A DNA stretch of 64,000 nucleotides from Sphingobacteriales bacterium (GTDB lineage Bacteria > Bacteroidota > Bacteroidia > UKL13-3): contig JAJTFA010000003.1 of the NCBI GenBank assembly GCA_021299635.1, positions 209,795-273,794 of the forward strand. The letters are read 5' to 3'. The position numbers and the translations under genes were made by a program. This document shows, one piece after another, positions 1 to 64,000 of this stretch. The notes beneath the pieces were generated by a model. It ran no database searches, was not told the origin of the DNA, and was given only the letters and a program-made list of their open reading frames with translations. Positions within the stretch are counted from its first letter, which is position 1. Each line of letters begins with the position of its first letter.

Positions 1-77
1 GTTTTGCTACAGAGGGTGTGGGATTTGCTATACCATCACATCTTGTACCTAGCTATCTAAATTTAAAAGTTGATTAG
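1..77 (+). CDS. C-terminal tail of a probable trypsin-like (S1C/HtrA-type) serine protease, partial
   Basis: An open frame runs in from the left edge and stops at a TAG ending at 77. Its last 24 residues contain GVGFAIPS followed by a hydrophobic stretch. That resembles the last strand of the HtrA/DegP-type trypsin fold, where an (I/V)GFAIPS motif follows the catalytic serine loop. The catalytic residues lie outside the window, so this call rests on one short motif. A terminator-like hairpin follows, which supports this being a real 3' end. Confidence 0.4.
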   Translation, partial: FATEGVGFAIPSHLVPSYLNLKVD

Positions 78-104
78 AAATGATACTAGCTCGATAATGA
101 ATAG

Positions 105-135
105 AAAAGGCTGCCCAAGTGGAGCAGACTTTTTT
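105..135 (+). terminator. Rho-independent terminator
   Basis: A ten-base stem with one mismatch (AAAAGGCTGC pairing with GCAGACTTTT) closes a nine-base loop and runs into six Ts. It lies 28 bases after the stop of the partial gene on the left and just beyond the 3' end of the convergent threonine dehydrogenase gene, so it may serve both. Confidence 0.65.
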
Positions 136-159
136 ATGCGAGCTAAAAGATAAGATTGC

Positions 160-1101
160 TTATGATGTTTGAGCACCTAAATGATGCAGCATATCTTTAG
201 TCATATTTTCTAAATCATACTTTGGTTTCCATCCCCAGTGGTTGCGTGCTTCGGTATCATCAATACTGGCAGGCCAGCTATCGGCAATGGCTTGTCTGAA
301 ATCCGGCTTATAGCTGATGGTAAACTCAGGAATGTGTTTGCGAATAGACGCTGCAATCTCTTCCGGATCAAAACTCACGCCTGCTACATTATAGCTGCTG
401 CGTATTTTTACTTTTTCGGCAGGTGCTTCCATCAGCTCAATGGTAGCGTGTAAAGCATCCGGCATATACATCATGGGTAAAACAGTTCCTGCTTTCAAAA
501 AGCATTCGTAGGTTTTGTTTTTTAACGCCTCATGGTAGATGTGAACGGCATAATCCGTGGTGCCACCGCCCGGTGCAGATTTATAACCAATTAATCCGGG
601 ATAGCGCAAACTCCTCACATCTACACCATATTTCTGATGATAATACTCGCAAAAACGCTCGCCTGCTTGTTTGCTTATGCCGTAAATGGTATTAGGCTCC
701 ATTACGGTGTATTGAGGCGTATTAACCCTTGGTGTAGTGGGGCCAAAAACAGCAATAGAACTTGGCCAGTATAACTTTTTTATCAGCCCTTCTTTGGCAG
801 CATCCAAACCATTAAATAATCCTTGCATGTTCAGGTCCCATCCCAGTTTAGGATTTTTTTCTGCCGTGGCCGAAAGCAGTGCAGCCAATAAGTATACCTG
901 CGTAATGCCATGCTTTTTTATAATGGCATACATATTTTCTTTGTCCATTACATCCAGCAATTCATAAGGACCTTCAGCTTGTGCAGGTGCTTTTATATCA
1001 GAAGTAACAACATTGTTGGTACCAAAAATTTTTCTGAGTTCTGCACTCAGCTCGGTACCAATTTGTCCGTTAGCACCGATAATTAAAATCTTTTCAGTCA
1101 T
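160..1101 (-). CDS. L-threonine 3-dehydrogenase, SDR (epimerase-like) type
   Basis: This 313-aa protein is an extended short-chain dehydrogenase. A Rossmann glycine motif GANGQIG lies at residues 9-15. The active site is visible as SS at 114-115, Tyr140 and Lys144 (YGISK). The LLAALLSA stretch near 71-78 and the YPGLIGYKSAPGGGTTDYAV segment are characteristic of the NAD-dependent, metal-independent threonine dehydrogenases that resemble UDP-galactose epimerases. They oxidise L-threonine to 2-amino-3-ketobutyrate for conversion to glycine. No kbl ligase gene is adjacent. The gene is monocistronic here and starts with ATG 128 bases from the divergent DprE1-like gene. A sugar epimerase role is the main alternative. 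Confidence 0.8.
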   Translation of the reverse strand: MTEKILIIGANGQIGTELSAELRKIFGTNNVVTSDIKAPAQAEGPYELLDVMDKENMYAIIKKHGITQVYLLAALLSATAEKNPKLGWDLNMQGLFNGLDAAKEGLIKKLYWPSSIAVFGPTTPRVNTPQYTVMEPNTIYGISKQAGERFCEYYHQKYGVDVRSLRYPGLIGYKSAPGGGTTDYAVHIYHEALKNKTYECFLKAGTVLPMMYMPDALHATIELMEAPAEKVKIRSSYNVAGVSFDPEEIAASIRKHIPEFTISYKPDFRQAIADSWPASIDDTEARNHWGWKPKYDLENMTKDMLHHLGAQTS

Positions 1102-1229
1102 TGATTATGCTTAAGCGGGTGTAAAAATAGAACTATTTTGGATTTAGGCCATCAAATTATCTGCACATTTATGTCAACCTGAGCCTGATTTTATAACTAC
1201 GTGTAAATGCCTTAATATTGAGGGATAAA

Positions 1230-2534
1230 ATGTCTCAACCCATTCAAAGTTTTGATAAAACAACCACCACCAGCGGTGACCTCTTTCTACCAGAGCGTTA
1301 CCATGAATTATTAAACCTGCCCTTGCAAAGGCCAATTATTCCTCGTGGTGCAGGCTTATCTTACAGCGCAGCGGCTTCAGGTAATCATTGCCTATCTGTG
1401 GATATGCGGCAGTTTAATCGCATATTGGCATTCGATGAAGAGAAAGGTATTATTACCGTTGAGGCAGGAATAGCCACAGGGGAGCTTAACAATTTTCTGA
1501 TTTCCAAAGACTGGGTGCTTCCTGTTTTGCCGGGTTATCCTGCCATCACCATTGGCGGCTGTATTGGGTTTAATGTGCACGGCAAATCACAATACAAAGT
1601 TGGTACGTTTATCAATTGGATAAAATCTATCACCTTATTTCATCCCGATACAGGTTTGCAAACATGCACACCTGATACTGAATTATTTCAATTAACGGTT
1701 GGTGGCATGGGCCTTACGGGTATTATTGTTTCGGCTACCATTGCATTAAAAAAGATAACCGGCAACCTGATGTCTGTTGAGGCCATTAAAGTTAAGGATA
1801 TTAATACTGCCGTTGCACTGATGGCAGAAAAAGCTGAAGAGTATGATTATATTTATGCATGGAATAATTTTAACCTAAGGGGTAAGCATTTTGGAAAGGG
1901 CATTGTATACCTTGAAAATCATTTACCTGATAGAAAGGAATTAAACCCTAAGCCCTACATCAATAAACTAAATAGATTTAAAAAAATTCCTGTGTTGTAT
2001 AATGGCCTTACGGTAAAAACCATGAATCGGGTTTATGAATTGATGAATGCCTTGCAACCCAGGCAGCGAATAATTGATTTGGTGCAGGCTTCATTCCCTA
2101 TTTATAACAAAGAGTTGTACTACTATTTTTTTGGCAAAAAAGGGTTTAGGGAGTACCAAGTGATATTTGATTTAGATAAATGGCAGGCAGCTGTTGCTGA
2201 AATTCAGAAGATCATAGCTCAAATGAATATGCCAATTGCATTAGGGTCATTAAAAATATTTAAAGGGGAGCCTCACAATATCAGTTTTTCAGGCAGCGGA
2301 CTCTGTGTTACCATTGATGTGCCTAATAACAAAAAATCGATTTCTTTTTTTGAGGCATTAGATAAAATTACTTTAAAATATGGCGGCATCATCAACTTAA
2401 GTAAAGACAGCAGAGCTGATGCCAATTTGGTTAAACATTGTTTTCCGCATTATGAACAGTTTAAGCAGGGAATCCATCGGTATGACCCCAACCAGTTTTT
2501 TGGAAGTGAAATAAGAACCAGATTAGATTTATAA
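1230..2534 (+). CDS. FAD-dependent oxidase, DprE1-like (decaprenylphosphoryl-ribose oxidase family)
   Basis: The protein (434 aa from this ATG) has a vanillyl-alcohol-oxidase/PCMH-type FAD domain. The FAD loop PRGAGLSY is near residues 38-45, and GGCIGFNVHGK further on matches the GG...HGK segment of DprE1. The C-terminal part keeps the KDSR segment, which carries the catalytic lysine in DprE1, and ends in DPNQFFGSEIRTRL, a family hallmark. DprE1 oxidises the 2' hydroxyl of polyprenyl-phospho-ribose. The next gene encodes a DprE2-like reductase that overlaps by one base, so an analogous C2 epimerisation of a polyprenyl-linked sugar is inferred. A TTG 12 bases upstream is possible, but AGGGA before this ATG favours it. 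The actual substrate is unknown. Confidence 0.75.
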   Translation: MSQPIQSFDKTTTTSGDLFLPERYHELLNLPLQRPIIPRGAGLSYSAAASGNHCLSVDMRQFNRILAFDEEKGIITVEAGIATGELNNFLISKDWVLPVLPGYPAITIGGCIGFNVHGKSQYKVGTFINWIKSITLFHPDTGLQTCTPDTELFQLTVGGMGLTGIIVSATIALKKITGNLMSVEAIKVKDINTAVALMAEKAEEYDYIYAWNNFNLRGKHFGKGIVYLENHLPDRKELNPKPYINKLNRFKKIPVLYNGLTVKTMNRVYELMNALQPRQRIIDLVQASFPIYNKELYYYFFGKKGFREYQVIFDLDKWQAAVAEIQKIIAQMNMPIALGSLKIFKGEPHNISFSGSGLCVTIDVPNNKKSISFFEALDKITLKYGGIINLSKDSRADANLVKHCFPHYEQFKQGIHRYDPNQFFGSEIRTRLDL

Positions 2535-3277
2535 TGAAACAGGCAGCAATTATCATTGGAGCAAGCTCAGGCTTAGGACGCGCGTTGGCAGAAGCAATTG
2601 CCCACACAGGTACGGATGTAATAATGAGTGCCCGCGCAGAACAGGAACTACAAATTTTGGCCACCCATTTGCGCATCCGCTACCAAATACAGGCAGAGGT
2701 TATTCCGTTAGATCTAGCTACCCTTACTACAGCAACTGCCAAAAACTATGTTGATCAATGTTTTCAAAAAATGCCACATTGTTCTCAGGTGTATATTACT
2801 GCAGGTATTATAGATGAGCTGGATAAAGGAACCGAGGCTGTCGATTATTTGCCTAAACTTATGCAGGTAAATTGCATGGGTATAAGCTATGTGATGAATG
2901 CGTGTTGCCAATGGTTGCAAAATCGGTCAGCCAATATTACCCTTATCTCTTCCATAGCGGCCATCAGGCCCCGTGGCTCCAATATTGCCTACAGCGCTTC
3001 TAAAATTGCACTGGAGTATATGGCATTGGGTTTAAGACATCATTTTGCGCAAAGCCCATTGCGCATTCAGGTATACAGGGCTGGTTATATGGAAACCGCT
3101 TTAAGCAGAGGTAAGAAATTATTGTTTCCTGTTGCAAAGCCTGAGCGTGTTGCACACGTTCTGATTAAAAACAGACATAAAGATACGGGCTTGGTCTATG
3201 TTCCGGTATTCTGGCTGCCTTTATCGTGGGTGCTGCAATATTTGCCTTGGTTTATATTTAAAAAACTGAAATTTTAA
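2534..3277 (+). CDS. Short-chain dehydrogenase, DprE2-like
   Basis: A 247-aa classical SDR: cofactor motif GASSGLG at residues 9-15, catalytic Ser139/140, Tyr153 and Lys157 (YSASK). The C-terminal ~25 residues are strongly hydrophobic and end in KKLKF, suggesting membrane association, as expected for an enzyme acting on a polyprenyl-linked substrate. The ATG overlaps the stop of the DprE1-like oxidase (TAATG), so the two are translationally coupled. In DprE1/DprE2 pairs the reductase completes the two-step epimerisation with NADH. Assignment to DprE2 rests mainly on this neighbourhood, because SDR sequences alone are ambiguous. Confidence 0.7.
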   Translation: MKQAAIIIGASSGLGRALAEAIAHTGTDVIMSARAEQELQILATHLRIRYQIQAEVIPLDLATLTTATAKNYVDQCFQKMPHCSQVYITAGIIDELDKGTEAVDYLPKLMQVNCMGISYVMNACCQWLQNRSANITLISSIAAIRPRGSNIAYSASKIALEYMALGLRHHFAQSPLRIQVYRAGYMETALSRGKKLLFPVAKPERVAHVLIKNRHKDTGLVYVPVFWLPLSWVLQYLPWFIFKKLKF

Positions 3278-3293
3278 TTACTTTTCCCCCTTC

Positions 3294-4022
3294 ATGAGCA
3301 AGCCCAATATCAGCATATTTTTCCCGGTTTATAATGATGAGCGCACCGTGCAGGCTGTTACTGAAAAAGCACTGGCTTTTGGTAAAGAGTGTGCCGGTTT
3401 GTTTGAAGTCATTATCATAAACGACTGCAGTCCGGATAATTCAGGAAAAATTGCAGATACATTAGCCCTCACTTATTCAAATGTGCGCGTCATACATCAT
3501 CCAAAAAATTTGGGCTATGGCGCAGCAGTAAAATCTGGTTTGGGTGCAGCCCAATATGAATATGTCTGTTTTACCGATGGCGATGATGAGTATGATATGG
3601 AAGAATTTAAGAAGCTCATCAAGCTTAAAGACTACTACGACCTTATTATAACCTTTCGCTACAAAAAGATTTATTCCAATAAAAGGATTTTTATTTCTTA
3701 TATCTACAATCGTTTGCTGCGATGGATATTCAGAACCAACTTTCGTGATATTAGTACCGGTTTACGCCTGGTGAGGAAAGATATATTAGCTGATATAAAC
3801 CTGATAACAGATAGTCCGTTTATTGGCGCAGAGCTTACTATTAAAACCATGCTAAAGGGCTATAGAGTTGGTGAGGTTGGCATTCAAACTTTTCCACGTA
3901 AGTTTGGTCAGGGCGCGTCTACCAGCTTTAAAAATATTATGCGCACCATTAAAGATATGCGTAAGGTATACCGCGAAATATTTTCAGACCATTATGATTT
4001 GCCTAAGAACAGGCAACGATAA
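3294..4022 (+). CDS. GT2 family glycosyltransferase (DPM1-like)
   Basis: This 242-aa GT-A enzyme opens with ISIFFPVYNDE. NDCSPDNSG lies near residues 43-51 and a metal-binding DGDDEY at 95-100, followed by the STGLRLVRKDI acceptor-side motif typical of polyprenyl-phosphate mannose/glucose synthases. It would transfer a sugar from a nucleotide donor to a polyprenyl phosphate or glycan at the cytoplasmic membrane. No transmembrane domain is seen. It follows the DprE2-like gene by 16 bases and precedes a methyltransferase by 11, so all four genes look like one operon. Confidence 0.82.
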   Translation: MSKPNISIFFPVYNDERTVQAVTEKALAFGKECAGLFEVIIINDCSPDNSGKIADTLALTYSNVRVIHHPKNLGYGAAVKSGLGAAQYEYVCFTDGDDEYDMEEFKKLIKLKDYYDLIITFRYKKIYSNKRIFISYIYNRLLRWIFRTNFRDISTGLRLVRKDILADINLITDSPFIGAELTIKTMLKGYRVGEVGIQTFPRKFGQGASTSFKNIMRTIKDMRKVYREIFSDHYDLPKNRQR

Positions 4023-4033
4023 ATTAATATATT

Positions 4034-4678
4034 ATGAATTACGACCGTATTTACGAATATCGCTTTAAAGATGTCGACCGTGAGAAAAAACTCATGACAT
4101 GGAAAGAGATTGCTACCTTCATATATAATAAGTTGGGTAAACCAAAACGTATGCTTGATCCTGCCGCAGGGGATTGTGAGTTTATAAATCATATTGCCTC
4201 TGAAGAACGCTGGGCGGTTGATATGAGTGAAATAACACCTAAAATGGCGCAGCAAGGAATTAAGGTAATCACAGGTAATAACTTAGAAGTAGACCTGCCC
4301 GAAAATTATTTTGACGGGGTTTTTATCTCCAATTTTTTAGAGCATTTGCACAGCCAGGAGCAGGTTGCATTTTTTCTGGAGCGCATGTATAAAGCCATCA
4401 AACCCGGAGGGCGTATTGCCATCATGGGACCTAACTTTAAATATACCTACAAATATTATTTTGATTTTGCCGATCATACTGTGCTGCTTTCTGAAGGCGG
4501 AGTTGCCGAGCATTTGTATGGTGCAGGTTTTAATCCCATTGAAGTGCATCCAAAATTTTTGCCATTATCATTTAAAAGCAGGTTACCTGTAAATGCTTTT
4601 TTGGTCCGTACCTATTTAAATATGCCAATAGTGTGGCCGATTATGGGTAAGCAATTTTTACTCATTGGTCAGAAGTAA
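4034..4678 (+). CDS. Class I SAM-dependent methyltransferase
   Basis: A 214-aa Rossmann-fold methyltransferase. Motif I is LDPAAGDCEFI at residues 41-51, an acidic motif follows near AVDMSE, and FLEHL with IKPGGRIAIMGPN forms the later motifs. The position at the end of the DprE-like/GT2 cluster suggests a sugar or lipid-linked intermediate as substrate, but this is inference. The ATG lies 11 bases after the GT2 stop. Confidence 0.75.
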   Translation: MNYDRIYEYRFKDVDREKKLMTWKEIATFIYNKLGKPKRMLDPAAGDCEFINHIASEERWAVDMSEITPKMAQQGIKVITGNNLEVDLPENYFDGVFISNFLEHLHSQEQVAFFLERMYKAIKPGGRIAIMGPNFKYTYKYYFDFADHTVLLSEGGVAEHLYGAGFNPIEVHPKFLPLSFKSRLPVNAFLVRTYLNMPIVWPIMGKQFLLIGQK

Positions 4679-4679
4679 T

Positions 4680-4717
4680 GTTACCGCAGTAAAGTATTTT
4701 TTTAATACTAATGTAAC
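4680..4717. repeat. Inverted repeat / weak hairpin
   Basis: GTTAC and GTAAC form outer arms around a perfect six-base inner stem AGTATT/AATACT with a T-rich loop. It fills the gap between the methyltransferase stop and the next ATG. It could attenuate transcription after the four-gene operon. It lacks a GC-rich stem and a clean trailing T run, so it is not called a terminator. Confidence 0.35.
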
Positions 4718-5329
4718 ATGAATATAGCAATTATCGGAACAGGAAATGTTGGCGGTGCATTGGCTTCTGCCTGGGCAGCCAAAGGGCATCATATTTATCT
4801 GGGTGTGCAGGATCTCAATCAATTTAAGGGTAAAGTTTTGCTCAAGAATCAACATACGCAGGCATGCTCCATTGCAGAAGCAGTTGCCAAGGCAGAGGTA
4901 ATATTAATTGCCATACCACCACAAGCCATTTTTGATGTGATAGAACAAATGGGTGATATAACTGGTAAAACCATAATTGATGCCACCAATGCCGTGAGAG
5001 TGGTACCTGATCCATATAAAACGGTGTATCATTGCCTTGCCGATAAAACCAAAGCAGATGTGGTAAAATGTTTTAACAGTACCGGTTTTGAAAACATGCT
5101 TAACCCGATTTATAATGGGCAAGGTATTGATATGTTTATGGCAGGCGATAGTGATAAGGCTAAAGCTACTGTCAGTAGTTTGGCAAGCGATGCAGGTTTT
5201 GGATCATGTATAGATTTTGGCAAGGATGATAAAGTTGGGCTCTTAGAAAAATTTGCCTTATCATGGATCAATCTGGCCATTATGCAGGGCCATGGTCGCA
5301 ATATGGCGTTTAAAGTGGTGCGCAGGTAA
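4718..5329 (+). CDS. NAD(P)-binding reductase, F420-dependent NADP oxidoreductase-like
   Basis: A 203-aa single-domain Rossmann protein that begins MNIAIIGTGNVGGALA, with the dinucleotide motif at residues 7-12. Later segments include VILIAIPPQAI and IDATNAVR, which match the NADPH-dependent F420 reductase-like (NPD) family. The size also fits that family. Bacteroidota generally lack F420, so another electron acceptor is likely. The real substrate cannot be read from sequence. It follows the hairpin after the methyltransferase and converges on the LIC_10190-like gene. Confidence 0.7.
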   Translation: MNIAIIGTGNVGGALASAWAAKGHHIYLGVQDLNQFKGKVLLKNQHTQACSIAEAVAKAEVILIAIPPQAIFDVIEQMGDITGKTIIDATNAVRVVPDPYKTVYHCLADKTKADVVKCFNSTGFENMLNPIYNGQGIDMFMAGDSDKAKATVSSLASDAGFGSCIDFGKDDKVGLLEKFALSWINLAIMQGHGRNMAFKVVRR

Positions 5330-5370
5330 GCAACTGCTATCTTGTTCAAGTAATTTTTAAAAGCACTGAA

Positions 5371-6981
5371 TTATGGTGCAATCTTAAATCCGTCATTGAT
5401 ATCAGAGGAGCGCAACATAATTTTATCTGCGATGTAATATGTGCAAGGAAATTGATCCCAGCACAGGTTGTTTGATTGTACCACATAAACTGGAAAACCG
5501 CTGATGCTGCTCAGGGTTAGCTTATGTTGCGGATATGGTTGTGTGCGAACAATGGATAATTTATCGGAGTGTTTTACGCTTAGCCAAATCAGCAGCAAAC
5601 TTAAGATAAGCATATAAACTTTGCGTGCCCAAGCAAATGAAGGTAAATTGTATTGTGATAAGGCTATACCCATTATCACAATCATATATCCATACATAAA
5701 ACGCATATGTGGTCCGCTGTTAAATAACATGAACCAGCCTGCAAGAGCTGCCAGTGTTTGTACCGGAAAAGATTTTTGTTTAATGGAGATAATCAGCAGG
5801 CTCAGCAAAGATGCAACAAACGCTAAAACCATTCCCTTGTTAAACAAGTCGAGTTGCTTAAACCAAACCGGTACCCATTGCTCAAATGAGAGCTGTGCTG
5901 TTTCATAAATATTGGAATAAGGTATACGACCCCAACCTTTTAAAACAATTTTATCATATTCAAAATAGGAGGCAGGAACTTTCCAGTCAAGCTGGAATAA
6001 ATCAATTTGATTAAATGGATACAACAAATAACCGCCACGCACCACATTACCAGTCAGCCAAGGCAGAATCCAGATGCACCCGAACGCAATTATCATTAAA
6101 AGATAAATCCGGAATTGTTTGTTGCCACGAAGAAACCACATCAACAATAAAATTAAAAACAGCAGCAACAAGGCCGTTGCCTTAATGGTGATGCCCCAAA
6201 ATATCAGCAATGAAATAATGATGCTGTAAAAGCCTTTCGATGCATTGTTTTGCCTACTTTCCAGATACAGATCAAAACATAGGAAAACGATTCCGGTTAT
6301 TACAATATCCGGGGTTACGCTACCAATAAATGCAGTCTTAACCATAAGCAGTAAAAACAAAATGATTGGAATACGAAACAAGCGTTGCCGTGCCTCACTC
6401 AGATTGCGAGTAAAATAAATCATGAGTAGGATGTACCAAATTCCATTTAATACATACATCGAATGAAAACCTGCATTGTGGCATCCGAAAAATGCTTGCA
6501 GATTAAACCACCAGTTATTATTAACCAAGGGGCGGTTAAAATTACCAATACCCGGGAGTAGTTTATAATGCTCAGCCCACTTGATTGCTTGCAGATGATA
6601 ATCGGCAATATCACCACTACCGGGTTTTATGCATACACTTACTATGGCAATAAGCAGCAGGATTAAATTAAACCAAATGCTTTTCCGTATGCGGTAAATC
6701 AAATCAGGGAATACGCTTACCAACTGATTACTGCAAGCAGCAAGGACAGTGCTTATGACTAGCCAGATTGCAACATGAGAGCGCCAATCCAGCGGAATCA
6801 AAAAATGCAGAATCGAAATAATACATGAGATAACGGCAAATCCAATAATAACTACAAGAGGCGAGCGCAAATGCCAGGGCTCATGTTCGCCTGTTAATTT
6901 CATTATAGAAAGTATGGTGGATACCCCTGCAGCATAGCCCAGGAAAGTGGCATAGAGCATGAGCATCAATACTTGCAGCAT
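5371..6981 (-). CDS. Polytopic membrane protein, LIC_10190-like (possible GT-C glycosyltransferase)
   Basis: A 536-aa protein with about 12-13 hydrophobic segments and almost no soluble domain. After the fourth or fifth helix it has DIADYHLQAIKWAEHY and PGIGNF, a motif I associate with the LIC_10190 family, where an acidic residue and His in the first large periplasmic loop recall GT-C glycosyltransferases. The C-terminal ~60 residues form a short soluble tail with a CWDQFPCTYY segment. It starts six bases after the YfhO gene stops, so the two minus-strand genes are probably co-transcribed. Function in envelope glycan assembly is inferred from fold and context only. Confidence 0.55.
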   Translation of the reverse strand: MLQVLMLMLYATFLGYAAGVSTILSIMKLTGEHEPWHLRSPLVVIIGFAVISCIISILHFLIPLDWRSHVAIWLVISTVLAACSNQLVSVFPDLIYRIRKSIWFNLILLLIAIVSVCIKPGSGDIADYHLQAIKWAEHYKLLPGIGNFNRPLVNNNWWFNLQAFFGCHNAGFHSMYVLNGIWYILLMIYFTRNLSEARQRLFRIPIILFLLLMVKTAFIGSVTPDIVITGIVFLCFDLYLESRQNNASKGFYSIIISLLIFWGITIKATALLLLFLILLLMWFLRGNKQFRIYLLMIIAFGCIWILPWLTGNVVRGGYLLYPFNQIDLFQLDWKVPASYFEYDKIVLKGWGRIPYSNIYETAQLSFEQWVPVWFKQLDLFNKGMVLAFVASLLSLLIISIKQKSFPVQTLAALAGWFMLFNSGPHMRFMYGYMIVIMGIALSQYNLPSFAWARKVYMLILSLLLIWLSVKHSDKLSIVRTQPYPQHKLTLSSISGFPVYVVQSNNLCWDQFPCTYYIADKIMLRSSDINDGFKIAP

Positions 6982-6987
6982 AATTTA

Positions 6988-9432
6988 TCAGCTCTTTGGT
7001 TCTGTTTTTCTTCGTCTGAAAAAGGAAAGGCCACCGGCCACTACAATTCCTCCATATAAAGCGATAGAGGCAAAAAATGAAATGCGCTCTCCGGTCGCAA
7101 CTACTTCCGGTTCAAAAACAAATTCTATACGGTGCTTACCTGCAGGAATCTTCATGCCCCTTAATACATAATTGCATCGCAAATAATCTATTGATTGCCC
7201 GTCAATACTTGCTTTCCATCCTTTATCATAATAAATTTCAGAAAATACGGCCAGGTTTTCTGCGCTACTGTTCGATTCATAAACCAGTTTATTAGGAGCA
7301 TAACTCAACAATCTAATAGATGCTGTAGAGTCTGCCGTTGGCGTTAAACCTTTAAGCATAACCGCAAAACGTGTATCAACCACTGCTGTAGTTTTGGTAT
7401 TGAGATTTGTTAGTGAATCTATTTCTGCATCAGCATTGGCAACAGTGAGAATTTTATTTACAAACCATGCATTCCCATTAGCTTCAGGGTTTTGCTGGGC
7501 AAACATATTATTGGCACTATCGCCCACAATAAAATATTTAACATTTAGCATATTGAATGTTTGCATATTGCCACGCGACAAATGAAATTCAATCAACTCC
7601 TGATACCTGCGCATTTTTGCACCATGATATCCGCCAATGGATTTATGCCAGTAAGAGGTGAGGGCATCCTGATCCAGTCGCTGTGTAGTATTGTAAACAC
7701 GGTAGTGTACATCCCTATCTTGTAAAATCATTTCATCGGCTTGTGATTTTGGAAAGGAAGCTTCCAGGTTTTTCTTTTTGTTTTCAAAATCTGAGTCGTT
7801 GAGGTAACGTTTGTCAACGCCCCACAAGTCTATAACAATCAGACCTAACAAAACACCCACAAATAATTGCTGCTTCACTTTCCCGTTCAGATAAAACCAG
7901 ATAAGTGTGAATGCAGCACCTATAAATAGTAATGACCTAAGTGCATCCGCTTTTAGCAAGGCTTCACGATCCTTAACAATCGATTCTCTAAGCCATTCAG
8001 GCAGGCGGTCGTCAACCGGTGAAATGAAGCTAAGAAAAAGATCAGGCATAAATGCAAAAACTGCGCATAGCCCCCCAACAATATAAAAGCTGTACAGTAA
8101 GGGTTTTTTCAAATCGACCGGCTTTATTTTTCCTGAAAGCAAATCGCGCAAGGCAAGCAGGGCAAGCAGTGGAAATGTTGTTTGGGTAATGCACAGAATA
8201 AAAGTTACCGAGCGGAATTTGTTATACAAAGGAAAGTTGTAGAAGAATAAATCCGTTAGTGTCATAAAATTTTTGCCCATAGAAAGCATAATAGCCAGCG
8301 CGGAAATGCCCAGTATCCACCATTTTTCGGAACCTTTGATTACAAACAGGCCAAGCACAAACAGAAAACAAATTATGGCACCATAGTAAATGGGGCCGGC
8401 TGTAAATGGCTGGTCACCCCAGTAAACAGGCATACCCTGAATGATTTGCTTTGCGTTGGGAACCCCATTTTGTTTTAAGATCTTATAGGTTTCGGAAGAG
8501 GTGCTGAGTTCTGCCGAACTGGAGCCGCCATAAAAATTAGGGATGAGCAGGGTAAATGGTTCTGCAACGCCATTGCTCCATTGCAAGGCATAATCTTTAT
8601 CCAATCCGGAGGAGGCAATAGCGGCATTGCCTTCACCTGTAGCCGTTTTGGTAAGTTCTGATTTACCGCGGATACTGTATTTTCCGTATTCCTCTGTAGG
8701 CAGTAGATTATTCGCCCCGGTAGCCACACCAACGGCTGCAGCAACAGCTAAAAATACACCGCAGATAAGTAAGTGTGCAATCTTTTTGTCTTTGGATGCA
8801 ATCACAATCTCGGCTATCATCCACACGCCAATCAGAATCATAAGGTAATAGGTTATTTGCAAGTGGCCTGAAGCCAGCTGCAGCGATAAAGCAATACCTG
8901 TGAGCAAGGCCCCAATGAGCCTGTTTTTGTGTAAAGTATAATTAATACCGGCAAGTACCAGGGGCATAAAAGCGATGGCATTTCCTTTGCCCACGTGCCC
9001 GGCATCAATATTTATAAGGTTAAATGAGGAAAACATAAATGCCAGACTTCCTGCAATGGCCAGCCAGGGCGATACCTCAAAGGTGAGCAATAGGATATAA
9101 AAGCAAATAAACAATAGAAACATAGTGTCTACCGGGTTGGGTAAAACCCTGCTAATAAAAGCACTTACCGTTGATGTGAAATTGTTTTTATAAGATGGCC
9201 CGATGAGGTAGGTGGGCATGCCGCTAAATACAGAATTGGTCCAAAAAGTGCGCTCTCCGCTTGCCTTTTGATATTGTGCAATTTCATTATAGGTAGCTTG
9301 CCATTGCTGCACATCATGTTGTTTAAGGGATTTTCCGGAAAGGAGCGGATTGAAATAAATGATAATGGCCGTAAGCGCAATCATGATGGCTGCCAGGTGA
9401 GGAAACCATTTTTTTTGCAAAATTGTATTCAT
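6988..9432 (-). CDS. YfhO family membrane protein
   Basis: An 814-aa polytopic protein with an N-terminal membrane region of about 12 helices over residues 1-550, and a late soluble domain followed by a final helix and RRRK tail near the C-terminus. Features typical of YfhO include FSGMPTYL after the first long loop, LINIDAGHVGKGNA, and the late YDKGWKASIDG segment with the conserved tail PAGKHRIEFVFEP. In Firmicutes YfhO-type proteins are GT-C enzymes that decorate lipoteichoic acid. In Bacteroidota they are common but uncharacterised. It is the first gene of a two-gene minus-strand unit and lies divergent from the HmuY-like operon. Confidence 0.85.
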   Translation of the reverse strand: MNTILQKKWFPHLAAIMIALTAIIIYFNPLLSGKSLKQHDVQQWQATYNEIAQYQKASGERTFWTNSVFSGMPTYLIGPSYKNNFTSTVSAFISRVLPNPVDTMFLLFICFYILLLTFEVSPWLAIAGSLAFMFSSFNLINIDAGHVGKGNAIAFMPLVLAGINYTLHKNRLIGALLTGIALSLQLASGHLQITYYLMILIGVWMIAEIVIASKDKKIAHLLICGVFLAVAAAVGVATGANNLLPTEEYGKYSIRGKSELTKTATGEGNAAIASSGLDKDYALQWSNGVAEPFTLLIPNFYGGSSSAELSTSSETYKILKQNGVPNAKQIIQGMPVYWGDQPFTAGPIYYGAIICFLFVLGLFVIKGSEKWWILGISALAIMLSMGKNFMTLTDLFFYNFPLYNKFRSVTFILCITQTTFPLLALLALRDLLSGKIKPVDLKKPLLYSFYIVGGLCAVFAFMPDLFLSFISPVDDRLPEWLRESIVKDREALLKADALRSLLFIGAAFTLIWFYLNGKVKQQLFVGVLLGLIVIDLWGVDKRYLNDSDFENKKKNLEASFPKSQADEMILQDRDVHYRVYNTTQRLDQDALTSYWHKSIGGYHGAKMRRYQELIEFHLSRGNMQTFNMLNVKYFIVGDSANNMFAQQNPEANGNAWFVNKILTVANADAEIDSLTNLNTKTTAVVDTRFAVMLKGLTPTADSTASIRLLSYAPNKLVYESNSSAENLAVFSEIYYDKGWKASIDGQSIDYLRCNYVLRGMKIPAGKHRIEFVFEPEVVATGERISFFASIALYGGIVVAGGLSFFRRRKTEPKS

Positions 9433-9671
9433 ATGTTTTTGTTTATATCGGGTTAAACGCCCCTATTTGGCTGAAATAGCGGGATTTCTGTTGCCGAATA
9501 TATGTTTTGTCCGTTAACCCGCAAAATATGATGAGAAACGGCCTTAAAATATAGTGCGGCCTGTTATGTCATAAATGGGTAAAATGGATATTTAATAAGG
9601 ATATGAGCACATAGAATTGATTTTATTTGCACCCACAAAATTAATCTTACTCTTTACAACCAATTTATTCA

Positions 9672-10964
9672 ATGAAAAAATTATTACTAGTTCTCACAAC
9701 TGGCTTGCTTATTATCCAATTGCAGGCGCAATCCACAGATTCAGTTTCAATGGGTGGTGGTTCAACTACTTATCCATTAGATGTGTATTATAATATCACT
9801 ACGGGTGCCAAGGATACAGCCAGAAATACAAACTGGCATATTGCATTCTCCGTGAGAAATGCTCAGCCGCCAATGAATGTATTATTGGCAGCTACCGTGC
9901 GCATTAACATGGCTCGCGGTGTTACTGTTTACAAATCAACACAAGGACCTGCTTCCTGGAATAATTTTGACACAACCAACTGGAGAAACTGGACCTTGGT
10001 TAGAGACAGCGATACCTCATGGGATATTGGAGCCCTAAATCAGGGAAGAACCAATGGCTTTGATTTTGGCTGGGGAGATTATAGCATGAATACGCATCAC
10101 ATTGATGGCAAAGTCATTTATCTCTTTGCTATAAGAAATGGTGCAAATACTGTTTATAAAAAACTAATGATTAATCAGCTAACGCTAGATACAACATGGA
10201 ATTTTACTTTTGCTAATTTAAACAACACAGATAGCAATTACGTGAGTTTTAATAAGGCAGCTTTCACCGGTAAAATGTTTGCCTGCTATAATATCCTAAA
10301 TAAAACTATGGTAGATCGCGAACCTGCAAGAGCTAACTGGGATATATTGTTTACCCGCTACCATGCCAAGGTAAATTATTTGGGGGTTGACACTTTCTAT
10401 AACGTAACAGGCGCGCTTATAAATCCTGAAAATGTAATGGCCGCGCGTGTTTCAGGTGTAAATCGCGACAGTGCCAACCGTTATATGGTTACCGCTTACT
10501 CTTCTCTTATCAATACCATAGGTTGGGATTGGAAGGTTTCACCTATGGGACCTCCAACACTTTCATGGCCAATTGTTGATTCGCTTACCTATTTTATCAA
10601 GAAGGGTAATCTTATTTACAAACTATTGTTCGACAGATTTGACGCAAACCCTAATATGATTGTATTTAATAAATCATCAATTGACGTTACTTCAGTTAGT
10701 GAAACAAGCAATGCTTTTGCCCGTGTCCTGGCATATCCGAATCCTGCTAAAACGGATGTAACTATTGAGGTAACAACAGCGGCTAATAACGCCCTGCTTT
10801 CAATTGTTGACATTACCGGAAAAACCGTTTATGAAATAAATATGGAATCTGCTGATGGTGGTTTTCGTGCAAAGATTTATACCGACTCAATGGGTAAAGG
10901 AATTTATTTCTATAATGTAGAAACCCCTAACGGTATGGTAACAGGTAAATTTATTGTGGAGTAA
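9672..10964 (+). CDS. HmuY-like secreted protein with T9SS type A sorting domain
   Basis: A 430-aa exported protein. Residues 1-20 are a signal peptide ending LQAQ. The body shows HmuY-like elements: YYNITTGAKD, NTNWHIAF near residue 56, and a second ANWDILFTRYH near residue 225, which suggests two related modules. The last ~80 residues form a type IX secretion C-terminal domain with the YPNPAKTDVTIEV motif and a terminal GKFIVE. HmuY proteins bind haem and deliver it to a TonB receptor, and a receptor gene overlaps the 3' end here. Ligand specificity is inferred, as the haem-binding histidines of Porphyromonas HmuY cannot be aligned by eye. Confidence 0.7.
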   Translation: MKKLLLVLTTGLLIIQLQAQSTDSVSMGGGSTTYPLDVYYNITTGAKDTARNTNWHIAFSVRNAQPPMNVLLAATVRINMARGVTVYKSTQGPASWNNFDTTNWRNWTLVRDSDTSWDIGALNQGRTNGFDFGWGDYSMNTHHIDGKVIYLFAIRNGANTVYKKLMINQLTLDTTWNFTFANLNNTDSNYVSFNKAAFTGKMFACYNILNKTMVDREPARANWDILFTRYHAKVNYLGVDTFYNVTGALINPENVMAARVSGVNRDSANRYMVTAYSSLINTIGWDWKVSPMGPPTLSWPIVDSLTYFIKKGNLIYKLLFDRFDANPNMIVFNKSSIDVTSVSETSNAFARVLAYPNPAKTDVTIEVTTAANNALLSIVDITGKTVYEINMESADGGFRAKIYTDSMGKGIYFYNVETPNGMVTGKFIVE

Positions 10965-13011
10965 ATCCTGGTTGAAATACATTGTCTCATATGTCTTAAA
11001 AACGACACTCACCATGTTTTTCATGCTGTTTGTTGTTCCCGGGCCTTTAATGGCGCAGCAGCCTGATGTATCCAAAAGTAAGCAACTGGATGATGTAGTG
11101 ATAACGGGGCAATATGGAGAAAACTCTCTTTCTCAATCGGTTTACAGGGTAAAAGTAATCGGGCAAAAAAGAATTGAGCAGCAAGGTGCAGTAAACCTTC
11201 GTGATTTGTTGAACAATGAACTGAATGTTCGCATTAATAACGACCCTGCTTTAGGAAGCGGTTTGAGTATTCAAGGTATCAATGGTCAGAATATAAAAAT
11301 TATGATTGATGGTGTTCCTGTTGTGGGCCGCGAAGGAAATTTTATCGACCTCAATCAACTTAACTTAAATAATATTGAACGCATAGAAGTAGTTGAGGGC
11401 CCTATGAGTGTGAGTTTTGGAACAGATGCATTGGGCGGTGTAATCAATCTGATTACAAAAAAGGCATACAAGCATCAGGACCAGCTGGGGGCCAAAGTAT
11501 ATTATGAGAATATCGGCCAGTATAACTTCAATTTGTTTACAAGTATCTATCTGAGCAGAGAATGGCGATTGGAGGTAAATGGGTCAAGAAATTTTTTTGA
11601 AGGCTTTGCCCAAAATGAGGATTCGCGGGTAAAACTATGGAAACCACGTACACAATACTTTGGAGATATCAGTATTTCTAAAAAGTTTACCAATTCATCG
11701 CTTAGGCTAACAGGAAGTATTTTTGATGAGAAGGTAACCAACAGGGATTCTGGCACCATTACGCCTTATAGTGCTTACGGAATAGATCAGTACTATTATA
11801 CAAGAAGAACATCAACGGCTGCATTTTATGAGCAAAAACTTTTTAGTAACCACTCTCTGCATATTGTGGCTGCTTACAACCATTACAGACGCATTGTAAA
11901 TACCACCAGAAAGGATCTTGTTACACTACAGGAAAATTTGGTGCCTGATGCCCACCTGCAGGATACGGGTTACTTTAATAATGTAATGAGCAGGGGAACA
12001 TTTTCAAGAAATAAACATAATGCCAAATACAATTACCAGTTAGGTTATGAAGCAACATATGATCAGTTTACGGGTAACCGTATTGTTAGTGGTAGTCAGT
12101 CTATAACAGATATAAGTGGCTTTGCAAGTATGGAGTTAAAGTTTTTCCAGCGGCTGCTTGTTAGGCCAGGACTGCGATTAACCTATAACAGCAAGTATCA
12201 GGCCCCAATTATACCTTCGTTAAATATCAAGTGGGATATTCGCTCGGACTTAAGCCTTCGTGCAGCTTACGGTAGGGGTTTCAGATCGCCAACGCTTAAG
12301 GAGCTTTACCTAAACTTTACTGACCCTGCTCATAATATAAAGGGCAATACGGATTTGAAGGCCGAAAACCAAAACAATTATCAGCTAAGTTTAACCCACC
12401 AGCATCGGTTAGAAGAAAACATGCTAAAAATTGATGTTGCACTATTTTATAATGAAATATTTAATAAAATAGATTTAGTTCTGTTAAACAGCAATACCTT
12501 GGAAGCGCGCTATACATCCATTAGCGATTTCAGAAATGCCGGTACCAACATTATGGCAGAATATGTAGCACCAGATTATGCTTTAAGCTTCGGTTATGCG
12601 CTGATAGGTATTAAAAACACATTTACCGGAATGCTTACTACTGAAAAATATTTTACAACGCATGAGTATCGTTGCAATGCACGGTATCACATTAAAAAAA
12701 TCAAAACGCAGATTGCATTGTTCTGTAAATATAATTCACGTATGCAGTTGTTTCAATACAATATCACAGATGGACTAGTTAAAACGGGTTTTATTAATGG
12801 ATTTGCTCTGCTTGATCTTACCGCAGGCAGAAGTTTCTTTAAACAAAGGCTTACCATTCAAACGGGTGTAAAAAACATGCTGGATGTGATCAATGTTCAG
12901 GCTAGTTTAGCTGCAGGTCCGCACGCACCGGAAGGCAATAATGCTGCTGTGTCTATGGGCAGAACCTACTTTTTTGCACTTCAATACCTATTAAGTAAAA
13001 ACAGAGAATGA
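10954..13011 (+). CDS. TonB-dependent outer-membrane receptor (HmuR/BtuB-like)
   Basis: A 685-aa receptor with a signal segment ending LMAQQP, a plug domain (LDDVVITGQYGE TonB-box-like start, then IKIMIDGVPVVGREG, IERIEVVEGPMSVSFGTDALGGVINLITKK), and a long 22-strand-type barrel with FRSPTLKELY and a C-terminal aromatic end. It probably imports haem or a similar iron compound, because HmuY-like genes lie on both sides. The start is uncertain: TTG at 10954 overlaps the upstream gene by 11 bases, and an internal ATG at 11014 would leave a shorter signal peptide. The stop overlaps the next gene as ATGA. Confidence 0.88.
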   Translation: MWSKSWLKYIVSYVLKTTLTMFFMLFVVPGPLMAQQPDVSKSKQLDDVVITGQYGENSLSQSVYRVKVIGQKRIEQQGAVNLRDLLNNELNVRINNDPALGSGLSIQGINGQNIKIMIDGVPVVGREGNFIDLNQLNLNNIERIEVVEGPMSVSFGTDALGGVINLITKKAYKHQDQLGAKVYYENIGQYNFNLFTSIYLSREWRLEVNGSRNFFEGFAQNEDSRVKLWKPRTQYFGDISISKKFTNSSLRLTGSIFDEKVTNRDSGTITPYSAYGIDQYYYTRRTSTAAFYEQKLFSNHSLHIVAAYNHYRRIVNTTRKDLVTLQENLVPDAHLQDTGYFNNVMSRGTFSRNKHNAKYNYQLGYEATYDQFTGNRIVSGSQSITDISGFASMELKFFQRLLVRPGLRLTYNSKYQAPIIPSLNIKWDIRSDLSLRAAYGRGFRSPTLKELYLNFTDPAHNIKGNTDLKAENQNNYQLSLTHQHRLEENMLKIDVALFYNEIFNKIDLVLLNSNTLEARYTSISDFRNAGTNIMAEYVAPDYALSFGYALIGIKNTFTGMLTTEKYFTTHEYRCNARYHIKKIKTQIALFCKYNSRMQLFQYNITDGLVKTGFINGFALLDLTAGRSFFKQRLTIQTGVKNMLDVINVQASLAAGPHAPEGNNAAVSMGRTYFFALQYLLSKNRE

Positions 13012-14024
13012 TATTATTACGAAATATCGCATACGTTTTGGTAATGATAATGTTCCTTTCATCATGTGAGAAAGAAGAGATACCTGTTAAATTACCTCCC
13101 AGAGATTTTAATGTGCGTATGATGGGTGTTGATTTGGGCACTGAGTATGACAAGCAGGTTTATATCAACCTTAACTCAGGTATTGTTCAGTCTGTAGATA
13201 ATAATTCGTGGGATTTAAGTTTTGATGCAGCACCGGAAGGTTTTACTATTTATATAAATGGTGGTAAGAATGTATTGGTTGCAAATACAGGCAGCACCGA
13301 TTTTTCAGCTGATACAAAATCTTCCGAGCTAAATTGGCGATGGGATGAGGCCTCCGGTAATGCAGATTCACTTGCACTTAGCCATTGGTGTAATAGATAT
13401 AATTACAAAACTTTCGATAGTGTTTATGTTATCGATAGGGGAAAGGGCTCAAGCAGTTCCGATAATTATTTTAAGTTTAAAATAATAGCTGTTACACCTC
13501 AGAAGTATGTTATCTCAGTGGCGGATATGTCGGGCAAATTTATTAAAGAAACCAATATTTATAAGTCGCCTGAGAAAATGCTAGTTTATTTTTCATTCGA
13601 TAACGGAGGCACTTATTATAATTTTGAGCCTCCTATTGATAGCTGGCATTTTAAATTCTTAAGATACCGTTGGATTTATTATGAATTTAATCCGCCCTTG
13701 CTATATCAGGTTACAGGTGTTCATTTAAATAGTACAATGCTTGATGTGGCTATAGACAGTTCGCTTACCTTTTATGATATTAAGTTTAACCAATCCCTCA
13801 ATCCTGCTCTATATTATTCAAATGATAGGGATCAAATCGGGTTTGAATGGAAGTATCCTGATTTTACACCTAATGGTGTTCGATACAGAACCAGAACATA
13901 TATTAACTATTTCTTACGATACAGGTATTTGCCAGACTTGGTATACAAGTTACGTTTTATTGATTTCTATGATGATAAGGGAAATAAGGGATGCCCACGT
14001 TTCGAATATCAACTACTTAACTGA
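13008..14024 (+). CDS. HmuY-like lipoprotein
   Basis: A 338-aa protein with a lipoprotein signal ending FLSSC (lipid-modified Cys near residue 20). The N-terminal half contains KQVYINLNSG, NNSWDLSFDA and IYINGGKNV, the same arrangement as HmuY family haem-binding lipoproteins. The C-terminal half is rich in Tyr and Arg and is not recognised; it makes the protein longer than classical HmuY. The ATG overlaps the receptor stop by four bases, so expression is coupled. It is likely surface or periplasmic and works with the receptor. Haem binding is inferred. Confidence 0.7.
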   Translation: MILLRNIAYVLVMIMFLSSCEKEEIPVKLPPRDFNVRMMGVDLGTEYDKQVYINLNSGIVQSVDNNSWDLSFDAAPEGFTIYINGGKNVLVANTGSTDFSADTKSSELNWRWDEASGNADSLALSHWCNRYNYKTFDSVYVIDRGKGSSSSDNYFKFKIIAVTPQKYVISVADMSGKFIKETNIYKSPEKMLVYFSFDNGGTYYNFEPPIDSWHFKFLRYRWIYYEFNPPLLYQVTGVHLNSTMLDVAIDSSLTFYDIKFNQSLNPALYYSNDRDQIGFEWKYPDFTPNGVRYRTRTYINYFLRYRYLPDLVYKLRFIDFYDDKGNKGCPRFEYQLLN

Positions 14025-14032
14025 AGATTAAA

Positions 14033-14064
14033 ATCTGCTGCGCTGAATTCATTATCTGCTGCGC
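14033..14064. repeat. 11-bp direct repeat at convergent gene ends
   Basis: ATCTGCTGCGC occurs at 14033-14043 and again at 14054-14064. The second copy encodes the last residues of the CNNM/CorC protein on the minus strand. The spacing is 21 bases. It is probably a small local duplication and no function is apparent. Confidence 0.4.
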
Positions 14065-15311
14065 AGGCGAACATCCACTAATTTTGTTTTATCGGTAGAA
14101 ACAATGGTAAATTCAAACTTGTCTATTTCTATAATTTCTCCGCGTCTGGGTATATTTTCATATTTGGCAAGAATGTATCCGCCCAGTGTTTGGTAATCAC
14201 CTTCGGGTATGTTCAGATTGTATTTATCGTTTAGGTAGTCTATCTCGAGGCGGGCATTAAATAAATATTCCTTTTCTGCCAACTGCTTTTCGGTAAGTTG
14301 TTCCACATCGTGCTCATCTTCTATCTCACCAAAAATTTCCTCCATAATATCTTCAATGGTAACAATGCCGGCTGTAACACCCAATTCATCAACTACCAGT
14401 GCAATGCTTTTTCTTGAGCGGGTAAATATATTTAGCAATTCATTAGCAGCCATTGTTTCGGTTGCAATCTCTATCGGAATCAAAATAGACCGAATGGTCT
14501 GTGGTTTTTTAAAAAGGTCTTTCTGGTGCACATAACCGATAATATGATCTACATTATTATTATGAATCAGAATTTTTGAAAGACCTGTATCAACAAATTT
14601 CTTGTATAATTCTTCAACACTTGCTTGTATACTTATGCTAACCAATTCGGTTCGTGGGGTCATGCAGTCGCGAACTTTTACATTGGCAAAATCAAGCGCA
14701 TTCTTAAAAATTTCTGTATCTACATCCGCATCTTCATCAAGATCTTCTACACTATCAGAAATGTATTGATCCAAATCAACCTTGCTAAAAACAGGAGTAT
14801 TTTCGGTAAAGTTGAGTTTAAAAAGATTATTGAGAATGAATTTAGCCAACCATGTAACAAAATGAACAAGTGGCCAAAACAGATAATAAGTAAGCAGGAA
14901 AGGCACAGCCAGCACACGCAATACAATATCAGGATTTATTCTGAACAATGCCTTTGGAATGAATTCGCCCATTACCAAAACAATAATGGTAGATATTACG
15001 GTTGAAATAAATAAAAGCAGAAACTTTTTCTCTGCAATGCCCGGCAATAACTCATGCAGTATGGGATCCAAAAATGCAGCCATGTATATGCCATACAAAA
15101 CCAATCCGAGATTATTGCCAACAAGCGTAGTGCTAATAAAACGAGAAGGATTACTTACAAAGGGAGAAAGTATTTTAGCGGATAGGCTGCCTTGCTTGTT
15201 CTTTAATTCAATTAGTAACTTATTGGCTGTAATAAATGCAATTTCAATTCCTGAAAAAAATGCAGAAATAAGAATGCTGATTGTGATGATAAGAATGGTG
15301 TTTGAATCCAT
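14052..15311 (-). CDS. CNNM/CorC-HlyC family membrane protein (hemolysin-type, CBS domains)
   Basis: About 419 aa from the ATG at 15311 (a TTG nine bases upstream is possible). An N-terminal DUF21/CNNM membrane domain has SAFFSGIEIAFITA at its start and three to four helices to about residue 150. Two CBS domains follow (MTPRTELVSI, then VVDELGVTAGIVTIEDIMEEIFGEIEDE), then a C-terminal CorC_HlyC domain (YQTLGGYIL). Relatives are Mg2+/divalent ion transporters, and GldE belongs to the same broad family. It lies downstream of lptC and a 59-aa membrane protein, an order I recognise as common in Bacteroidota. Confidence 0.88.
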   Translation of the reverse strand: MDSNTILIITISILISAFFSGIEIAFITANKLLIELKNKQGSLSAKILSPFVSNPSRFISTTLVGNNLGLVLYGIYMAAFLDPILHELLPGIAEKKFLLLFISTVISTIIVLVMGEFIPKALFRINPDIVLRVLAVPFLLTYYLFWPLVHFVTWLAKFILNNLFKLNFTENTPVFSKVDLDQYISDSVEDLDEDADVDTEIFKNALDFANVKVRDCMTPRTELVSISIQASVEELYKKFVDTGLSKILIHNNNVDHIIGYVHQKDLFKKPQTIRSILIPIEIATETMAANELLNIFTRSRKSIALVVDELGVTAGIVTIEDIMEEIFGEIEDEHDVEQLTEKQLAEKEYLFNARLEIDYLNDKYNLNIPEGDYQTLGGYILAKYENIPRRGEIIEIDKFEFTIVSTDKTKLVDVRLRSR

Positions 15312-15347
15312 GAGTTCCAAAAATAGGATAAGTACCTCAATTAATCA

Positions 15348-15527
15348 CTATTGCTTACCATCACCCTTTTTTCTGCGGTAATAAAATATTACACCAAATA
15401 GCAAAGCCATAATAAAATATAGATAGCCTTTATCCTTTAATATATGTTCAAAAACACTGATGTAAATGCCAACCAGAAATGAAGTAATTGCCAGAACAAG
15501 CCAGTTATAGAAAATAATGCGCCTCAT
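15348..15527 (-). CDS. Small membrane protein of 59 aa, two helices
   Basis: An ATG-to-TAG frame whose start overlaps the lptC stop as ATGA and whose end is 36 bases before the CNNM gene. The product begins MRRIIFYNW, has hydrophobic segments at roughly residues 9-24 and 35-50, and ends in a basic tail YYRRKKGDGKQ. Coupling, conserved-looking hydrophobicity and absence of any competing gene support translation. I do not recognise a named family. Position suggests a role linked to LPS transport or to its membrane neighbour, but this is only context. Confidence 0.65.
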   Translation of the reverse strand: MRRIIFYNWLVLAITSFLVGIYISVFEHILKDKGYLYFIMALLFGVIFYYRRKKGDGKQ

Positions 15528-16066
15528 TGTTTCTTTAAGCTAATAGTTCCTCTGATTTTAAAAATCTTATATTCTGTAAACTCTGTGTTGGATTCAAGGC
15601 CATCGCCTAAAATAATTTGCTCGGGTGTGGTGATGCGGATAAATTTATCAGTATAAATCTTTTGGGTACTTTCATCCCAAGTCAGTAATTCTGTTCTCAG
15701 GGTATCTCCTTTATTATTCACTAAAATAACATCATCGCTTGCTACCATTTTTCGCTCACGATCCTGACGGATCGCATACTTTGATTTAAGATAGCTTTCT
15801 ACTTTTTTATTCTTGCTCAAAAAGTAGGCCGTCATGCCTTGCTTCATTACTGTTTCATTTCTTTCTTCATTGGCATATCTTTCCATAACCGGAGCAAAAA
15901 CTTTAGCCTTCACATAGCCTGAATCTGTGTAGTGAATAACCATATTCTTACCTGTTTCCAGAGGCATGTTTCGCCTATCAGTCATAACTTTAACCTTGTC
16001 CGCATCATCTACACTGCAGGATATAGCAAGGGTAATCAGCACGACATATAGTACATGTTTAATCAT
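15524..16066 (-). CDS. lptC: LPS export periplasmic protein LptC
   Basis: 180 aa from the ATG at 16066, which overlaps the upstream barrel gene by eight bases. A GTG 27 bases upstream would give 189 aa with a poorer signal. A lipoprotein-like signal ends LAISC. The LptC/DUF1239 core follows: an ETGKNM region, YTDSGYVKAKVFAPVMERYAN, then SDDVILVNNKGDTLRTELLTWD and the TDKFIRI / GDGLES segments. LptC bridges the LptB2FG transporter and LptA in moving LPS to the outer membrane. A Cys lipobox in place of a transmembrane anchor is usual in this phylum. Confidence 0.85.
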   Translation of the reverse strand: MIKHVLYVVLITLAISCSVDDADKVKVMTDRRNMPLETGKNMVIHYTDSGYVKAKVFAPVMERYANEERNETVMKQGMTAYFLSKNKKVESYLKSKYAIRQDRERKMVASDDVILVNNKGDTLRTELLTWDESTQKIYTDKFIRITTPEQIILGDGLESNTEFTEYKIFKIRGTISLKKQ

Positions 16067-17327
16067 ACTTATAGCGTGTAAACCATTTATCACTCACAGA
16101 AATGCCAAGGGTAAAACGGAGATACTCTTCTTGAATGAGCCCTGCTTTGGTGGTTCCGCGCACTAGGTATTCAAAACCCAGATTTAATTTATTTCTGGTT
16201 TTTCCCAACGGTAGTCCAAGTCCAACGGATAGGCCTAAGTTGCCAATATATTCTCCATCAATTTTGAGGCTTCCATAGTCATATCTTATACCTGCACGGT
16301 ATTCAATCCTGCTGAAGTAATTTTTAAAGTCTAGGTAATTCGGTACCCAATAGCCACCTGCATTTATGCCAAAAGAGTTAAACAAAGAATCACTTGAACC
16401 AAAAATACGATAGTCACTCCAATTTGTGTAGTTTGCTTCTGCACCTGCAAACCATTTGTCTTTTTTATGCAGGCCAATTCCTAATCCATAAGAGGTCGGT
16501 AATATAATATCGCCTGAAATATTGTTTTGGTAATCAATGGTATCAACCACACCCATCAACCCGCCAATGCCCATCGACTTCGCAAAAAATTCACGTTTTG
16601 CACTCATATTGCTTTGCTGAGTCATGCTGCCGCCAATAATTACGCGGTAGTTGGTATCTTTTAGGTTATGCTGATACTGAAAGCTGTATTGAAACTGAAA
16701 ATCTCCTGCAATAATTCTATTCTGATTTTCAAGATTGAATCTTTTGTATTGAGCCGGAATAATAAGTGATTGCACATTCTCCAACGTTCCAAAAATATAA
16801 GAGGCCTGCACACCTACAGAAAAGCCTTTAAATAGGGCAATACCTGTTCCGCTATAAAAACGCGTTAAACCACCAATGCCTTTTTGTTTAATGGTGGCCG
16901 TGTAATCGCTGAATACCGCCTGGCTACTTACATCATAGCCGGTATTGCTGTATGGGTCCAATCCAAATCCAAAGCCCCATTTAAGTTTGTATGAAACAGG
17001 AAATGCCAGTCTAAAATAGCTGAAGGAATAATTCTCTGCGGGCGATGATGCTGTGGCAGTGCTTAAAGTGCCGCTGCTATATTCAGCACCTGCCTCAATA
17101 ACTGTTTGCAAGAGGCTTCCGTAGGAAGTGGGGTTGGTTGCATTTATCTCAAAAGGGTTATTTAACGTTAAACTCAGCTGGCCCATGCCTGCTTGTTTAA
17201 CGGTGCCGCCAAAATGAAGTTCACCAATGCCAAATGCAGAGTAAGGCGAACGTGTAAAATTTTGAGAAATTGCCGCAAAAGCCAAACATTGTGCAAGCAA
17301 AAAGAGCCTGAGGGCTTTATTTAACAT
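16059..17327 (-). CDS. Outer-membrane beta-barrel protein (FadL-like)
   Basis: A 422-aa protein with a signal peptide ending AAISQ and a body of alternating amphipathic strands rich in Gly, Tyr and Asn. FTRSPYSAFGIGE near the mature N-terminus, TNPTSYG and GAEYSSG resemble the FadL/OmpP1-type barrels of Bacteroidota. It lies between coaX (11-base overlap) and lptC (eight-base overlap), an order often kept in this phylum. The transported molecule is unknown, and nothing in the sequence assigns a substrate. Confidence 0.7.
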   Translation of the reverse strand: MLNKALRLFLLAQCLAFAAISQNFTRSPYSAFGIGELHFGGTVKQAGMGQLSLTLNNPFEINATNPTSYGSLLQTVIEAGAEYSSGTLSTATASSPAENYSFSYFRLAFPVSYKLKWGFGFGLDPYSNTGYDVSSQAVFSDYTATIKQKGIGGLTRFYSGTGIALFKGFSVGVQASYIFGTLENVQSLIIPAQYKRFNLENQNRIIAGDFQFQYSFQYQHNLKDTNYRVIIGGSMTQQSNMSAKREFFAKSMGIGGLMGVVDTIDYQNNISGDIILPTSYGLGIGLHKKDKWFAGAEANYTNWSDYRIFGSSDSLFNSFGINAGGYWVPNYLDFKNYFSRIEYRAGIRYDYGSLKIDGEYIGNLGLSVGLGLPLGKTRNKLNLGFEYLVRGTTKAGLIQEEYLRFTLGISVSDKWFTRYKYD

Positions 17328-18045
17328 TGAAATAAAGTATATGGTTTAATCCTTCCAACACAAGATTGGGGGCAACAAATATGTTGTTTTTTAGCTGTTT
17401 CTGCAAAATATCTGAATCACCACCGCAAAGCAGGGTTTGCAATCCGCTATAAAGTTGTTCATAGCGCCCTATCCTTCCGTTTATTTCATCTGCCAGACCA
17501 TAGTAGGCTCCGGCAAGCAGGCAGTCTGCGGTATTGTTTCCTGTAAATGTTTCAGGCAAATACCAGTCTGGTAGAGGCAGGCGCTGTGTAAAAGTCTGCA
17601 TGGCCTGCAGCCTCATATGTAAACCCGGAGATATCGCACCGCCAACATAAACTCCCTCAGATGTAAGTACATCATAGGTAATACATGTGCCACTATCAAT
17701 AACAAGTAGCGGTTTGCCCGGAAACCTGAGCATAGCCCCTGCAATACCTGCAAGTCTGTCGGGGCCAAGTGTGTGTGGTGTTTTGTAGTTGGTTTTAAAT
17801 GGCAGCGGTGTTTCAGCAGAAAAAATAATGCAGGGCAGGGGTAAAAGATGCTGCTTAAGGCTTTCGGCCGCAACGGATACGGAACTTATGATGCAATAAT
17901 CTGCCTCTGCAATATACCTGGAAAGCAGATTGGCATCGGCAAGGTTTATGGTATTTAGTGAACCAAGTGTATTGCCACTAAAATGCGCAACCTTGATATG
18001 TGTGTTGCCGGCATCAATTATAAGAGCGTTTTTTATTGCAGCCAT
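17317..18045 (-). CDS. coaX: Type III pantothenate kinase
   Basis: A 242-aa protein of the ASKHA fold. DAGNTHIKV at residues 11-19 is the phosphate-1 motif, GPDR at 94-97 holds the pantothenate-binding pair, DSGT at 117-120 is phosphate-2, and GGAISPG at 135-141 completes the signature. It makes 4'-phosphopantothenate, the first step of coenzyme A synthesis. The start overlaps the 3' end of birA by 13 bases, so both cofactor genes probably share a transcript. Confidence 0.94.
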   Translation of the reverse strand: MAAIKNALIIDAGNTHIKVAHFSGNTLGSLNTINLADANLLSRYIAEADYCIISSVSVAAESLKQHLLPLPCIIFSAETPLPFKTNYKTPHTLGPDRLAGIAGAMLRFPGKPLLVIDSGTCITYDVLTSEGVYVGGAISPGLHMRLQAMQTFTQRLPLPDWYLPETFTGNNTADCLLAGAYYGLADEINGRIGRYEQLYSGLQTLLCGGDSDILQKQLKNNIFVAPNLVLEGLNHILYFNVK

Positions 18046-18773
18046 TTCACTTCATTATGTCTTATTTGCATAAGGCTATTCTGCGTTTGTATACGCAGCA
18101 GTCCTTCTGCTGTGATGCCAATAGGTGTGGCTTGGAGCGGACTTTGGTTTACCATAAAACTGGTTGCTAAACCTTTGCGGTACATTACCTCTTCATAACA
18201 GCCTATCAGTTTATTCATATCCTGCGTGTACATGGAGTTTATTCTGTTTTGCAAATGTAGTATGAATGAAGCAAGCATGGATTCAAGCTGATAGTTTTGC
18301 CCGCTAAGCTGTTTCAAAGATGTTGCATTGGTATTAATAAATTCGGTTTGATTAATATTAATACCCACACCGCAGATACTTTGTCTAATCAGTTCGCCCT
18401 GTAGGCTGTTCTCTATCAATAGGCCGCAAATCTTCTTGTTACCTGCGTAAATATCATTTGGCCATTTGATGAAGATATCCTTAGGATGTATAGCTGAAAT
18501 AAAATCATAAGCACCTAAACTAAGTGTCAGATTAATTCTGAGTTGCTCTTGCATGGACAATGCACGCGGAAACAATACCACACTTAGTGTTAAGTTTTTC
18601 CCCTTTTCTGATTCCCACATATTTGCTCCTTGCCCCCTGCCAGCCCGCTGATAATGTGCGCAAATTATAGCACCATCCTTACAACTGGTTTCTTCGGCCA
18701 TTTGCTTGGCAATCCGGTTGGTAGAGTCTGTTTCGTCAAGCCAAATTACAGAAGATCCTATGTGATGGTGCAA
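18033..18773 (-). CDS. birA: Biotin--[acetyl-CoA-carboxylase] ligase
   Basis: The protein carries WLDETDSTN near its N-terminus, the biotin-binding loop YQRAGRGQGANMWES, KWPNDIY and GVGININQ, all diagnostic of biotin protein ligase. It biotinylates the carboxylase carrier protein. There is no N-terminal DNA-binding domain, so it is the monofunctional type. No ATG sits near the expected start. A TTG at 18773 gives about 246 aa with a usual N-terminus; the frame stays open to a GTG at 18842, but that would run through the rsfS promoter and coding start. Confidence 0.9.
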   Translation of the reverse strand: MHHHIGSSVIWLDETDSTNRIAKQMAEETSCKDGAIICAHYQRAGRGQGANMWESEKGKNLTLSVVLFPRALSMQEQLRINLTLSLGAYDFISAIHPKDIFIKWPNDIYAGNKKICGLLIENSLQGELIRQSICGVGININQTEFINTNATSLKQLSGQNYQLESMLASFILHLQNRINSMYTQDMNKLIGCYEEVMYRKGLATSFMVNQSPLQATPIGITAEGLLRIQTQNSLMQIRHNEVKWLQ

Positions 18774-18779
18774 AATGTT

Positions 18780-18787
18780 TACCTTTG
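18780..18787 (+). promoter_or_regulatory. Bacteroidota -7 promoter box for rsfS
   Basis: TACCTTTG is an exact match to the TAnnTTTG -7 consensus of Bacteroidota sigma-70-type promoters. It is 19 bases before the rsfS ATG, which leaves a short leader. A clear -33 TTG partner was not seen. The box lies just upstream of the birA start on the other strand. Confidence 0.55.
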
Positions 18788-18805
18788 CAGCCAAAGATAG
18801 AAAAA

Positions 18806-19279
18806 ATGGCGAAGAAAGAACCCGCAAAGAAGAAAGCGGCACCTAAAAAAACTGCAGCAAAAAAAGTAAGCACCAAACCTAAAGCTGAAAGACCCAAAAC
18901 GAAGAAAGTTGCAGATGTTACCACTTACAGCAGCATGGCTTTAGCCAAAGCAGTGGCTCAGGGTATGTTTGAGTTAAAGGCTGAGGACATTCGTATTTTG
19001 GATATGCGCAATATTGACAAAGCATCGTCCGACTTCTTTGTGATTTGTCATGCAAAATCAGATAAGCAGGTAGAAGCCATTGGAGATTCAGTAGAAGAAG
19101 AAGTTTTTAAAGTGTTTAAAGAATGGCCTTGGCACCGTGAAGGATACGAAAATCTGGAGTGGGTATTGTTGGATTATATCGATGTGGTGGCACATGTTTT
19201 TCAGGAGGAGAAGCGTGAGTTTTATGCAGTAGAGGAATTGTGGGGCGATGCCATAGATATTCCTTTTGAAGGGAAATAG
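18806..19279 (+). CDS. rsfS: Ribosome silencing factor RsfS, with a Lys/Ala-rich N-terminal extension
   Basis: 157 aa from this ATG. Residues from about 45 onward are the RsfS/Iojap domain: LKAEDIRILDM, SSDFFVICHAKSD, then WPWHREGYENLEWVLLDYIDVVAHVF and a FYAVEELWGDA tail. RsfS binds ribosomal protein uL14 and blocks subunit joining in starved cells. The first ~40 residues are unusual: a run of Lys, Ala and Pro (AKKKAAPKKTAAKK) like a histone H1 tail, absent from typical RsfS proteins of about 110-120 aa. A TTG 21 bases upstream is less likely because it sits inside the promoter box. Confidence 0.9.
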   Translation: MAKKEPAKKKAAPKKTAAKKVSTKPKAERPKTKKVADVTTYSSMALAKAVAQGMFELKAEDIRILDMRNIDKASSDFFVICHAKSDKQVEAIGDSVEEEVFKVFKEWPWHREGYENLEWVLLDYIDVVAHVFQEEKREFYAVEELWGDAIDIPFEGK

Positions 19280-19556
19280 AGGAATGACAGCTTCGGTTAA
19301 AGACTAAAGAAACAATAAGTTCTCAATAGCATCAACTCCTATCTTTGAATTTAATTGCACCATTCTAATTCCTAATTGCCAAAGGCTAACAGCTCAATTA
19401 TGAATGTTAAATGCTAGGGATCTTCACTAATTAGCGTATAAACTGCTCAAGTGTAAAAAGGCATAAAATCAACCCCCTCATCTTTCAATTAATAAACCGC
19501 AATATCTAACCTTATAACCTTCATAACGTTCAATTTCCCCTTCTCCTTAATTTTGC
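19280..19556. other. Intergenic stretch with a dispersed repeat copy
   Basis: About 280 AT-rich bases between rsfS and the GT2 gene hold no credible reading frame or structural RNA. At 19378-19393 the sequence GCCAAAGGCTAACAGC closely matches the inverted repeats that flank the four-helix-bundle gene at 44.3-44.8 kb. The remainder is pyrimidine-rich near the downstream gene. Confidence 0.5.
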
Positions 19557-19564
19557 TATTTTCG
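19557..19564 (+). promoter_or_regulatory. Possible -7 box before the GT2 gene
   Basis: TATTTTCG differs from TAnnTTTG by one base and ends only five bases before the ATG at 19570. If it is used, the transcript would be nearly leaderless. It may be a chance match in AT-rich DNA. Confidence 0.25.
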
Positions 19565-19569
19565 TTGCA

Positions 19570-20733
19570 ATGACCCCTGAGCACAATCTTGAATTATCTA
19601 TTGTAATGCCATGCCTGAATGAGGCCGAAACCATTGGCGCATGCATTGAAAAAGCATTGCGTTACTTAACGCAGCATAATATCAGCGGAGAAGTAATTGT
19701 TTCTGATAACGGAAGTACCGATGGCTCCATTGCTATTGCCGAGAAATTGGGTGCCCGTGTGGTGCATGCACCTGAGAAGGGCTATGGCAGCGCATTGATG
19801 TATGGCATCGAAGCAGCATATGGTAAGTATGTAATTATGGGTGATTCAGATGATAGCTATGATTTTTCTTCTCTGAATCCTTTTATTGAAAAATTACGAG
19901 AGGGATATGATTTGGTAGTTGGCAACAGATTTAAGGGTGGCATTAGCAAAGGCGCCATGCCTTTCTTGCATAAATATCTGGGTAATCCGGTTCTTTCCTT
20001 TATTGGAAAGCTTTTTTTTCACTCTTCCATAAACGATTTTCATTGCGGTCTGCGTGGCTTTAGGCAGGATCTTGTATCGCTCTTAAATCTGCGTACTACA
20101 GGTATGGAGTTTGCCAGTGAGATGATTGTAAAAGCAAGTTTATTTAGACTGCGCGTCTGCGAAGTGCCAACCACGTTGAGTGTAGCAGGACGTAGCCGAC
20201 CACCTCACCTGCGCACATGGCAGGACGGCTGGAGGCATCTCCGCTTTTTACTCATTTACAGTCCGCGCTGGTTATTTCTGTATCCGGGTATCTTACTCAT
20301 TTTATCAGGTATAATATCAGGTGCTCTTATTATTAATGGCCCAGTTCATTTATTTAATATTTATTTCGATACCAATACCATGCTTTATTCAGGAGCAGCT
20401 GCTATCATTGGTTTTCAGTTAATGGTGTTTGGTATTTTTACTCGCAGGTATGCCATTCAAGCCGGACTCATGCCTGATAAGAAAGCAGTTTCGTTTATTG
20501 AAAAATGGCTTACACTTGAGCGAGGAATTATTGCAGGTGTATTTGTTACGCTTACCGGAATAGGAGGGTCGGCATATTCATTATACCTTTGGGATCAGGT
20601 TGATTTTGGAACGCTTGAATACTCGTCTATTTTGCGTGTGGTTATACCTTCGGTTGTTTTTATTATCCTTGGGATTCAAACCATTTTTTCAAGTTTCTTT
20701 TTAAGCGTTCTTACCCTTAACCGAAAGCGATGA
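19570..20733 (+). CDS. GT2 glycosyltransferase with C-terminal membrane domain
   Basis: 387 aa. The N-terminal GT-A domain starts LSIVMPCLNEAE, with VSDNGSTDGS at 44-53 and the metal-binding DSDDSYD at 92-98, then NDFHCGLRGFR, the acceptor motif of polyprenyl-phosphate sugar synthases. After residue ~235 there are four predicted transmembrane helices. It likely charges a polyprenyl phosphate with hexose for use by GT-C enzymes in the periplasm. The methyltransferase gene that follows overlaps as ATGA. Confidence 0.85.
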   Translation: MTPEHNLELSIVMPCLNEAETIGACIEKALRYLTQHNISGEVIVSDNGSTDGSIAIAEKLGARVVHAPEKGYGSALMYGIEAAYGKYVIMGDSDDSYDFSSLNPFIEKLREGYDLVVGNRFKGGISKGAMPFLHKYLGNPVLSFIGKLFFHSSINDFHCGLRGFRQDLVSLLNLRTTGMEFASEMIVKASLFRLRVCEVPTTLSVAGRSRPPHLRTWQDGWRHLRFLLIYSPRWLFLYPGILLILSGIISGALIINGPVHLFNIYFDTNTMLYSGAAAIIGFQLMVFGIFTRRYAIQAGLMPDKKAVSFIEKWLTLERGIIAGVFVTLTGIGGSAYSLYLWDQVDFGTLEYSSILRVVIPSVVFIILGIQTIFSSFFLSVLTLNRKR

Positions 20734-21278
20734 AGGCGTTTGATTACTTGCTGCAAAAGCAAAGAATTGCACAGGCTGCGGCATTTATAAATACAGGAGC
20801 TCATGTGTTGGATATTGGAAGTTATGATGGCGAACTTTTCAAGCAGTTGCAGCATAAAAAAATTACAGGTATTGGTGTGGATCCGCTTGCTGAAAATACA
20901 GACGCAGGCAATTATAGTTTGGTTAAAGGAATATTTCCGGATGCCTTTGCTCCAGGTGAGCAGTTTGATTGTATTACCATGCTGGCTGTGATAGAGCACA
21001 TACCACCTCAGGCACAACACAAACTGGCCGAAGCTTGCCATCAATATCTGAAGCCTAAAGGAAGGGTTATAATAACAGTTCCTTCGCCCTTTGTTGATTA
21101 TATTTTGCTGGTTTTACGTCTATTCCGCATCATCGATGGCATGTCGCTGGAGGAGCACTATGGCTTCAAAACAGCTGATACTCCGCACATTTTTGCACCA
21201 CCGCAATTTAAACTGCTCAGACACAAAATTTTCCAGTTTGGGCTTAATCATGTATTTGTATTTGAAAAAGTATCGTAA
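20730..21278 (+). CDS. Class I SAM-dependent methyltransferase
   Basis: 182 aa. VLDIGSYDGEL near residues 26-36 is motif I, DCITMLAVIEHIPP is motif IV and YLKPKGRVIITVPSP is motif V/VI. The small size fits a single catalytic domain. Translational coupling to the upstream GT2 suggests it acts on a lipid-linked sugar or glycan, but the substrate is not readable from sequence. Confidence 0.78.
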   Translation: MKAFDYLLQKQRIAQAAAFINTGAHVLDIGSYDGELFKQLQHKKITGIGVDPLAENTDAGNYSLVKGIFPDAFAPGEQFDCITMLAVIEHIPPQAQHKLAEACHQYLKPKGRVIITVPSPFVDYILLVLRLFRIIDGMSLEEHYGFKTADTPHIFAPPQFKLLRHKIFQFGLNHVFVFEKVS

Positions 21279-21318
21279 AGGTCTTTTCTTTACAACTTAT
21301 TATTAAGCAAAGCGTATT

Positions 21319-22749
21319 GTGAGCAAACCCATAAAAGTAGCTATTATTGGTGCCGGCCCAGCCGGTATTACTGCTGCCTATCAGTTAAGCAAAGAAATTT
21401 CATCCGTTGATTTATTTGAGGCAGGTCCTTCAGTAGGTGGGCTTGCAAAATCGGTTGAGCTATGGGGCCAAACCGTGGATATTGGTCCGCACCGTTTTTT
21501 TAGCAGTGATACGCGGGTTAATTCTCTATGGCTTGAAGTAGTGAAAGAAGATTATGCAATGGTGAATCGCCTCACGCGCATCCTCTATAAAAATAGCTTG
21601 TATTACTACCCCATTAAAGCACTTGATGCATTAGGTAAATTGGGCGTGTTTGAAGCAGCCCGATGTATGCTCAGTTTTGGTATGGAAAGAATATTTCCAA
21701 CAAGAGACAAAAGTACCTTTGAAGGCTGGGTTCGCAGCCGCTTCGGGAAAAGGCTTTATGAAATATTTTTTAAAACCTACAGCGAAAAACTTTGGGGTAT
21801 TCAATGCAACGAACTGGATGCTGATTTTGCCGCACAGCGTATCAAAAAACTATCTCTGTGGGAGGCTGCTAAGGCTGCATTATTTGGGGATAAAATTAAA
21901 AAACACAAAACACTGGTGGATGAATTTGCTTATCCGCTAGAGGGAACAGGTATGGTGTATAACCGAATGGAGAAGCTGATTAAAGAAAAAGGTGGCAACG
22001 TATTTTTAAACACGCCTGTAAAATGTGTGATCGTTGAAGGTGGTGTAGCCAAAGGATTAGAACTGGAAAATGGCGAGGTAAAACAATATGATCATATTAT
22101 TTCTTCCATGCCACTAACACTTTTGGTAAGCAGAATTGATGAGGCCCCGCAGCAAATTAAAAATTTGAATGCACAGCTGCGTTTCAGAAATACCATTATT
22201 GTATTTATTGAAGTTGATGCAACCAATTTGTTTGAAGATAATTGGCTGTATGTGCATTCAACAGATTTGCGTACAGGGCGCATCACCAATTTCAGAAACT
22301 GGGTACCACAATTGTATAAGGATAAAAAAACCAGCATACTTGCTTTGGAATATTGGTGCTATGATGAAGATGATTTCTGGAAATACACAGATGAACAACT
22401 GAATAAATTAGGCGAGGAGGAAATACGAAAAACAGGATTAATTGGCAATGCTAACATTTTACATGCACATACCTATCGTATTCCGCGCTGCTATCCTGTT
22501 TACTCAAAAGGCTACAAGGAAATTCTGAACCCAGTAGAGCAATATTTAAGTAGCATTCAGCATCTGCATGTAATTGGTCGATATGGCGCATTTAAATACA
22601 ACAATCAGGATCATTCCATACTAATGGGTATGTTAGCTGCCGAAAACATTTTGCAACAGGCAGGGCACAACCTTTGGGATATAAATACCGACTACGAAAG
22701 TTATCAGGAAAGTTCTGTAATTACTAAAACCGGATTGGTAAAAAAATGA
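21319..22749 (+). CDS. FAD-dependent oxidoreductase, UDP-galactopyranose mutase/amine-oxidase-like
   Basis: 476 aa starting at GTG. The dinucleotide motif IIGAGPAGITAAYQL begins near residue 9, then an FEAG segment, GGLAKSVE and DIGPHRFF. The pattern is that of the UGM/protoporphyrinogen-oxidase-like superfamily; such proteins often sit in glycan clusters and are annotated as NAD(P)/FAD-dependent oxidoreductases. It is longer than classical UDP-galactopyranose mutase (about 370-400 aa), so a mutase function is not assured. The last four bases overlap the start of the next gene. Confidence 0.75.
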   Translation: MSKPIKVAIIGAGPAGITAAYQLSKEISSVDLFEAGPSVGGLAKSVELWGQTVDIGPHRFFSSDTRVNSLWLEVVKEDYAMVNRLTRILYKNSLYYYPIKALDALGKLGVFEAARCMLSFGMERIFPTRDKSTFEGWVRSRFGKRLYEIFFKTYSEKLWGIQCNELDADFAAQRIKKLSLWEAAKAALFGDKIKKHKTLVDEFAYPLEGTGMVYNRMEKLIKEKGGNVFLNTPVKCVIVEGGVAKGLELENGEVKQYDHIISSMPLTLLVSRIDEAPQQIKNLNAQLRFRNTIIVFIEVDATNLFEDNWLYVHSTDLRTGRITNFRNWVPQLYKDKKTSILALEYWCYDEDDFWKYTDEQLNKLGEEEIRKTGLIGNANILHAHTYRIPRCYPVYSKGYKEILNPVEQYLSSIQHLHVIGRYGAFKYNNQDHSILMGMLAAENILQQAGHNLWDINTDYESYQESSVITKTGLVKK

Positions 22750-25688
22750 GCAAAAAGAACACACCCAAACCTTCAGCCGAACAGATAAAAACCTTAAGCG
22801 ACCAAGAGCTTACCTTTTTATTTGATGTAGCTAAAAAGCCCGATGATGCAAATTTGGTGGCTCAGGCTATATTAAAAGTCCGCACCGAGGCATCATTAAT
22901 TGTGCTTGATAAAAGTGGTGTGGCTGCAACCCTCCCTGAAGTTTTAGCACTCAAGGAAAAAGGCAGATGCCATGTTACAGGTAATCTTCAGGATTGGGCG
23001 GAGCACTGCGGAAAGGTTGTTTATATGGTTGATGATGCAGCCTCATTTATGCCACAGGCTGTGGTAAGTTGTTTCGCACTGAACAAAAAATCATTTACAG
23101 AATCGGATGCAGTTTATGCAGGTGAGTTTAATGAGCAGTCGGGTAAGTTGTCTATAAACATTTTACAAAAAACAGGTATTGGTTTATACAATTTGCTTGC
23201 AGGTATGCTCTTACCTGCAGGTTTAAAAGATTACACACACCCATTTGTATTTTTTGGTAAAGACGCTGCGCTAAAAGGGTTCAGCAGCAATCACCATAAA
23301 AGCATTTCTGTTTGCAGCCGCCTTGCCTATTTAAAAACAACCATTGTTGCAATCACACTCTCGGCAAAAGAGCATCAGTTGCGTAAGGTTAGTTTTAAAA
23401 AGATTGCAAGAAATATTCTTGGCCCACGAATTGGCTGGTTCATCAAAGATCCACTGATGAAATTTGGTGCAGAAGATGCGGCAGGTAATCAGCCGTTATT
23501 TCGTTTACTTTTTGCTGCATTTTTTCTGTTTACATGCATTGCCATGCCTTACCTTAGTAAGGATTTTGGCATAACCTGGGATGCTAAGCGCCATAATCAG
23601 TATGGCTACCAGATGCTCAACTATTTTACCTCGTTTGGAAGCGATTCAACGGCATTATCTGCTACATCACCTATACAGGAATTCAGATATTATGGCGAAC
23701 ATTTTAATGTAATCAGTGCATTTCTTAATACCTATTTTGGAGTGTTGGGTGAGTTTGAAATGCGGCATTTGCTCAATGCATTTTATGGCTTGCTGGCCAT
23801 GTTATTTGCTGCCCTTGCTGCTAAAGAAATTACATCTTGGCGGGGTGCATTTTTTGCATTGATAATCATTTTTTGCAGCCCTGTATTTTTTGCACACAGC
23901 ATGAATAATCCTACTGATATTCCATTTGCTGCAGGGTGTGCAATGGCACTCTATTATTTAATAAAGATACTTCAGCAGCTGCCCAAGCCTGATTTATCGC
24001 ACTTGGTTTTATGCGGTTCTGGTATTGGTATGGCCATTGGCTCACGCGTAGGTGGCATCATCTGGTATGCTTATATCGGTTTATTTTTAGGTATTTCTTG
24101 GCTGCTTGTTATCAAAAAAGAAGGCATACCAAGCGCAATGAAACTCATTTGGCCTTATACACGTATATTACTGCTCATTATTATCATAGGTCAATTGGTT
24201 GGTATTTCATTATGGCCATTTGCACAACAGCAGCCATTTACCAATTGGTATGAAGCGCTTAAAAAATCAACTGAAGGTGCATATTTCACTTTTAACCATG
24301 AGTTGTTTGAAGGTGTGCGCATGTATATGGCAAATGTGCCCTGGTATTATTTGCCTAAATTTATTTTTATTAATACTCCTGAAGTAGTTTGGGTGGGCAT
24401 TGCTTTGCTTGCTTCATTGCTATGGGTTTTAAAAAGGAACTATAAAAATTGGTATGCCATAGGAGTAGTAATATTTGTTGCCATTTTCCCAATAGCATAT
24501 GCCGAAGTGCAGAGCATGTATTATTATAATGGATGGAGGCATTATTTGTTTGTTTATCCGCCAATAGTAATACTTGCTGCTTGCGGTTGGGATAGCTTGG
24601 GTGCACTGACAAAAAATAAAATATTAAGTTATGCATCATTGGCAGGTGTATTGCTTTTGTGTGCACTACCGGCATTCTGGATGATACAAAATCATCCGAA
24701 CGAGTGTGTGTATTTTAATGCTGTAAGCGGGGGTACAAAAGCTGCTTACGGTAAATATGAAATGGATTATTACTCCAACTCATGCCGTCAGGCAGCAGAG
24801 TGGTTGGCAAAGCAAGAGCCAAACAAAAAAATGATAGTAGGCATAAACAATGAGCCACTAACAGCATCTTACTACGCCAATAAATATAATCCGGATATGG
24901 AGTTTCGGTGGATGCGTGAATATGAAGAGCAAAAGTTGCCGTGGGATTATGCCATTCTCACTTCACGCACGTTTTCATCGAAAGAACTGGAAGCCGGTGC
25001 CTTCCCACCTAAAGGTACAGTATATACGGTAATGGCTGATGGTGTTCCATTGGCTACTGTTGTTAAAAGAGAGAACGACTGGATGCCTAAAGGGTATCAG
25101 TATTTTGAAGCCAGAAATTTTGATACGGCTATTTTTTACTTCCTTCAGGCAGCAGCTTATAATCCACACGATGAAGAAGTTTTTAGAATGCTGGGTTTAT
25201 GCTATCTCAGCAAAGGAAACGCTCCTGAGGCTATCAGTAATTTAAACAGAGCGATTGATATTTATCCTGAAAATTATATGGCATGGTCTACCCTTGGTTT
25301 GCTAGAAATTAACCTGAATAAAAATCCGGATAAAGCTATTGAGTATTTCAAGAAAGCCAATAGTTATAAATTTAATTATACCGATGCTTATTATTATACA
25401 GCTATGGCACATTATCAGAAAGGCGATTTCGGCACCGGGCTTAAGTTTCTTGAATTGGCGGTGAAGCGGGGTGGCGGAAGTGTTGCAGATGTTTATTACA
25501 ACCTTGGTTTAGGATATTACAATACAGGAAGCTACAAAAAAGCTGAAGATAATCTGATACTGGCACTCACCTTGGATCAAAAAAATGCAATGTCATACCG
25601 CCTCCTTGCTGAGGTTTTTAATAAGCAAGGCAAATCAGCCGAGGCACAGGAATGTATGAACAGATATTATGCGCTCGGTGGTAAGTAG
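22746..25688 (+). CDS. Pseudo-GT2 / GT-C glycosyltransferase / TPR fusion protein
   Basis: 980 aa in three parts. Residues ~1-240 look like a worn GT-A (DPM1-type) domain: VDDAASFMP and a KTGIGLYNLLAG region are placed as in GT2 enzymes, but no DXD or acidic donor site is seen. Residues ~250-670 form a GT-C membrane domain of about 10-12 helices, with an early loop DFGITWDAKRHNQYG holding the acidic pair expected in GT39-like transferases. The last ~200 residues are about five TPR repeats. It overlaps the flavoprotein gene by four bases. A periplasmic sugar transferase using a polyprenyl donor is inferred. Confidence 0.7.
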   Translation: MSKKNTPKPSAEQIKTLSDQELTFLFDVAKKPDDANLVAQAILKVRTEASLIVLDKSGVAATLPEVLALKEKGRCHVTGNLQDWAEHCGKVVYMVDDAASFMPQAVVSCFALNKKSFTESDAVYAGEFNEQSGKLSINILQKTGIGLYNLLAGMLLPAGLKDYTHPFVFFGKDAALKGFSSNHHKSISVCSRLAYLKTTIVAITLSAKEHQLRKVSFKKIARNILGPRIGWFIKDPLMKFGAEDAAGNQPLFRLLFAAFFLFTCIAMPYLSKDFGITWDAKRHNQYGYQMLNYFTSFGSDSTALSATSPIQEFRYYGEHFNVISAFLNTYFGVLGEFEMRHLLNAFYGLLAMLFAALAAKEITSWRGAFFALIIIFCSPVFFAHSMNNPTDIPFAAGCAMALYYLIKILQQLPKPDLSHLVLCGSGIGMAIGSRVGGIIWYAYIGLFLGISWLLVIKKEGIPSAMKLIWPYTRILLLIIIIGQLVGISLWPFAQQQPFTNWYEALKKSTEGAYFTFNHELFEGVRMYMANVPWYYLPKFIFINTPEVVWVGIALLASLLWVLKRNYKNWYAIGVVIFVAIFPIAYAEVQSMYYYNGWRHYLFVYPPIVILAACGWDSLGALTKNKILSYASLAGVLLLCALPAFWMIQNHPNECVYFNAVSGGTKAAYGKYEMDYYSNSCRQAAEWLAKQEPNKKMIVGINNEPLTASYYANKYNPDMEFRWMREYEEQKLPWDYAILTSRTFSSKELEAGAFPPKGTVYTVMADGVPLATVVKRENDWMPKGYQYFEARNFDTAIFYFLQAAAYNPHDEEVFRMLGLCYLSKGNAPEAISNLNRAIDIYPENYMAWSTLGLLEINLNKNPDKAIEYFKKANSYKFNYTDAYYYTAMAHYQKGDFGTGLKFLELAVKRGGGSVADVYYNLGLGYYNTGSYKKAEDNLILALTLDQKNAMSYRLLAEVFNKQGKSAEAQECMNRYYALGGK

Positions 25689-25741
25689 GGTTGGTATTAA
25701 ACGATTTAAATCATCATAGCCGAACTTAAAGAGACAGCCAC

Positions 25742-26686
25742 ATGCAACCAATCTTAGGTAAAATTATAATGCTTTTGTTTGTTTGCTTCGTTGCATTTCT
25801 GCGCTCACATGCACAGGATAGCTTACCTAAAGTTACGAAAGGAAAAGTTGAACGCATTCATTATTTTCAATCAAAGAATATAACACCTCGTCATATTGAT
25901 ATTTGGCTTCCCCCGGGTTATCCTGATTCGGGTAAGTATGATGTTTTGTATATGCACGATGGACAAATGTTATTCGACTCGGACAATACATGGAATAAGC
26001 AGGCATGGGAAGTAGATGAGGTTGTTGCACAACTCATGCAAGCAGGCAAGGTGAGAAACTTTATTGTGGTGGGCATTTGGAATGGTGGGCAAACAAGGCA
26101 CGCAGATTACTTTCCACAAAAGCCTTTTGAACTCTTGCTCAACCAAACAGAGCGAGATACTATTAACTCACAATTGCTAAATGTTGGACGCACAACAACA
26201 GCATTTAAACCACAATCTGATAATTATCTAAAATTTATTGTGAGTGAATTAAAGCCAAAGATTGATAAAAGTTATTCGGTGTATACAAACCCGGAGCACA
26301 CTTTTATTGCTGGCAGTAGCATGGGGGGGTTAATATCTCTATATGCTGTTTGCGAGTATCCGGAGGTATTTGGCGGAGCAGCATGCCTATCCACACACTG
26401 GCCCGGTACGTTCACGCTTCAAAACAACCCGTTTCCATTAGCCATGCAACTCTATCTTGAGATGCAAATACCCGACCCCGCTAATCACCGTATTTATTTT
26501 GATTACGGTAATCAAACGCTGGATACACTTTATCCTTCCTTACAAAAAAATGTAGATGAAGTAATGCGTAAAATGAAATACAATCAAACAAACTGGTTAA
26601 CTTATCTTGATGAAGGAGCAGATCATAGCGAACGTGCATGGCATAAAAGGCTTCATGTCCCTTTGATTTTTTTACTTTCACGTTAG
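25742..26686 (+). CDS. Secreted alpha/beta-hydrolase esterase (esterase D/Fes-like)
   Basis: 314 aa with a signal peptide ending SHAQD. The mature enzyme has IDIWLPPGY, VLYMHDGQMLFD, the nucleophile elbow GSSMGG and a late ADHSERAWHKR segment that supplies the catalytic His. This set is typical of the putative esterase family (esterase D, enterochelin esterase, mycolyltransferase relatives). Substrates could be acetylated or feruloylated glycans or siderophore esters; sequence does not decide. It stands alone between the glycan cluster and a permease. Confidence 0.85.
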   Translation: MQPILGKIIMLLFVCFVAFLRSHAQDSLPKVTKGKVERIHYFQSKNITPRHIDIWLPPGYPDSGKYDVLYMHDGQMLFDSDNTWNKQAWEVDEVVAQLMQAGKVRNFIVVGIWNGGQTRHADYFPQKPFELLLNQTERDTINSQLLNVGRTTTAFKPQSDNYLKFIVSELKPKIDKSYSVYTNPEHTFIAGSSMGGLISLYAVCEYPEVFGGAACLSTHWPGTFTLQNNPFPLAMQLYLEMQIPDPANHRIYFDYGNQTLDTLYPSLQKNVDEVMRKMKYNQTNWLTYLDEGADHSERAWHKRLHVPLIFLLSR

Positions 26687-26820
26687 TTTTAAAGCAGTTA
26701 ATCATATCAAATCTATAATTTTCATTGTTATTCATTAATAAGTCAATATCCAATCCTCTATTTTTAAATTCAATATCGAACTGCAAACAATTACTATATT
26801 CGTTTGCATTAAATTAGTTT

Positions 26821-28164
26821 ATGAATAAAAAGTTGGGTTTGCTCGATTGCGTAATGCTTATTATGGGCAGTATGATTGGATCAGGAATATTTATAGTACC
26901 TGCTGCTATGAGCCGTGATTTGCAGTCCCCGCTTATGCTCCTCTTCGCATGGATCGTTACTGCACTTATAACGCTAATGGCAGCTTTAAGTTATGGTGAG
27001 CTTTCTGCCATGATGCCAAAAGCAGGAGGTCAATATGTGTATTTACAACGTGCCTATAATAAGCTGTTTGGATTTTTATACGGGTGGACACTCTTTGCCG
27101 TTATACAAACAGGAACTATTGCTGCAGTTGCGGTTGCATTTGCCAAGTTTAGCGGAGTCTTCTTCCCGGCAATATCTGATCAGGTCATTCTCTTCGATTT
27201 AGGATTTATTAAAATACAATCACAACAAATGCTTGCCCTTGCGGTTATTTGGCTCCTCACATTATTTAATTTCCTTCCTGTAAAAAATGGCGCATGGCTT
27301 CAAAATATATTTACATTTACAAAAATTGGTGCCATAGTTTTTTTGGTAATCGCAGGGCTGTATCATCTTTATATGCATGGAGCACAGCATTCTACTCTGA
27401 CTTTTTCTGCTAATGCTAGCGGCTTTTCATATTGGGGATTATTTTGCGCAGCTATGGTTGGCTCAATATTCTCTGCAGATGCATGGAACAACATAACTTT
27501 TACTGGAGGAGAGATTGAGGCACCGCAAAGAAATTTACCTTTATCACTGCTTATTGGTACACTCAGCGTTTCTGCATTGTATGTTTTTATTAACTTGATT
27601 TATATCGGTGTATTACCTTTCGATGCCATACAGCATGCACCATCAGACCGCGTTGGTACACTATTGTTGCAAACAGTTTTAGGTGAAGTTGGTATGTATG
27701 TAATGGCTGCATTTATTATGATATCTACTTTCGGCTGTATCAATGGAATCACCTTATCAGGTGCAAGGGTTTATTATGCAATGGCTCTTGACGGTTTATT
27801 TTTTAAACGAGCGGCCACAAAAAATAATTATGACTCTCCACAGGCTGCTCTAATTATGCAAGCTATCTGGACCAGCTTACTTACTCTTAGCGGCTCATAC
27901 GGTGACTTACTGGATTATGTAGTTTTTGCCGTTTTGCTTTTTTACATACTTACCGTTGCCGGTGTATTTATTCTCAGGCAAAAGGAACCTGATGCCTTAA
28001 GGCCATATAAAGTATGGGGTTATCCTGTACTTCCCGCTCTTTATATTTTAATTGCTATGTTTATATGCATCAGCCTATTAATATATAAGCCGGTTTTTAC
28101 TTATCCGGGTCTTGCTATTGTATTGGCAGGTATTCCTATTTATTACCTGATACGCAAGAAATAA
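26821..28164 (+). CDS. APC superfamily amino acid permease
   Basis: 447 aa and about 12 transmembrane helices. MIGSGIFIVPAAMS in the first helix is the conserved unwound GSGIF substrate-binding motif, and GELSAMMPKAGGQYVYLQRAY follows helix 2. IMISTFGCINGITLSGARVYYAMA is also family-typical. It likely imports or exchanges amino acids by proton or antiport coupling. It most resembles LAT/SteT-type members, but specificity is not assigned. Confidence 0.88.
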   Translation: MNKKLGLLDCVMLIMGSMIGSGIFIVPAAMSRDLQSPLMLLFAWIVTALITLMAALSYGELSAMMPKAGGQYVYLQRAYNKLFGFLYGWTLFAVIQTGTIAAVAVAFAKFSGVFFPAISDQVILFDLGFIKIQSQQMLALAVIWLLTLFNFLPVKNGAWLQNIFTFTKIGAIVFLVIAGLYHLYMHGAQHSTLTFSANASGFSYWGLFCAAMVGSIFSADAWNNITFTGGEIEAPQRNLPLSLLIGTLSVSALYVFINLIYIGVLPFDAIQHAPSDRVGTLLLQTVLGEVGMYVMAAFIMISTFGCINGITLSGARVYYAMALDGLFFKRAATKNNYDSPQAALIMQAIWTSLLTLSGSYGDLLDYVVFAVLLFYILTVAGVFILRQKEPDALRPYKVWGYPVLPALYILIAMFICISLLIYKPVFTYPGLAIVLAGIPIYYLIRKK

Positions 28165-28253
28165 TACGTAAAATTTATCTATTTGGGCCTGCTGGAGATG
28201 ATTCTTTTCCATACCTGCTTAAATTCTATTTACTATGTTTTTAATTCGCAGCA

Positions 28254-29345
28254 ATGATGGGAATAAAGAAGGCGGTACTTGTTTTAATGCATGTCATTGT
28301 TATTACTGCCAATGCACAGCAAGATTCGCTGCGAAGCATTTTCAGTTATGGCGCAACCCTGCACAAGGGTTTTATTTTTGCGCATAGCAGAGAGGTGCAG
28401 AATACAGCAAATTCTTATCCCACAGGTTTTCAAATTGATTTTAATTGGCAATTGGCTGATGCAAAAACTTGGAACACTTGCTATTGTTATCCTAAAACCG
28501 GTTTTTTTATTCAGTACTTTAATTTTGATAATCAGTTTTTAGGTCATGCAATTACCTCGGCTGCCTTTATAGAACCATTCTTTTCATTCGCGCATCGCAT
28601 CAATATGTCTATAAAGGCTGCGGCCGGATTATCTTACCTAACCAACCCTTATCATCCCTTAAGTAACCCAAACAATTTGTCTTACAGTTTACCTATCACA
28701 GGTTTTGTTTCATTGGGATTGGGTGCACATGTTAAACTTTCAGAACGTCTAAGTATGAGCGCCTATATTCATTACAACCATGTATCTAACGGAGGTATTA
28801 AAGATCCGAATAAAGGTGTAAACTGGCCAACTGCCGCATTGGGCATAGACTATAGGCCTATTGTTGCTTCACTCCCTGTGCGAGAAAAAACAAAATATAA
28901 AAATTACAAAGGCAAACTGCCACGTGTTGATATGAGTGTATTTTGGTCGAGTAAAACAGTTCAGGCCGGAGAGAAAGATAGATGGATGATTGGAGGAATA
29001 ACCGCGCAGGTGAGCAAGCAAACCGGTATATTTAATGCACTTACCTTAGGAGCAGAATGGAATATAGATAATTCACTCAGGGAAAGACTTAAGCGTAATG
29101 GGAAATCTGATATAAGCAATCAGCGAGCAGCAATTACCGTTGGTCATGAATTTTTAATGGGTAAAATTATTTTTAGTCAGCAACTGGGTGTTTACCTTTT
29201 TAACCCGAGTGGTTATTTCGATCCCGTTTTTCAGCGCTATGGTTTACTGTATCGATTGAGTGACAATTGGGGTATTGGTATGAATGTGCTAGCCCACCGG
29301 CAGGTAGCCAATTTTCTTGATTTCAGAATCATATACAGCCTCTAG
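28254..29345 (+). CDS. PagL-like outer-membrane lipid A deacylase
   Basis: 363 aa with a signal peptide ending TANAQQ. The central barrel carries YIHYNHVSNGGIKDPNKG around residues 171-188, where His176 and Ser178 fit the PagL catalytic His-x-Ser pair. The family is often annotated as acyloxyacyl hydrolase in Bacteroidota. It would remove a 3-linked acyl chain from lipid A in the outer membrane. A C-terminal half of about 150 residues is additional barrel-like sequence, longer than enterobacterial PagL. The 3' end overlaps the convergent DUF1684 gene by four bases. Confidence 0.75.
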   Translation: MMGIKKAVLVLMHVIVITANAQQDSLRSIFSYGATLHKGFIFAHSREVQNTANSYPTGFQIDFNWQLADAKTWNTCYCYPKTGFFIQYFNFDNQFLGHAITSAAFIEPFFSFAHRINMSIKAAAGLSYLTNPYHPLSNPNNLSYSLPITGFVSLGLGAHVKLSERLSMSAYIHYNHVSNGGIKDPNKGVNWPTAALGIDYRPIVASLPVREKTKYKNYKGKLPRVDMSVFWSSKTVQAGEKDRWMIGGITAQVSKQTGIFNALTLGAEWNIDNSLRERLKRNGKSDISNQRAAITVGHEFLMGKIIFSQQLGVYLFNPSGYFDPVFQRYGLLYRLSDNWGIGMNVLAHRQVANFLDFRIIYSL

Positions 29346-29935
29346 TCAATGTTACGCTCACCTGCACGGATAGCAATATCCAGGGCGTTTTCTTTAGGCA
29401 CAATAGGACATGAATAGCGATGGCTATATGCACAGTAGGGGTAATAACTCAAATTAAAATCCATCACAGTTTCTGACGCATTGGGCATATATGAAATATC
29501 CATGTAGCGCCCACCACCATAAGTTTCATTGCCGTTGGTTACATCTGCAAAAGGGACAAATAAGATACGCTGCGTGCGCATTTTTTCATTTTGATATCCA
29601 ATTAATGAATAATCGTTGCCATGAATCGTAAAGTTTAATTGTGCCGCCTGAAAATAGGGCCTGAAATCTCCTCGTGAGTGGGGTAATTCTACAATACCTG
29701 TATATGGTAGCCATAGCACTTTTGCTGTAACCTTATAATTTTTATCAGGTATGAAATGAGCTACACCTTTAAATGTTATTTGTTCTGCTGAGTCAAGTGG
29801 TGATTGTGTAGTATCTGTAAACGATGCAGCATATTGTTTGTGCTGCTCCGTGATGGACAGGATATAAGACTTGTCAGATCCGGTGCAACTATATAGGAGA
29901 CAAAAAACAGAAAGTAATGGAATAATTTTATTCAT
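29342..29935 (-). CDS. DUF1684 lipoprotein
   Basis: 197 aa with a lipoprotein signal ending LLYSC. The C-terminal signature YCAYSHRYSCPIVPKENALD followed by AIRAGE is characteristic of DUF1684, and FVPFADVTNGNETYGGGRYM is the conserved central segment. Biochemical function is unknown. It overlaps the Omp28-like gene by eight bases and is the last of a three-gene minus-strand operon. Confidence 0.85.
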   Translation of the reverse strand: MNKIIPLLSVFCLLYSCTGSDKSYILSITEQHKQYAASFTDTTQSPLDSAEQITFKGVAHFIPDKNYKVTAKVLWLPYTGIVELPHSRGDFRPYFQAAQLNFTIHGNDYSLIGYQNEKMRTQRILFVPFADVTNGNETYGGGRYMDISYMPNASETVMDFNLSYYPYCAYSHRYSCPIVPKENALDIAIRAGERNID

Positions 29936-30860
29936 TCACTTCTATTTCCCGGGATTGCAATACTTCCTTATTGGTTGCACTGTTGCGGTGTACAAAGGCT
30001 AATACTCTCGTATGTTTCTTTCTGATAATTACTTTTGGTTTATCAGTTGGTATGGTATACAGATATCGTTTCTTTATTACCCTACCGGCAACAAGGGTAA
30101 TTCCGCTTTTGTTTAACAACTCACCTGTATATAGTGTGAACATATCACGCAATACGTGGTTGTGAGCGTAAGCCGAATCAAATTTTTGAGTAATTACCCC
30201 ATCAATTATCGTTTGATATTCCTGCACGTCTATCATGCTATCTTCAAGCAGCATTACACTTAAGTAGTTAGAGTCGGTTTGTGGCTGCGTATAGTGCATG
30301 CTTACTTCAATCAAAATCTGATTGGGTGCTGAAGGCAATTGCTCAATTTCAAGGTTAACCGGTGTGGTAAGTACATCACGTTCTTTTATTTTGGAATTCC
30401 ACACAGTTCTGTCTGTAAGGATGGCGATTTGGTCATTGAATTTTACACGATCTACACAACCTCTGGGTAAAGAGTTTGGTGTTCCTATAATTTGCTCGCA
30501 AATGGCTTTTCCTGCATCCGTTCTAAAATCTTGTTTGCTTACAAATGGAGTAGTTACCGGATCTACGAACGATCCCAGCGCAGGAATATTAGGATGAATC
30601 ACCACAATATGTAAACGTTCCTGCAATTCATTTTTAGTAGCCAAGGCAATTTTAGTTGCATCAGGACAATTAGGGCATTTTACTCCGGATACATCTTCAA
30701 GCAGCGTGATTTTTCTTTGCGCAGGAGGTAAATTATTATCTATATAAGTTGTATCAAATAATATTTTTGGCGGATTGTAATCAATAAACGGAGACTCTTC
30801 TTCGCAACCGCAAAAGAGTAATGCAGCAATACACCATACAATCAGTTGTAACTTTTTCAT
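29928..30860 (-). CDS. Omp28-related lipoprotein with thioredoxin-like domain
   Basis: 310 aa with a lipoprotein signal ending LLFCGC. The domain begins ITLLEDVSGVKCPNCPDATKIA, a thioredoxin-like CxxC within the Omp28 family signature, followed by VVIHPN and a beta-rich C-terminal half. Omp28 family members are outer-membrane-associated proteins of Bacteroidota with unknown role; the CPNC pair hints at redox or metal function. The DUF6029 gene ends nine bases upstream, and DUF1684 overlaps downstream. Confidence 0.82.
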   Translation of the reverse strand: MKKLQLIVWCIAALLFCGCEEESPFIDYNPPKILFDTTYIDNNLPPAQRKITLLEDVSGVKCPNCPDATKIALATKNELQERLHIVVIHPNIPALGSFVDPVTTPFVSKQDFRTDAGKAICEQIIGTPNSLPRGCVDRVKFNDQIAILTDRTVWNSKIKERDVLTTPVNLEIEQLPSAPNQILIEVSMHYTQPQTDSNYLSVMLLEDSMIDVQEYQTIIDGVITQKFDSAYAHNHVLRDMFTLYTGELLNKSGITLVAGRVIKKRYLYTIPTDKPKVIIRKKHTRVLAFVHRNSATNKEVLQSREIEVNE

Positions 30861-30869
30861 ACTTCGAAA

Positions 30870-32546
30870 TTAGAAATTAGTTGTTAAAGTTATGCGCCCA
30901 CCGCTAAATGCAGGCTCAACACGGCAAACACCGCCTGTGCAATTCACGCCCTGGGGTTGTTTTAAAAAACCTGCAGTTAGGCGTGAGCTCTTATAGGTGT
31001 AGGCAGCAAAAAAATTGTAGTAATGAATGAATTCAAATTTTTCTTCCGGTCCGGGTTTATTTACCGTTCCATGCTCGATATTGATAAGGTCGCCTGCAGC
31101 GAATGACCAATGAGGTGCGATATTGTATTCAACGAGTGCATTTACAAATTTTCCCAAATCCTGATTGGTGTGCATGTATTGCCACTCCAGTCTTACAGAG
31201 CGGGTAGGCGTAAGTCGGTAAGTAAATTCTCCAAAAGGAGTAATCGCATTTACATATGGTGCTTTCTCCTGGGGCTTGCCTTCAAATAATACCTGATTGT
31301 AGCCAATAAACTGTATACCGGCCATCATTTTAAAGGCTGAGGTAAATTTGTATGAAGCGTCTACGTAAAACTCACTGAATAATTTGGTGGTGCTATCCCA
31401 TTTTATTTCGGGGATGCTCTTATTAAAATATACACCATTAAGTGCATTTACTGCAGAGGTGTTGATGTTCATAGAAAACTTTTTATTAGGCTTAAAAGTA
31501 ATTTCAAGTTGTGCGGCATTCTCTCCAAGATCCTGCACTACTGAATTGTAGCGGGCAAGCAATCGATATGTGTTTTGCCGGGTAAGAGCAGGCATATAGT
31601 TAATTACTGCACTGTTTGGAAAAGGTTGTATCTCTAGCGGATTCACTCTTAGCGGATAAGTTTCTATCCTGCGTATTTGTCCATTAATACCTAATCCTTT
31701 TGTGGCATAGGATAAACTCGCATAATAAATATTGCCTCCTTTTTTAACCAATGTGCTGCTATAATCCAGAATAGCCTCTGGACTTTTATTACAGTACTCC
31801 AGATAGAGTGTAAATTTTTTATAATTGAGTGTATTATAAAGATTCCATGAATATACGTTATATGTTGGATTAAAACGTTTTTCAAGAGTGTATCCGTTAA
31901 TGGTATTTGCAACCTGGCTCATTGTATTTTGGTCGAGTGTTCTGTTAACCAAGGAAGTACCCATATCCAAAATGGCATTTTCTGAAACAGGCAGGCGATA
32001 CTCAATATTACCTCCTTTAATTACAGGCTCTCTGGTATCAAACCGATATTTTTGCCTGCCTGTAAATACCTTCAGGCGAAGATTTTCAGTTGGCGTATAA
32101 ACAATGCGTGCGCCCTGTACGGCAAAATCAATTCCTATATTTCTGTCTTCGTAAGCCCGAAAAATCAGTCCGGTACCGAATTGGTCATAAAAGTATCCTC
32201 CAGTGATGCTGAACTTGTCAATCTCTTTGGTTATTTCCCAATAACCCAACCCTTGGTTGGTATATGCCTGAAACGGATTAAATAATGGAGAGTTATTAAA
32301 CAAATCATAGCGAACCGTAAAATTGAAACCCTTTAGTTTATAATTCATAAAGAGCCATGCTTCGGTAGAAGATTTTTCTCTTAGGTATTGGGTGGTGCTT
32401 GCTCCAATTTTATCATCACGCAAATAAAACTGTGTGTTCATCTGAAAATTGCCTGAAAACTGACCTTTTTCTGTTAGTTCACCACTTTGCTGGGCATACG
32501 CAGATAATGAAGCAAGTGCCAGCGCAACAAAATATATTTTTTTCAT
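30870..32546 (-). CDS. DUF6029 outer-membrane beta-barrel protein
   Basis: 558 aa from the ATG at 32546; a GTG 18 bases upstream is less likely. The signal peptide is MKKIYFVALALASLSAYAQQ. The body is a large barrel, with YWEITKEID, ITGGYFYDQFGTGLIFRAYEDR and GARIVYTP as recognisable DUF6029 motifs. It is the first gene of an operon with Omp28-like and DUF1684 lipoproteins. The pairing with Omp28 recurs in Bacteroidota and suggests an outer-membrane complex. A CTGGVCRV segment near the C-terminus holds two cysteines. Confidence 0.78.
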   Translation of the reverse strand: MKKIYFVALALASLSAYAQQSGELTEKGQFSGNFQMNTQFYLRDDKIGASTTQYLREKSSTEAWLFMNYKLKGFNFTVRYDLFNNSPLFNPFQAYTNQGLGYWEITKEIDKFSITGGYFYDQFGTGLIFRAYEDRNIGIDFAVQGARIVYTPTENLRLKVFTGRQKYRFDTREPVIKGGNIEYRLPVSENAILDMGTSLVNRTLDQNTMSQVANTINGYTLEKRFNPTYNVYSWNLYNTLNYKKFTLYLEYCNKSPEAILDYSSTLVKKGGNIYYASLSYATKGLGINGQIRRIETYPLRVNPLEIQPFPNSAVINYMPALTRQNTYRLLARYNSVVQDLGENAAQLEITFKPNKKFSMNINTSAVNALNGVYFNKSIPEIKWDSTTKLFSEFYVDASYKFTSAFKMMAGIQFIGYNQVLFEGKPQEKAPYVNAITPFGEFTYRLTPTRSVRLEWQYMHTNQDLGKFVNALVEYNIAPHWSFAAGDLINIEHGTVNKPGPEEKFEFIHYYNFFAAYTYKSSRLTAGFLKQPQGVNCTGGVCRVEPAFSGGRITLTTNF

Positions 32547-32619
32547 AATTGGGTTTAATGGCACAACAATTATATGAATATTAAACCATATTCACCCCAA
32601 TATCTTAAGTGCTTTTCTC

Positions 32620-35600
32620 TTATTTCTTAATCAGTTTCAGTTGAGCTGAAGACTGCCCGCTGTATATTGTTACAAAATATAATCCTGATTTTAACTCCTC
32701 AACTATTAGCTCCTGAAGTGTGCCAGAATCTGTTTTACCTGAGGCTACCATTCTGCCTGATACATCAGTAATAAACCAAGAATCAATAGGTTTTTCAGAT
32801 TGCACAATTACAATATCTGATGCAGGATTAGGATAAAGCAATACCAAGTTTAAAAAATGTTCCCTTTCAGCTACACCGGTAGAGAAATTATTTTTAAGCA
32901 ATATGGTAAACGTATCTGTTGATGTTCGCTGATAGTTGCCAGTTGCTGCAACTACCCGCCACCTGCCATTATAGCTTTTCCCTTGCTTTATTCCTAAGGT
33001 TTGTGCCATTGTGCGCAGTTGCTGATTATTTAATACAAGTGTGGTGTCATTTCCTCCATTGTCGGAGGCACTGCTGTAATCCGGTGTAGCAAATAAATTG
33101 ATACTATCAATATTGTCAAGCTCAACAGAATAGGTTGGTAGGGAAACAATTGGTAAATTCAAACTACGTTGCCAGCTAAAAGTTAATTGTGTTGCAGGCA
33201 AGGTATCTATATTGATTGCATTGCTGTTTGCTGGCAGCTGCAAAGCAAATGATTCAAGTGAGTCATTCAGTTTAATATCAGCAGCATAGCGCGGTATAAT
33301 CTGATATCCGTCAAATTGAAAAGGTGCAACCGTGCTTGAGCTAACCTGATTACACATTCCTGTCACAGAAAAAATAGTTCCTTTAGGAAGCGGTTGCCCG
33401 GCAAGAGCAGATGTGCTAAGCAGTCTTACGGTAAGTGTATCTGTTGTACCAACTTTAACAACCTTGATGGATGAGTTGGTGGTTGGCCAATTGCTTCCTG
33501 CAGGCGCAGTGGCAAATCTAAGCCAGTTTAATTGAACGAGTTTATTCTCTGTGGACTCATTGAGGGTATTTACCACTTCTGCTTTTTGCAATGGCCGTGT
33601 TATTGCAAGTTTGAATATGGTATCCATGTTTTGAAGAATGGCAAGCCCACGCTGGGTGCCTACAATTCCGCTTATTTGCAAACTGTCACCTTCAATCGGT
33701 GTGTACCCGAATTTTTTTGTAGGACTAATTATATGTATGCCTCCGCTGCCATCAGCAAGCATAAAACTTAAACCATTGAATGTTTGATTAAAACCATATA
33801 CAATTCCTCTGAGGGTAACTTCCTTATTTAATGAGTCAACAACTCCTGTTATCACATTGGCTTTATTTATACTTCCAATACTAAAAACAGGTGGTGGCGG
33901 TTTGGAAACTACCTGCAGGCTGGCAAAGGGACTATAAACAGAGTCAAAATCTTCCACTACCCAAGCACTTACATAATATTTTTTTGTATTGCTCAGGCCG
34001 GTTACCGTTACAATATTGCTATCTGCTTTGTAAATGCAGTAGGCTAAACTATCAAACCTATATCTACTTCCGTTTTTAAAAATTGGTGAGGCAATAACAG
34101 AGGCAATACCTGCATTTTGTAGTCCGTTATTAATCACAGTATCGGCCTTTAAAAATAATATGGTGGTATATTTAGTATTATTATAGCCTGCAGGTTTTTG
34201 CCAGGTTATTTGTGCACTGGTGGTTGTAATGGGTGTGCTTGATAATTGCAGTACAGGTTGGGGTAGAGGTACTTGCTGTGTATAGGAAGCTGCAGTGGCT
34301 TGCGAATAGGCAGAGTCTGCATCATTCACAATCAGTATCATTACATGATAATTTTTTGCGTTTTGTAACCCAAATACTGTTACCTGTTGTGCATCCGTTT
34401 TGGCAATGCAAAATGCAGCACCATCATTTTGATAAGCGGTGCCTAAACCAATAATAGTATTGGCCTGATAGCGTGAAACAGAAACATTGGGCGTTTGAAG
34501 TTTAATGGCACTATCGGCTTTTATAAAAACCAACACACTGGATGCAGCTGTATTGTATGAAGGAGGCAGCACCCATGATATTTGCGCACTGGTTACCATA
34601 TCACCCACCATGGTTATATTACTTACAGGTTGCGGAGGACTTGCTGTCTGGAAAGAATCACTTCTGATAACCGAGTAGGAAGAGTCATTATCTCTTGCTG
34701 CATAACCAATAATATAATACCAGGTAGCAGCATTTAATCCGCGTACGGAAACCGAATTACTATCACCTTTATAAATACATTTTGCTGTCGTATCAAACGG
34801 GTATCTGCTGCTCTGGGTTGAAAGGAAATCATCTGATGAAGTAAATCTGCCGGGTGCCTGGTTGATATTACCTGTTGTAGGTGCAGATGCGACTTTTATA
34901 AACAGTAACATGGTTTGTGCACTGTCTGAATAACCTGTTGGTTTTGGCCAATTGATTCTTGCTTGCTGCTGCGTAATTTGGCTGAAAGAAAATGACGTGA
35001 TGGGATTAGGTTTGGTTATAGCTGAAGAAGTTTTAAATACAATGGTAAAACTATCAATTGCTAGTGCATCATCGTTTCCGGCTACATTTATATCAAACCA
35101 GCGGAGGTATAAAGTATCGCCATTGTTTAAAGTTAATCCTGTTAATTCCACTCCGGCATATACTCGCTGATTGGATGTATCATTACCATTGAGCGCACCA
35201 GCTACAGGTGCCGGGCTACTATACCTTTTGGAAAGCAGGTCAAGTCTTGAGTCTCTTGTCCAGGTGCCATTTGCTGCAAGTAAACCGCCATTATTTATGC
35301 CATAAAAAAACGATGAAGTATCAGGAGTGGTTCTTCCTCCGCTTCTCCATTGTTCCATTAAAAAGTTTAATTCAACTGTGTTGATGGTATTTCCCGTTTG
35401 GTTTATAAAACGTGCACCGATATTGCTGTTTAAACTCCCACTTGCCAGACTCCCAAGAGCCCGGTCGGCTGAGTTGCTGCTGCCAAAGCTATAGGTATTA
35501 CCTGCAGTAGCTGAACCAATATCTGCTATATATGTGTTATTGGAATTTGTACCTATCTCTGCAAAAAGCCAACCTTCCGGCAAAGGATTGGAGACTGTTC

Positions 35601-35724
35601 CGCTTCTGGCAAGGGAGTCCATGTTATTAAAATAAGCTACTCCGGCCTGCTGTATATTTACTTGAGCAAATAACGATATCTGAATAATTACGTTTGCGCA
35701 GATAAATGATAAAAATATTTTCAT
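32620..35724 (-). CDS. Large T9SS cargo protein with FN3-like repeats and an OB-like domain
   Basis: 1,034 aa from the ATG at 35724; another in-frame ATG is 18 bases upstream. The signal peptide ends SLFAQ. An N-terminal lectin/LTD-like region of ~220 residues is followed by three or four fibronectin-III-like repeats, each with a QITW/QINW-type strand and a KNYHVMI- or KKYYVSAW-like strand. Near residues 620-740 VTLRGIVYG and GDSLQISGIVG suggest an OB fold of the kind found in secreted nuclease-like proteins. It ends in a type A sorting domain (LYPNPASDIVIV ... LKLIKK). It is a secreted, probably surface-attached protein; no catalytic domain is evident. Confidence 0.75.
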   Translation of the reverse strand: MKIFLSFICANVIIQISLFAQVNIQQAGVAYFNNMDSLARSGTVSNPLPEGWLFAEIGTNSNNTYIADIGSATAGNTYSFGSSNSADRALGSLASGSLNSNIGARFINQTGNTINTVELNFLMEQWRSGGRTTPDTSSFFYGINNGGLLAANGTWTRDSRLDLLSKRYSSPAPVAGALNGNDTSNQRVYAGVELTGLTLNNGDTLYLRWFDINVAGNDDALAIDSFTIVFKTSSAITKPNPITSFSFSQITQQQARINWPKPTGYSDSAQTMLLFIKVASAPTTGNINQAPGRFTSSDDFLSTQSSRYPFDTTAKCIYKGDSNSVSVRGLNAATWYYIIGYAARDNDSSYSVIRSDSFQTASPPQPVSNITMVGDMVTSAQISWVLPPSYNTAASSVLVFIKADSAIKLQTPNVSVSRYQANTIIGLGTAYQNDGAAFCIAKTDAQQVTVFGLQNAKNYHVMILIVNDADSAYSQATAASYTQQVPLPQPVLQLSSTPITTTSAQITWQKPAGYNNTKYTTILFLKADTVINNGLQNAGIASVIASPIFKNGSRYRFDSLAYCIYKADSNIVTVTGLSNTKKYYVSAWVVEDFDSVYSPFASLQVVSKPPPPVFSIGSINKANVITGVVDSLNKEVTLRGIVYGFNQTFNGLSFMLADGSGGIHIISPTKKFGYTPIEGDSLQISGIVGTQRGLAILQNMDTIFKLAITRPLQKAEVVNTLNESTENKLVQLNWLRFATAPAGSNWPTTNSSIKVVKVGTTDTLTVRLLSTSALAGQPLPKGTIFSVTGMCNQVSSSTVAPFQFDGYQIIPRYAADIKLNDSLESFALQLPANSNAINIDTLPATQLTFSWQRSLNLPIVSLPTYSVELDNIDSINLFATPDYSSASDNGGNDTTLVLNNQQLRTMAQTLGIKQGKSYNGRWRVVAATGNYQRTSTDTFTILLKNNFSTGVAEREHFLNLVLLYPNPASDIVIVQSEKPIDSWFITDVSGRMVASGKTDSGTLQELIVEELKSGLYFVTIYSGQSSAQLKLIKK

Positions 35725-35779
35725 AGATTCAAATAAAGGCATTTAAAGATTATAATTGAAAATTATTACAAGCAAAACC

Positions 35780-36691
35780 ATGTCAGATACATTCAGGGCT
35801 AAATGGTATTATCACTTATTGGCAGCGCCATTTATACTTCTAATGATGTTGCCTTTACCTTTTTTGTACCTGTTGTCTGATATGCTCTATTATTTGATGT
35901 ACTATCTGCTTGGCTATAGAAGAAAGGTGGTGTATAACAATTTAAGAAATGCTTTTCCTCAAAAAACAACTGCAGAAATTGATGCCATAGCTAAAAGATA
36001 TTACCGCTACTTAATTGATTTGATGATCGAGACCTATAAAGTCTCAACAATTAGTAAAACACAACTAAAAAAGCATTGTACATATGATGAGCAATCCATA
36101 AAATTGGTTGATTCCTTCTATACTAATAACCAAAGCGTAATTATGGTATTAGGTCATTGGGGAAATTGGGAGTGGGCCGGACAATCGTTCATGATGCATC
36201 ATCCTTATTCTTCATATGTATTATATCATCCAATCAAAAATCCATTTTTCAATTGGCTTACTGCAAAATTCAGGATGCGTTTTGGGATGAATTTGCTCAA
36301 TATGCATCATGCAGCAAAAAGAATGATTGCTTCGCGCAAGGAAAGAACAATCACCGCTTTTATTGCCGATCAAACACCTTCCAATCCTAAAGATGCTTTG
36401 TGGTTAACTTTTCTTAACCAGTCCACACCTGTTTTAACAGGTGCTGAATTCATGGCTAAAAAGTTAAACTTCCCGGTATTGTATGCCTCGGTAAAAAGGT
36501 TGAGAAGGGGATATTACCATGTGAGTTTTCAGCTGGTATCCGATAAGCCAGTTGCAACCAAGGAAAATGAAATTACGGAAACCTATACCCGTATGCTGGA
36601 GAAGGATATTATCAGTTGTCCTGAAATATGGCTATGGAGCCACAGACGCTGGAAACACAAGCCACCAACTAACGGTTGTGATGGAAAATAA
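35780..36691 (+). CDS. LpxL/HtrB-family lipid A (lysophospholipid) acyltransferase
   Basis: 303 aa from the ATG at 35780; the frame extends to a TTG 24 bases upstream. A hydrophobic N-terminal anchor is followed by VMVLGHWGNWEWAG-like sequence, where HWGNWE is the catalytic H(x)4E motif, then ADQTPSN and the FMAKKLNFPV region. The enzyme adds a late acyl chain to lipid A or to another lipid at the inner membrane. The PagL-like deacylase about 6.5 kb upstream is a possible functional counterpart. The 3' end overlaps the convergent DUF4421 gene by 23 bases. Confidence 0.88.
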   Translation: MSDTFRAKWYYHLLAAPFILLMMLPLPFLYLLSDMLYYLMYYLLGYRRKVVYNNLRNAFPQKTTAEIDAIAKRYYRYLIDLMIETYKVSTISKTQLKKHCTYDEQSIKLVDSFYTNNQSVIMVLGHWGNWEWAGQSFMMHHPYSSYVLYHPIKNPFFNWLTAKFRMRFGMNLLNMHHAAKRMIASRKERTITAFIADQTPSNPKDALWLTFLNQSTPVLTGAEFMAKKLNFPVLYASVKRLRRGYYHVSFQLVSDKPVATKENEITETYTRMLEKDIISCPEIWLWSHRRWKHKPPTNGCDGK

Positions 36692-37748
36692 GTGCTGGCG
36701 AAAAATAGTCCATTCCTTTTGATATTTTTTTTAATGCTTTTGGCACCTGCAATCGCATACCAAAATAAATTGAGCCGCTTGCAATGAAATAGGTTAATCT
36801 GGATTGATTTCCCAATGGCAAATTGTAAGCATCAGCCATAGAGGTGAGTCCAGCATAAAATTTATTTCCATTGTATCCAAACCCAAATCTCGACATACCA
36901 CGTGGCAATGTAACCCATCTCGTTTGAGTTGATTCATCTTCTTGCGAGAATTCCTGATACTGCCCGGTAACCCCTAAAAGTAAAGCCCCTGTAATAAAAA
37001 AACGCTTAAATAGTACCAGTGTATGAGAATATCCGGGCAGCAACGACACGCTATGGAAATTACCATCTTCAAATCTAGTCTGTTCCTCGTAAAAACTATT
37101 AATACGCCTCGGCACTATGGCAGAGTCACCGCTTATTCTAAAATAAGAAATAGAGGCGTTGAGCATCAATGATCCTGCACTTTTTTTCTGTATTTCATTC
37201 TGAACAAAAGTGGAACGATAAGAATACTTTTTATGATTGAAAATATAGTAAGTATTGGCACCAATGGTGGTGGTGCTGATATCAGATCGTATCGGAAATC
37301 TATTGCCATAAGCTTCTGCCAGCTCAGCAAATTTTTTGTAATTCTCCAGATAATATCCGGTATAGTCTGAGTAGTAAATATCGAATCCTACTTTCTTTCC
37401 ATAACTATTCAGCTGAAAATTAATATAATCTGTATTTCCTCTTCTTTCGGCTTGGGTGTTATTTAGTCCAACAGAAAAGGCTAGTCCCAACCATTTATGC
37501 ATTAGCCTTATACCCACATTCACGCTCTCATTAGGTTCAAAAGTGAGTACACGCTTATCCTGTAATTCAAAGTGATTTCTGGAGTTATAAAGGAAAGGTG
37601 TTATCTGTATATAGCCTGTTTTGTCATCAACGTAATCTGCACGCGTATACTTTATTCCTTTCTTATTCATATACACGGCAGTATCCTGAGCAGAAAGTTT
37701 CAGAAAATAAAAACAAACGATTAGTATTGAAAAAAAATATCTAAACAC
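36669..37748 (-). CDS. DUF4421 outer-membrane protein
   Basis: 359 aa starting at GTG with a signal peptide ending KLSAQD. The pattern LTFEPNESVNVGIRLMHKWLGLAFSVG, followed by FDIYYSDYTGYYLEN, is typical of DUF4421, a barrel family of Bacteroidota without known function. Only eight bases separate its start from the divergent amidohydrolase gene, so the promoter must lie inside that gene or the start is slightly misplaced. Confidence 0.72.
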   Translation of the reverse strand: MFRYFFSILIVCFYFLKLSAQDTAVYMNKKGIKYTRADYVDDKTGYIQITPFLYNSRNHFELQDKRVLTFEPNESVNVGIRLMHKWLGLAFSVGLNNTQAERRGNTDYINFQLNSYGKKVGFDIYYSDYTGYYLENYKKFAELAEAYGNRFPIRSDISTTTIGANTYYIFNHKKYSYRSTFVQNEIQKKSAGSLMLNASISYFRISGDSAIVPRRINSFYEEQTRFEDGNFHSVSLLPGYSHTLVLFKRFFITGALLLGVTGQYQEFSQEDESTQTRWVTLPRGMSRFGFGYNGNKFYAGLTSMADAYNLPLGNQSRLTYFIASGSIYFGMRLQVPKALKKISKGMDYFSPALIFHHNR

Positions 37749-37756
37749 GGCTTTTT

Positions 37757-39415
37757 ATGACAAGCAAAGGTATGAAAGGTTTAATCGAAATTAATAAATA
37801 TGCGCTTTTTGCATTTGGTCTGATCATTATTCTGGCTTCATGCATCAAAAAGAAGCATGCTGACATGATTGTGAGAGGAGGTGTTATTAACACTGTTGAT
37901 TCAGCTATGAGCGATGCAGAGGTAATGGTGATTGATAAAGGAAGAATTCTAGAAATTGGAAGTAATGAGTTGTTGGCAAATTATCAGGTAGATACGGTTA
38001 TTGATGCAACAGGAAAATATATTTACCCGGGTCTTATTGATGCCCATTCACATTTTTACGGATTGGGCACACAAGAGCAGAAAGTAGATTTAACAGGTAC
38101 CAGCAGCTGGCAGGAAGTCTTGGAAAGATGTAAAATGTTTGCTGCAAAAAATCAGCTCACGTTACTTACGGGAAGGGGCTGGGATCAGAACGACTGGCCG
38201 GTGAAGGAGTATCCGGATAATAGCCTTCTTAATTCGTTATTCCCTTCTATTCCTGTATTGCTGAAAAGGGTTGATGGCCATGCAGCTATTGCCAATAAAA
38301 AAGCCTTGCAGTTGGCCGGCATTGACATAAACACACAAGTAGCCGGAGGTGAGTTGCTCAAGAAAAATAAGGCACTTACCGGTGTATTAATTGATAATGC
38401 AGTTGACTTAGTGGAAGATAAATTGCCAAAACCCGACAGAGAAAGCATCATCCGCTCTTTGCTGTTGGCACAACAGGCTTGCTTCCAATACGGACTAACC
38501 GGGGTATGTGATGCCGGATTGCCCTCTGAGATTATTTATATCATCGACTCATTGCAGCAGGCAGGTCTTCTACACATGCGGATCTATGCCATGATAAGCG
38601 CCAATGATAAGCAGGTAGATGAATGGCTGGCTCGTAAGCCTATCATGAATGAAAGGCTCAATGTTTCTTCGTTTAAAATGTATGCCGATGGTGCATTGGG
38701 CTCACGCGGAGCTTGCCTAATGCATCCTTATTCCGACCAGCCTGGTCATCACGGACTCATCCTTACATCGCATCAAAAGATGGAGGAATATGTAAAACGA
38801 ATCAGTCAGTCATCATATCAACTCAACACGCATTGTATTGGCGACTCCGCCAATCGGTTTATACTTCAATTGTATGGTAAATATTTAAATGGAGATAAAA
38901 ACAGACGCTGGCGCATAGAACATGCACAGGTAGTAAATAGAAATGATTTTGATTTGTTTGGTCAGTTTGGAATCATTCCTTCCGTTCAGCCAACCCATGC
39001 CACCAGTGATATGTATTGGGCAAAAGACCGATTAGGTGAGGAACGTTTAAAAGGGGCGTACGCATTAAAAACGCTGATGAAGCAAAATGGATGGATTCCA
39101 CTGGGAACTGATTTTCCGGTAGAGTCGCCTAATCCTTTTCATACTTTTTATGCAGCTGTTGCACGCATGGATGCCAAGCAATTTCCGTCAGGCGGTTTCC
39201 AAATTGAAAATGCATTGAGCAGGGAAGAAGCGTTGCGGGGCATAACCATTTGGTCTGCTAAAGCTGCCTTTGAAGAGCGGATAAAAGGTTCGTTGGAGAA
39301 AGGTAAATTGGCAGATTTTATATTGGTTGATAAAGATTTGATGAAAGATAATCTGGAAGATATCAGAACGCTGATGCCTGCTGCAGTATTTTTAAATGGT
39401 AAACGTGTTAAGTAA
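37757..39415 (+). CDS. YtcJ-like amidohydrolase lipoprotein
   Basis: 552 aa with a lipoprotein signal ending IILASC. The amidohydrolase-3 fold is marked by YPGLIDAHSHFYG (metal-binding His pair), LKRVDGHAAIANKKAL, MYADGALGSRGA, NTHCIGDSANR and the late GTDFPVES with catalytic Asp. YtcJ-type enzymes hydrolyse amides or formyl groups on small molecules; substrate is unknown. Lipidation would place the enzyme outside the cytoplasm. A second ATG at 37772 is an alternative start. Confidence 0.87.
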   Translation: MTSKGMKGLIEINKYALFAFGLIIILASCIKKKHADMIVRGGVINTVDSAMSDAEVMVIDKGRILEIGSNELLANYQVDTVIDATGKYIYPGLIDAHSHFYGLGTQEQKVDLTGTSSWQEVLERCKMFAAKNQLTLLTGRGWDQNDWPVKEYPDNSLLNSLFPSIPVLLKRVDGHAAIANKKALQLAGIDINTQVAGGELLKKNKALTGVLIDNAVDLVEDKLPKPDRESIIRSLLLAQQACFQYGLTGVCDAGLPSEIIYIIDSLQQAGLLHMRIYAMISANDKQVDEWLARKPIMNERLNVSSFKMYADGALGSRGACLMHPYSDQPGHHGLILTSHQKMEEYVKRISQSSYQLNTHCIGDSANRFILQLYGKYLNGDKNRRWRIEHAQVVNRNDFDLFGQFGIIPSVQPTHATSDMYWAKDRLGEERLKGAYALKTLMKQNGWIPLGTDFPVESPNPFHTFYAAVARMDAKQFPSGGFQIENALSREEALRGITIWSAKAAFEERIKGSLEKGKLADFILVDKDLMKDNLEDIRTLMPAAVFLNGKRVK

Positions 39416-39428
39416 TGATAATAAGCTA

Positions 39429-40049
39429 ATGAGTTTTGTTTGTAAAATAAAATTGAGTGAGGTAAATAATTTGTCGGACGCGCGTTTTGGTGCTGCCGCA
39501 GGATTTGATTATTTGGGATTTTGCTTTGATACGTTAAATCCTGCATTTATTGCGCCTGTTAAGGCTAAGGAAATTATTGATTGGGTTTCCGGCCCATTTA
39601 TGGTAGGCGAATTTGGTGAACAGCAGCCTGAAGAAATCAATCAGATTGCCGGGTTATTGCAACTTGACCTGATTGAAATAAAAAACGATTTATTGCCGGA
39701 TGAGGTTGCTAAACTAAGCAAGCCTGTTATCAAATACATAAACCTTGGCGTATTGAATAAGGAGCAGGTCCAAAACGAAATTAAAGCATACAGCAATGTT
39801 TGTGCAGGCATAGTTTGCCAGACAACTGCTGATGATATGGAAAGACTGGCAGGAATACGAACCATCCTATCAAATGATATCGCATTATTTATTACAGGTA
39901 TTGATAATCCAGATGAGCTATATAAAGCGTTTCTTGCCTGTAAAGCAGATGGTATTTATATAACAGGTAGCAATGAAGAAGTGGTAGGGGTAAAAGATTT
40001 TGAATCCTTGCAGGGGTTAGTAGATAAATTTTCTATACTTGCAGAATAA
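39429..40049 (+). CDS. Degenerate TrpF-like (phosphoribosylanthranilate isomerase-type) protein
   Basis: 206 aa from the ATG at 39429, 13 bases after the amidohydrolase. The N-terminus CKIKLSEVNNLSDARFG followed by AGFDYLGFCF aligns with the TrpF start (KICGITNLEDA...GAD.LGF). At the position of the catalytic Cys it has Ser (KLSE instead of KICG). The LLD...GGTG segment with the general acid and phosphate loop is not found, and the C-terminal phosphate site is changed too. The (beta/alpha)8 outline and length match TrpF. It is therefore likely not an active PRA isomerase. No trp gene is nearby. Confidence 0.65.
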   Translation: MSFVCKIKLSEVNNLSDARFGAAAGFDYLGFCFDTLNPAFIAPVKAKEIIDWVSGPFMVGEFGEQQPEEINQIAGLLQLDLIEIKNDLLPDEVAKLSKPVIKYINLGVLNKEQVQNEIKAYSNVCAGIVCQTTADDMERLAGIRTILSNDIALFITGIDNPDELYKAFLACKADGIYITGSNEEVVGVKDFESLQGLVDKFSILAE

Positions 40050-40065
40050 TTAAAAATCTAAAGAT

Positions 40066-40515
40066 ATGAAACTAAAAAGTATGCGTTTATTGACATTTTT
40101 ATTGAGTACATCACTATTAATTTCCTGCAGTAAAGATGAAGAATCTAAATCGGCAACCGATTTACTTACCGGTGGTAGTTCCAAATCATGGAGGGTTGAA
40201 AGTTTGACAATAAATGGCGATCCCATTCCCTCTGATAGTTGTGATGCAGATGACTTTACCACATTTATTAAATCGGGTAACACGTATACAGATAATCCGG
40301 GAAATATTACTTGTGGCGATTCCGCCTCTTCCGGTACTTGGGCATTATCAAATGGTGATAAAGTCCTAACCTTAAATCGCAACACCGAATCAAATGTTTT
40401 TGATGTTAATGAATTATCAGAACATAAATTAGTGTTGAAAACCTCTGTTACAGATACCAGCATGGGCGTACCTACAGTTTTTAACATCATTGCTACATTT
40501 GCCCATCTTAAATAG
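40066..40515 (+). CDS. Lipocalin-like lipoprotein
   Basis: 149 aa with a lipoprotein signal ending LLISC. The mature part has SKSWRVESLTING, a GTWALSNGDKVLTL strand pair and LVLKTSV, the layout of short lipocalin-like domains common in Bacteroidota lipoproteins. Ligand and role are unknown. It lies 17 bases after the TrpF-like gene and is followed by a strong bidirectional terminator. Confidence 0.65.
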   Translation: MKLKSMRLLTFLLSTSLLISCSKDEESKSATDLLTGGSSKSWRVESLTINGDPIPSDSCDADDFTTFIKSGNTYTDNPGNITCGDSASSGTWALSNGDKVLTLNRNTESNVFDVNELSEHKLVLKTSVTDTSMGVPTVFNIIATFAHLK

Positions 40516-40532
40516 TTTTGCTCTCAATAAAT

Positions 40533-40563
40533 AAAAAAGGCCATCATCCGATGGCTTTTTTTA
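40533..40563. terminator. Bidirectional Rho-independent terminator
   Basis: GCCATC pairs with GATGGC around a short loop, flanked by an A run on the left and a T run on the right. It can end transcription from both the lipocalin-like gene and the convergent class V PLP gene. It overlaps the last codons and stop (TGA at 40546-40544) of the latter. Confidence 0.75.
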
Positions 40564-41824
40564 TTTCATCAATTAATAAATCAATTTCTTCTTTGCGGTT
40601 ATAAATATGGGTCGATACCCGCAGGGAGTTTAATCCGTTTTCAGGCACCATTCTAATCCTAACTTTGGCTTCAGCTGCTTTTTTATAAAAGGCAGCATAG
40701 TCTACCCCTTTAATTCTAAATCCGTTTACGGAGCATCTCGATTGTTCTTCTGTTGGTGTAAGCAGTTCTATTCTATCGCCCAAAGCCAGCAACTGGTCTT
40801 GCGTGTATTTACCCAAATACTTGATGCGTTCATGTATACGTGTCATCCCAATACTTTCAATAAATTCAATCGATGCCTCAACGCCTTTATATAAACCAGA
40901 TGACTGTGTACCGCCATAGTATCGGTGCGCAGAGTCGGCATAATCACCCATTTCAACAGGTATTTTTGCCATATTCCATTTGGCATTGTCGCTTCCTCCG
41001 CCTACAAAATAAGTTTGTAATGTTTGCTGAAAATCTTTTTTCACATATAAGAATCCCGTTCCCTTGGGTCCCATCATCCACTTGTGGCAGCAACTGGCAT
41101 ACATATCACAATCCATCTCTTTTAAATTGAGAGGCAACATTCCCGGACCATGCGCGCCATCAATAAAAATAAATAATCCCTTATCTCTTCCCAGTTTACA
41201 AATTTCTTTAGCAGGTAATATCTGTCCTTGCGTGCATGGAATATGAGGAATGGCAAGCACACGGGTCTTTTTGTTTATCAAAGAGGCAATACGCTCCAGT
41301 GTTTCTGAAGCGGTTGGCGCAGGCGTAAACGTACGGATTACGATACCATGCAGGTGTTGTCTGTTAAGCCATGGAAATGCATTACCTACATGTTCATGTG
41401 TGGTAAGAATTACCTCATCTCCTTTTTTTAATGGCAGACCCCAGCAGGCAATATTAATTCCATCTGTTACATTGTGCGTTAGTGCAATCTCTTTTTCATC
41501 TGCCCCAACAAATGCTGCGAGTTTGGCATGCAGGTTTTCCCATCCGCCATAGTTGCCAAACTGGTCGCCATCCATCATCCCCTTTTTCACTGCTTCAATC
41601 ACATAATAAGGTGATGGGCCCATGGTGCCATTATTTAAATAGGCAAAATCGTTTGCAAGCGGAAAATGTTTTCTCACATTTTTCCAAAAGGCTTCATCAT
41701 CTGCTGCCGCATTATTTTTCAGGCTATCCAGTGTAACAGCTGAGGCTTCTTCATTTTGCAATAGCAGGCTTCCCATCAAGGCCGCTGAAGAGTGTTTGAT
41801 AAAGGATCGTCTGTTTGTTTTCAT
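40544..41824 (-). CDS. Tat-exported class V aminotransferase/desulfurase-like PLP enzyme
   Basis: 426 aa. Residues 1-30 form a twin-arginine signal (NRRSFIKHSSAALMGSLLL). The fold-type I PLP domain shows LNNGTMGP, THNVTDGIN, DGAHGPG at 222-228 with the cofactor-binding Asp222, and HKWMMGPKG with the Schiff-base Lys248. It resembles isopenicillin-N epimerase-like proteins. Tat export suits an enzyme folded around its cofactor before secretion. The reaction is unknown. It ends inside the bidirectional terminator and its start lies 58 bases from the divergent anmK gene. Confidence 0.85.
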   Translation of the reverse strand: MKTNRRSFIKHSSAALMGSLLLQNEEASAVTLDSLKNNAAADDEAFWKNVRKHFPLANDFAYLNNGTMGPSPYYVIEAVKKGMMDGDQFGNYGGWENLHAKLAAFVGADEKEIALTHNVTDGINIACWGLPLKKGDEVILTTHEHVGNAFPWLNRQHLHGIVIRTFTPAPTASETLERIASLINKKTRVLAIPHIPCTQGQILPAKEICKLGRDKGLFIFIDGAHGPGMLPLNLKEMDCDMYASCCHKWMMGPKGTGFLYVKKDFQQTLQTYFVGGGSDNAKWNMAKIPVEMGDYADSAHRYYGGTQSSGLYKGVEASIEFIESIGMTRIHERIKYLGKYTQDQLLALGDRIELLTPTEEQSRCSVNGFRIKGVDYAAFYKKAAEAKVRIRMVPENGLNSLRVSTHIYNRKEEIDLLIDEIKKAIG

Positions 41825-41882
41825 AGTATATCAAATATGGCAAAAAGTTTATGAATGTAAAAAGTTAATTTCGCTTCCTGTC

Positions 41883-42962
41883 ATGAAAAACGAAATCAAT
41901 GTAATTGGCCTGATGAGTGGTACTTCCATGGATGGTGTCGATATTGCGTATGTTAAGTTTGTAAATAGCAATAATATGTGGAAATACGAGTGTCTGCAGG
42001 CCCAAACCATTCCTTATGAAGAGCGGTGGCGTATTCGATTATCTCAACTGCATAAGCAACCTATTTTCCTATATCCTAAAACAAGTGCATATTATGGAAA
42101 ATATCTTGGGCAACTCGTCAATCAGTTTGTTAAAAAACATGCTATCCAAGCGGATTTAATCAGTTCGCATGGACATACCATTTTTCATCAGCCCGAAGCA
42201 GGATTTACTGCACAGGTAGGTGATGGTGCAGCTATACACGCCATTACAGGGTTGCCTGTGGTATGCGATTTCAGAACAACAGATGTAGCCCTTGGCGGAC
42301 AAGGAGCACCTTTGGTACCCATTGGTGATCAGTTGTTGTTTTCAGCTTATGATGCTTGTTTAAACCTGGGTGGTATTGCCAATATTAGTTTTACACGATT
42401 GTCTGATGTAAAAGCCTTTGATATTGCGCCCTGTAATATTGTGTTAAACCGTGTTGCACGTTGGCTAAATCTGGTTTATGATGATGGGGGCAAAATTGCT
42501 GCTTCAGGTATAGCAGATGAGGAGCTGTTAAATAAATTAAATGACCTGGATTTTTATCACCTGCAAACGGCAAAGTCTCTCGGACGCGAGTGGATTAATG
42601 AAGTGTTTTGGCCGGTTGTTAAATCTGTTTCTGACATCAGTGAGGCTGATTTGATGGCTACGCTATCAGCGCATATTGCTTTTCAGATTAAACGTGTTAT
42701 AGAAAAATACCGTCCTGAAAAAATGCTCATCACCGGAGGTGGGACGTTTAATACCCATCTTATTGAGCAATTGCAGCAACAGCAAACCACAAAAATCCAT
42801 ATTCCAGATGAGCAAACCATCCAATATAAGGAGGCCATCATTTTTGCCTTGCTGGGGGTATTGCGGGTAAACAACCTGAATAACAGTTTAAAAAGTGTTA
42901 CCGGAGCCTCTAGAAACAATATTGGTGGAGCCTTGTATGGCGATTTTTCCGCGTTGATATAA
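41883..42962 (+). CDS. anmK: Anhydro-N-acetylmuramic acid kinase
   Basis: 359 aa from the ATG at 41883, where the protein begins MKNEINVIGLMSGTSMDGVD. GLMSGTSMDGVD is the family's ATP-binding signature. SSHGHTIFHQP, ADFRTTDVALGGQGAPLVP-like sequence, NLGGIANIS and ITGGGTFN follow. It phosphorylates and opens 1,6-anhydro-MurNAc for recycling of cell wall sugar. The frame extends 87 bases upstream, but no family member has that N-terminus. Confidence 0.93.
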   Translation: MKNEINVIGLMSGTSMDGVDIAYVKFVNSNNMWKYECLQAQTIPYEERWRIRLSQLHKQPIFLYPKTSAYYGKYLGQLVNQFVKKHAIQADLISSHGHTIFHQPEAGFTAQVGDGAAIHAITGLPVVCDFRTTDVALGGQGAPLVPIGDQLLFSAYDACLNLGGIANISFTRLSDVKAFDIAPCNIVLNRVARWLNLVYDDGGKIAASGIADEELLNKLNDLDFYHLQTAKSLGREWINEVFWPVVKSVSDISEADLMATLSAHIAFQIKRVIEKYRPEKMLITGGGTFNTHLIEQLQQQQTTKIHIPDEQTIQYKEAIIFALLGVLRVNNLNNSLKSVTGASRNNIGGALYGDFSALI

Positions 42963-43022
42963 ATCAGTTCCGCAGGTAAGAATTAGAACTTATCTTGCCG
43001 TAATTTTAACAATATCCTTACT

Positions 43023-44279
43023 ATGCAAATTGATAAATTAATTCAGAAGTACGAACGCAAGCAACCGGAAATAGTTTTTGAATGGAAAGATAGCGAAACA
43101 GAAGCAGAAGGTTGGGTTGTAATCAATTCACTGCGCAATGGTAGCGCAGGCGGTGGAACGCGCATGCGTAAAGGATTAAATAAGGACGAGGTGATTTCTT
43201 TGGCAAAAACCATGGAAATAAAATTTACTGTTTCGGGTCCGCCAATTGGAGGGGCCAAATCAGGAATTAATTTTGATCCTGCCGATCCTCGTAAGAAGGG
43301 CGTATTGGAGCGTTGGTATAAAGCCGTAATGCCTTTGCTTAAAACATACTATGGTACCGGTGGAGATTTGAATGTGGATGAAATACATGAAGTAATACCC
43401 ATTACCGAAAAATTTGGTTTGCTGCATCCTCAGGAAGGTACGGCTGTTGGACATTTTCAGCCCGATGAGGCCGGAAAGCAACGCATGATAAAAAACCTGC
43501 GTGAAGGTGTTTCCAAAGTGCTGGATGATGCCCGGTTCTCTCCAGACACAACCAAGAAATACGTAGTAGCTGATATGATTACCGGCTGGGGAGTAGCAGA
43601 AGCCGCCCGCCATTTCTACGATTTTTGGGGGCCAAACTTTGCTTACAAACGTGCAATCATTCAGGGTTGGGGAAATGTAGCAGCAGCAGCTGCATATTAT
43701 CTATCTCAAATGAATGTAATGATTGTAGGTATTATTGATAGGGAAGGTGGATTAATTAACCCAAAAGGATTTTCAAAAGAAGAAATCAAACAATTGTTTG
43801 TGGAGCGAGATGGCAATAAACTGTCAAAAGATACCTGCAAAAAAATGGATCTGGAGTTTATTCCGTATGACGATATCAACCAAAAAATATGGAGCGTAGG
43901 TGCCGAAATATTTGTTCCTGCCGCAGCATCACGCATGCTCACACAAGCCCAATTGGATGCAATGGTGGCAAACGACTTGGAAGTGATTTCCTGCGGAGCC
44001 AATGTGCCTTTTGCCGATAAAGAAATTTTTCTTGGCCCCATAGGTAACAGTGCCGATGACCAGGTTGCCGTTATACCCGATTTTATTGCCAATTGCGGCA
44101 TGGCACGTGTATTTGCTTATTGCATGAGTGAAGAATTTCAGTTGAGTGATGAAGAGATTTTTAAGGATGCATCTAAAACCATTAGGCAGGCATTGATGCG
44201 TCTAAATCAATTTAACCCCAAACGCAACGGCCTTCTGAAAAAAGGATTGGAAATGAGTTTGGTGAACTTGGTTAGGTGA
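43023..44279 (+). CDS. Glu/Leu/Phe/Val dehydrogenase
   Basis: 418 aa. GPPIGGAKSGI carries the substrate-binding/catalytic lysine, GTGGDLNVDE the catalytic Asp, and IIQGWGNVAAAAAYYL the NAD(P)-binding site. EVISCGANVPF and a VIPDFIANCGM segment near 345 are further family markers. It reversibly deaminates glutamate or a branched-chain amino acid. The sequence does not allow a firm choice between GDH and leucine dehydrogenase, although length fits GDH. Confidence 0.88.
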   Translation: MQIDKLIQKYERKQPEIVFEWKDSETEAEGWVVINSLRNGSAGGGTRMRKGLNKDEVISLAKTMEIKFTVSGPPIGGAKSGINFDPADPRKKGVLERWYKAVMPLLKTYYGTGGDLNVDEIHEVIPITEKFGLLHPQEGTAVGHFQPDEAGKQRMIKNLREGVSKVLDDARFSPDTTKKYVVADMITGWGVAEAARHFYDFWGPNFAYKRAIIQGWGNVAAAAAYYLSQMNVMIVGIIDREGGLINPKGFSKEEIKQLFVERDGNKLSKDTCKKMDLEFIPYDDINQKIWSVGAEIFVPAAASRMLTQAQLDAMVANDLEVISCGANVPFADKEIFLGPIGNSADDQVAVIPDFIANCGMARVFAYCMSEEFQLSDEEIFKDASKTIRQALMRLNQFNPKRNGLLKKGLEMSLVNLVR

Positions 44280-44284
44280 AATTT

Positions 44285-44307
44285 GCTATTAGCCGTTGGC
44301 CTTTGGC
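44285..44307 (-). repeat. Left imperfect inverted repeat of the four-helix-bundle gene
   Basis: The reverse complement of this stretch reads GCCAAAGGCCAACGGC and on to TAATAGC. It matches the right copy at 44739-44755 (GGCCAAAAGCTAAGAGC) in opposite orientation, and a third copy at 19378-19393. The two copies bracket the gene at 44349-44708. Confidence 0.6.
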
Positions 44308-44348
44308 ATTTGCAGGATTAGTTTTAGATTTACAACAATAAGCAGCTT

Positions 44349-44708
44349 ATGAGAGATTTTAGAAAACTACAAATCTGGAAAGATGCAGTTCAACTGGTTA
44401 TCTCAACTTATAAGATTATGCAATTGTTTCCGAGTGCAGAAAAATTTGAGCTAAGCAGCCAAATGAGGCGGGCAGCAGTTTCCGTACCAAGTAACATAGC
44501 AGAAGGCTGTAGTAGAAATAGTGCTGTTGAATTTAAACGCTTCCTTGAAATTGCTATTGGTTCTACATTTGAATTAGAAACTCAATTAATAATAGCTGGG
44601 AAATTAGGATATATCTCCGAATTAAAATTGGATCAAGAGATAAAATCAATCCATGAGCTGCAAAAAAGAATAAATCGTCTTATTTCTAAAATTAAAAGCG
44701 ATTTGTAA
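44349..44708 (+). CDS. Four-helix-bundle protein (23S rRNA-intervening sequence protein family)
   Basis: 119 aa. The conserved IVP features are present: LQIWKDAVQLV near the N-terminus, FELSSQMRRAAVSVPSNIAEG (hallmark RRAAVSVPSNIAEG) and FKRFLEIAIGSTFELETQL. In some bacteria this family is encoded inside 23S rRNA intervening sequences; here it lies between a dehydrogenase and kynU with no rRNA near. Matching inverted repeats flank it, which suggests a small selfish or domesticated cassette. Molecular function is unknown. Confidence 0.88.
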   Translation: MRDFRKLQIWKDAVQLVISTYKIMQLFPSAEKFELSSQMRRAAVSVPSNIAEGCSRNSAVEFKRFLEIAIGSTFELETQLIIAGKLGYISELKLDQEIKSIHELQKRINRLISKIKSDL

Positions 44709-44738
44709 ATAAGATAGTGAAACAAGCAAAAATCCAAT

Positions 44739-44755
44739 GGCCAAAAGCTAAGAGC
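44739..44755 (+). repeat. Right inverted repeat of the four-helix-bundle gene
   Basis: GGCCAAAAGCTAAGAGC ends eight bases before the kynU start. It is the opposite-orientation partner of the repeat at 44285-44307, with a few mismatches, and resembles the solo copy near 19.4 kb. Confidence 0.6.
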
Positions 44756-44762
44756 TAAAAAT

Positions 44763-46031
44763 ATGGTGAACTTTCAAAATACCCTCTCCTTCGCCCAACA
44801 GTTAGATAAGGAAGACTCCTTGTCTCGATTTCGTGATGCGTTTTATCTGCTAAAAAAGAATGATAAGCATGTTATATACCTCTGCGGAAATTCCTTGGGT
44901 TTGCAGCCTAAAACGGTGCAAGCTGCTATTGAGCAGGAACTTAAAGACTGGGCAGAGTTAGGCGTTGAGGGGCATTTTGATGGCAAAAATCCCTGGATGT
45001 ATTACCATCATTTCCTTACAGAAAATGCAGCTGCAGTGGTAGGAGCCAAACCGGTAGAAGTAGTGGTAATGAATAATCTTACCGCTAACCTACATTTAAT
45101 GATGGTGAGTTTTTACAGGCCAACCAAGACCCGATATAAAATCATGATGGAGGTCTCGGCTTTCCCAAGTGATCAGTATGCCATGGAAACGCAAGCCCGC
45201 TTTCATGGATTGGATCCTGATGATGCAATTATTGAACTTACCCCGCGTGCAGGCGAGTATACGTTACGCACCGAAGATATCATTGCCAAAATAAATGCAC
45301 ATAAAGATGATTTGGCAATTATAATAATGGGTGGGGTAAACTATTATACAGGTCAGGCATTTGATATGAAAGCCATTACCGAAGCGGCACATGCAGTTGG
45401 TGCCAATGTGGGTTTTGATTGTGCGCATGCTGCCGGTAATTTGCATCTGCAATTGCACGATTGGAATGTTGATTTTGCCGTTTGGTGTACGTATAAATAT
45501 TTAAACTCAGGTCCGGGTGGCACCAGCGGTGTATTTGTGCATGAGCGCCACGCCAATAATAAAGATTTGCCTCGTTTTGCCGGCTGGTGGGGCCATGATG
45601 AGAAAGAACGTTTTCAAATGAAAAAAGGATTTAAGCCCATGCAAGGTGCTGCAGGCTGGCAATTAAGCAATGCGCAAATTTTTCCAATGGCTATTCATAA
45701 AGCTTCATTGGAGTTGTTTGCGCAGGCCGGAATGGAAAACTTGAGAAAGAAGAGTGAAAGATTGACCGGGTATTTGTATTTTATCTTAAAAGATTTTAGC
45801 GAACATCTAACCATTATCACGCCAACTAATCCGGCAGAAAGGGGTTGTCAATTATCTATTATTGTAAAACAAAATGGCAGAAAATTGTTTGACTATTTTG
45901 TAGAGCACAATGTATTGCCCGATTGGCGTGAACCGGATGTCATCAGAATGAGTCCGGTGCCAATGTATAATACATTCGAAGAGGTATATCAGATTGGTCA
46001 GATTTTGAAAAAGTATTTTGAAATTAATTAG
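44763..46031 (+). CDS. kynU: Kynureninase
   Basis: 422 aa. YLCGNSLGLQP at the N-terminus, GGVNYYTGQ, DCAHAAGN and the PLP-lysine segment WCTYKYLNSGPGG with the loop GGTSGVFVH identify kynureninase of fold type I. GWWGHD and RMSPVPMYN toward the C-terminus are also typical. It cleaves 3-hydroxykynurenine to 3-hydroxyanthranilate plus alanine. The monooxygenase that supplies this substrate is the next gene, 29 bases downstream. Confidence 0.95.
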   Translation: MVNFQNTLSFAQQLDKEDSLSRFRDAFYLLKKNDKHVIYLCGNSLGLQPKTVQAAIEQELKDWAELGVEGHFDGKNPWMYYHHFLTENAAAVVGAKPVEVVVMNNLTANLHLMMVSFYRPTKTRYKIMMEVSAFPSDQYAMETQARFHGLDPDDAIIELTPRAGEYTLRTEDIIAKINAHKDDLAIIIMGGVNYYTGQAFDMKAITEAAHAVGANVGFDCAHAAGNLHLQLHDWNVDFAVWCTYKYLNSGPGGTSGVFVHERHANNKDLPRFAGWWGHDEKERFQMKKGFKPMQGAAGWQLSNAQIFPMAIHKASLELFAQAGMENLRKKSERLTGYLYFILKDFSEHLTIITPTNPAERGCQLSIIVKQNGRKLFDYFVEHNVLPDWREPDVIRMSPVPMYNTFEEVYQIGQILKKYFEIN

Positions 46032-46060
46032 TTGCATACGCATTCCATAAGTAATTTAAA

Positions 46061-47395
46061 ATGAAAGAACGTATAACCATTATTGGAGGAGGATTATCCG
46101 GAAGCTTATTGGCCATTTATTTAGCCAAGCGTGGGTTTGAAATTAACCTGTTTGAGCGCAGACCCGATATGCGCAAGAATAAAGTCTCAGCAGGAAGGTC
46201 CATAAACCTTGCTCTATCTGTGCGCGGACTCAAGGCGCTTGAGAAAGTAGGTTTGGATAAGGAAATTATGTCGGATGCCATTCCAATGTATGGGCGCATG
46301 ATGCACAGTGTAAGTGGGGAATTATCATTTCAACCATATGGTAAGGAAGGGCAGGCCATTAATTCTGTTTCACGTGGTCGATTAAATATGCAACTCCTTG
46401 AGTTAGCAGATGCTTTCAGCAATATAAACCTCCATTTTCAGGCAAAGTGTGTAGATGTAGATATTGAAAATGGTATTGCCAGATTTGAAATGGAAGATGG
46501 GTCAATTAAAACCGTGCAATCTGACAGAATCATTGGTACCGATGGTGCCTATGCTGCAACACGCGGGCGTTTGCAAACTACTGATAGATTTAATTACTCC
46601 CAACAATACCTGCATGTGGGCTACAAAGAATTGTCAATACCGGCCGGTGAAGGTGGTAAGTTTCTCATGAACAAAAATGATTTGCATATCTGGCCTCGCG
46701 GTGCCTTTATGATGATAGCCCTGCCCAATCCTTCGGGCGATTTCACCTGCACATTATTTATGCCTTTTGATGGCGAAACAGGTTTCGACCGAATCAAAAC
46801 TCCGGAAGATGTGATGCAGTTTTTTAATACATATTTCCCCGATGCCGTGCCGCTTATGCCAACGCTGGTGGAGGATTATTTTAATAACCCTACTTCATCT
46901 TTGGTTACGGTTAAATGTTTCCCCTGGGTTAAATCAGATAAGTTAGCGCTGGCCGGTGATGCTGCACATGCCATTGTTCCGTTTTTTGGTCAAGGCATGA
47001 ATTGTTCTTTTGAAGATGTAATGGTGTTGGATGAATGCGTAGAGAAATATTATCCCAATTGGACACAAGTATTTGCAGAATACCAGCAATTGCGTAAACC
47101 CAATGCAGATGCTATTGCCGACCTTGCCATTCAAAATTATTATGAAATGGCAGACAAAGTAGGCGATAAACATTTCTTGCATAAGAAGTTTATTGAGCAT
47201 GAATTGGCAGAGCTTTATCCGGATAAATTTAAATCACAATATGAATTGGTATCATTTAGCACCATGCCTTATGCATATGCATTAGCACAAGGAAAGAAAA
47301 ACGATACGCTACTGGAAAAGATTATTGCAGAAAAAGCGGAGGAAAAGATAACGGATGCGGCATATATGGAACAACTCTGGCATTTAATTGCATAA
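46061..47395 (+). CDS. kmo: Kynurenine 3-monooxygenase
   Basis: 444 aa flavoprotein. IIGGGLSGSLLAIYLAKRG at the start is the FAD motif, followed by ERRPDMRK, GRSINLALSVRG (substrate arginine region) and the second FAD motif LALAGDAAHAIVPFFGQGMNC. A hydrophobic C-terminal region is seen as in other KMOs. It hydroxylates kynurenine with NADPH and O2. With kynU it forms the middle of the aerobic tryptophan-to-quinolinate route; haaO, qprtase and tdo genes are not in this window. Confidence 0.94.
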   Translation: MKERITIIGGGLSGSLLAIYLAKRGFEINLFERRPDMRKNKVSAGRSINLALSVRGLKALEKVGLDKEIMSDAIPMYGRMMHSVSGELSFQPYGKEGQAINSVSRGRLNMQLLELADAFSNINLHFQAKCVDVDIENGIARFEMEDGSIKTVQSDRIIGTDGAYAATRGRLQTTDRFNYSQQYLHVGYKELSIPAGEGGKFLMNKNDLHIWPRGAFMMIALPNPSGDFTCTLFMPFDGETGFDRIKTPEDVMQFFNTYFPDAVPLMPTLVEDYFNNPTSSLVTVKCFPWVKSDKLALAGDAAHAIVPFFGQGMNCSFEDVMVLDECVEKYYPNWTQVFAEYQQLRKPNADAIADLAIQNYYEMADKVGDKHFLHKKFIEHELAELYPDKFKSQYELVSFSTMPYAYALAQGKKNDTLLEKIIAEKAEEKITDAAYMEQLWHLIA

Positions 47396-47447
47396 GTATA
47401 TTAGAATCAACAGTGATGGCATTATGCTAAAACTTATACAAATGGCT

Positions 47448-47903
47448 ATGAAGAAATTTATTCTGATTATTTTAGTTGTATCTGCATTTACTGTTTCAGC
47501 GCAACGCAAAAAACCAAAGCACATTAAACAACAGGTGCCTGACAAGACCTTAATTTTGCAGTTGCTTATTAACCAAAAGAATGCCTGGAACGAAGGAAAT
47601 CTGGAGCAATACATGATGGGCTATTGGAAAAGTGATTCTTTGAGTTTTATCGGTAAAAAGGGTGTTACCAAAGGCTGGCAAGCCACACTCGATAATTACA
47701 AAAAATCATACCCCGATAAAGAAAGCATGGGGCAATTGGATTTTGAAATATTAAAGGTTGAAATTCTTTCTCCTACCCATGCCTATGTTGTTGGGAAGTG
47801 GAACCTTACCAGAAAAGAGAAAGGCAATATAGGCGGACACTTTAGTTTGCTGCTTAAAAAGCCAGGAAAGCGTTGGGTGATTGTAAGCGATCACAGTAGT
47901 TAG
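47448..47903 (+). CDS. Exported NTF2-like (DUF4440/SnoaL-type) protein
   Basis: About 151 aa from the ATG at 47448 (another ATG six bases upstream gives MAMKKF). A signal peptide ends TVSAQ. The rest has LLINQKNAWNEGNLEQYMMGYW, KSDSLSFIGKKG, a TLDNYKKSYP strand and a terminal GKRWVIVSDHSS, the cone-shaped NTF2/DUF4440 arrangement. The function is unknown. The longer frame open from 47388 would overlap kmo and lacks a signal start. The end overlaps the convergent permease by four bases. Confidence 0.72.
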   Translation: MKKFILIILVVSAFTVSAQRKKPKHIKQQVPDKTLILQLLINQKNAWNEGNLEQYMMGYWKSDSLSFIGKKGVTKGWQATLDNYKKSYPDKESMGQLDFEILKVEILSPTHAYVVGKWNLTRKEKGNIGGHFSLLLKKPGKRWVIVSDHSS

Positions 47904-49600
47904 TTAACAGCACTATCATTTAACTTGCTCTTAAATCTGCCATAAGTTAGGTAAATAACCAGGCCCAGTAACAACCAGATAATAAAAGCAGCCCAGTTGG
48001 TAAAGTTTAACTGTGCCATCAGATAAAAATTGGTAATCATGCCCAATACCGGAATTGCTGAATATCTTTTTATAAAGGCCAATATGGCCAATACCACAAA
48101 CAAAAACCAGAAAAGCAGCATAGGTAAATTCATTTGTTCTTTGGTTTGATTAAGGTTTAGGTCGTCAGCCATTGCTCCCAAAGCAATATAAAAGAATAAA
48201 CTCACCAAGCATAGCAAAGGAACCAGCAAACGCCCGTTGATATATGGAACCCTAAAACCTACATGGTATTCATTCTTATGGCTCTCCATTCTGATAACTC
48301 CAGCATTTACAATTACAAACGCAAATAAGGTTCCAATACTGGATAAATCTGTTACCTCTTTCAGATTTAAAAACAAAGCAGGCACTGCTACAAATACACC
48401 GGTAACAATTGTAGAGAAAGCGGGCGTTTTAAATTGTTTATGTATGCTACTGAAACGTGCAGGCAACAACCCGTCTCTGCTCATACTCATCCATATTCTG
48501 GGTTGCCCGTTTTGAAACACGAGCAAAACACTGGCCATAGCAATTACCGCACTCACGGCCACAATGCCTTGCATCCATGGCAGGTTAATTAATTCAAAAG
48601 CATGTGCCAATGGATCGCCCACACCTAATTCTTTATAACTTACCAATCCCGTTAAGGTTAGTGCAATTAAAATATACAATACAGTACAAATGGCGAGGGA
48701 TGCAATCATGGCTTTAGGTAAATCTCTTTTCGGATTTTTGCATTCCTCAGCAGTTGTAGCCAGCGCATCAAAACCAATGTATGCGAAGAAAACAGAAGCT
48801 ACACCTTGCAACACACCTGCTAAACCATTAGGTGCAAACGGACTCCAATTGCCGGGGTTTACGTAAAAAGATCCAACAATAATGACAAGAACAATAACAG
48901 AAAGCTTGAGTGCCACAAAATAGTTGCCTACTGTTTTGGTTTCATGCACACCACGATAAATCAATGCTGTAATGGCAAATACAACAGCCAGTGCGGGTAA
49001 ATCACAAATGAGTTTCATGCCAAAAATTTCAGGTGCTTGTTGCCAGGCCAACATTTGTTGTTGTAAGATTTGAGTAAGTGTCTCTCCCTTTCCAAGCATA
49101 GCAGTGGCTTCTATAAAACCATTTTTAGCACTTAAATAATCCATGGTAAAAAACTCCGGTATGTGCAGGCCAACACCATCCATTAATCCTGTAAAGTAAT
49201 CGCTCCATGAAATGGCCACCACAATATTTCCAATAGCATATTCTACAATCAGTGCCCAGCCAATAATCCAAGCGGTTAGTTCGCCAAAAGCTGCATACGC
49301 GTAAGTGTAAGCACTGCCCGAAATAGGGATACTGGAAGCAAACTCGGCATAACTCATGGCCGAAAAGGAACAGGCAATGGCTATAAATATAAACAAGAGG
49401 ATTACTGCTGGTCCGCCTGCTGCACTGGCATTCCCAATAGTGCTAAAAATTCCTGCACCAATAATCGCTGCTATGCCAAGGGAGGTAATATCACGTAGTG
49501 AGAGAGTTTTTTTGAGTGTATGCTCGCCTTGATCCAATGAATCTGCTTCTGCAGCAATTTGTGCAATGGATTTTTTTCTGAAAAAATTTGAATGACCCAC
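47900..49600 (-). CDS. APC superfamily cationic-type amino acid permease
   Basis: 566 aa with about 13-14 helices. IAAIIGAGIFSTIGNASAAGGP carries the GAGIF binding motif, then FSAMSYAEFASSIPISGSAYTYAYA, which places it in the CAT/YfnA branch of APC permeases. GFDALATTAEECKNPKRDLP is a branch marker. The N-terminus is a ~35-residue cytosolic stretch. It likely imports amino acids; a loop of ~50 residues before helix 5 is longer than usual. Confidence 0.88.
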   Translation of the reverse strand: MGHSNFFRKKSIAQIAAEADSLDQGEHTLKKTLSLRDITSLGIAAIIGAGIFSTIGNASAAGGPAVILLFIFIAIACSFSAMSYAEFASSIPISGSAYTYAYAAFGELTAWIIGWALIVEYAIGNIVVAISWSDYFTGLMDGVGLHIPEFFTMDYLSAKNGFIEATAMLGKGETLTQILQQQMLAWQQAPEIFGMKLICDLPALAVVFAITALIYRGVHETKTVGNYFVALKLSVIVLVIIVGSFYVNPGNWSPFAPNGLAGVLQGVASVFFAYIGFDALATTAEECKNPKRDLPKAMIASLAICTVLYILIALTLTGLVSYKELGVGDPLAHAFELINLPWMQGIVAVSAVIAMASVLLVFQNGQPRIWMSMSRDGLLPARFSSIHKQFKTPAFSTIVTGVFVAVPALFLNLKEVTDLSSIGTLFAFVIVNAGVIRMESHKNEYHVGFRVPYINGRLLVPLLCLVSLFFYIALGAMADDLNLNQTKEQMNLPMLLFWFLFVVLAILAFIKRYSAIPVLGMITNFYLMAQLNFTNWAAFIIWLLLGLVIYLTYGRFKSKLNDSAVN

Positions 49601-49656
49601 AATAATGATTGCTTAAAGAAGCAATATAAAGTTTTAGCCTGAATTACCTGTTCCAG

Positions 49657-49788
49657 CTATTTCTTATGTGCTTGTTTGCAATTGCCCGAATCACATGAAT
49701 GGCCTTTGCTGCTGCGTATCATTTTTTTAATAAGGAATAGGGCTGCAGCTGATATGATAATCCCAACTATAATCAGTTGTATATTCAT
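49657..49788 (-). CDS. 43-aa single-helix membrane protein with a Cys pair (FeoB-associated-type)
   Basis: An ATG-to-TAG frame that begins MNIQLIIVGIIISAAALFLI (one N-terminal helix), then KKMIRSSKG and CDSGNCK with two cysteines four apart, ending HKK. The arrangement resembles the small 'FeoB-associated Cys-rich membrane protein' family, but no feoB gene is near. It lies ten bases downstream of the MetH-like gene on the same strand and 56 bases before the permease. Confidence 0.55.
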   Translation of the reverse strand: MNIQLIIVGIIISAAALFLIKKMIRSSKGHSCDSGNCKQAHKK

Positions 49789-49798
49789 GCAAAGTAGT

Positions 49799-50806
49799 TT
49801 AGTTAGCGGTAGCCATTTCTAGTTTTCTGGGTTGATATTTGGCAGCCATTTCAGCAATGGCTTTGATATGCTCCGGAGTGGTTCCGCAGCATCCGCCTAA
49901 AATATTTACCAAACCCTCTTTACAAAATTCTTCAACCTGGCGTGTCATAAACTCTGGACTCTCATCATATTGCCCCATTTCATTGGGTAAACCGGCATTG
50001 GGATAAGCACTTACATAAAAAGGAGCGGTATTGGCCAGTACCTGCAGGTAAGGTCTGAGGGCATTAGCACCCAGGGCACAATTCAAACCAATGCTTAACA
50101 AAGGCACATGGCGAAGTGAAGTAAGGAACGCTTCAGTGGTTTGACCGCTTAAAGTTCTTCCTGATGCATCCGTAATGGTACCGGAAATCATGATGGGGTA
50201 GGTTTTACCTGTTTCTTCAAATAATTCCTGCGCGGCATACAATGCAGCTTTTGCATTCAATGTATCAGTTATGGTTTCAATCAACAGTAGATCAGCGCCA
50301 CCCGCCAGCAGGCCTTTAATTTGCCATTTAAAAGCATGTGTAAGTTCATCAAACGTAATGGCTCGAAAACCCGGATTATTTACATCGGGCGACATGGATG
50401 AAAGTTTGGTGGTAGGCCCCATGGAGCCTGCCACGAACCTTGGCTTATCAGGATTTTTTGCCGTGTATGAATCGGCTACTTCTCGCGCAATTTTAGCCGA
50501 CTCGTAATTAATCTTCCAAACCCAGTCTTCTCCTAAATGGTAATCGGCCTGCGCAATGGTGGTACCGCTAAAGGTATTGGTTTCAATAATATCTGCACCC
50601 GCGTCAAAATATTGCGCATGTATGGCTTTTATAATATCAGGACGGGTTATAGAAAGTAAATCGTTATTCCCTTTCAACGGATGCGGATGGTTTATCAGTT
50701 CTTCGTTTCTGAAGTCGTTTTCATCCAGTTTATAACGTTGTATCATGGTACCCATGGCACCATCTAAAATCAAAATTCGCTTATTCAACAGGTCTTTAAT
50801 ATTCAT
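49799..50806 (-). CDS. Stand-alone homocysteine S-methyltransferase module of MetH
   Basis: 335 aa from the ATG at 50806; the frame is open for another 72 bases without family similarity. [10 protein letters not shown] at the start and the zinc ligands Cys243 (LNCALG) and Cys306/Cys307 (GGCCGTTP) are those of the homocysteine-binding domain of cobalamin-dependent methionine synthase. The folate, cobalamin and activation modules (about 850 further residues in E. coli MetH) are missing and do not follow. In several Bacteroidota MetH is split into two genes; the second part would be elsewhere. No SAM or cobalamin riboswitch was recognised upstream. Confidence 0.85.
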
Positions 50807-50878
50807 ATATCTACTGTAAAAGTCTTCAAAATTAAGAGCTAAACACGGTATACCCAAATAATATCTATGCTTTAACAC

Positions 50879-51104
50879 AGGAGCTTTTGTAATCGTTATC
50901 TACTCCTGTCATTCAAGCTTGTGACCTCACATAGTTATTAGAGCTTTTTCGGCAGATTCTTTAAGTGTTATGTTTTAACTGTAATAATATTATTTCATGA
51001 ATTAATGGCCTACAGTACTTGTAATCACTCAATTTATGCTGTTTTCAGGCAGATGTAAAAGGCCCATAATTAGCTGTAATAGTGACTATATGAAATGTTT
51101 AACC
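50879..51104. other. Divergent intergenic region between the MetH module and the DEAD-box helicase
   Basis: About 330 bases separate the two starts (50807-51138). I find no gene, tRNA or recognisable riboswitch. The stretch is AT-rich with scattered short inverted repeats. The only clear signal is the -7 box at 51105-51112. The first part (50807-50878) is the uncertain upstream extension of the MetH frame. Confidence 0.5.
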
Positions 51105-51112
51105 TACCTTTG
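51105..51112 (+). promoter_or_regulatory. Bacteroidota -7 promoter box for the DEAD-box helicase
   Basis: TACCTTTG matches TAnnTTTG exactly and lies 27 bases before the TTG start, leaving a leader of about 20 bases. It is the same octamer as the rsfS box. No clear -33 element was seen. Confidence 0.55.
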
Positions 51113-51138
51113 TCGCTCATTTTAATAAATAACGTACA

Positions 51139-52923
51139 TTGACAACTTTTAACGATCTGGGCTTAGACGCGTCCGTTCTAAGCGCCATCTCGGAACTGGG
51201 ATTTGTGAATCCCACGCCTATTCAGGAAAAGTCCATTCCTGTTTTTTTAGAAACTGAAAGAGACATTTTAGGATTAGCACAAACCGGTACCGGAAAAACA
51301 GCAGCATTTGGCTTACCCCTTTTGCAGCTAACGGATTTCAGTGCAAAAAGCACACAAACTTTAATTATTTGCCCAACACGCGAGCTGTGTATGCAAATCT
51401 CTCGCGACCTCACCAACTACAGCAAACACATGAAAAATGTGCGTGTAGTGTCGGTTTATGGTGGTGCAAGTATTTCGCATCAGATTGATGAACTGCGTAG
51501 AGGAGCACACATTGTTGTAGCCACACCAGGCCGCCTGATGGATTTAATGGAGCGCAAAGCAGTAAACATTAAAAGCATAAAATATGTGGTGCTTGATGAA
51601 GCAGACGAAATGCTGAATATGGGTTTCAGAGAAGATATTGAAAATATTTTATCTGTTACACCCGATAACAAACGTGTTTGTTTGTTCAGTGCAACCATGC
51701 CAAAAGAAATCAGACAGATTGCCGAAAGGTATATGAATGATCCGGTAGAGGTGTCTGTTGGCAAAGCCAACTCAACAAACGTAAACATTGCACATGAATA
51801 CGCAGTGGTGCATGCCAAAGACAAATATGCTGCCATGAAACGTGTGCTGGATTACACCAGTGAGCATTTCTATGGCATTATATTTTGTACCACCAAGCAT
51901 GAAACGCAAGAGATTAGTGATAAGCTCATACGCGATGGTTATAATGCCGATTGCCTTCATGGTGATTTAAGTCAAAGTCAGCGTGAGAAGGTAATGAACC
52001 GCTTTCGCCATCATGCCATTAAAATTTTATTGGCAACAGATGTGGCTGCACGTGGTATCGATGTAAGCGGATTAACACACGTTATTCATTATCATCTGCC
52101 TGATGATATTGAAAACTACACACACCGCAGTGGTCGTACAGCCCGCGCAGGTAAAACAGGCACTTCCCTCACCTTATTAAACGTAAGAGAATTTTACAGA
52201 CTTCGCGAGATTGAAAAATTAGCCAATATTAAATTTAAACGTGTGCTTATTCCATCAGCAATGGAAGTACGGGATAAAAAACTATTGGCATTTATTGATA
52301 CAATCAATTCAACAGAGATTGAAGAAACATTCTTTGATGATGTAGTTGAAAAACATCTAAAACCTCTGCTGCAATTAGATAAGGAAGAAGTATTAAAGAA
52401 AATGCTTAGCCTGGAGTTAAGACGTTTTAGTGCTGAGTATATGAATGGACCTGATTTAAATGTGGGTGAGAAAGATTCAGGTAAAGCTGAAGGTGAAGCA
52501 AGGGGCAGAGGCTCACGATTATTTGTGAGCATCGGTTCAAAAGATGGTTTAAACACGGGATCAATGAAAGACCTGGTGTTGAGTCTTACAGGAATTAGTG
52601 GAAAGCAATTGCTGCGCATTGATGTTAAGGGGGTATACTCTTTTATCAATGTTGAGCCCGAAGTTGTGGAGCAGGTAACCAAAGGTTTGCATGGAAGTAA
52701 TTATCGTGGAAGAACAGTGAGAGTGGAAGTTTCCGGTGAGCAGGAAAGAAGTTTTTCTAAAGGAGGCAGAAGTGGAGATGATGGAAGATATGGTCGCAGA
52801 AGAAGTGAAGGTGGTAGAAGCCGTGAAGGCGGAAGCAGAGGTGGAGATAGAGGAGGAGACAGGGGTGGCCGCTCATTTGGCGGAAGAAAAGAAAGAGGCG
52901 GCTATTCACGCAGAAGAGATTAA
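51139..52923 (+). CDS. DEAD-box RNA helicase (DeaD/CsdA-like) with DbpA-type RNA-binding domain and RGG tail
   Basis: 594 aa starting at TTG. The helicase core has the Q motif PTPIQ, motif I AQTGTGKT at 47-54, DEAD at 153-156, SAT at 184-186, RGIDV and HRSGRTARAG. Near residues 455-540 (RLFVSIGSKDGLN ... VEPEVVEQV) is a DbpA/CSD-like RNA-binding domain. The last ~55 residues are an Arg/Gly/Ser-rich disordered tail of RGG type. It probably unwinds structured RNA in ribosome assembly and cold adaptation. The TTG start is supported by the Q-motif spacing and the promoter position. Confidence 0.92.
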   Translation: MTTFNDLGLDASVLSAISELGFVNPTPIQEKSIPVFLETERDILGLAQTGTGKTAAFGLPLLQLTDFSAKSTQTLIICPTRELCMQISRDLTNYSKHMKNVRVVSVYGGASISHQIDELRRGAHIVVATPGRLMDLMERKAVNIKSIKYVVLDEADEMLNMGFREDIENILSVTPDNKRVCLFSATMPKEIRQIAERYMNDPVEVSVGKANSTNVNIAHEYAVVHAKDKYAAMKRVLDYTSEHFYGIIFCTTKHETQEISDKLIRDGYNADCLHGDLSQSQREKVMNRFRHHAIKILLATDVAARGIDVSGLTHVIHYHLPDDIENYTHRSGRTARAGKTGTSLTLLNVREFYRLREIEKLANIKFKRVLIPSAMEVRDKKLLAFIDTINSTEIEETFFDDVVEKHLKPLLQLDKEEVLKKMLSLELRRFSAEYMNGPDLNVGEKDSGKAEGEARGRGSRLFVSIGSKDGLNTGSMKDLVLSLTGISGKQLLRIDVKGVYSFINVEPEVVEQVTKGLHGSNYRGRTVRVEVSGEQERSFSKGGRSGDDGRYGRRRSEGGRSREGGSRGGDRGGDRGGRSFGGRKERGGYSRRRD

Positions 52924-52939
52924 TAAACTGCATACAAAT

Positions 52940-52967
52940 AAAAAACCCCGGCAAGCCGGGGTTTTTT
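52940..52967. terminator. Strong bidirectional Rho-independent terminator
   Basis: A perfect stem AAAAAACCCCGG / CCGGGGTTTTTT around a four-base loop sits between the helicase and the convergent HU gene, 16 bases after the helicase stop. Confidence 0.92.
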
Positions 52968-52988
52968 ATTTTACAATAGGTAATCAGC

Positions 52989-53261
52989 TTATTTGATTTT
53001 GCCTTGTAAACCTGCACCTGCTTTAAATTTCACAACTTTTTTAGCAGGGATGTTAATTACTTTACCTGTTTGTGGGTTACGGCCTTTGCGAGCAGCACGC
53101 TTGGTTACGGAGAAAGTTCCGAATCCAACAAGGATTAATTTGTCGCCTTTTTTCAAAGCAGCTTGTGTACCTGTCATGAATGCATCTAATGCAGCTGCAG
53201 CTTGTACTTTTGTAATACCGGCATCACCGGACATTTTGTCGATTAAATCTGACTTGTTCAT
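52989..53261 (-). CDS. HU family DNA-binding protein
   Basis: 90 aa. The start MNKSDLIDKMSGDAGITKVQA, the FGTFSVTKRAARKGRNPQTGK DNA-binding arm and the IPAKKVVKFKAGAGL end give a complete HU/IHF-type histone-like protein. It binds and bends DNA as a dimer. It is expressed alone, followed by the strong shared terminator. There are 155 bases to the next gene upstream (53262-53416), AT-rich and without another gene. Confidence 0.96.
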   Translation of the reverse strand: MNKSDLIDKMSGDAGITKVQAAAALDAFMTGTQAALKKGDKLILVGFGTFSVTKRAARKGRNPQTGKVINIPAKKVVKFKAGAGLQGKIK

Positions 53262-53416
53262 AATGTTTAAATTTATTTAAGGTTGGTTTTACTCGAACAA
53301 ACTTATAAAAGAGAATGAAGAAATCAAGCTACAGCAAGGCTTTCAGGCATTTTTTCATCAAATAGATTTTCACAGGTTTTCAACATTTATAGGCCTTTTA
53401 GCCTTTTTGGGGCTGG

Positions 53417-53953
53417 TTAAGCCTCTTGGTTAAGCAGTTGTAAGGCTTGTGTAGCAATGGTTTGAAAGTCATTTACAGGTATTTTTATTTTTAGCTTAGC
53501 CTGTTCATAGCAATGTTTGCGGGCTTCAAGCAACTGCATGATAAATGGTAAGATTTCCTCTGGATTTTTCCCATCAAACAGTGGTCGTTTACTTTCGCCT
53601 GAAACAATTCGATCAGTTAGAAGTTGTGGTGCCGCCTCTAAATAGATGGTTAACCCATGTTCATTCATCCATTCCATCTGATTAAAATAGCATGGCGTTC
53701 CACCTCCGGTAGCAATCAGTGCTGATTGTTCATGTTCGGTTTGAAGCAGGCATTGATGTTCTGCTTCTCTGAAATATGCTTCGCCTTTGCTTGCAAAAAT
53801 TTCTGATAAAGTTAGTTTCTCTTGCCCTTCAATCCTCGCATCTAAATCAATAAAAGTATAGTCAAGCACTTTTGCCAATTTTTTACCAACGCTACTTTTG
53901 CCTGCCCCCGGCATGCCAATAAGATAAATGTTCTTTGCAAACTTATTGGGCAT
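53417..53953 (-). CDS. aroK: Shikimate kinase
   Basis: 178 aa. The Walker A motif GMPGAGKSS lies at residues 13-21. FIDLDARIE supplies the Asp of the shikimate site, EAYFREAEHQCL the Arg, and ALIATGGGTPC the Gly-rich motif with the Walker B-type loop. The lid RPLFDGKNPEEI is present. It phosphorylates shikimate in aromatic amino acid synthesis. Six bases separate its start from the end of the DoxX-like gene, so they are probably co-transcribed. Confidence 0.94.
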   Translation of the reverse strand: MPNKFAKNIYLIGMPGAGKSSVGKKLAKVLDYTFIDLDARIEGQEKLTLSEIFASKGEAYFREAEHQCLLQTEHEQSALIATGGGTPCYFNQMEWMNEHGLTIYLEAAPQLLTDRIVSGESKRPLFDGKNPEEILPFIMQLLEARKHCYEQAKLKIKIPVNDFQTIATQALQLLNQEA

Positions 53954-53959
53954 ACGTAC

Positions 53960-55078
53960 TCAGTTCATGTACTTTTTAACCGTTTCAAAGGATGGCAAAT
54001 TATAGGCACTCCATTTTTTAATTACGGTATTCCCCTTTAATAATATCAATCCTGGGTTTGATCGCACCAAAGATTTTATTGGTGTGGCATCCATCAGATA
54101 ATAGGGAAAAGCCAATTGGTGCTCATGGCGGTAATCTTCAACCTGCTCCGGGGCAGTGGCACTTAGTGCCCAAAACGTCAAACCACTTTTTTGCCAGTTA
54201 TCAGCCAGTGCAGCAATTTGCGATTCGATGCCTTTTCTACCTTCAAATACACTCTTCTGTACCAGAATTAACTTGTAGTTTTGTTTATCGGCAAGCAAAG
54301 AATCGGTATAATCGATGCCTGCATCATTGTATAATTTAAAATCGAAAATAGCAGGCTTATAACCTTCCTTAATCAGCTTATCTTTTCGGTCAATAAATTT
54401 ATAGGTGTCTAAATCAGCCGGCAGATTCGCGGCAGTAAACTCCAATTGTTGTCCTCCTTTTTCGTAAATAAAAATCATTTCATACTCATCTCTTGGCGCA
54501 CCTTCCGGTATTTCCATGAGCTTACCAATATCATTACCCACCTTGTATGGAAGAAAATCTATTTTGGGCAGGAACATAAAAGTATAGATGGTGAAGAAGG
54601 TTGTAACAAGCAGGGAAATAAACATGCCTATATGGCAAATGGTTTTGTTAAATATGGGTTTAATAAAGCTGTGTCCGATAAATATGATGCCTATAAATAC
54701 AAGCAGCACCAAATCCTTAATAAATGACTGAAATGGTTTTAGTTTAATGGCATCACCAAAACATCCGCAATCTGTAACCTTATTGGTTATGGCAGAATAG
54801 CCGGTGAGTAAGGTGAAGAAAATAATCATGAGTAATAACAGCCATGCATTTAAACGCGCATACGTACCCACAAGCAAAACCACGCCCACCATAATTTCAA
54901 AAATGCAAATAAACATGGCTAACGGCACGGCATAATGGGCGAAGAAAGGCATGTGAAATACTTCAAAATACTCTTCCAGTTTATAGGAAAATCCTATGGT
55001 ATCATTAGCCTTTATAAAACCGGAGATAATAAAAAGCACACCAACAAGTATGCGACTCAACTGTACAAGAATATTCAT
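53960..55078 (-). CDS. DoxX/MauE-like membrane protein with periplasmic domain (BT_3928-like)
   Basis: 372 aa. The N-terminal ~150 residues have four helices with RILVGVLFIISGFIKANDTIG and CFGDAIKLKPFQSF, the DoxX/MauE hallmark with its TDCGCFGD cysteines. A fifth helix precedes a periplasmic C-terminal half that looks like a TlpA/AhpC-type fold but lacks a CxxC pair. Homologues near DUF1599 and folP are called BT_3928 in Bacteroidota. A redox role is likely but not established. Confidence 0.78.
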   Translation of the reverse strand: MNILVQLSRILVGVLFIISGFIKANDTIGFSYKLEEYFEVFHMPFFAHYAVPLAMFICIFEIMVGVVLLVGTYARLNAWLLLLMIIFFTLLTGYSAITNKVTDCGCFGDAIKLKPFQSFIKDLVLLVFIGIIFIGHSFIKPIFNKTICHIGMFISLLVTTFFTIYTFMFLPKIDFLPYKVGNDIGKLMEIPEGAPRDEYEMIFIYEKGGQQLEFTAANLPADLDTYKFIDRKDKLIKEGYKPAIFDFKLYNDAGIDYTDSLLADKQNYKLILVQKSVFEGRKGIESQIAALADNWQKSGLTFWALSATAPEQVEDYRHEHQLAFPYYLMDATPIKSLVRSNPGLILLKGNTVIKKWSAYNLPSFETVKKYMN

Positions 55079-55164
55079 GGTTTATCTGATTAAAACATTT
55101 TTAAACGAAACGTTTCTCTTAATTATTTCTTTATGCTTTATAAATAACCTGCATAAAATTTAAA

Positions 55165-55200
55165 ATTGGGTTTTGGTTGTTAGGTATTGGGTTCTGGTAG
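55165..55200. repeat. Short imperfect direct repeat
   Basis: ATTGGGTTTTGG and ATTGGGTTCTGG lie 21 bases apart in the 170-base gap (55079-55248) between the DoxX and DUF1599 genes. The gap holds no gene. The repeat may be part of a dispersed intergenic element. Confidence 0.35.
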
Positions 55201-55248
55201 ATTTTTATTCAACATTTAACATCAATATTTAAACGCAATAACTCCCTC

Positions 55249-55806
55249 TTAATCCAGATGTATCAGTGCAAAAACCGCATAATTCATCATATCTCTTATG
55301 TTGGCATCAACGCCTTCCGACATAATGGTTTGGCCTTTTGCTTCTTCAATTTGACGGATGCGCAGCAACCGCATCAAAATCATATCAGTAAAAGTGCTTA
55401 CGCGCATATCTCTCCACGCCTCGCCATAGTCATGGTTTTTTTCTTCCATCAAGGCTTTTACTTCAGTCACCTGTTTATTATACAATGTTTCCAATTGTGT
55501 TAATGGCAAATTGGTTTCTGATAAGTCTTTAAGCTCAAGCTGAATCAGTGCAATGATGCAATAATTTACAATCCCGATAAACTCGGTACGTTCATCTTCA
55601 TTCACCTTCTTCATTACATTCTCTTCAATGGTTCGTATACGCTGGGCCTTAATAAATATCTGATCCATGAGCGAAGAAACGCGCATAATTCGCCATGAAG
55701 TGCCATAATCCTTGCTTTTTGTTAAAAAGATACTTCGGCATTTATGGATGGCCTCATCGTATTGTATAGAAGTTTTATTGCTCACGTTTTTTATGTTTGA
55801 ATACAT
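55249..55806 (-). CDS. DUF1599 protein with internal duplication
   Basis: 185 aa, built of two related halves. Residues 31-45 (SKDYGTSWRIMRVSS) match 124-138 (NHDYGEAWRDMRVST), and both halves end in a Tyr/Leu-rich helix (NYCIIALIQL at 81-90, NYAVFALIHL at 175-184). DUF1599 is a Bacteroidota family of unknown function, often placed next to folP. It is divergent from folP here, with 88 bases between starts. The folate context suggests a nucleotide-related role, not proven. Confidence 0.88.
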   Translation of the reverse strand: MYSNIKNVSNKTSIQYDEAIHKCRSIFLTKSKDYGTSWRIMRVSSLMDQIFIKAQRIRTIEENVMKKVNEDERTEFIGIVNYCIIALIQLELKDLSETNLPLTQLETLYNKQVTEVKALMEEKNHDYGEAWRDMRVSTFTDMILMRLLRIRQIEEAKGQTIMSEGVDANIRDMMNYAVFALIHLD

Positions 55807-55894
55807 TTAGCCGCAGACCTAAGTTTTTTTATTCGCCAATTATGCGTTTACTTCGGTGCAGGTATGAGGCACAAAAATAACAGAGCCTTTTAAA

Positions 55895-56746
55895 ATGCAA
55901 ACATTTCAGAAAAAAATAACCCTTAACTGCCGTTCAGAATTGTTGGTGGTGGATAAGCCGATAGTGATGGGTATTATCAATGCCACGCCAGACTCATTCT
56001 TTGCAGGTAGCAGGCATCAGGCAGTAACATCAGCGGTTGAGCAAGCCGGTGTCATGCTTCAGGCAGGCGCGCGCATACTGGATATTGGCGGCTACTCCAC
56101 CCGTCCCGGAGCGGCATTGGTGACCGTGGAAGAAGAGCTAAGCAGGGTTATTCCGATTATTGCTGCCATACATCATGCATATCCGCAGGCCATTATCAGT
56201 ATAGATACATTTAGGGCAGGAGTTGCAACAGAAGCAGTAAAAGCAGGGGCCTGCATGGTAAATGATGTATCTGCCGGAGAAGATGATCCGGATATGATTA
56301 AAACCGTGGCAGCACTCAAGGTTCCTTATATAATGATGCACAAGAAAGGGACACCGCAAACCATGCAGGTTAATCCGCATTATGATGATGTGGTGCTAGA
56401 GGTGATTGATTACCTTAGGCAGCGTGTTGAGCTTTGCAAAGACGCGGGCATTGCAGATATTATCATTGACCCCGGTTTTGGTTTTGGTAAAAATCTGGAA
56501 CATAACTATAGGTTATTTGCCTCACTGCAGGATTTGAGTATATTTGGAGTGCCAGTATTGGTGGGGGTATCAAGAAAAAGTATGATTCAGAAGCTGCTTC
56601 ATGTTGATACGGCTCATGCACTAAATGGAACCACAGCCTTGCATGCTCTCGCATTAAACAAAGGGGCTGATATATTAAGAGTGCACGATGTGGCTGAAGC
56701 CATGGAATGTATAGCAATAGTAAACGCATTAAATGGAATTATTTAA
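55895..56746 (+). CDS. folP: Dihydropteroate synthase
   Basis: 283 aa. VMGIINATPDSFFAGSR holds the first pterin-binding motif, followed by ARILDIGGYSTRPGA (sulfonamide-contacting loop), ISIDTF, VNDVSAGEDD, YIMMHKKGTP and IIIDPGFGFGKN. It joins p-aminobenzoate to the pterin pyrophosphate in folate synthesis. The 3' end overlaps cdaA by 14 bases, so the two are coupled. Confidence 0.95.
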   Translation: MQTFQKKITLNCRSELLVVDKPIVMGIINATPDSFFAGSRHQAVTSAVEQAGVMLQAGARILDIGGYSTRPGAALVTVEEELSRVIPIIAAIHHAYPQAIISIDTFRAGVATEAVKAGACMVNDVSAGEDDPDMIKTVAALKVPYIMMHKKGTPQTMQVNPHYDDVVLEVIDYLRQRVELCKDAGIADIIIDPGFGFGKNLEHNYRLFASLQDLSIFGVPVLVGVSRKSMIQKLLHVDTAHALNGTTALHALALNKGADILRVHDVAEAMECIAIVNALNGII

Positions 56747-57563
56747 GTTTTACGACTTCAGGTTCACCCTTGGAAACATAATTGATGTACTGCTTGTAGC
56801 CGGCATCACCCATCAGTTATACCGTTTGCTTAAAGGCAGTCTGGCATTCAATATGCTCATTGGCTTGGTTACCATTTACTTGTTTTGGATTATAGTGCGT
56901 TTGTTTGAAATGCCGCTGCTGGAAACGATTTTGGGAGAGTTTACCAAAGTGGGATTTATTGCTATTTTAATTGTTTTTCAGCAGGAAATAAGAAAATTTC
57001 TATTGCTTATAGGTAAGGGTACTTTCGGAAATGAGAATAAATCAATACTACGGTTTCTGCCCTGGAACTGGAAAATAGAAAAAAGCTTTAATACCAATTT
57101 TGAAGATATTGTTGATGCCTGCGAAACCCTTGCCCAGGGTAAAACAGGTGCATTGATTGTTTTTCCTAAAACTTCTGAAATGAAGTTTATTGGTGCCAGT
57201 GGTGAATGGATTGATGCCAATATCAGCAAACGTCTAATCATCACTATTTTTAATAAAAAGAGTCCGCTGCATGATGGTGCACTCATTATTGCTAACAGTA
57301 AAATTAAAGCAGCCAATGCGGTACTGCCATTGAGCGATAATCCTGATGCTCATAACAAATATGGCCTAAGGCATTTAGCTGCCATCGGTATTACCGAGCA
57401 AACCGATGCTATTGCTTTGGTGGTTTCAGAGGAAAAAGGCACTGTGGCAATCGCTAAAGCAGGCAAGATGCTAGAGGGAATGAGCAGTGAAAAAATGGTA
57501 GTATTTTTAAATAAAGAGTTTGCCGGTGAAATGGTTAGGGTAAACAAATCAGCTACTTCTTAA
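56733..57563 (+). CDS. cdaA: Diadenylate cyclase CdaA
   Basis: 276 aa. Three N-terminal helices (residues ~15-90) anchor it in the membrane. The DAC domain follows: SPLHDGALII with DGA at 181-183 and GLRHLAAIG at 211-219. Canonical enzymes read RHR at the second site; here the third residue is Leu (213-215 are Arg-His-Leu). The rest, EQTDAIALVVSEEKG, is normal. The enzyme makes c-di-AMP from ATP, a signal in osmolyte and wall control. The folP-cdaA overlap is common in this phylum. Confidence 0.9.
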   Translation: MELFKFYDFRFTLGNIIDVLLVAGITHQLYRLLKGSLAFNMLIGLVTIYLFWIIVRLFEMPLLETILGEFTKVGFIAILIVFQQEIRKFLLLIGKGTFGNENKSILRFLPWNWKIEKSFNTNFEDIVDACETLAQGKTGALIVFPKTSEMKFIGASGEWIDANISKRLIITIFNKKSPLHDGALIIANSKIKAANAVLPLSDNPDAHNKYGLRHLAAIGITEQTDAIALVVSEEKGTVAIAKAGKMLEGMSSEKMVVFLNKEFAGEMVRVNKSATS

Positions 57564-57635
57564 GAAGTTTAATATGGCTGAAATACAGAGTTTTGAATAT
57601 TTAATGAGGTTTTAGGATAAACACAGGGCATTAGC

Positions 57636-57643
57636 TACCTTCG
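57636..57643 (+). promoter_or_regulatory. Possible -7 box before purM
   Basis: TACCTTCG differs from TAnnTTTG by one base and lies 21 bases before the purM ATG. The gap back to cdaA is about 100 bases, so a separate promoter is plausible. Confidence 0.4.
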
Positions 57644-57664
57644 CACGCGTATCAACAATCTTAC

Positions 57665-58831
57665 ATGTCAGCTGATAAATACATGAAACGCGGTGTGTCT
57701 TCTAAAAAAGAGGATGTGCATGCTGCCATAAAAAATGTAGATAAGGGGATTTTTCCAAAAGCCTTTTGTAAAATAGTTCCGGACTATTTGGGGGGCGATG
57801 AAAATTACTGCAATATCATGCATGCCGATGGAGCAGGTACCAAATCATCCCTGGCGTATTTATATTGGAAAGAAACTGGCGACCTAAGTGTTTGGAAAGG
57901 CATTGCACAAGATGCAATTGTTATGAATCTGAATGACTTATTATGTGCAGGTGCATATCAGCATATTACACTGTCTTCTACTATTGGCCGCAATAAAAAC
58001 CTGATTCCCGGTGAAGTTATAGCTGCAATTATTGAAGGAACAGAAGAGTTTATTGCCATGTTACAACAATATGGCATACAGGTGCACAGCACCGGTGGTG
58101 AAACCGCAGATGTTGGCGATTTAGTACGTACCATTATTGTTGATTCAACAGTTACTGCACGGCTCCCCAGAAATAAGGTAATTGATAACAGTAGGATAAA
58201 GCCCGGAAACGTTATTGTTGGCTTTGCTTCTTTTGGTAAAGCTTTATATGAACAAGCATACAATGCAGGCATGGGCAGTAACGGTTTAACACTGGCTAGG
58301 CATGATTCACTGTCAGCTTTTTATAAATCTTTTACAGAGTCTTATGATCCGCTTTTGTCAGATGATCTGGTATATACAGGAAAACTAAAATTAACTGATC
58401 AGTTACCGGGGCATCCTCTGAATGTAGGTAAGATGATTTTATCTCCTACAAGAACTTTCTCTCCGCTTATCAAACAAATTCTTGAGCAATACGCCCCGCA
58501 GATTGATGGCATGATACATAATACTGGTGGAGGCCAAACCAAGGCGCTGCATTTTACCTCGCGATTAAACATCATTAAGGATAATTTATTTGAAACGCCT
58601 CCGTTGTTTCAAATGATACAGCAACAATCACAAACATCCTGGGAGGAAATGTACAAGGTATTCAATATGGGTAATCTGCTCGAGTTTTATACAGATGAAA
58701 AAACGGCAATGGAGTTAATTGCAATTGCATCTGCATTTCAAATTGAGGCAAGAATTATTGGCAGGGTAGAGTCCGGTGAGGGAAGTGTTCATATTGTTAC
58801 ACCATCAAATACATTCACCTATAAGCATTAA
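57665..58831 (+). CDS. purM: Phosphoribosylformylglycinamidine cyclo-ligase (AIR synthase)
   Basis: 388 aa. HADGAGTKSSLAY, VMNLNDLLCAGA, TGGETADVGDLV and HNTGGGQTKAL are the PurM motifs; the last is a variant of the usual HITGGG. The protein is slightly longer than E. coli PurM (about 345) and keeps both halves of the ATP-binding fold. It closes the imidazole ring in purine synthesis. It stands alone between cdaA and the sugar-nucleotide cluster. Confidence 0.86.
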   Translation: MSADKYMKRGVSSKKEDVHAAIKNVDKGIFPKAFCKIVPDYLGGDENYCNIMHADGAGTKSSLAYLYWKETGDLSVWKGIAQDAIVMNLNDLLCAGAYQHITLSSTIGRNKNLIPGEVIAAIIEGTEEFIAMLQQYGIQVHSTGGETADVGDLVRTIIVDSTVTARLPRNKVIDNSRIKPGNVIVGFASFGKALYEQAYNAGMGSNGLTLARHDSLSAFYKSFTESYDPLLSDDLVYTGKLKLTDQLPGHPLNVGKMILSPTRTFSPLIKQILEQYAPQIDGMIHNTGGGQTKALHFTSRLNIIKDNLFETPPLFQMIQQQSQTSWEEMYKVFNMGNLLEFYTDEKTAMELIAIASAFQIEARIIGRVESGEGSVHIVTPSNTFTYKH

Positions 58832-58846
58832 CTCTCTTTACGCGTA

Positions 58847-59869
58847 ATGAAGATATTGGTAACAGGCGGAACAGGTTATATCGGATCACATACAGTGGTT
58901 GAGTTACAGCAGGAGGGCTACGAGGTGGTGATGATAGATAATTTTGAAAACTCTCAGCCATTTATTGTTGATCATATTCAAAAAATAACCAGTGTGCGCC
59001 CGCATGTAAAACAAGTTGACCTTAGAGATAAAGCAGCTTTGTACGATGTATTTAAGACATACTCCGATATTGTTGCCGTTGTGCATTTTGCCGCCTATAA
59101 GGCAGTAGGCGAAAGTGTGGCGCATCCGCTTAAATATTATCAGAACAATATTGGTGGAACCACTAACCTATTAGAAGTGATGCAGGCTCACCGTGTTCAT
59201 GATATGGTCTTCTCATCTTCATGCACGGTTTACGGTGATGTTGCCAATCCTCCGGTAGATGAATCTGCACCGGTAGTAAAAGCCAACTCACCATATGGCA
59301 ATACCAAGAAGATATGTGAAGAGATATTGCAGGACCAAACAGCAACTGCTAACCTGCGTGTGGTTTCATTGCGTTATTTTAATCCGGTAGGTGCACACGA
59401 CAGTGCATTGCTTGGAGAATTGCCTGTTGGTGTTCCCAATAACCTGGTGCCATTTATCACACAAACAGCTATAGGTAAAAGGCAAAAACTTACCGTGTTT
59501 GGTGATGATTACCCTACAGCAGATGGCACTTGCATCAGAGATTATATTCATGTAGTAGATTTGGCCAAGGCACACGTGGCAGCTATTTCATATCTAAAAA
59601 AGCAAGCAGCAACAAACGGTTATTATGTATTTAATATCGGCACAGGAAAAGGCAACTCGGTAATGGAGGTTATTCGCTCATTTGAGAAAGTAAGCGGTAC
59701 AAAACTCCATTATGAAATTGGTCCTCGCAGGGCGGGTGATGTGGTACAGATATATGCAGTATGCAATAAAGCACAACATGAATTGGGATGGAAAGCCTCA
59801 CGCGATCTGGATAACTGTATGCAAACAGCGTGGCATTGGGAACAGCAACTAAAAAATTTAAATTTATAA
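58847..59869 (+). CDS. galE: UDP-glucose 4-epimerase
   Basis: 340 aa. GGTGYIGSH at residues 7-15 is the NAD motif. SSSCTVYG at 123-130 and Tyr150/Lys154 (YGNTK) are the catalytic site, and RYFNPVGAH is diagnostic for GalE. It interconverts UDP-glucose and UDP-galactose. It opens a tight run of glycan precursor genes (gaps of 16, 3 and 13 bases, then overlap). Confidence 0.95.
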   Translation: MKILVTGGTGYIGSHTVVELQQEGYEVVMIDNFENSQPFIVDHIQKITSVRPHVKQVDLRDKAALYDVFKTYSDIVAVVHFAAYKAVGESVAHPLKYYQNNIGGTTNLLEVMQAHRVHDMVFSSSCTVYGDVANPPVDESAPVVKANSPYGNTKKICEEILQDQTATANLRVVSLRYFNPVGAHDSALLGELPVGVPNNLVPFITQTAIGKRQKLTVFGDDYPTADGTCIRDYIHVVDLAKAHVAAISYLKKQAATNGYYVFNIGTGKGNSVMEVIRSFEKVSGTKLHYEIGPRRAGDVVQIYAVCNKAQHELGWKASRDLDNCMQTAWHWEQQLKNLNL

Positions 59870-59885
59870 GCTTAAGTTTATTTGT

Positions 59886-60950
59886 ATGATGACAACAGGA
59901 AAGAGCATATTAATTACCGGAGGAGCAGGATTTATAGGCTCACACGTAGTGCGTTTGTTTGTAAACAAGTATCCCGATTATGAGATTTTTAATCTGGATA
60001 AATTAACCTATGCAGGCAACTTGGCCAATATTGCTGATGTAGCAAACAAGCCCAACTACAACTTTATTAAAGCAGATATAGTAGATGCTGCTCAAATCAA
60101 TACGTTGTTTGAAACGCACCGATTTGATGCCGTGATTCACCTTGCTGCTGAAAGCCATGTGGATCGCAGCATTACCAATCCAATGGATTTTGTGATGACC
60201 AATGTGGTGGGTACGGTTAATTTACTCAATGCGTTTAAAAATTTATGGAAGGGCGCATATGAAGGAAAATTGTTTTATCATGTGAGTACAGATGAGGTGT
60301 ACGGAAGTTTGCACGATGGTGGATTTTTTCTGGAAACAACGCCTTATGATCCACAATCACCTTACTCAGCTTCTAAAGCAAGTTCTGATCATTTCGTAAG
60401 AGCTTACCATAACACTTACAAAATTCCGGTGGTGCTCAGTAACTGTTCAAATAACTACGGGCCTAATCAATTTCCAGAAAAACTCATTCCGCTATTTATC
60501 AATAATATCCGCCATAACAAGCCACTGCCTGTTTACGGTAAAGGAGAGAACGTGCGTGACTGGCTCTATGTAATTGACCATGCCCGGGCTATCGATGATG
60601 TGTTTCATAAAGGTAAAACCGGAGAAACATATAATATTGGTGGCTTCAACGAATGGAAGAATCTTGATTTGGTGAAAGTGATTTGTAAAACCATGGATGA
60701 GAAATTAGGAAGACCTGCGGGTGAATCAGAGAAACTGATTACTTATGTAACAGATCGTGCCGGACACGACTTGCGCTATGCCATCGATTCAACTAAAATC
60801 ATGAAAGAACTTGGCTGGCAACCATCACTGCAGTTTGAAGAAGGTATTGCCAAAACAATTGATTGGTATCTGTCAAACCAGCAGTGGATGGATGAAGTAA
60901 CCAGTGGAGATTATCAGAAGTATTACGAAAATATGTACGCGAAACGATAA
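59886..60950 (+). CDS. rfbB: dTDP-glucose 4,6-dehydratase
   Basis: 354 aa. GGAGFIGSH at 12-20, HVSTDEVYG at 132-140 with the Thr-Asp-Glu catalytic triad, and YSASK at 160-164 identify RmlB/RfbB. DKLTYAGNL is also typical. It makes dTDP-4-keto-6-deoxyglucose, the branch point to dTDP-rhamnose and other deoxysugars. The rfbC and rfbD genes are not in the window. Starts MMT; either Met is possible. Confidence 0.95.
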   Translation: MMTTGKSILITGGAGFIGSHVVRLFVNKYPDYEIFNLDKLTYAGNLANIADVANKPNYNFIKADIVDAAQINTLFETHRFDAVIHLAAESHVDRSITNPMDFVMTNVVGTVNLLNAFKNLWKGAYEGKLFYHVSTDEVYGSLHDGGFFLETTPYDPQSPYSASKASSDHFVRAYHNTYKIPVVLSNCSNNYGPNQFPEKLIPLFINNIRHNKPLPVYGKGENVRDWLYVIDHARAIDDVFHKGKTGETYNIGGFNEWKNLDLVKVICKTMDEKLGRPAGESEKLITYVTDRAGHDLRYAIDSTKIMKELGWQPSLQFEEGIAKTIDWYLSNQQWMDEVTSGDYQKYYENMYAKR

Positions 60951-60953
60951 ACT

Positions 60954-61814
60954 ATGAAAGGAATAATATTAGCCGGAGGAAGCGGCACCCGTTTGCATCC
61001 GCTTACACTTGCTGTAAGTAAACAACTCATGCCTGTCTATGATAAACCCATGATTTATTATCCGCTCAGCACGCTGATGCTGGCAGGTATAAACGAGATA
61101 TTAATTATTTCTACACCGCATGATTTACCAGGATTTAAAAAATTGCTGGGAGATGGCTCACAGGTGGGTTGTCGCTTTGAGTATGCCGAACAGCCTAGCC
61201 CCGATGGTTTGGCGCAGGCATTTATTATAGGCGAAAAATTTGTTGGTGATGATAAGGTAGCATTGATTTTAGGGGATAATATTTTCTTTAGCTCAGGATT
61301 AAGTAAATTATTAAAGGACAATAACAATCCGGATGGAGGTGTGGTATTTGCCTACCATGTTAGCGATCCTGAGCGCTATGGTGTAGTTGAGTTTAACGAA
61401 CAGATGAATGCAATCAGTATTGAAGAAAAACCAGTAAATCCCAAATCTAATTATGCAGTACCGGGTTTATATTTTTATGATAACTCGGTTATTGAAATTG
61501 CAAAAAATATTAAGCCTTCCCCACGTGGAGAACTTGAAATTACTGATGTAAACAGAGTGTATTTGGAACAAGGCAAACTAAAAGTAGGCGTATTGCAGCG
61601 CGGCACGGCCTGGCTTGATACAGGTACTTTTGCATCGCTTATGCAGGCCGGTCAGTTTGTACAAGTTATTGAAGAAAGGCAAGGTCTTAAAATTGGTTGT
61701 ATTGAAGAGATAGCTTATAAAAACGGCTGGATAACCAAAGAGAAATTAAAAGAAGAAGCTACTAAACTGCTAAAAAGCGGCTATGGACAATATTTATTAA
61801 ATCTTATAAAGTAA
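60954..61814 (+). CDS. rfbA: Glucose-1-phosphate thymidylyltransferase
   Basis: 286 aa. [13 protein letters not shown] at residues 5-17 is the nucleotide-binding signature, and [33 protein letters not shown] and LGDNIFF are RmlA hallmarks. It makes dTDP-glucose, the substrate of the dehydratase encoded three bases upstream. Confidence 0.96.
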
Positions 61815-61827
61815 ACATCAGAATATT

Positions 61828-62808
61828 ATGAGTAATGCACAACACGAAGCGTTAAGAAAATTCAATTATCAGATTTCATTTGCATTGAGCCATTATAAAC
61901 CTCATGGCTTATCAGCATCTTCATACAACAATATAGTTATTGGCGGACTTGGCGGTTCTGGTATAGGTGGCCGCATTGTAAAGTCATTGTTTGCCAATTC
62001 TTGTCCGGTTTCGGTAGAGTGTATTGCAGACTATAGCTTGCCTGCTTATGTAAACGAAAAGTCATTGGTTATACTCGGTTCATATTCGGGTAATACAGAA
62101 GAAACGCTGCAGATGTTTGAAGAAACTGTAAAGCGGGGCAGCAAAATACTTATACTCACTTCAGGTGGCAAATTGGGAGAATTAGCTGCCGTACATCAGC
62201 TGCACAATTATCATATCGAGCCGGGGTTCCAACCACGCATGGCACTTGGTTTCTCATTAACATACCTTATTCAAATTTTTAATGAGTTAACCGGGAAGTC
62301 AGCTCAAACCGGATTAGAAAATATGGCTTCATTATTTGAAGACAACAAACCTTATGAAGATGAGGCCACGGAATTATTTGAAGTAATTAAACCAAAAGTA
62401 AAGAGCAAGCTGGTGGTTTTAACAGATGGTTTGCTTGAGCCCATAGGTATTCGTTTTGCGCAACAGGTCCAGGAAAATGCAAAGCATGAGTGTTTTCAGC
62501 ATTCATTGCCTGAAATGAACCACAATGTTATTGAGTCGTACTACGGGCAACTTGATACCGTTTTTATCATGCTGGATTCTATGCAAAATGAACGCGTTAC
62601 TTCCAGATTCGAGTTCTTGAATAGCTTGCTTGCGGTGGAGTATAACAAGGTGGTACATATGGAGCTGGCAGATTTTACCTATCACAGCATTTATAAACTC
62701 ATTCATCGCCTCGACTGGTTATCACTTTTTATTGCCGATCACCGCAAGGTAGATTCACTCAATGTTCCAAATATTGCATCCCTAAAAGAGTTTCTAGAGA
62801 ACGCTTAG
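61828..62808 (+). CDS. SIS-domain phosphoglucose/phosphomannose isomerase
   Basis: 326 aa. GGLGGSGIGGRIVKSL near residue 35 and SYSGNTEETLQ are the sugar-phosphate-binding SIS motifs of the bifunctional PGI/PMI family (bact-PGI). A late QVQENAKHECFQHSLPEMNHN segment holds the catalytic Glu/His region of that family. It supplies fructose-6-phosphate or mannose-6-phosphate for sugar nucleotides. The stop shares one base with the start region of the next gene. Confidence 0.85.
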   Translation: MSNAQHEALRKFNYQISFALSHYKPHGLSASSYNNIVIGGLGGSGIGGRIVKSLFANSCPVSVECIADYSLPAYVNEKSLVILGSYSGNTEETLQMFEETVKRGSKILILTSGGKLGELAAVHQLHNYHIEPGFQPRMALGFSLTYLIQIFNELTGKSAQTGLENMASLFEDNKPYEDEATELFEVIKPKVKSKLVVLTDGLLEPIGIRFAQQVQENAKHECFQHSLPEMNHNVIESYYGQLDTVFIMLDSMQNERVTSRFEFLNSLLAVEYNKVVHMELADFTYHSIYKLIHRLDWLSLFIADHRKVDSLNVPNIASLKEFLENA

Positions 62809-62813
62809 TGTTT

Positions 62814-63560
62814 ATGGGATTATTTGGCAGCCTTTTTAAAAATACTCCTAAACTTGCCGACCGCAATTTTATAAATCCTATCACAACGGAGTTTCACTCA
62901 CATTTGCTTCCTGCAATAGATGATGGTGTTCGTACATTTGACGAAAGTCTTATTGTGCTTGAAGCTATGGCCCAAATGGGCTATAGAAAAGTGATTACTA
63001 CTCCGCATATCATGGGTGATTTTTATAAGAATGGTTTTCACAATATTCCTGAACTTAGTAATCAACTGCAGTTAAAATTGAAGGAAAATAATATTCCCAT
63101 CGAGTTACATGCAGCGGCAGAATACATGGTGGATGATGCCTTTGAAGTAAAAATTAAAAATAATGAGCTACTTTGCTTTGGCGACAAGTATGTGCTGGTG
63201 GAGTTACCTTTTACTGAAGAGCCTGCCAACTTTAAACAAGTGTTGTTTGATCTACAGGTAAATGGTTACAAGCCGGTTTTGGCGCATCCTGAGCGTTATG
63301 GTTATATGGCCCAGCGTAAATCAAAATACGAGGAGTTTCATGAGGCCGGAATATTTTTTCAGTTGAATTTGTTTTCCATTTTGGGGTATTATTCTAAAGA
63401 AGTTCAAAAAACAGCTGAATGGCTTATCTCCAATAAAATGGTTCATCTGGTGGGTTCAGATACCCATGGCCCAGGTCATATAGAGGTTTTTCGCGCAGCA
63501 GTTCGCACTCAGCGCTACCAAAAACTTTGTGAATTACCCTTGCTTAATAATGCACTTTAG
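62814..63560 (+). CDS. PHP-domain tyrosine-protein phosphatase (CpsB/CapC/YwqE-like)
   Basis: 248 aa from the ATG at 62814 (a GTG six bases earlier overlaps the upstream stop). The PHP metal site is marked by FHSHLLPAIDDGVR, VITTPHIMGDFY, AAEYMVDDAF, LAHPERYGY and SDTHGPGH. It belongs to the CpsB/YwqE group that dephosphorylates bacterial tyrosine kinases controlling capsule chain length. The partner kinase is not seen; the context of galE-rfbBA supports a polysaccharide role. Confidence 0.88.
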   Translation: MGLFGSLFKNTPKLADRNFINPITTEFHSHLLPAIDDGVRTFDESLIVLEAMAQMGYRKVITTPHIMGDFYKNGFHNIPELSNQLQLKLKENNIPIELHAAAEYMVDDAFEVKIKNNELLCFGDKYVLVELPFTEEPANFKQVLFDLQVNGYKPVLAHPERYGYMAQRKSKYEEFHEAGIFFQLNLFSILGYYSKEVQKTAEWLISNKMVHLVGSDTHGPGHIEVFRAAVRTQRYQKLCELPLLNNAL

Positions 63561-63664
63561 CTATTCATAAACGGGCAAGGCCGCATACCCAAATATATTT
63601 TGAACGAGCTAAACCTCCGGGTAAGTTTGATTGTTAATATGTCATTCAATTTTCAAACTTCTTT
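63561..63664. other. Short intergenic gap
   Basis: 104 AT-rich bases without a gene, clear terminator or promoter consensus lie between the PHP phosphatase and the next gene. Confidence 0.4.
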
Positions 63665-64000
63665 ATGAAACAGAAAATACCCTTTTTATTTTTAATAAGC
63701 ATATGCTTTTCTTTTGATGTCGCTGCTCAGAAAAAAATACCTGTAAATGGATATCTGAAAGATGCTAAAACCGGTGAGGAACTCATCGGTGCAACCATAC
63801 TTGTTAAAGAAAACAATGCAGGTGTACTGAGTAATGAATATGGATATTATTCTATTAGTTTATTACCCGGTAAATACACACTGATTTGCCAGTATATTGG
63901 CTATGAAAGCCAAACCAAAACAATTGATTTAACAGAACCAATTAAGCTTAGTTTTGAAATGGTTCCAGTAGGAAAAGAGCTCAAAGAGGTTAATGTAACG
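63665..64000 (+). CDS. N-terminus of a carboxypeptidase-regulatory-like / TonB-dependent receptor-type protein, partial
   Basis: The first 112 codons of a gene cut by the right edge. A signal peptide ends FDVAAQ. VNGYLKDAKTGEELIGATI, then LSNEYGYYSISL, PGKYTLICQYIGYES, is a CarboxypepD_reg-like (CNA_B-type) domain, as found ahead of the plug in SusC/FecA-like receptors. KELKEVNVT near the cut could begin a plug-domain TonB box. The receptor assignment is probable but the barrel is outside the window. Confidence 0.8.
   Translation, partial: MKQKIPFLFLISICFSFDVAAQKKIPVNGYLKDAKTGEELIGATILVKENNAGVLSNEYGYYSISLLPGKYTLICQYIGYESQTKTIDLTEPIKLSFEMVPVGKELKEVNVT

Follow-up and report, generated by a model that had tools for sequence, protein, structure and literature searches.

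In mycobacteria, DprE1 and DprE2 together form the decaprenyl-P-ribose 2'-epimerase, with Rv3806c as the associated DPPRS, and DprE1 is a validated tuberculosis drug target. To our knowledge, every characterised DprE1/DprE2 system acts on ribofuranose, starting from the ribose of PRPP, and we know of no DprE1/DprE2-like pair in GtrB/GtrA/GT-C or PgfS/PgfM-type systems. According to PMC11127046, three-component pentofuranose systems consist of a polyprenyl-P-ribose synthase, a flippase and a GT-C, with an epimerase as an optional addition, and their postulated entry through PRPP-derived polyprenyl-P-ribose is contrasted with GtrB-type entry. The Bacteroidota locus described here encodes relatives of DprE1 and DprE2 beside a sugar-lipid synthase and a methylase, not beside an enzyme that attaches ribose, an arrangement suggesting that their two-step inversion of a lipid-bound sugar is here applied to another sugar. 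In the open-licence literature we found no report on DprE1/DprE2 in Bacteroidota or on DprE1 together with a methyltransferase and a glycosyltransferase, and no paper in which a GtrB-like entry is paired with a DprE1/DprE2-like epimerase.

Layout of the locus and its membrane proteins

The window, the whole stretch of 64,000 nucleotides that was analysed, carries the four genes on the plus strand between positions 1230 and 4678 (Table 1). Their spacing, a one-base overlap followed by gaps of 16 and 11 bases, is as the earlier note described it and agrees with the ORF coordinates. The mechanically called ORF of the oxidase starts at an upstream TTG at position 1218. Gene order is identical in the congener (genome G443; the window's own genome is G000), and the encoded oxidase, SDR, GT2 and methyltransferase (MT) are 90.3%, 98.0%, 98.8% and 98.6% identical, respectively, to their counterparts there. 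The corresponding dN/dS values of 0.17, 0.09, 0.03 and 0.03 point to purifying selection on all four genes and thereby exclude an array of chance ORFs.

Table 1. Features of the locus, with positions in the window
Feature	Positions	Strand	Remarks
NAD-dependent epimerase-family gene	160-1101	-	marks the left boundary of the locus in related genera as well
Oxidase	1230-2534	+	DprE1-like FAD oxidase, changed at substrate-pocket positions; ATG start at 1230
SDR	2534-3277	+	DprE2-like; one base in common with the oxidase (TAATG)
GT2	3294-4022	+	soluble, polyprenyl-phosphate-sugar-synthase type; gap of 16 after the SDR
MT	4034-4678	+	class I SAM-dependent methyltransferase; gap of 11 after the GT2
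NADP/F420-dependent oxidoreductase-like gene	4718-5329	+	downstream of the MT; present also in congener G443
LIC_10190 family membrane protein	5371-6981	-	candidate GT-C glycosyltransferase; adjoins MT/GT2 in related genera too
YfhO-family membrane protein	6988-9432	-	second candidate GT-C; present also in the congener

The product of the leftmost gene is one that we take to be threonine-dehydrogenase-like. The oxidoreductase-like gene downstream of the MT is a candidate member of the system. The LIC_10190 and YfhO proteins are both candidate GT-C glycosyltransferases. For the former, the predicted model is poor (pLDDT 56), and most of the top structural hits are GT-C proteins (ALG3, Pmt4, AftA, Emb, AftB and ArnT) with Z scores of 9.5 or below, values that come from a low-confidence model and possibly reflect a common arrangement. 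No flippase of the GtrA, MATE or SMR type was recognised among the window ORFs read.

Kinship of the oxidase and SDR with DprE1 and DprE2

Judged by sequence, the homology of the oxidase to DprE1 is firm, and it is the C-terminal domain that makes it so. The DprE1 model NF053785 matches the protein end to end (residues 33-434) with 242 bits, the next best family reaching 54 bits, and the best matches of the sequence in the PDB are DprE1 (4aut, E 4e-37). With the C-terminal half (the last 255 residues), all nine distinct PDB sequences found at E<=1 are DprE1, as are the first 49 PDB matches that Foldseek returned for the predicted model (pLDDT 85). The full-length profile, PDB-sequence and Foldseek matches together bear out the DprE1-like oxidase of the earlier note, and both motifs that it had named as kept are found: the KDSR segment is visible in the PDB alignment with DprE1 and the C-terminal motif is present in the alignment of the oxidase as S-x(4)-RL. 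The NCBIfam family matches of the oxidase, SDR and GT2 all lie below the curated cut-offs, which for NF053785 is an equivalog cut-off of 500 bits. This cut-off is evidently narrow, since the UbiA-linked DprE1 of Burkholderia likewise stays below it with 319 bits. A scan of the contigs of the window's own genome with the single oxidase sequence gave one locus only, and no match to the ALO domain (PF04030) was found in that genome. Relatives of the oxidase at E<=1e-10 are present in 85 of the 395 sampled Bacteroidota genomes, the own genome counted.

The oxidase tree was built three times, once in quick form, and the oxidases of the window and the congener form a long branch. One tree placed this pair outside a 48-row core with a support of 77, and in the last it was joined to a pair of non-DprE1 oxidases with a support of 85, unstarred; a join with the Legionella oxidase L234 in one tree was flagged by a long-branch warning. 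AU tests of a 23-row core gave p 0.66 when the window pair was left out and p 0.54 when it was included, so that neither placement is rejected.

The best NCBIfam match of the SDR is PRK07102 with 126 bits (cut-off 267), compared with 338 bits, above the cut-off, for the UbiA-linked DprE2 of Burkholderia; the DprE2 model NF053786 gives 77 bits (cut-off 250), and in a PDB search DprE2 appears far down the match list. Several DprE2-type features are present: when the own genome is searched with a profile built on 23 SDRs that belong to DprE1 loci, the window SDR ranks first of 12 matches (134.5 versus 112.8 bits for the next), the protein retains the catalytic S-Y-K, the R-x-R-x-x-N run and the FIFKKL C-terminus, and it is paired with the oxidase. 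What it lacks, apart from scores above the NCBIfam cut-offs, is an intact GDRGR loop, which is AIRPR here and GDRGR in the other aligned sequences. The DprE1/DprE2 kinship of the pair claimed in the earlier note is supported, no other protein of the genome scoring as high as the SDR against the DprE2 profile; a shared neighbourhood of oxidase and SDR in other genomes had been set beforehand as a test, and the two do recur as a pair in other loci.

Substrate pocket and search for a phosphoribosyltransferase

The pocket of the window oxidase was compared with those of 115 relatives, 107 from Bacteroidota and eight plasmid-borne. The rows removed before counting were L110 and L114 (oxidase ORF not called) and L197-L200 and L239 (non-DprE1 controls), and the set is also without the class hits G748 and G763 and without G192. 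Residues are numbered as in M. tuberculosis DprE1, carried over from Rhodococcus DprE1 by a constant offset of 13 that is based on presumed motif positions. Inhibitor-site residues include 58, 60, 118, 132, 314, 317, 334, 387, 415 and 418 according to PMC9525719 and PMC8154581; positions 130, 136, 230 and 336 were added by our own choice, and position 365 was left out of the counts because MAFFT and phmmer differ in aligning residues 363-367.

Five conserved substrate-pocket residues of DprE1 are changed in the window oxidase, at positions 118, 314, 317, 334 and 415. Two of the changes, L317I and Q334E, affect residues that are invariant in the relatives (115/115 each), Y415N replaces a tyrosine present in 114 of the 115 (one gap), T118Y affects a position with T in 113 and S in two, and serine stands at position 314, where 111 of the 115 have F or Y. 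Position 136 is Q (H in 111 relatives, N in four). On the other hand, H132, K134 and W230 (115/115 relatives each) as well as Y60 and K418 (114/115 each) are retained, so that the redox machinery looks intact and the sugar pocket does not.

Elsewhere in Bacteroidota, a gene of the UbiA phosphoribosyltransferase type lies within three genes of the oxidase in 81 of the 107 fetched DprE1-like loci (window and congener apart), usually as the immediate upstream neighbour and in many cases in a form of ~475 aa that has an additional N-terminal domain. The genome of the window encodes four UbiA proteins, namely CtaB, a GGGP-synthase-like protein, MenA and one without an assigned function (L004), which adjoins a polyketide-synthase-like gene and weakly resembles prenyltransferase models. 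When 24 genomes were searched at E<=0.001 with NF008978, the model of the decaprenyl-phosphate phosphoribosyltransferase, no match was found in the window's genome, in the congener, which is 99% complete, or in G157; apart from the window's genome and the congener, 22 DprE1-bearing genomes were searched, and all but G157 gave a match (21 of 22). A UbiA gene is not adjacent in 26 of the loci, and eight of these belong to genomes outside this genome-wide search (G458, G520, G528, G555, G572, G628, G707 and G724). The neighbourhood survey that the earlier note had proposed, extended to the genome, thus yielded no recognised UbiA-type phosphoribosyltransferase in the window genome or the congener.

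These data bear directly on whether the product is ordinary lipid-linked arabinofuranose, with polyprenyl-P-ribofuranose being epimerised at C2, the ribose attached by an unrecognised enzyme (a divergent UbiA protein or an unrelated phosphoribosyltransferase) and the GT2 and MT serving some other step. The characterised DprE1/DprE2 systems known to us, which all act on ribofuranose, speak for it, as does L004, a UbiA protein of the own genome with no function assigned. It would also agree with polyprenyl-P-ribose from PRPP as the common entry, as postulated in PMC11127046. We nonetheless regard it as unlikely, because NF008978 finds no match at E<=0.001 in either congeneric genome, pocket positions that are constant or nearly so in 115 relatives are altered, and L004, beside its polyketide-synthase-like gene, is weakly like prenyltransferase models. 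The absence of a recognised UbiA partner from both genomes and the remodelled pocket support the expectation, expressed in the earlier note, of a product other than the usual lipid-P-arabinofuranose.

Proposed sugar entry and methylation, and comparison with known systems

The GT2 is similar to lipid-phosphate-sugar synthases beyond the common N-terminal GT2 half and over nearly its full length, with alignments to AglJ (residues 6-227), ArnC (5-208) and PpgS (8-204) among the NCBIfam models, all below curated cut-offs, and to ArnC (9hwj, 5-218) and DPMS (5mlz, 5-213) in the PDB. These alignments support a polyprenyl-P-sugar synthase type, in line with the DPM1-like GT2 named earlier. Within the phylum sample, the GT2s closest to it (38-41% identity) come from six genomes besides the own one, and all six adjoin an epimerase-family SDR (two of the six confirmed by Pfam); Pfam identifies an ORF next to one of these GT2s as a methyltransferase, and similar-looking ORFs lie near the others. 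No GT2 homologs were found on plasmids at E<=1e-20. Neither the relatives of the GT2 nor those of the MT indicate which sugar is used.

The MT occurs in 12 of 64 genomes of the order (E<=1e-20), and nine of these loci, from genera g172 and g176, were read. In eight of them, two extended SDRs of ~356 aa lie upstream of the MT and of a GT2 that differs from the one in the window, and on the divergent side there is the gene that flanks the window's operon on the left (160-1101); the ninth ends at a contig edge. One pair of these SDRs was scanned and resembles NDP-sugar dehydratases/epimerases. A LIC_10190 protein is next in seven of the nine loci, absent in one and cut off in one. The oxidase, SDR and GT2 of the window hence take the slot of NDP-sugar-type enzymes and another GT2 in the sister genera; from one genus to another, donor cassette and NDP-sugar enzymes replace each other at this locus. 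Few genomes of the phylum sample have the MT (4 of 395 at E<=1e-25). One homolog (G190) is isolated, and none was found in phages. Plasmids gave seven records, of which four were read: a Burkholderia stagnalis plasmid carries the run MT-UbiA-DprE1-DprE2-SDR-FAD-GtrA, and a Polymorphobacter plasmid GT-MT-GT39-GtrA. In the Bacteroidota genome G015, UbiA-DprE1 is followed downstream by an MT, an SDR and a FAD protein that share 62-66% identity with their Burkholderia counterparts. These contexts, with GT2, GT39 and GtrA in some and UbiA, DprE1 and DprE2 in others, indicate that the MT accompanies both kinds of lipid-linked-sugar system, of which the window seems to be a hybrid. Alternatively, the product served by the MT and GT2 could be a separate one.

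It is conceivable that the oxidase and SDR have left the DprE1/DprE2 role and epimerise or oxidise a substrate of another class, either ahead of the GT2 step or following it; such a substrate could be a nucleotide sugar, the end of a glycan or a different lipid. The slot filled by NDP-sugar-type SDRs in related genera would fit this, as would the long oxidase branch, its unstarred grouping with two non-DprE1 oxidases in a single tree and the altered SDR loop. To us it seems rather improbable, given that the C-terminal substrate domain of the oxidase matches DprE1 only and that the DprE1 and DprE2 kin are still paired, which is how the lipid-linked epimerase recurrently occurs.

We put the chances at about even that the product of the operon is a lipid-linked sugar donor of an unusual and possibly methylated kind, made through the GT2, then epimerisation by the oxidase and SDR, and then the MT, a scheme whose reactions, step order, sugar, inverted carbon and acceptor we infer throughout. 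The GT2 would transfer a sugar from its nucleotide onto polyprenyl phosphate, the flavin oxidase would convert one ring hydroxyl of the lipid-linked sugar to a ketone, and the SDR would reduce this ketone from the opposite face to give the epimer, i.e. the two steps of DprE1/DprE2 on a sugar other than ribofuranose. The MT may methylate the sugar while it is bound to the lipid or once it has been transferred, and its transfer, to a glycan or protein at the surface, is probably the task of a GT-C-like membrane protein (of the LIC_10190 family and/or YfhO). More tentatively, and as something we hold to be possible rather than probable, a DprE1/DprE2-type epimerase would here act on a GT2-attached polyprenyl-P sugar, probably a hexose, and unusual (and methylated) sugars would arise at the lipid stage and not at the nucleotide-sugar stage. 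A pair uncoupled from the PRPP entry and tied to a GT2 would show that epimerisation on the lipid serves generally to diversify glycan donors, and the window oxidase would offer a natural contrast for the substrate pocket of the tuberculosis drug target DprE1.

With the mycobacterial DprE1/DprE2 and DPPRS Rv3806c system, the locus shares the oxidase-SDR pair, the fold, the flavin and catalytic positions and the gene adjacency; it differs in having no recognised UbiA phosphoribosyltransferase, in the GT2 and MT of its operon and in the changes at positions 118, 314, 317, 334 and 415. The MT family and the DprE1/DprE2 kin are also found together in the Burkholderia stagnalis plasmid cluster, which, in contrast to the window, has a UbiA phosphoribosyltransferase and GtrA and is without a GT2. 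As PMC11127046 describes them, the pentofuranose systems likewise use a lipid-linked donor and, optionally, an epimerase, and the window has candidate GT-Cs next door; its entry, however, would be through a GtrB/DPM1-like GT2 and not a PRPP-using UbiA protein, an MT is added, and no flippase is seen in the window ORFs read. The GtrB/GtrA/GT-C glucosylation and PgfS/PgfM-type systems resemble the window in their type of GT2 polyprenyl-P-sugar synthase and in its candidate GT-C membrane proteins, to which the window adds the DprE1/DprE2-like pair. The arrangement in the window would join a GtrB-like entry to a DprE1/DprE2-like epimerase.

A second sugar cluster

Further into the window, the forward strand carries a second sugar cluster, in which four gene types can be named.

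Gene types of the second sugar cluster
Feature	Position	Strand	Remark
AglJ-like GT2, 387 aa	within 19570-25688	+	
Methyltransferase	within 19570-25688	+	
PRK07208-type FAD protein	within 19570-25688	+	540 bits, exceeds PRK07208 cut-off
PMT/TPR membrane protein	within 19570-25688	+	

Pairs with no adjoining UbiA and a solitary homolog

At three of the compared loci (L116, L117 and L201), the SDR gene precedes that of the oxidase and no UbiA gene adjoins them; UbiA phosphoribosyltransferase matches are present in these genomes away from the oxidase locus. On a Legionella adelaidensis plasmid (L234), an oxidase-SDR pair lies amid housekeeping genes, and the adjoining annotations include neither UbiA nor further sugar genes. 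A methyltransferase homolog with 63% identity to that of the main locus is solitary in genome G190 (L255), surrounded by unrelated genes.

A module common to two lineages

A UbiA-DprE1 module with a methyltransferase, an SDR and an FAD protein is common to Betaproteobacteria and Bacteroidota, and these three proteins share 62-66% identity between a Burkholderia stagnalis plasmid (L248) and the Bacteroidota genome G015 (L080).
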